Under the pieces are notes generated by a model. It was given only the letters and a program-made list of their open reading frames with translations. It ran no database searches and was not told where the DNA came from. A program made the position numbers and the translations under genes. This document shows positions 1 through 20,344 of a DNA stretch of 20,344 bases, piece by piece (within the stretch, counting starts at the first letter, position 1; every line of letters begins with the position of its first letter). Source of the DNA: a virus; the IMG/VR virus record IMGVR_UViG_3300017708_001978, positions 1 to 20,344 of that record; one strand, given 5' to 3'.

Positions 1-1
1 A

Positions 2-292
2 AATATTAGAAGTACTTATCCATCACTAAATGTATGGCATCATTTAGTTTGCTTGTGGGACGGAACAACAAATACAAATGGAGCAAAAATGTATTTAAAT
101 GGTAGTTTATTTGCTCAAGGCACATCATCTGCTACAAGTTTTGCAACGGCACAAAATATCTTTGCTGGTGGTAATAGATCAGGATTCTTTTTAGATGGAC
201 GTATATCTACAATTAAAATGTATGACAAAGTTTTGAGTGCAGCTGAGGCATTACAAAATTATAATGCCACAAAAGACAGATACGGATTATGA
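2..292 (+). CDS. C-terminal part of a LamG/concanavalin A-like protein, probably tail fibre or virion surface (5' partial)
   Basis: The reading frame is open from the left edge of the window, so the true start lies upstream; a TTG at 53 is only an internal Leu codon. The 96 visible residues contain WHHLVCLWDGTTNTNGAKMY followed by LNGSL, the typical core of LamG/concanavalin A-like jelly-roll domains (W-D-G, then a Y-x-N-G turn). The end, SAAEALQNYNATKDRYGL, resembles the usual close of such domains (IYNRALSxxEIxQNYNAT). In phages these domains usually sit on tail fibres or decoration proteins and bind glycans on the host surface. The neighbouring baseplate genes fit that role. The fold is fairly sure; the exact virion location is inferred. 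Confidence 0.7.
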   Translation, partial: NIRSTYPSLNVWHHLVCLWDGTTNTNGAKMYLNGSLFAQGTSSATSFATAQNIFAGGNRSGFFLDGRISTIKMYDKVLSAAEALQNYNATKDRYGL

Positions 293-299
293 GAACCTC

Positions 300-320
300 A
301 GAAGATTAATCTTTTTTTTT
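300..320 (+). terminator. weak hairpin plus T-tract after the LamG gene
   Basis: Eight bases after the stop codon, AGAAGA (300-305) can pair with TCTTTT (310-315) across a TTAA loop. A run of nine T (312-320) follows, then AA and seven more T. The stem is short and weak, with one G-U pair, but the position and U-tract suit a rho-independent terminator separating this gene from the baseplate genes. The rest of the 293-382 gap is AT-rich and includes TATATTTA at 339-346. Confidence 0.4.
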
Positions 321-382
321 AATTTTTTTATCTCTTTATATATTTATCACTGAATAAAAAGTTATTATTTAAATTGTAATCT

Positions 383-1132
383 ATGTCTGAAAAAAAGTAT
401 GACTTCCCCACTGAAACAGTAGAATTACCTTCAAAAGGTCTTGTTTATTCTAAAGATAACCCTCTTTCATCAGGTGAAATTGAGATGAAATATATGACTG
501 CTAAAGAAGAAGATATTTTATCTAACCAAAACTATATTGAAAAAGGTACCGTAATCGATAAATTATTAGAATCTCTTATAGTAAGTAAGATAGATTATAA
601 AGATCTAATTACTGGAGATAAAAATGCCTTAGTAATCGCTGCTAGGATTTTAGGATATGGAAAAGAATATAAGTTTGAAATATCGGGTGAAACTTTTACG
701 GCAGATTTAAGTAAATTAGAAAATAAAAAAATTGATACTTCTTTATTTGAAGAAGGTGTAAATGAATTTGCATATACCCTACCGAATTCAGGTGTACCTA
801 TTACTTTTAAATTATTATGTCATAGAGATGACATGGCTATAAATAATGAATTACGTGGGTTGAAAAAGATTAAGAAAAACGAATCACCTGATATCTCTAC
901 TAGAACTAAATACATGTTAACCTCTGTAAATGGTGAAACTGATAGGGCAACAGTTAGAAAATTTGTTGATAATCACCTTTTAGCCATGGATGCTAGAGAG
1001 TTAAGAAATTATATTAAAAATATTCAACCTGATATTGATTTAGTAACTACGGTAACCGATGAAGAGGGTGCGCAAATGGAAACAGAAATTCCCTTCACAT
1101 TAAATTTTTTTTGGCCAGACGCAAAATTATAG
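383..1132 (+). CDS. 26: T4 gp26-like baseplate hub/assembly protein
   Basis: This 249-aa protein resembles the T4 gp26 baseplate family. Visible family-like features are ELPSKGLVY near residue 15, EIEMKYMTAKEEDILSNQNY at about 32-51, KLLESLIVSK, and a C-terminal half that handles LCHRDDMAIN. T4 gp26 is about 208 aa and takes part in assembling the central baseplate hub. The start has no Shine-Dalgarno sequence (AATTGTAATCT precedes ATG). The gene is followed by a gp51-like frame and then a tape measure gene, the same order as the tail-assembly-chaperone pair before the tape measure in many tailed phages. The stop TAG at 1130-1132 lies shortly after an eight-T run (1105-1112) where ribosomes may slip into the next frame. 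Family assignment is from remembered sequence patterns, not a search. Confidence 0.75.
   Translation: MSEKKYDFPTETVELPSKGLVYSKDNPLSSGEIEMKYMTAKEEDILSNQNYIEKGTVIDKLLESLIVSKIDYKDLITGDKNALVIAARILGYGKEYKFEISGETFTADLSKLENKKIDTSLFEEGVNEFAYTLPNSGVPITFKLLCHRDDMAINNELRGLKKIKKNESPDISTRTKYMLTSVNGETDRATVRKFVDNHLLAMDARELRNYIKNIQPDIDLVTTVTDEEGAQMETEIPFTLNFFWPDAKL
1103..1114 (+). other. candidate ribosomal frameshift site (T8 run before TGG)
   Basis: In the gp26 frame the codons here are AAT TTT TTT TGG, giving an uninterrupted run of eight T (1105-1112). Slipping +1 on TTT (1109-1111 to 1110-1112), or -2, enters the frame that stays open to 1415 and encodes the gp51-like domain. That frame has a stop at 1101-1103, so it can be entered only downstream of it. 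Between 1104 and 1209 it contains no ATG, GTG or TTG codon. A +1 slip would join 243 gp26 residues to 100 more, giving about 343 aa. Confidence 0.55.
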
Positions 1133-1208
1133 GTCTCTTTTATTCACTCAGATCCATTCTATCGTCTTTCATGGAAATGGTGGCTTTGATTACCACACGG
1201 TATACAAC

Positions 1209-1415
1209 ATGCCTATATGGTTGAGGAAATTTACATATAATCAATTGCAAACTCATTACGATAAACAAAATGAGGATATGAAAAGAGCCCAATCTAAAAG
1301 TAAATCTAAGGATACTACTAATATAGACATGGCTAACACTAATAAAGTTAATGTACCCGATTTTGTTAAAAAAAGACCTAGCTATTCTTCTACCGTAAAA
1401 AGGCCTAATCAATAA
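1209..1415 (+). CDS. 51: gp51-like baseplate hub assembly protein (probably expressed as a frameshift extension of gp26)
   Basis: The first ATG gives a 68-aa protein starting MPIWLRKFTYNQLQTHYDKQ. The same frame is open back to 1104 and upstream of the ATG encodes IHSIVFHGNGGFDYHTVYN. This runs directly into MPIWLRKFTY and has the composition of a conserved domain: G-N-G-G-[FY]-D-Y-x-T-V-Y-N-M-P-[IL]-W-L-R. It resembles, from memory, the small gp51 proteins of marine T4-like phages. No standard start codon exists for the upstream part, so the ATG at 1209 would cut the domain in half. The C-terminal tail is Lys/Ser/Asn-rich and probably disordered. The tape measure gene follows at once. I favour synthesis as a gp26-gp51 fusion by frameshifting; a short protein from 1209 is also possible. 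Confidence 0.6.
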   Translation: MPIWLRKFTYNQLQTHYDKQNEDMKRAQSKSKSKDTTNIDMANTNKVNVPDFVKKRPSYSSTVKRPNQ

Positions 1416-1428
1416 TATTTATAATAAA
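1413..1428 (+). promoter_or_regulatory. AT-rich 16-mer before the tape measure gene
   Basis: TAATATTTATAATAAA starts at the stop codon of the gp51-like frame and ends five bases before the tape measure ATG at 1434. The identical 16 bases precede the gene at 3498. No TTGG box lies at the -22 position seen in the four replication-module promoters. It may be a late promoter element or an A/U-rich translation-start enhancer. AAAGG follows at 1427-1431, but only two bases separate it from ATG. Confidence 0.4.
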
Positions 1429-1433
1429 AGGTA

Positions 1434-3458
1434 ATGGCTAGGAAAATCCAACAACAGCTGGAAGCAGAAAATGCAGAAAGAAGGAAAGGCTTAGAACTTA
1501 TAAAATTATTTAATAAGGCACAGGGTGATCTTTTAAGTGTTGGGGATAAAATAGTAGCTAACCAGGAGCAAACTAGAAAGCTTACTGAAAAACAACTAGA
1601 AAAAGAAAGAGATATAGCTAAACAGGCTTTAGCAAATGTAGAGGCTAGGGCTCGGCAATTAGCTGATTCAAAGAAATTAAGGGGTTTAACCGAACAAGAA
1701 TTAAGGGATAGAAAAGACTTAACGGATGAAGAGAAGTCTATTGAAGCAGCAAGAAGAAATAATTTTAAAACCGAAAGAGAGCTAGTTACTGAAACTCGTA
1801 AAGAACTAAAAATAAGAAAAACTGTTAATAAGCAGTTAGGAGTTACAGGCAAAGTAGTAAAAGGATTTAAAAAATTAGGGTTTGATTTTTCGGAGGCTCT
1901 TGCGGGTGCTGAGGAAGAAGCAGAAAAAATACAAAGATCCGGTACAAAAACTGAAAAAGCTCTTTCACAACAAATAGTTAATGCAAAATTATTAGCCGGT
2001 GGGCTTAATACTGCATTAAATACTTTTTTGGATTTTGCATCAATAGGTAAATCATTAACCGATAACTTTTTTGCTTACAATGAAGCACTACGAGAAACAA
2101 GACAATTAACTGGACAATCAGCTACAAATTTTTCTAGTTTTGATGATTCATTAATAACCTCAGTAGATCAAATTGAAACTATTACTGCCCTATCTAAAGA
2201 ATTAGGGATAAATGTAAATTCTGCTTTTTCTCAAGAAACTATAAAGCAGGCTACTGAATTAAGTAAATTACTAGGAATAAGTGCTGAAACTACTTCAAAA
2301 TTAGCTATCCAAGCTGAAGCATTTGGGTTTGCAATAGATGATGTGGAAAACCAAGCCTTTGAAACAGTAAGATCCTTAGGGGCTCAGGGGAAAGCAGCTC
2401 TAAATGTTCAACAAGTATTAGATGATACTGGGAAAGTATCGGGAAAACTACAAGTTTCATTGGGTAAAAATCCAAAAGCTTTAGTAAATGCAGCAGCTGC
2501 AGCGAGAAAATTAGGACTTTCTTTATCTGAAGTAGAAGATGTTGCCGATGGGTTACTAGATTTTGAATCTTCCATTAGAGCCGAACTCGAAGCAGAGTTA
2601 CTTACGGGACAACAAATAAATTTAGATAGAGCTAGAGGATTAGCTCTTATGAATGATATGGAAGGATTATCTGGTGAAATAGCCAATAATCAGGATATTC
2701 TTAATGCCTTCCAAAGTGATAATAGATTAGCACAACAAGCCATAGAAAAATCATTAGGTCTTTCATCTGATCAAATTGCTAAAATAATTTTCCAACAAAA
2801 AATTAATGAAGGACTAACTGCTGAACAAGCAGGTGAATTAGCTGGTATCAATGAAGAAGAGGCAAAAAGGTTAGGTTTACAACAACAATTAGATCAATCT
2901 ATAGCAAAAATTGCACAATCCCTAGCACCTGTAGCTGAGTTTTTTGCTTCTATATTAGAAAATTCATTCGCATTATATGGTACATTAGGTTTAATAGGAG
3001 GTATAAAATTAATAGGTCTAATTTCCCAAATTGCTACTCTTGCTGCTACGCAGGAAAAAGCTGCCCTAGCGGGAGTTGCCGCTAAAGTAGCTGCTAATCC
3101 CTTAATGGCAATAGCTACAGTAGCAGGTATAGGTTTAGCCGTTGCTGGAGTAAAAGCTCTTTTAGCTAAGGATGTAGATGATGGTATGATAGATGGTAGA
3201 GGAGGATTAGTTGTAAGTGGACCCAAAGGTTCATTTGCTTTAAATTCTCAGGATACAATAGTAGGTAATAAAGATGGAATTATAGCGGGTACTAATTTAG
3301 GGGGAAATTCTAATGGAGGAGGAGGTTCTTCAAATTCAGCTTTAATTGGTAGGGTAGATAAATTAATAGCGGCCACTGAAAGGGGGAGTCAAATTAGTAT
3401 GGATGGTAATTTAGTGGGTAAATCTGTTGCAAATAACACCTCAAGAATAGGATTATAA
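1434..3458 (+). CDS. tail tape measure protein
   Basis: This 674-aa protein follows the gp26/gp51 pair, the usual place for the tape measure that sets tail length and is threaded through the tail tube. Residues 1-130 are charged and heptad-like (many E, K, Q, R), consistent with a coiled coil. The middle is Ala/Leu/Ser-rich helix with repeated motifs such as TEQEL and LTAEQAGELAGI. Two hydrophobic stretches lie at about 511-540 and 552-578, typical of tape measures that insert in the membrane. The end has a glycine-rich linker and VVSGPKGSFALNSQDTIVG, like C-terminal tape measure motifs in other phages. At the usual rough ratio of 0.15 nm per residue the tail would be about 100 nm. In T4 this role belongs to gp29 (590 aa), but I did not see clear sequence likeness to it. 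Confidence 0.75.
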   Translation: MARKIQQQLEAENAERRKGLELIKLFNKAQGDLLSVGDKIVANQEQTRKLTEKQLEKERDIAKQALANVEARARQLADSKKLRGLTEQELRDRKDLTDEEKSIEAARRNNFKTERELVTETRKELKIRKTVNKQLGVTGKVVKGFKKLGFDFSEALAGAEEEAEKIQRSGTKTEKALSQQIVNAKLLAGGLNTALNTFLDFASIGKSLTDNFFAYNEALRETRQLTGQSATNFSSFDDSLITSVDQIETITALSKELGINVNSAFSQETIKQATELSKLLGISAETTSKLAIQAEAFGFAIDDVENQAFETVRSLGAQGKAALNVQQVLDDTGKVSGKLQVSLGKNPKALVNAAAAARKLGLSLSEVEDVADGLLDFESSIRAELEAELLTGQQINLDRARGLALMNDMEGLSGEIANNQDILNAFQSDNRLAQQAIEKSLGLSSDQIAKIIFQQKINEGLTAEQAGELAGINEEEAKRLGLQQQLDQSIAKIAQSLAPVAEFFASILENSFALYGTLGLIGGIKLIGLISQIATLAATQEKAALAGVAAKVAANPLMAIATVAGIGLAVAGVKALLAKDVDDGMIDGRGGLVVSGPKGSFALNSQDTIVGNKDGIIAGTNLGGNSNGGGGSSNSALIGRVDKLIAATERGSQISMDGNLVGKSVANNTSRIGL

Positions 3459-3473
3459 TAGTTTTTAATTATA

Positions 3474-3489
3474 TAATATTTATAATAAA
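3474..3489 (+). promoter_or_regulatory. second copy of the AT-rich 16-mer
   Basis: TAATATTTATAATAAA is identical to 1413-1428 and ends eight bases before the ATG at 3498, within the 39-base gap after the tape measure. A 14-base version (TAATATTTATAATA) also occurs at 12653-12666, over the stop codon of the polymerase gene. Read on the other strand it contains TATAAATA, the T4 late promoter core, but pointing away from the genes. Its function is therefore unresolved. Confidence 0.4.
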
Positions 3490-3497
3490 CCACAATT

Positions 3498-3884
3498 ATG
3501 CCTGACATATTATCAAAATTTAATACCCAAGGATCTGTTTTTTCGGATTTAAACGGAGGACCAGGATTTATGAATCAACCTAACCTACCCCCACCCACAG
3601 AAGCTGGAACTGAGTTTATAAATGTGGATGGAGAAGTTTTATCCCCTATTAGTTTAGATCAATCTCCTTTATCTAATGTAAGAGGTAATGAAGGTAATCC
3701 AGTTCTTAATGATTTATTAACATTTTCTGCATTACATAATGAGTATTCTTTAAATGGAGAACCAGAAATACCTGGTAAACCTAATCCTTCTACTTTAGAT
3801 CTAAATGGAAATACACCTCCTAGATATCAAGATAATGCCCCTCCAGGTGCACAAGGAAATTTTTCTAGTACAATAACTACATAA
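3498..3884 (+). CDS. unknown Pro/Asn/Gly-rich protein, probable virion or assembly protein
   Basis: I do not recognise this 128-aa protein. It has no cysteine, signal peptide or membrane segment. It is rich in Pro, Asn, Gly and Ser (NQPNLPPPTEAG, GKPNPSTLDLNGNTPPRYQ), suggesting extended or disordered structure. The only segment that looks folded is NPVLNDLLTFSALHNEYSLN at about residues 74-93. It lies between the tape measure and the 824-aa baseplate protein, with gaps of 39 and 14 bases, so it is probably co-expressed with them and serves in tail assembly. That role rests on position only. The start is set by ATG after ACAATT, with no Shine-Dalgarno sequence. Confidence 0.6.
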   Translation: MPDILSKFNTQGSVFSDLNGGPGFMNQPNLPPPTEAGTEFINVDGEVLSPISLDQSPLSNVRGNEGNPVLNDLLTFSALHNEYSLNGEPEIPGKPNPSTLDLNGNTPPRYQDNAPPGAQGNFSSTITT

Positions 3885-3898
3885 ATTAAGTAGATTAA

Positions 3899-6373
3899 AT
3901 GCCGTTAATTAATCTAACAACTAATTTAAAATCTCTTCCTTACGGTTCAGATAGACGGGGAGGTGGCAATAGTGGTCAACCTTTTGTTCAAACCCCTATA
4001 CCACCTCAAGACCAACAATCAACTGAAACCCTTCCTAATGTTCCTTTAGCAGCAGTTCCACCAGAAATAGCTAATGCCATAGGAATAGGAAATCCTTTTA
4101 CTACTAATATCTCTTTGGGTGCTGGAGATGGTATAATTAGGGGTGGCATTACAACTGCAGCAAGTAGGGCCTATGTAGATGCCGGTAGAATTAGTAGATT
4201 TTTAAGTTCTACTGAAGGAGGTCTTTTTTTAGATAAACAAAAATTATTATCTAATGTAGGCCCATTAACACAAGGGGGTGGTAAATTTAATAATGATTTA
4301 GAAACTAAAAGACTTACTATAGAGGGTCAAACAGCAGGAAATGCTTTTGGTCTACACTTACTTAAACAAACAGATCCCCAAGAATTTAATTTTCTTAATC
4401 CTGCACAGAGTGCTGAAGAAATTTTAGAAAATGGTCTAAATTTTATGGCGGGAAGTAAAGGAGAACCTACACCTGGTAGATATTTAGATAATGTAGATCC
4501 TTTTGGAAGGAGAGCAAATACTTTAGCTCTTAATGATAATAGATTAGTAGCTCTATCCCGAATATTTAACCAGTTTTATCTCTCTGAGGATGAAAAATTA
4601 ACTGGTACCCAACGTATAGGAAATCATGGGTTAATAACACTTAACGAGGGTGGTGCTATGATATCATACCCTGCGGGTCCAGGTACTGAAGGATTAGGAG
4701 CGGGAACAACTAATATAAGGTTTGCAGATCAAAGAACGGGTGCAAATAACGCTACTTTATTAAATTCTGGATTTTATGGGGAAGGTTTTGGTGGTACCTT
4801 GCAGGGAGATACTTTTAATTTAATTAGATTAGCTAGACAGGGAGCTAGTGCTATTCAAGGGGGTTTAACTAGATTAGGGCGAAGAAGGGGATTTTTAGGG
4901 TTTTTGGGTAATGCTCTATCCGCTACTGTACCTTCATTATATGATAAAGGAGTAGAAAAGTTAGATCGTTTTATACGCAGTAACCTTGACAATGCTTTAG
5001 GTTTAGAAAATTTAACACCACAATCTAATTATTCTGTATTTACACGTCCCACTCCTACTTTTAAATATACTAATTATATAGGAGTATCAAATATATTTGG
5101 TGCTATTGAATCTGATCCATTATTTTTTAATGTAGAAAAAAACCACATAGAACAAAATGGTAATAGAACTAGGACCTTTGATTTTAATGTTTATGCAAAT
5201 CAAGGTATAGGGGACATAAGCAAGATGAATCCCGAGTTACAAAATAAAAATAACGGAGCATCCTGGACACAGAAAAATATTTTAGAGGCACCCGGATTTA
5301 TTACTGTTGGTACAGTAGGCGAGGACTTTAGAAAAACTATACTTGAAGAAAGAGGTGATTTTGAACAATTTAGAAGAACCACAATTTCATCAGCTCCATC
5401 ATATCAAAGCAATAAAGTATTAGAAACTAGGGTAAACGCAGGTGATCCTGGAAAGGTACCGTTAACTACAGGTTTTAAAGGGGTATTTGATTATTCGGTA
5501 GATTCTACCAAATTAGAAGCTCTTAATAAAATTACAGCTTTTGAACCTAAAAATACTTCAGGGACTAGACCTAGTAGGGACACTAACCCAGTTAATGATT
5601 TTATACAATTTAATTTTGCAGTAATCAATACTAATACTAGTAATACTACATATGTACATTTTCCAGCATTTATAAATGCCTTTAGTGATAATTACTCAGC
5701 TAATTGGTCGTCTATAAAATACGTAGGTAGGGGAGATAATTTTTATAATTATGAAGGATTTGAAAGAAGTATAAGTATAGGATTTACTGTAGCTGCGCAA
5801 TCAAAAGCAGAATTAAATCCTATGTATAGAAAATTAAATTATTTAGCCTCCACTTTAGCTCCTAGTTATCAATCATCTGGATTTATGAGAGGTAATCTTA
5901 TAAAAATGACTATGGGATGGTACTTATATGATGTACCTGGGTTTTTCCAAAGCTTTAATATAACTGTTCCTGAAAATTCTCCTTATGAAATTAATGTATC
6001 TGGGGGTACATTTGATGAATCTGCTCAAAAATATAATGATGATGATTCTGTGGGAGAATTACCTTTAGTCATAAATGTAGATGCTACCTTTATACCTATA
6101 CATGATTTCCTAGTATCTAAAGTAGCTAATTCATCAGGCAAATACCCAAGCTCAGGTGCCGGTAGTAATAAGTCTAAATTTATATCTCTAACAGATGGTA
6201 CAACTGATTTATACAATAAACGAAATACATTTAATTCCGATGATCCTTTAGCTTTACCTTTTGGAATTGACGCAGATCAGGATGGTATACCTAATTTTGT
6301 AGATGCAGATACAACTAATTCTTCTCCCTCTTTAGGGGGATCAACGTTTATAGGACCACAACTACCTGAATAA
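3899..6373 (+). CDS. large baseplate/tail-tube junction protein (gp48/gp54-like region)
   Basis: An 824-aa structural protein. The N-terminal 350 residues are Gly/Asn/Gln-rich, with few recognisable motifs. From about residue 385 there is FGAIESDPLFFNVEKNHIEQ, and from about 565 a compact domain with FIQFNFAVINTNTS, YVGRGDNFYNYEGFERSISI, AAQSKAELNPMYRKLNYLAS, FMRGNLIKMTMGWYLYDVPG and an S-PYEI ending. From memory this resembles the tube-like domain of proteins that cap the baseplate and start the tail tube in T4-like marine phages (T4 gp48 and gp54 have this role). It is more than twice as long as either T4 protein. Residues 791-804, DADQDGIPNFVDAD, form a thrombospondin-3-like calcium loop. 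A structural role is likely; the exact T4 counterpart is uncertain. Confidence 0.6.
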   Translation: MPLINLTTNLKSLPYGSDRRGGGNSGQPFVQTPIPPQDQQSTETLPNVPLAAVPPEIANAIGIGNPFTTNISLGAGDGIIRGGITTAASRAYVDAGRISRFLSSTEGGLFLDKQKLLSNVGPLTQGGGKFNNDLETKRLTIEGQTAGNAFGLHLLKQTDPQEFNFLNPAQSAEEILENGLNFMAGSKGEPTPGRYLDNVDPFGRRANTLALNDNRLVALSRIFNQFYLSEDEKLTGTQRIGNHGLITLNEGGAMISYPAGPGTEGLGAGTTNIRFADQRTGANNATLLNSGFYGEGFGGTLQGDTFNLIRLARQGASAIQGGLTRLGRRRGFLGFLGNALSATVPSLYDKGVEKLDRFIRSNLDNALGLENLTPQSNYSVFTRPTPTFKYTNYIGVSNIFGAIESDPLFFNVEKNHIEQNGNRTRTFDFNVYANQGIGDISKMNPELQNKNNGASWTQKNILEAPGFITVGTVGEDFRKTILEERGDFEQFRRTTISSAPSYQSNKVLETRVNAGDPGKVPLTTGFKGVFDYSVDSTKLEALNKITAFEPKNTSGTRPSRDTNPVNDFIQFNFAVINTNTSNTTYVHFPAFINAFSDNYSANWSSIKYVGRGDNFYNYEGFERSISIGFTVAAQSKAELNPMYRKLNYLASTLAPSYQSSGFMRGNLIKMTMGWYLYDVPGFFQSFNITVPENSPYEINVSGGTFDESAQKYNDDDSVGELPLVINVDATFIPIHDFLVSKVANSSGKYPSSGAGSNKSKFISLTDGTTDLYNKRNTFNSDDPLALPFGIDADQDGIPNFVDADTTNSSPSLGGSTFIGPQLPE

Positions 6374-6385
6374 AAATAAAATAAT

Positions 6386-6811
6386 ATGTCACGTTACAAA
6401 AGAATAGGCTTAGCTAGAAATGAAAACCAAGATGTTGCTAATGTTGGAGCACAATATTATATTTCAAGTTATTATCCTTCTATACCTTTAAGTTCTAATG
6501 ATATATATGCTATTACAGAATTTGGAGATAGATTAGATGTTCTTGCTAATAGATTTTATGGAGATACAAGTTTGTATTGGATTATAGCAGCTGCTAACCC
6601 TGATTTAGTACCCGCAGACTCAGTATCTTTAAAAGGGGGGATACAATTAAGAATACCTACTGATGTTAATACTATAGTATCTAACTATAATATTGCAAAT
6701 GGTATTGGTACTTCTATTACTTCATCTCCATCTTCTAATGGAGGTGGGATATCTGTGGGTGGTTCCGGAGTCTCTTCAGTTTCCGGTGGAGGAGGTGGAG
6801 GAGGTTATTAA
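6386..6811 (+). CDS. 53: gp53-like baseplate wedge protein with LysM-like motif and polyglycine tail
   Basis: This 141-aa protein carries DRLDVLANRFYGDTSLYWII at about residues 48-67, followed by AAANPDL and, at about 85-91, IQLRIPT. This is the LysM-like layout (GD-L--LA---YGD---W--I---N---------G--L-IP) known in T4 gp53 and in other phages' short baseplate proteins. T4 gp53 joins wedges around the hub. The last 40 residues are Ser/Gly-rich and end in seven glycines and a tyrosine. The gene follows the 824-aa protein by 12 bases and precedes the hub gene by 10, so all three are likely translated from one transcript. No Shine-Dalgarno sequence precedes the ATG (AAAATAAT). Confidence 0.7.
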   Translation: MSRYKRIGLARNENQDVANVGAQYYISSYYPSIPLSSNDIYAITEFGDRLDVLANRFYGDTSLYWIIAAANPDLVPADSVSLKGGIQLRIPTDVNTIVSNYNIANGIGTSITSSPSSNGGGISVGGSGVSSVSGGGGGGGY

Positions 6812-6821
6812 ATTATAAGTT

Positions 6822-9800
6822 ATGTCAAATATATTAGGAGAAGTTTTTAAGGATTATGTAAGGCAGCAGATAAATAACAGGCAGTCATTATTAGGCCAAC
6901 GGTCATATAGTAATAATGATTTGCAAGTAATAAACTCAAAAGCTCCTTTCTTAAGACTTATATCATCCGTTGATGTGGGTGAACATTTTCTTACTACTAC
7001 TACTGTCGTTGAACCCCCTCCTGCTGCTACAGGATTTACTATTAACGAACCTATTCAGTCTGGGTTAGGATCTACGGGTAATACCCCCGTTCCAACTGGT
7101 CCTGATGTAAATGGTGATGGTGTAGTAGTTACAGAGGAACAAATATTATATGATGCTGCTGTTACAGATTATGAAAGTGGAACCCTAATTGATATAGGGG
7201 GTACTGATATAGAAAATCGAGTAAATACTGGACTTAGTGATGATATTGATATTCTTGGAGCTGCTTTCCCTGTTATCCCTAAACCAGTTGATACAACTAT
7301 TACAACCGAAGAGGATGGTGTTATAACTACTGTACAAACTACCACTGAAGAGGATCGTAATGAAGGTCCTTTTCCTGACTTAACTCAAGATATAACTGTT
7401 TCTACTGTTAATACTGAAACGGGAGCTGCTACTATACAGACTATTGAAGCATACACGGGTGCCATTACGAGAACAGATACAATTCCCACAAAACAAGGAA
7501 CAGTATTACAAAGATTATTAGACCTAGGAATATCTGAAGATTTTATAAAAGGAGATTCATTAGCTAAAAATCTTATATTACATGGTGGTACATCTAATCA
7601 ATCAGGTATTAGAAGTGGCATTAATTCTTCCAATGGTGCTTATGGGTGGGGTGGTATAGATGAACGTGGATATGTCCCTATGCCTGGTATTACAGATGCA
7701 TCCGTTAAATTTTATAATAATGGTGCTTTATCTGAAGCTACAATTAACATAAAATGTTTCAGTAGAAATCAATTTGCTCTAATTGATGCCCTATATTTAA
7801 GACCTGGTTACACCTTATTATTGGAATTTGGTCATTCAGTATACATAAATAATTCTGGGAATAAAGAGGAAATGGATGATTTTTTAAGCCCTGCAGCTGA
7901 TGCAGTGTTAACAGGTAATAAAACTCAATTCCAAATATATGATTTAATAGAGGGTGAGAGAGAAGACCGTGATGGCAACTATGATGCTGTGTATGGGAAA
8001 ATAACTAAATTTAACTGGTCATTCAATAAAGATGGATCCTATGATTGTACAGTAAATTTAATAGGTTTAGGTAGTATAATAGAATCCTTAAAATTAAATT
8101 CTGGTCCTTTACTTTCTACAAATAGTAGTCTTAATGAAAAATTTCGATTTTACCAAGCAGCAAACCAAGTTGTAGTTGATACTCAAGCGATGGCGGGTGG
8201 ATCTTCAACAGATGGAGTTAGTGCAGAGGCTAATGTATTAGGAGTTAAATCACCAACACTGTTACATTTTTATATATTTTTAATTCAATCAAGCGCACCT
8301 GAAGCTATATCAGCTTCACCCGCTCAAGTAGCAGGAGCAGGAGGCACTAATTTAAGTGTAAAAGAAGGAGGAGCTACCATATCTGAAAGAACTGCACAAG
8401 CCGAAGCAGCAGCTGCTAATATAGGTGATAAATTAGTAGCTGGGCAATTCTCTACACAAGTTAGGGATTTTAAATTATTTGATGTTGATCTAAATCAAGA
8501 TGGTAAATCAGGTACGGCTACTATAAAAGATGCTATATTATATGTTTCAGGCGTAACAGCCCCTGTTGATGAAGGTATTAATGGGGTACAATCATATATA
8601 AAATTTGGTTGCCTTATTTCTATAATAAATCGTAAAATGATGTTTTACGATGGTGAGCGCAATGCAACTCCCTTTACTAAAATAGATATGAATTTTGGTA
8701 ATGGTACTCAAAAATTTGAAACAGATAAAAATTACATGCTCAGTGTGCCTGGACAATTATCTGGTAATCCTAAAGTGTGTATAATCCCATACACTAACTT
8801 ACAGGATGCAAGTGGTTTCCCCGATTTACATAACACAGAATTAAATGGGGTCGTAAGAGATATGAATACGGGCTTTAAAGTAAGTGGTGAAAAATATGTA
8901 GGGAGAATAGCTAATATATTAGTTAATACTGAGCATGTTGCAAGGTGTTTAAATAATTCTGCTAATTCGGATGGAGATATAATGGCACTAAATTTTCTGC
9001 AAAATCTTTTAGGGGATATTAATAATGCATTAGGAGGTGTTAATAATTTTAAAGTAGAAATAGATGATGAAGGACTAGTAAAAATAGTAGATAGAATTCC
9101 TCCCCAATATAGATCCTTAGCTCTTGACAATGGTAGCACCGTAACTACTATAAATGCTTTTGGTGTAACCCCTGGGGGAAATGGTTCATTTGTAAGAGAT
9201 GTAAAATTATCATCAGAGTTAAATAATGATTTTGCTACCGCTATAGCCATAGGTTCCCAAGTTAATGGAAACCAACCAGGAGCTAATGCAACTAACTTTT
9301 CCCAATATAATAGAGGATTACAAGATAGAATAATTAAAGAAAAATTATCTGCCTATAATAATATATCATCTAGTTCTGGTAAAAATCTTAGGGACGTAAG
9401 AAATGATATGATAACATTTTTATATCCTACTTATTCAAAAATGCAATATAATGCAGAATCTTTAAGTGGGTTTGAAAGTAAAAATAAAACTTACGCGCAA
9501 ATGTTAGTAGGGGAATTATCCAATACTGGTAATATATCTCCTCCTTTTTTCCTTCCTTTTAATTTAACACTTACATTAGATGGAATTTCAGGTATTAAAT
9601 TATTTCAAAAGTTTAAAGTATCAGAGAATGTTTTACCCCCAACATATACTGCAGAACAAGTAGATTTATTAGTTAAAGAAGTTAACCATAACATATCTGT
9701 AGATGGGTGGACTACAGAAATAGGTACATTATCCGCACCCGCAATTGCCGAAGGAGAGAAAGCTAATAATGCCATAAAACCTTTTGTAGATTATAAAAAG

Positions 9801-10571
9801 GCTTTATTTAGTAAATTATTTAGTATTGCTAATGCATTAGATGATGCTAATGATGTTTCAACTGCGGCTTCGGTTAAAACAGTAGGAGGTAGAGATTCAG
9901 AATACTCAGGTGCTGCTTCTATGTTACCTGCGGCCAATGCTACCGCAGAACTTAAAGTATGGCCTAGACTTATAAAAACAGATCCTGATGGTTATATAAA
10001 TGCCAATTTCCAACAAACCCCTCCACAATGGATGCCATTCCATTCGGAGTATTTAAAAACTAATGGTAAATATGCAAGCATTACTAGTCCAATGACATCC
10101 GGTAGATTTTCATCTAACGAAGTCCATTCAGGGGCTGATATAGCAGTAAGTAATGATCCTAAAGCACGAATTATAGCCCCTATAGGTGGTAGCATGAGAG
10201 CAGGAAATAACCCAGGAGGTTTTGGACCATTTTACCCTCGAATCACTCCTGCATCTAAAATTTTAATACAGGATGGGGCACCTGGAGGGACAATGATGTC
10301 TTATGAAGTGTGGTTAGGACATAATTCTAAATACATAGGTGCAGATCCCGGACCCGTTAACGCTGGAGATGTAGTAGCATGGCAGGGCAACATGGGCAAG
10401 TCAAGTGGTGAGCATTTACACATAGAAATATATTTCCAACCACCTTCTTCTTCCCCCTTAAGAGAATCTGGGCAAACTCAGTTTTGTGTAGACCCTTTTG
10501 CATGGTTAGATAAACAACCGATTCCTAGTAATGCATCTAGATTAGTGCCAGGTACTAAAAAATATCAATAA
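6822..10571 (+). CDS. giant baseplate hub protein with C-terminal M23 peptidoglycan peptidase
   Basis: A 1249-aa protein. Residues about 60-220 are a Thr/Glu/Val-rich low-complexity stretch holding an EF-hand-like loop at 95-106 (DVNGDGVVVTEE). Residues about 280-420 contain ALIDALYLRPGYTLLLEFGH and resemble hub domains of marine T4-like phages. A second calcium-loop-like motif, DLNQDG, starts at 556. The C-terminal 160 residues are a LytM/M23 metallopeptidase: H1102-x3-D1106 (HSGAD), H1167 (WLGHNS) and H1198-x-H1200 (HLH), so all zinc and catalytic residues are present. It would cut peptide cross-links in host peptidoglycan at injection, the job done by the gp5 lysozyme in T4. The stop overlaps the next start as TAATG. 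The peptidase is nearly certain; the hub role is inferred from size, context and partial motifs. Confidence 0.8.
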   Translation: MSNILGEVFKDYVRQQINNRQSLLGQRSYSNNDLQVINSKAPFLRLISSVDVGEHFLTTTTVVEPPPAATGFTINEPIQSGLGSTGNTPVPTGPDVNGDGVVVTEEQILYDAAVTDYESGTLIDIGGTDIENRVNTGLSDDIDILGAAFPVIPKPVDTTITTEEDGVITTVQTTTEEDRNEGPFPDLTQDITVSTVNTETGAATIQTIEAYTGAITRTDTIPTKQGTVLQRLLDLGISEDFIKGDSLAKNLILHGGTSNQSGIRSGINSSNGAYGWGGIDERGYVPMPGITDASVKFYNNGALSEATINIKCFSRNQFALIDALYLRPGYTLLLEFGHSVYINNSGNKEEMDDFLSPAADAVLTGNKTQFQIYDLIEGEREDRDGNYDAVYGKITKFNWSFNKDGSYDCTVNLIGLGSIIESLKLNSGPLLSTNSSLNEKFRFYQAANQVVVDTQAMAGGSSTDGVSAEANVLGVKSPTLLHFYIFLIQSSAPEAISASPAQVAGAGGTNLSVKEGGATISERTAQAEAAAANIGDKLVAGQFSTQVRDFKLFDVDLNQDGKSGTATIKDAILYVSGVTAPVDEGINGVQSYIKFGCLISIINRKMMFYDGERNATPFTKIDMNFGNGTQKFETDKNYMLSVPGQLSGNPKVCIIPYTNLQDASGFPDLHNTELNGVVRDMNTGFKVSGEKYVGRIANILVNTEHVARCLNNSANSDGDIMALNFLQNLLGDINNALGGVNNFKVEIDDEGLVKIVDRIPPQYRSLALDNGSTVTTINAFGVTPGGNGSFVRDVKLSSELNNDFATAIAIGSQVNGNQPGANATNFSQYNRGLQDRIIKEKLSAYNNISSSSGKNLRDVRNDMITFLYPTYSKMQYNAESLSGFESKNKTYAQMLVGELSNTGNISPPFFLPFNLTLTLDGISGIKLFQKFKVSENVLPPTYTAEQVDLLVKEVNHNISVDGWTTEIGTLSAPAIAEGEKANNAIKPFVDYKKALFSKLFSIANALDDANDVSTAASVKTVGGRDSEYSGAASMLPAANATAELKVWPRLIKTDPDGYINANFQQTPPQWMPFHSEYLKTNGKYASITSPMTSGRFSSNEVHSGADIAVSNDPKARIIAPIGGSMRAGNNPGGFGPFYPRITPASKILIQDGAPGGTMMSYEVWLGHNSKYIGADPGPVNAGDVVAWQGNMGKSSGEHLHIEIYFQPPSSSPLRESGQTQFCVDPFAWLDKQPIPSNASRLVPGTKKYQ

Positions 10572-11371
10572 TGTATTATCCTAAAAATAAAATAAAAACT
10601 AATTTATATACTAAAGGAGGAGAATTTTTAGTAGTAGAAACTTTACGACAGTATGTTGGTTATTACTGGGCTTCACATACAGGTAATTTTTTTACTGGCA
10701 AAACCCCTAATGATAAACCCCAAAGGTTATTAACTAGATTAGGAAATGATAATGTTACGGACCCTAAAACTTTTAATCCTCCATATTTAGGGGTAGAACC
10801 TAAAGAATCTTTAAATAAAATAACTAATCAAGCTTCAAATACTATAAATAATAGAATGTATTCTATTATAACTGACCAATTAGTTGAAAAAGAAAGAATT
10901 ATCCCCTTCCACTTATTTATATCCCCTAGTGAAAAAGATTACCAATTGGGGGGATTTATGAGATATTTTACAGTAAGGGTAAACGAAGCTGTATATGCGG
11001 AAACAAGTAAAAAACACCATGATGCAATATTACAACAAGATCCTAAATATGCCCTAGAATTATTAACACCTTTTAAAATATTTTGGACTCTAATAGGAAA
11101 AAGAGATCAAGTATCTAGAGCAAATAAAAACATAACAGAATTAACAGCTAAAAGATTGAAGAAAAATGGATTAACTCAATTTTTAGAAGGTAATTATTTA
11201 CAGTTTTATAGAGAAGATGGTTCTAGTACACCATCTCAACTAACTACAACTACTAGAACTCAACCTATCGCAGTTGCTAATACACCCGGAAGTGGTGCTA
11301 TAACTCAACGTACTCTTTATACCCCCCCTACTCCATCCTCAGGAGGATCTATGGGAGGAGGTGGATACTAG
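10571..11371 (+). CDS. unknown virion-associated protein with Gly-rich C-terminus
   Basis: A 266-aa protein whose ATG shares one base with the hub gene stop (TAATG), so translation is probably coupled. I cannot assign a family. The body is basic and looks folded (YTKGGEFLVVETLRQYVGYY near the start, then GGFMRYFTVRVNEAVYAET at about 136-154, and a helical KALELLTPFKIFWTLIGKRD-like region). The last 50 residues are Thr/Pro/Ser-rich and end in GGSMGGGGY. That ending resembles the polyglycine-tyrosine ending of the gp53-like protein. The position at the end of the baseplate cluster suggests a structural or assembly role with the hub. No signal peptide or membrane helix is evident. Confidence 0.6.
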   Translation: MYYPKNKIKTNLYTKGGEFLVVETLRQYVGYYWASHTGNFFTGKTPNDKPQRLLTRLGNDNVTDPKTFNPPYLGVEPKESLNKITNQASNTINNRMYSIITDQLVEKERIIPFHLFISPSEKDYQLGGFMRYFTVRVNEAVYAETSKKHHDAILQQDPKYALELLTPFKIFWTLIGKRDQVSRANKNITELTAKRLKKNGLTQFLEGNYLQFYREDGSSTPSQLTTTTRTQPIAVANTPGSGAITQRTLYTPPTPSSGGSMGGGGY

Positions 11372-11391
11372 TAAATTAGTTTGTATATTTA
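11361..11391 (+). promoter_or_regulatory. Bacteroidetes-type promoter for the polymerase gene
   Basis: GTGG at 11361-11364 and GTATATTTA at 11383-11391 are 22 bases apart start to start. The same boxes at the same spacing occur at 13095, 15077 and 20216. They fit a -33 TTG / -7 TAnnTTTG promoter. The -7 box ends four bases before the ATG at 11396, so the transcript would be leaderless or nearly so. The -33 box lies in the end of the upstream gene. Confidence 0.55.
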
Positions 11392-11394
11392 CTA
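11369..11394. repeat. perfect 8-bp inverted repeat over the promoter
   Basis: TAGTAAAT (11369-11376) and ATTTACTA (11387-11394) are exact reverse complements around a 10-base spacer. The left arm includes the upstream gene's stop codon, and the right arm covers most of the -7 box and ends one base before the ATG. It could be an operator for a dimeric regulator or an RNA hairpin ending the late transcript. Confidence 0.45.
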
Positions 11395-11395
11395 A

Positions 11396-12655
11396 ATGTT
11401 TTGGTTAATAGAAACTAAAGATCAATTAGATAAATTTATTACTAGGGATGCTACTAAAGCATTTATTGAGGTAATTCCTTTTAACTATAATATTCATCCT
11501 GCGGATAATAATCCTATTTCTTTAATTTATGTTAAACCTTTAGGATATAATGGCTACATAGTAGCTATTAACCATTCAGAAACTCTTAATCTATTAGGTA
11601 TTAGTTGGTTAGATAGATTTGATACTATATATGTTAGGGACAAAAAAGAGATTTTACATTATATATATCATTCTAATATTATTGATTTAACTTTAAATAA
11701 AGCTAATTACCAAAAACCATTTACAAAAACCCATAATCATTTTTACTCTAAATACCCCGTTAAAAAGGATTTAAATATTTTAATTCCTGTCACTAAACAC
11801 TTTGAGTATTGTGAAAATTTATATGATGATTTAAAATTTTATATCGATGAACCTATCAACGACTTTTATAACAGAAAATCTACAGTGGCATTCTACGCCC
11901 TCGAGTCCAATGGAATTAGAATATGTAAAGACAAATTTGAAGAAAAATTCCATAGCATACACAATGACACTGTCTATACTCAATATAACTTCAAAACTAC
12001 AACTACTAGACCTTCTAATAAATTCAGAGGAGTAAATTATTCTGCTCTATCAAAAAAAGATGATTCTAGGGAGGCATTTATACCCTCTAATGATTTATTT
12101 ATAGAAATGGATATATCAGCCTACCATCCTTCATTATTGGCTAAACTCATAGATTATAAATTTAATGAAGGGGATATACATGAAGCATTTGCTAAAATGT
12201 ATGGGGTAGAATATAAGGAAGCAAAACAACTTACCTTTAAGATGCTATATAGTGGTAATTTTGGTAAATATTCTGAATTAGAGTTTTTCAAAAAAGCTAA
12301 ACAATTTACTAATATAATTTGGGAGGAGTTTAATACCAATGGATTTATTGAATGTCCCATATCTAAATATAAATTTGAAAAAGATAAATTGGAGGATATA
12401 AACCCACCAAAACTATTAAATTATTTGCTACAGAATTTGGAAACCGCAAATAATGTTCTTATATTGTGGAGGATATTTAAGACACTAAAAAATAAACAAA
12501 CCAAACTAGTATTGTATAACTACGATTCATTTTTATTTGATTTTCACAAATCAGAAAAATATTTAATAGATGAGTTAAAAATGCTATTTAAAGAATTTGG
12601 GTTACGAATAAAATTAAGTTATGGAACAAACTACTCTTCTTTACAATCCCTCTAA
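11396..12655 (+). CDS. compact family A-type DNA polymerase
   Basis: A 419-aa protein with the polymerase motifs of the PolA family. Motif A is MDISAYHPSLLA with D239. DIHEAF (260-265) matches the DIH before the fingers helix. Motif B is K277-x3-F281-x3-Y285 followed by NFG. Motif C is YDSFLFDF with D377 in place of the usual HDE. Before these, ALESNGIRI (about 168-176) matches the thumb-start motif. Both catalytic aspartates are kept. Motif A is unusual, with HPS where PolA has E-L-R. The first 150 residues hold FIEVIPFN and NGYIVAINHSE, which look like a decayed 3'-5' exonuclease with the first Asp missing. Family A enzymes are usually 550-900 aa. T4 itself uses a family B enzyme (gp43), absent from this window. 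It overlaps the next gene by 35 bases. Confidence 0.75.
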   Translation: MFWLIETKDQLDKFITRDATKAFIEVIPFNYNIHPADNNPISLIYVKPLGYNGYIVAINHSETLNLLGISWLDRFDTIYVRDKKEILHYIYHSNIIDLTLNKANYQKPFTKTHNHFYSKYPVKKDLNILIPVTKHFEYCENLYDDLKFYIDEPINDFYNRKSTVAFYALESNGIRICKDKFEEKFHSIHNDTVYTQYNFKTTTTRPSNKFRGVNYSALSKKDDSREAFIPSNDLFIEMDISAYHPSLLAKLIDYKFNEGDIHEAFAKMYGVEYKEAKQLTFKMLYSGNFGKYSELEFFKKAKQFTNIIWEEFNTNGFIECPISKYKFEKDKLEDINPPKLLNYLLQNLETANNVLILWRIFKTLKNKQTKLVLYNYDSFLFDFHKSEKYLIDELKMLFKEFGLRIKLSYGTNYSSLQSL

Positions 12656-13094
12656 TATTTATAATAGAACTTCATTAGATAGTTTTGATATAAATTTAGA
12701 AGGTTTGGCTGGGAATAAATTATTTTGTACGTTTTCTACAATTGAGGATTTAGATGAATTGGTGTATGACATTTCTTCCACATATGATATTTTATATGGG
12801 AAGATATTTATTTTATACATTCAATCCACTAATGAATACGCTTGCACATATAATGTAGATACTACTAATTTATCAGAAATTCCTTCTGGTACTATTCTAG
12901 TACATAGAAAAAAAGAATCTAACACACTTTACACCATCAATGCTCTAAATGAGCTTATTCGTAAACTAAATGGAGGTGTAGTAGATACTAAGTTTCCTAT
13001 TGAATGGAGACATTATAGAAACTCTATCCTACTTACTAATAGGGATGAGTTTAAACAACTAAAAACTAAGATTCATAAAATTATTGAACTTTAG
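12621..13094 (+). CDS. unknown 157-aa protein overlapping the polymerase gene
   Basis: I do not recognise this protein. Its ATG lies within the last 35 bases of the polymerase gene, in another frame, and no later in-frame Met occurs nearby, so this start is the only good one. It appears soluble, with alternating strand and helix segments: STIEDLDELVYDISSTYDIL, FILYIQSTNEY, NALNELIRKLNGG, and a C-terminal basic helix (RDEFKQLKTKIHKIIEL). No cysteine pattern or nucleotide-binding loop is visible. Overlap with the polymerase and the gp32 gene next door suggest a replication role, perhaps a polymerase partner, but that is context only. A copy of the AT-rich element at 12653-12666 lies inside its early codons. 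Confidence 0.65.
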   Translation: MEQTTLLYNPSNIYNRTSLDSFDINLEGLAGNKLFCTFSTIEDLDELVYDISSTYDILYGKIFILYIQSTNEYACTYNVDTTNLSEIPSGTILVHRKKESNTLYTINALNELIRKLNGGVVDTKFPIEWRHYRNSILLTNRDEFKQLKTKIHKIIEL

Positions 13095-13125
13095 TTGGAT
13101 AGCCTAAAAAGGCTTCGTATATTTA
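13095..13125 (+). promoter_or_regulatory. Bacteroidetes-type promoter for gp32
   Basis: TTGGATA at 13095-13101 and GTATATTTA at 13117-13125 are 22 bases apart, as in the three related sites. It is the best match of the four to TTG plus TAnnTTTG. A start near 13129 would give a leader of about 28 bases. That leader holds a two-codon ORF, ATG TTA TAG (13147-13155), ending one base before the gp32 ATG. Confidence 0.6.
13101..13114 (+). terminator. small hairpin between the 157-aa gene and gp32
   Basis: AGCCT (13101-13105) pairs with AGGCT (13110-13114) across AAAA. The stem is GC-rich for this genome, but the bases after it (TCGTATATTT) are not a clean T-tract. It lies seven bases after the upstream stop and inside the spacer of the promoter. 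It may end upstream transcripts or act as an operator. Confidence 0.35.
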
Positions 13126-13156
13126 CAGCAATTATATAAACCTAAAATGTTATAGT

Positions 13157-13981
13157 ATGGATTTAAACGTCATTAAACAGCGTCTGGCTTCGCTCAATAC
13201 ACAACAGCCACAAGGAGGAGGGGGACAAAAGAAAAATTTATTTTGGAAACCTAGTATTGGTAAACAAACAGTCCGAATTGTACCATCAAAATTTAACCCT
13301 GAATTTCCATTTACGGAGATGATGTTTTATTATGGGATTGGACAACGAGTAATTGCATCTCCAGCTAATTGGAAGCAAAAAGATCCCATTATGGAATTTG
13401 CTAAACAATTACGTCAGAGCAGTGATAGAGAAAATTGGCGTTTAGCTAAAAAACTAGACCCAAAAACACGTATCTTTGCCCCTGTACTAGTACGAGGCCA
13501 AGAAGATGAAGGTGTTAAACTGTGGCAATTTGGTAAGGAAATTTATCAAACATTCCTCAACATGGCAGCTGATGAAGAAATAGGTGATTATACTGATATG
13601 TTAGATGGACGTGATATCAAACTTACTACAGTAGGACCAGAAGTAACAGGTACACCCTACAATAAAACAACAGCTACTGTATCACTTAAAGTAACACCCA
13701 TTGCCGAGGATAAAGATGAGATTCAAAAGTATCTTAACGAACAAGCTGATCCCTTTAAAATATTTAAACAATATTCGTTTGATGAAATTAAAGGATTCCT
13801 CCAAAGTTGGTTAGACCCAGATTCTGAAACTGAATCAAAAGTTGATACTAGTAAGTCCTCATTCCCACCTCCACCATCATCGGATAATAATTATTCTTTA
13901 GATACTGATGCTACTAAGAAAACTAAAGCAGATAAATTTAATGATCTATTTAGTGATTCAACAAATGATTTACCATTTTAA
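13157..13981 (+). CDS. 32: gp32-like single-stranded DNA-binding protein
   Basis: A 274-aa protein of the T4 gp32 family, which coats ssDNA at the replication fork and in recombination. The N-terminal basic patch (residues 1-25, with QKK) mediates cooperative binding in gp32. The core opens with LFWKPSIGKQTVRIVPSKFN and PFTEMMFYYGIG, typical of the family. The protein has no cysteine at all, so the zinc site of T4 gp32 is missing. The region that would hold it reads SPANWKQKDPIMEFAKQL. The C-terminus (from about 215) is acidic, Ser/Pro-rich and ends NDLPF, like the tip of bacterial SSB, which recruits partner proteins. It has its own promoter, and uvsX follows after 10 bases, so the two are probably co-transcribed. 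Confidence 0.9.
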   Translation: MDLNVIKQRLASLNTQQPQGGGGQKKNLFWKPSIGKQTVRIVPSKFNPEFPFTEMMFYYGIGQRVIASPANWKQKDPIMEFAKQLRQSSDRENWRLAKKLDPKTRIFAPVLVRGQEDEGVKLWQFGKEIYQTFLNMAADEEIGDYTDMLDGRDIKLTTVGPEVTGTPYNKTTATVSLKVTPIAEDKDEIQKYLNEQADPFKIFKQYSFDEIKGFLQSWLDPDSETESKVDTSKSSFPPPPSSDNNYSLDTDATKKTKADKFNDLFSDSTNDLPF

Positions 13982-13991
13982 TTAAGTAGAA

Positions 13992-15071
13992 ATGGCTAGA
14001 AAAAATAAATCATTATCGGAGGCAGTCTCCAAAGAAATCAAATCTAAATTTGACCTTAAAAGTTTTAAAACCAAAAAGGGGCTGGACCAAAATGTTAAGT
14101 TTAAGGACCAACAGTGGATACCTTTATCGGATGCATTTCAAACCGTAACATCAATTCCGGGTATTCCAATGGGACATATAGTGCTTTTGCGAGGTCATTC
14201 TGACACTGGCAAAACCACTGCATTAATTGAAACTGCCGTTTCTGCCCAAAAGAATGGCATTTTACCTGTTTTTATTATTACAGAGATGAAATGGAATTGG
14301 GAACATGCTATCCAAATGGGGTTAGAAGTGAATCCCATAGCTGATGAAAATACCGGAGAGGTTTTAGGGTATGAAGGTGATTTTATCTATGCAGATAGGG
14401 AAAGTCTAAATACTATTGAGGATGTAGCTACTTTTATTCTTGATTTAATTGACGAACAGAAAAAAGGTAATTTACCCTATGATTTAGTATTCCTATGGGA
14501 TTCTATTGGTAGTATTCCCTGTGAATTATCTATTCGTTCTAATAAAAATAATAATGAGTGGAACGCGGGTGCAATGTCAACACAATTTGCGAATAATGTA
14601 AACCAAAAAATTACATTATCCCGTAAAGAATCTTCTAAGTATACTAATACATTAGTTTGTATTAATAAAGTATGGACATTAAAACCTGAATCTCCTATGG
14701 GTCAACCCAAGCTTATGAACAAGGGGGGCTATGCAATGTGGTATGACTCCACCTTTGTAGTTACTTTTGGTAATATTATGTCTGCTGGTACATCTAAGAT
14801 TAAGGCAATTAAAGATGGCAAACAGGTAGAATTTGCTAAACGTGTAAATATCCAGATAGATAAAAACCATATTAATGGGGTTACTACAAGAGGTAAAATT
14901 GTAATGACTCCCCATGGCTTTATAGAGGAAAATCCTAATGCAATTAATAATTATAAAAAGTCTAAATCTGAAGAATGGGCAAAAATTCTTGGAGGGGATG
15001 ATTTTAAGTTAGTTGGGGATGAAGAATCTCAGGATATTTATGTAAACGCTTTTACTGAAGAACCCGTATAG
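13992..15071 (+). CDS. uvsX: UvsX RecA-like recombinase
   Basis: A 359-aa recombinase of the RecA/Rad51 superfamily in its phage T4 UvsX form. It forms filaments on ssDNA and drives strand exchange for recombination-dependent replication and repair. The ATP site is clear: Walker A GHSDTGKTT at residues 68-76 and Walker B LVFLWDSIGS with D170. EMKWNWEH (about 99-106) fits the catalytic Glu region, and the L2-side segment carries NKVW. Length is close to T4 UvsX (391 aa). The gene lies between gp32, its partner on ssDNA, and the RNase H gene. The stop codon is inside a hairpin at 15058-15077. No Shine-Dalgarno sequence precedes the ATG. Confidence 0.92.
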   Translation: MARKNKSLSEAVSKEIKSKFDLKSFKTKKGLDQNVKFKDQQWIPLSDAFQTVTSIPGIPMGHIVLLRGHSDTGKTTALIETAVSAQKNGILPVFIITEMKWNWEHAIQMGLEVNPIADENTGEVLGYEGDFIYADRESLNTIEDVATFILDLIDEQKKGNLPYDLVFLWDSIGSIPCELSIRSNKNNNEWNAGAMSTQFANNVNQKITLSRKESSKYTNTLVCINKVWTLKPESPMGQPKLMNKGGYAMWYDSTFVVTFGNIMSAGTSKIKAIKDGKQVEFAKRVNIQIDKNHINGVTTRGKIVMTPHGFIEENPNAINNYKKSKSEEWAKILGGDDFKLVGDEESQDIYVNAFTEEPV

Positions 15072-15077
15072 GTTCTT
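15058..15077 (+). terminator. 7-bp hairpin at the end of uvsX
   Basis: AAGAACC (15058-15064) pairs perfectly with GGTTCTT (15071-15077) around CGTATA, and one more G-U pair can extend it. The uvsX stop codon (15069-15071) is inside. Two T follow rather than a long run; a six-T run comes later, at 15093-15098. It directly abuts the -33 box of the next promoter, so it probably marks a transcript boundary or 3' end stabiliser. Confidence 0.4.
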
Positions 15078-15107
15078 TGGTATAGCGTTATATTTTTTGT
15101 ATATTTA
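15077..15107 (+). promoter_or_regulatory. Bacteroidetes-type promoter for the RNase H-helicase genes
   Basis: TTGG at 15077-15080 and GTATATTTA at 15099-15107 are 22 bases apart, the same geometry as at 11361, 13095 and 20216. Transcription would start near 15111, about 10 bases before ATG at 15121. The short leader contains AAAGG four bases before the start codon, one of the few possible weak Shine-Dalgarno sequences in the window. Confidence 0.55.
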
Positions 15108-15120
15108 ATTTAAAGGTTGT

Positions 15121-16146
15121 ATGAAAACAGGTAGTCCTCAAGATATTCTTAATCAAGTTCAAGAAAATAATTCACCCAAAAAATCTGGTGAACGTTATTT
15201 ACTTATAGATGGTTTAAATTTATTTTTTAGAAATTTTGCTATTTTAAATATGGTAAATTCTAAAGGAATGCATGTAGGGGGATTAGGTGGTTTCTTAAGA
15301 TCTTTAGGTGTACTTATAAGACAAATCCAACCCACACAGGTTTATGTGGTTTTTGATGGGGCAGGATCTTCAAATAATAGAAAAAATCTTCTTGCTGATT
15401 ATAAATCAGGTAGAAATACTAAACGAATCACTAATTGGGAAATCTTCGAAAACTTAGAGGATGAACATGACGCAAAAGTAGATCAATTAGTAAGATTAAT
15501 TCATTATTTGAAGGTTCTCCCTATTAAGATTGCATCTATAGATAAAGTAGAAGCAGATGATATTATAGCCCATTTATCTAAAATTTTAATAAAATCGGAT
15601 GATGATAAGGCATTTATAGTATCTAGTGATAGGGATTTTCTCCAATTGGTAAATGAAAATGTAGCAGTTTTTAGACCTATAGAGAAAGAATTTTATACCC
15701 CTCAAACAGTTCAAGATAAATTTGAGATACCAACTAGTAACTTTATTATATATAAAACACTATTGGGGGATAATTCTGATGGGATTAGGGGTGTAAAGGG
15801 GTTAGGTAAAAAGGGTTTACTTAAAAAATTCCCTGAGTTAAAGCAACCTAATGTTACATTAGAGGATATAATAACTATATGTGAATCTAAATTTAAAGAT
15901 AATATTACATACGCTAGGGTATTAAATAGCATAGATGAGTTAGAATTAAATTATAAATTAATGGATTTATCCAATCCTATGATTGATGAATCCGATAAGG
16001 AATATTTAAAAGAACTTGCCGAAGATGAAGATCTTAATTATCTTCCAAAAACATTTCTTGAAATGTATGAGGAAGATCAAATAGGTGGAATCATTAGAAA
16101 TGTAGGGTTTTGGTTACAAGATGTTTTTGAACAATTTAAAAAATAA
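15121..16146 (+). CDS. rnh: RNase H / 5'-3' exonuclease (FEN family)
   Basis: A 341-aa FEN/PIN-type 5' nuclease like T4 RNase H (305 aa), which removes RNA primers and flaps from lagging-strand fragments. The metal-binding acidic residues are all visible: LLIDGLN with D30, VVFDGAG with D79, EADD with D146 and D147, SSDRD with D170 and D172, and GDNSDG with D217 and D220. A helix-hairpin-helix follows (GIRGVKGLGKKGLLKKF), which grips the duplex. The N-terminal 22 residues are extra and polar. It has its own promoter and is followed after three bases by the gp41-like helicase gene in the same frame, so the pair is likely a single unit. Confidence 0.9.
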   Translation: MKTGSPQDILNQVQENNSPKKSGERYLLIDGLNLFFRNFAILNMVNSKGMHVGGLGGFLRSLGVLIRQIQPTQVYVVFDGAGSSNNRKNLLADYKSGRNTKRITNWEIFENLEDEHDAKVDQLVRLIHYLKVLPIKIASIDKVEADDIIAHLSKILIKSDDDKAFIVSSDRDFLQLVNENVAVFRPIEKEFYTPQTVQDKFEIPTSNFIIYKTLLGDNSDGIRGVKGLGKKGLLKKFPELKQPNVTLEDIITICESKFKDNITYARVLNSIDELELNYKLMDLSNPMIDESDKEYLKELAEDEDLNYLPKTFLEMYEEDQIGGIIRNVGFWLQDVFEQFKK

Positions 16147-16149
16147 AAG

Positions 16150-17505
16150 TTGACGTTAAAAAGTATAGAACAATATGGTCATCCATTTCAGATTAAGGTG
16201 ATTTCTTCTCTCCTTACATCTAAGGAGTTTTTACAAAATATTATAGATATTTTAAGTGATGAAGATTTTCCCAATTCGGCCCATAAATGGATTATAAAGG
16301 AAATTATAAAGTATTATGATACCTATAATACTAATGTTTCTATGGATGTTCTTAAAGTAGAACTCCAAAAAATAGAAAATGAAGTGTTGCAATTATCTAT
16401 TAAAGAGCAACTAAGACATGCTTATGAAGCTTCAGATGAGGATTTAAAATATGTCCAGGAAGAGTTTTCTAATTTTTGCAAAAACCAACAACTTAAAAAG
16501 GCACTATTACAATCTGTGGATATGCTTAAAGTAGGTGATTACGATTCTATTAAATTTATGATTGAATCTGCTATGAAAAGCGGGCAAGATAAAAACATAG
16601 GACATGAATATCTTAAAGATGTTGAATCCAGGTATAGAGAGGATAATAGAAAAACAGTACCAACCCCATGGGATAATATTAATAATTTGGTACAAGGGGG
16701 TTTAGGAAATGGAGATTTAGGTCTAATATTTGGTAATCCTGGAGGAGGAAAATCCTGGTGTTTAGTATCTTTAGGAGGTCATGCCGTAAAAATGGGTTAT
16801 AATGTTTTACATTATACTCTTGAATTAGGTGAGGATTATGTAGGTAGACGTTATGATGCCTTCTTTACCCAATTACCTGTGGATCAAATTGGCAAATACC
16901 GGAAAGAAGTTGAGGAGGTAGTAGACAAAATCCCTGGGCAGTTAATAATTAAAGAATATCCTATAGGTGTTGCTACTACATCAACATTAGAATCACATAT
17001 ACAAAAAGCAGAAAATTTAGGTGTTAAACCAGATTTAATAATTATAGATTATATAGATCTTCTTTCAACAAAAAAACGAAGTTCTGATAGGAAAGGAGAA
17101 TTAGACCATATTTATAGGAGCATCAAAGGGCTTGCACGACAATTAAACCTCCCTATCTGGTCTGTTTCTCAAGTAAATAGAGCAGGTGCTAGGGATGAAA
17201 TTGTTGAAGGTGATAAAGCAGCTGGTTCATATGATAAGATTATGATATCGGATGTTTGCATGTCACTTTCACGTAAGCGTGAAGATAAGGTAAACGGAAC
17301 AGGGAGATTTCATATCATGAAAAATAGATATGGAGTAGATGGTCTTACTTTTGGAGTAAAAGCTAATACCTCTACTGGCCATTTTGAGATTAAAGAGTAT
17401 GACGAATCCGAAGAAACTCCCCAACCGACTTCACTCCCTAGTAGCGATTTTGATAATTTTGATAAAAAACAACTGCAGAGTAAGTTTTTTGAACTTAAAA
17501 TGTAA
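16150..17505 (+). CDS. 41: gp41-like replicative DNA helicase (DnaB family)
   Basis: A 451-aa hexameric helicase of the DnaB/gp41 type, which unwinds the fork 5'-3' on the lagging strand and works with primase. The helicase core has Walker A GNPGGGKS at residues 195-202 (K201) and Walker B LIIIDYIDLL with D300. SVSQVNRAG supplies the sensor Gln, and KNRYGVDG fits the arginine-finger region. The first 170 residues are the helical N-terminal domain. The start is TTG at 16150: it follows the upstream stop by three bases, lies in the same frame, and no in-frame ATG occurs until about residue 65, inside the N-terminal domain. Length is near T4 gp41 (475 aa). Primase is not in this window. Confidence 0.92.
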   Translation: MTLKSIEQYGHPFQIKVISSLLTSKEFLQNIIDILSDEDFPNSAHKWIIKEIIKYYDTYNTNVSMDVLKVELQKIENEVLQLSIKEQLRHAYEASDEDLKYVQEEFSNFCKNQQLKKALLQSVDMLKVGDYDSIKFMIESAMKSGQDKNIGHEYLKDVESRYREDNRKTVPTPWDNINNLVQGGLGNGDLGLIFGNPGGGKSWCLVSLGGHAVKMGYNVLHYTLELGEDYVGRRYDAFFTQLPVDQIGKYRKEVEEVVDKIPGQLIIKEYPIGVATTSTLESHIQKAENLGVKPDLIIIDYIDLLSTKKRSSDRKGELDHIYRSIKGLARQLNLPIWSVSQVNRAGARDEIVEGDKAAGSYDKIMISDVCMSLSRKREDKVNGTGRFHIMKNRYGVDGLTFGVKANTSTGHFEIKEYDESEETPQPTSLPSSDFDNFDKKQLQSKFFELKM

Positions 17506-17521
17506 ATAAGAAACATTTATT

Positions 17522-18502
17522 ATGGCCAAAGATATAACTAAAGAAAGAATTCCCTATAAACCCTTTGAATACCCTAAAGCACATGAGTATTGGTTAAAAC
17601 AACAACAAGCCCATTGGCTACATACTGAAGTGCCCATGATGTCCGATGTTAATGACTGGAAACAAAATTTAACGGAAATTGAAAAAGGTATAGTAGGTAC
17701 TATTTTAAAAGGGTTTGCACAAACCGAAACTGTAGTAAATGATTATTGGTCTGGATTAGTAACTAGATGGTTTAGAAAACCAGAAATCATTATGATGGCT
17801 ACTACCTTTGGTGCATTTGAAACTATACATGCAGAAGCATATTCATTACTTAATGAGGAATTAGGGTTAGATGATTTTAGTGAGTTTCTTGAAGATGAAA
17901 CTACTATGGCTAAGATAGAAAATTTAATGAATGTAAGAGATAGTTTTAATGGTGAAAAAGATTGGCATGAAATAGCCAAATCATTAGCCATATTCTCAGC
18001 ATTTACCGAGGGTGTGAATTTATTCTCTTCGTTTGCTGTATTACTTTCTTTTAAACTTAGAAACAAATTAAAAGGTGTTGGGCAAATAGTAGAGTGGAGC
18101 ATTAGAGATGAATCACTCCATTCGGAAGCCGGGTGTTGGTTATTTAGAGCATTAGTAGAAAATAAACCAGAACTTAAAACACCAGAGTTAGAAGCTGCTA
18201 TTAACGAAGCTGCCTTACTATCACTTCAATTAGAATTAGATTTTATAGATAAAGTATATCAATTAGGTGAATTAGAGGGATGTTCTAAATATGACCTTCA
18301 AAACTTTATTAAACATAGAGTTAACATCAAATTACAAGATTTGGGTTATAAAGCTATTGTAGATGTAGATTTAAAAGCAGTAGATAATATGAAATGGTTT
18401 GATGCTCTTTCTGGTGGAAAGCAACATACTGATTTCTTTGCCTCAAGGGTAACTAATTACTCTAAGGGACACGTTAAATGGGAAGCAGAAGACATTTTTT
18501 AA
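17522..18502 (+). CDS. nrdB: ribonucleotide reductase class I small subunit (NrdB)
   Basis: A 326-aa radical-generating subunit of aerobic ribonucleotide reductase; with NrdA it makes deoxynucleotides for phage replication. Metal ligands can be placed by spacing against E. coli NrdB: E69 (FAQTE; Asp84 in E. coli), E100 and H103 (FETIHAEAY), E163 (FTEG), E197 and H200 (RDESLH). The radical tyrosine is Y107, seven residues after E100 as in E. coli. The first ligand is thus Glu rather than Asp, a substitution known in class Ic enzymes, although those lack the Tyr. The gene is 16 bases after the helicase gene, with ATTTATT before ATG and no Shine-Dalgarno sequence. nrdA begins one base after its stop. 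Confidence 0.93.
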   Translation: MAKDITKERIPYKPFEYPKAHEYWLKQQQAHWLHTEVPMMSDVNDWKQNLTEIEKGIVGTILKGFAQTETVVNDYWSGLVTRWFRKPEIIMMATTFGAFETIHAEAYSLLNEELGLDDFSEFLEDETTMAKIENLMNVRDSFNGEKDWHEIAKSLAIFSAFTEGVNLFSSFAVLLSFKLRNKLKGVGQIVEWSIRDESLHSEAGCWLFRALVENKPELKTPELEAAINEAALLSLQLELDFIDKVYQLGELEGCSKYDLQNFIKHRVNIKLQDLGYKAIVDVDLKAVDNMKWFDALSGGKQHTDFFASRVTNYSKGHVKWEAEDIF

Positions 18503-18503
18503 T

Positions 18504-20216
18504 ATGGATAGTAATTTAATTTCGGATTATAGTCAATGGGTAAAAGGTAGAGATTACCCTGAATTTTTTGATGAAGTAGCCTTATCTACTATTTCTAAGG
18601 GATATCTCCTACCAGGTGAAACTCCTAAGAAAGCTTATAGGAGGGTAGCTAATGCTGCAGCAGATAGGTTAAATAAGCCTGAATTAGCTACTAAATTTTT
18701 TAAATATATTTGGAATGGTTGGATTGGGCTTGCATCTCCTGTTTTAAGTAATTTAGGAACAGATAGGGGAATGCCCATATCATGTTTTGGTATAGATACT
18801 CCTGATTCAGTTAGAGGTATAGGCTTAACTAATGCTGAACTAATGAGATTAACCTCATATGGAGGTGGTGTAGGTATCTCTGTTTCTAGGATTAGAGAAA
18901 GAGGAGCACCTATTAGAGGAAATGGTAAGTCAGAAGGCGTAGTTCCATGGTGTAAGATATATGACTCCACTATTATAGCAACTAACCAGGGCTCAGTTAG
19001 AAGAGGAGCAGCATCAGTTAATTTAAATATTAACCATCCAGATATAGGTGAATTTTTACAAATTAGAAGACCTAAGGGTGACCCTAATAGACAATGCCTT
19101 AATCTCCATCAATGTGTAGTTGTGGATGATAATTTTATGAAAAGGTTAGGTGATAGGGACCCAGAAGCCATGTCGCTATGGTTGGAAATTCTAAAATCCA
19201 GAATGGAAACAGGTGAACCTTACATCATGTTTGAGGATAATATAAATAAGCATAATCCTCTGGCTTATATGATGAATAATCTTAATGTTTCTATGACTAA
19301 CATTTGCACTGAAATTACTTTACACACAGATGAAGAACATAGTTTCATATGCTGTTTATCTTCACTTAATCTAGCTAAATATGATGAGTGGAAAGAAACG
19401 GATGTTGTTGAAATAGCTACCTGGTTTTTGGATGGGGTGATGGAGGAATTTATAGAAAAAACTAGTGGTAAGGATTCCATGGCTCGTTCCCATAGACATG
19501 CTAAAAAAGGAAGAGCTTTAGGGTTAGGGGTTATGGGGTGGCATACTTTCCTACAGCAAAAAGGATTACCATTTAATTCTATAGCTTCCACTGCATGGAC
19601 CCACACTATTTTTAATGATATAAAATCAAAAGCAGAATCAGCATCTCGTGATTTAGCAGCAGAATATGGTGAACCTCTCTGGTGTAAAGGAACGGGTATG
19701 AGAAATACCCATGTTTTAGCAATTGCGCCTACTGTTTCAAATTCTAGAATTAATTCATGTTCGGCGGGAATTGAACCCTACCCTGCTAATGTTTATGTTT
19801 TTAATGGGGCTAAGGGATCTTTTATTGTAAAAAATCCTATATTAGAGCAAACTCTTAAAGAAAAAGGATATAATAAGAGTAAAATTTGGGACCAAATTAT
19901 GGTAGATAATGGATCTGTTCAAAATCTCCCTAATGAAATTCTATCGGAAGATGAAAAAGAAGTATTTTTAACTTTCCCCGAGGTTAACCAATTAGAATTA
20001 GTTCGTCAGGCAGCTATACGCCAGCGTTATATAGATCAAACACAATCACTTAATCTTGCGTTTTCCCCAACAGACTCCCCAAGATGGATTAACCAAGTGC
20101 ATATGGAGAGTTGGAAATTGGGAATAAAAACATTATATTATTTAAGAACTGATTCAGTAATTAAGGGAGATATTGGGTCAAGAACTACGGATGAATGTTT
20201 AAGTTGTGACGGATAG
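18504..20216 (+). CDS. nrdA: ribonucleotide reductase class I large subunit (NrdA), compact form
   Basis: A 570-aa catalytic subunit that reduces ribonucleoside diphosphates using the radical from NrdB. Active-site residues are present: C94 (ISCFGID), N266, C268 and E270 (NICTE), C283 (ICCLSS), and the tyrosine pair in TLYYLRT. The C-terminal tail has the redox pair C565/C568 (ECLSCDG) that passes electrons from thioredoxin or glutaredoxin. It is about 190 aa shorter than E. coli NrdA. It starts directly in the catalytic domain, so the N-terminal ATP-cone that allows dATP shut-off is missing. That would suit a phage that needs unrestricted dNTP production. A one-base gap to nrdB shows tight coupling. 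Confidence 0.93.
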   Translation: MDSNLISDYSQWVKGRDYPEFFDEVALSTISKGYLLPGETPKKAYRRVANAAADRLNKPELATKFFKYIWNGWIGLASPVLSNLGTDRGMPISCFGIDTPDSVRGIGLTNAELMRLTSYGGGVGISVSRIRERGAPIRGNGKSEGVVPWCKIYDSTIIATNQGSVRRGAASVNLNINHPDIGEFLQIRRPKGDPNRQCLNLHQCVVVDDNFMKRLGDRDPEAMSLWLEILKSRMETGEPYIMFEDNINKHNPLAYMMNNLNVSMTNICTEITLHTDEEHSFICCLSSLNLAKYDEWKETDVVEIATWFLDGVMEEFIEKTSGKDSMARSHRHAKKGRALGLGVMGWHTFLQQKGLPFNSIASTAWTHTIFNDIKSKAESASRDLAAEYGEPLWCKGTGMRNTHVLAIAPTVSNSRINSCSAGIEPYPANVYVFNGAKGSFIVKNPILEQTLKEKGYNKSKIWDQIMVDNGSVQNLPNEILSEDEKEVFLTFPEVNQLELVRQAAIRQRYIDQTQSLNLAFSPTDSPRWINQVHMESWKLGIKTLYYLRTDSVIKGDIGSRTTDECLSCDG

Positions 20217-20246
20217 TGGGTCTTAAATTTTCCTATTGTATATTTA
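20216..20246 (+). promoter_or_regulatory. Bacteroidetes-type promoter after nrdA
   Basis: GTGG at 20216-20219, overlapping the nrdA stop codon, and GTATATTTA at 20238-20246 are 22 bases apart, matching the other three sites. A start near 20250 leaves about 19 bases before the ATG at 20269. Confidence 0.5.
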
Positions 20247-20268
20247 TTACTAATCAATTTTATTTATT

Positions 20269-20344
20269 ATGAGCAAATTAGCTAAAGTAAAAGAAGTATT
20301 AACTTCAAAGTATTTTGTAATTGGAGCTGCCGCAGTAGCGGGAA
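20269..20344 (+). CDS. start of an unknown small protein, possibly membrane-anchored (3' partial)
   Basis: An ATG at 20269, after TTTATTT and 22 bases beyond a promoter -7 box, opens a frame that runs to the window edge. The 25 visible residues are a basic segment (MSKLAKVKEVLTSKY) followed by a hydrophobic run (FVIGAAAVAG). That suggests an N-terminal membrane anchor or a signal-like segment. Nothing more can be said without downstream sequence. Confidence 0.55.
   Translation, partial: MSKLAKVKEVLTSKYFVIGAAAVAG

Follow-up and report, generated by a model that had tools for sequence, protein, structure and literature searches.

The window, a 20,344-nucleotide stretch of viral DNA (IMGVR_UViG_3300017708_001978, 1-20,344; GC 33%), carries a T4-type tail assembly chaperone gene whose short form is TAC-N and whose long form, TAC-NC, appears to be made by +1 programmed frameshifting; we give this reading a probability of about 0.9. 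The gene is coded in two frames, and both the arrangement and its phase are conserved in relatives (Table 1).

Two open frames ahead of the tape measure gene

The gp26-like frame ends with AAT TTT TTT TGG CCA GAC GCA AAA TTA TAG, and the +1 frame crosses the junction as ATT TTT TTT GGC CAG ACG. The second frame is open from 1104 to 1415, preceded by a TAA at 1101-1103; its first ATG lies at 1209, and it contains no ATG, GTG or TTG codon within 1104-1208. If TTTT in the eight-T run (1105-1112) is read as one step, TAC-N and the C domain form an unbroken 343-aa protein, ...LNFFGQTQNYR..., which is TAC-NC. The original prediction had described this locus from the letters alone, and recomputation confirmed its coordinates, the run of eight T, the lack of a start in the upstream domain and the 343-aa length of the product. 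A 103-codon open stretch would arise by chance with a probability of about 2e-4 at 33% GC, but chance origin is irrelevant since the +1 phase is conserved in relatives. Runs of seven or more T occur five times in the window, the run at 1105 among them; a nine-T and a seven-T run lie at 312-330, in the gap that separates the laminin-G gene from the chaperone gene.

Table 1. Features of the chaperone locus (window coordinates)
Feature	Position	Strand	Basis
TAC-N, short form, gp26-like	383..1132	+	ORF, 249 aa, C-terminal end ...NFFWPDAKL*; phrog_150 match
Overlap of the two frames	1104..1132	+	ORF coordinates
Frameshift signal TTTTTTTGGCCAGAC	1106..1120	+	Conserved 15-nt block, motif scan, re-pairing count
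C domain ("T" domain; gp51-like in cyanophage annotation)	1113..1415	+	+1 frame after predicted slip
Start-less conserved segment (...LFTQIHSIVFHGNGGFDYHTVYN)	1133..1208	+	pN/pS per frame
68-aa ORF from ATG 1209, likely annotator's call	1209..1415	+	ORF list
Tape measure protein, 674 aa	1434..3458	+	BLASTP to phage immuto tape measure

Phase and slip signal are conserved in relatives

Protein searches of viral contigs and phage records gathered 149 loci with both domains. The second frame is +1 of the gp26-like frame in all 149 (115 distinct junctions), as it is in 15 more distant loci and in the isolated phages immuto, Mel-JY01, SP-15, LIS04 and SagM-GXN1. Well over a hundred related marine viruses preserve the +1 signal. 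The original prediction looked to relatives for a conserved phase, T run and start-less upstream domain: the phase holds without exception, whereas the T run is kept in part, with 7 or 8 T in 102 of the 115 distinct junctions and 3-4 T in the other 13, and the lack of a start in 65 of 111 relatives. One could still imagine that a single fused gene was split in the record by a homopolymer error of sequencing or assembly, as seven T instead of eight would join the gp26-like and the second ORF in frame. The probability of this is negligible: it is refuted by the phase shared among 149 loci drawn from many samples and isolated phages, sites without a homopolymer included.

Across the 115 distinct junctions, a 15-nt block, TTT[T/C]TTTGGCC[T/A]GAC, is 99-100% conserved at most positions between variable flanks. 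Its conservation alone does not prove function, because the two-frame coding overlap accounts for part of the constraint. Independently of protein similarity, we ran the pattern TTTYTTTGGCCTGAC over viral contigs and retrieved at least 120 stretches. Among the 120 matches listed, 118 fall in the chaperone gene, 117 of them with gp26-like and +1 domains; the other three are one gp26-like gene ended by a contig edge and two chance matches. The 15-nt signal is by itself diagnostic for the chaperone gene.

Purifying selection on the start-less segment

We counted substitutions in the stretch that runs from the gp26 stop to the first ATG, using two length classes of relatives. The pN/pS ratio in the +1 frame was 0.26 in the 25-codon class and 0.34 in the 31-codon class, as against 1.1-1.7 in the other two frames of the same segment, which points to strong purifying selection in the +1 frame only. 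These ratios and the absence of ATG, GTG and TTG from the segment in the 65 relatives indicate that it is translated in the +1 frame, generally without a start codon of its own, and in general it would be reachable only through the shift.

The C domain might instead be a separate small protein, translated from ATG 1209 or by reinitiation, with no joined product. Short ORFs of this kind are annotated in immuto, SP-15 and cyanophages, the M before PIW is kept in 108 of 111 relatives, and in two loci, L171 and L176, a separate start precedes the entire domain. What this reading does not accommodate is the stronger constraint before the ATG position than after it, the start-less state of the segment in most relatives, and immuto, where the M is missing at that position. 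We therefore reject an internal start as the main explanation and judge it highly improbable; ATG 1209 is probably not the main start of the C domain.

Direction and proposed mechanism of the shift

The original prediction allowed a +1 or a -2 slip on the T run, and only the first fits the relatives throughout. Re-pairing of the P-site tRNA is possible after a +1 move at all 133 sites and after a -2 move at 105, the window's own included. A -2 ribosomal frameshift, as used by phage Mu (PMC5009743), whose tail chaperone likewise has its C domain in the +1 frame, would enter the same frame with one extra Phe (344 aa, NFFFG). It is impossible at 28 sites: TTC TTT TGG (14 loci, a separate clade), TTT CTT TGG (12, immuto among them) and the singletons TTT CTA TTC (LR756508) and TTC TTT CGT (Streptococcus phage SagM-GXN1). 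The re-pairing counts thus argue that the shift is +1 rather than -2, and the latter, although the least improbable of the alternatives, is unlikely and was rejected as the main explanation.

None of these 28 sites has a long T run, which speaks against both transcriptional slippage and the homopolymer error. Slippage of the polymerase on the T run would yield mRNAs of changed length with no ribosomal shift, and the 7 or 8 T of the 102 junctions would suit it. The phase is, however, still +1 where the run is just 3-4 T long, as in the 13 other junctions and in the L161-L175 clade (4 T), and we rejected slippage, too, as the main explanation; it is quite unlikely, somewhat more so than the -2 shift. 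A programmed frameshift joining both domains before the tape measure gene, as originally proposed, is strongly supported by the phase, the pN/pS ratios and the slip signal.

Nearly all sites share UUU followed by U or C, and the simplest mechanism is therefore that tRNA-Phe leaves UUU and re-pairs with UUU or UUC; we infer such re-pairing from this range of sites. Positioned on UUU in the P site, the tRNA would move one base forward onto the overlapping UUU (UUC in relatives), and GGC would be taken as the next codon in place of UGG. Most ribosomes would make TAC-N (249 aa) and a minority TAC-NC (343 aa). For the window's phage, the predicted junction peptide is NIQPDIDLVTTVTDEEGAQMETEIPFTLNFFGQTQNYR under +1 and an FFF version under -2. 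In E. coli prfB (CUU U) and influenza PA-X (UUU CGU), the P-site tRNA likewise re-pairs one base forward, and for PA-X a stimulator is not evident (PMC5009743); those genes and their purposes are different, and here the A-site codon is usually UGG. The slip site of SagM-GXN1 (L150:6700-6720), GAA UUC UUU CGU C, contains UUU CGU, the P-site/A-site pair of PA-X. Consensus folding of 35 junctions, each spanning 40 nt upstream and 100 nt downstream of the slip, found no conserved RNA structure, and a Shine-Dalgarno-like motif within about 20 nt upstream is absent in most relatives, with AGGGG at -10 in five only. Given no conserved structure and no well-placed Shine-Dalgarno-like stimulator, the efficiency may be low.

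Identity and function of the two domains

The N domain matches phrog_150 (baseplate hub; E 5.8e-10, residues 3-244), in agreement with the predicted gp26-like identity. The window's N-domain protein has no PF12322 match; SP-15 gp26, its BLAST relative, matches PF12322 at 1.5e-28. Direct comparison of the N domain with the Kyanoviridae gp26 profile is poor (probability 6%), and the link between them runs through phrog_150 and SP-15 as an intermediate. The C domain has no phrog_634 match, and hhalign gave a probability of 87% to the SP-15 group and a weak 36% to the domains of S-PM2, HTVC008M and T4. Its place is that of the C-terminal extension in T4 gp51 (phrog_634), and the predicted "gp51-like" label is right only in this sense, which is that of cyanophage annotators; as a statement of direct profile similarity it finds little backing.

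The AlphaFold2 model of the N domain has a pLDDT of 91. Its top VIA match, the HK97 tail assembly chaperone 2ob9, is weak (Z 4.6, rmsd 4.3, 97/104 residues), followed by 5ir0 with Z 3.9 and the remaining matches with Z at or below 2.4, and the Foldseek probability for the HK97 chaperone was 0.18. An HK97-like fold of the modelled N domain is suggestive and by itself not proof. Searched against the sequences of solved structures, the N-domain profile gave nothing at E<=1. The N-domain fold also has a match in a much longer protein, BFVD A0A8S5RZL9 (Myoviridae sp. ctNQV2, 430 aa), which might be an in-frame long form.

The chaperone gene directly precedes the tape measure gene, whose product matches the protein annotated as tape measure in Flavobacterium phage immuto (BLASTP 31% over about 500 aa, E 2e-50). 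BLASTP found no relation between it and the SP-15 tape measure protein. The position before the tape measure, the two-product design and the fold match make a tail assembly chaperone the best reading; we infer this role from position, family and fold, and both products very probably help to build the tail. Placing the T4 hub proteins in the chaperone scheme, as the original prediction did, is not new, Vladimirov et al. in 2022 having reportedly identified T4 gp26 and gp51 as tail assembly chaperones. Lambda G/GT likewise comprises a short form and a long form made by frameshifting, encoded immediately ahead of the tape measure gene (PMC5009743), with -1 at a different site. By analogy with G/GT, a coat of many TAC-N and few TAC-NC copies would form on the tape measure protein, and tail tube subunits would be brought in through the C domain.

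Variation across the T4-type family

Kyanoviridae gp26 and "gp51" share with the window gene phrog_150, the place before the tape measure gene, the start-less C domain and a U-rich shift site. Their shift is -1 at N UUU UUC, whereas here it is +1 at UUU UUU UGG: all 80 Kyanoviridae-like loci encode the C domain in the -1 frame, at N TTT TTC in the loci listed, as do S-PM2 and HTVC008M. Comparative evidence for a frameshifted TAC exists also for another myovirus, the Vandenendeviridae phage Adele, with -1 at GTTTTT (PMC12846349). A tree built from 43 N domains separates the +1 from the -1 members by a branch with support 100/99; T4 gp26 and gp51 fall on the -1 side, on long branches and with unsure placement.

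T4 belongs to the same family (phrog_150, PF12322, both matched by gp26 and gp51), its gp26 corresponding to the short form and its gp51 to the long form, but it has two separate full genes without a frameshift (PMC10885494) where here there is one. On the phrog_150 profile of 282 positions, T4 gp26 stops at 235 and T4 gp51 runs to 280, its C-terminal part also matching phrog_634. For S-PM2, gp26 matches the profile up to 232, and the -1 frame supplies its continuation from 231. The joint of the two frames therefore sits where the T4 paralogues differ.

L171 and L176, nested within the +1 branch (pair support 100/99), have lost the slip-site UUU. In both (L171:3180-3300, L176:3180-3300), a separate ORF encodes the C domain in the remaining alternative frame; it begins at its own ATG immediately behind the gp26 stop and is longer by about 20 residues at the N-terminus. 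A proper C-domain start in relatives had been named in the original prediction as telling against it; in these two, that start is in another frame. Their separate C ORF implies that the joined protein is not needed in every lineage. On balance we lean toward a single chaperone family that kept a short and long pair and changed how the long form is made. One deep branch, apparently not previously described, would use a +1 slip of tRNA-Phe on UUU-Y and its counterpart a -1 shift on U UUU UUC; T4 would have duplicated the gene, and a lineage nested in the +1 branch would have lost the slip site and gained a new start for a separate C domain.

Other genes in the window

The window begins with the C-terminal end of a laminin-G-like (Laminin_G_3) protein (2-292), directly upstream of the chaperone gene; in immuto and Mel-JY01, the tail tube gene stands at that place. 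A baseplate-region protein of 1249 aa (6822-10571) carries at its C-terminus a domain resembling M23 peptidases (Pfam E 2e-4, under the curated cut-off). Adjoining gp32-, UvsX-, exonuclease- and helicase-like genes, 11396-12655 encodes a 419-aa protein with faint profile matches only (phrog_16320, E 4e-4; phrog_6375 DNA polymerase, E 0.07) and with the polymerase-like stretches FIEMDISAYHPSLLAKLI and KQLTFKMLYSGNFGKY; it is possibly a very divergent, short DNA polymerase.

Discussion

Different phages are known to frameshift their tail chaperone genes by -1, -2 or +1, and a 2016 review treated T4 as the exception (PMC5009743). Some T4-like phages have one short and one long gene (PMC10885494), and a passage in another paper credits poly-T -1 signals in T4-like chaperone genes to Vladimirov et al. 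2022 (PMC12846349). The chaperone assignment of gp26 and gp51 and the -1 signals are already known, and we do not claim them as new. What may be new is the +1 solution, conserved across one deep T4-type branch and opposite to the -1 of Kyanoviridae, together with the nested lineage that has abandoned it for a separate start.

In public records, the +1 members are annotated as a hub protein with a short hypothetical protein unrelated to it, or the C domain is omitted. In immuto, Mel-JY01, SP-15 and LIS04 (L147:8713-8961, L148:8749-8985, L151:6701-6925 and L152:6689-6925), the +1 C domain is either labelled a hypothetical protein, separate or truncated, or not annotated. The long form is missed by current annotation, and the short DNA signature can find such chaperone genes in unannotated virus contigs. 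With T4-type chaperones that would make both forms from one gene by a +1 shift, the ratio of the forms, the direction of the shift and the need for a covalent link between the two domains become testable in isolates such as immuto and SP-15.
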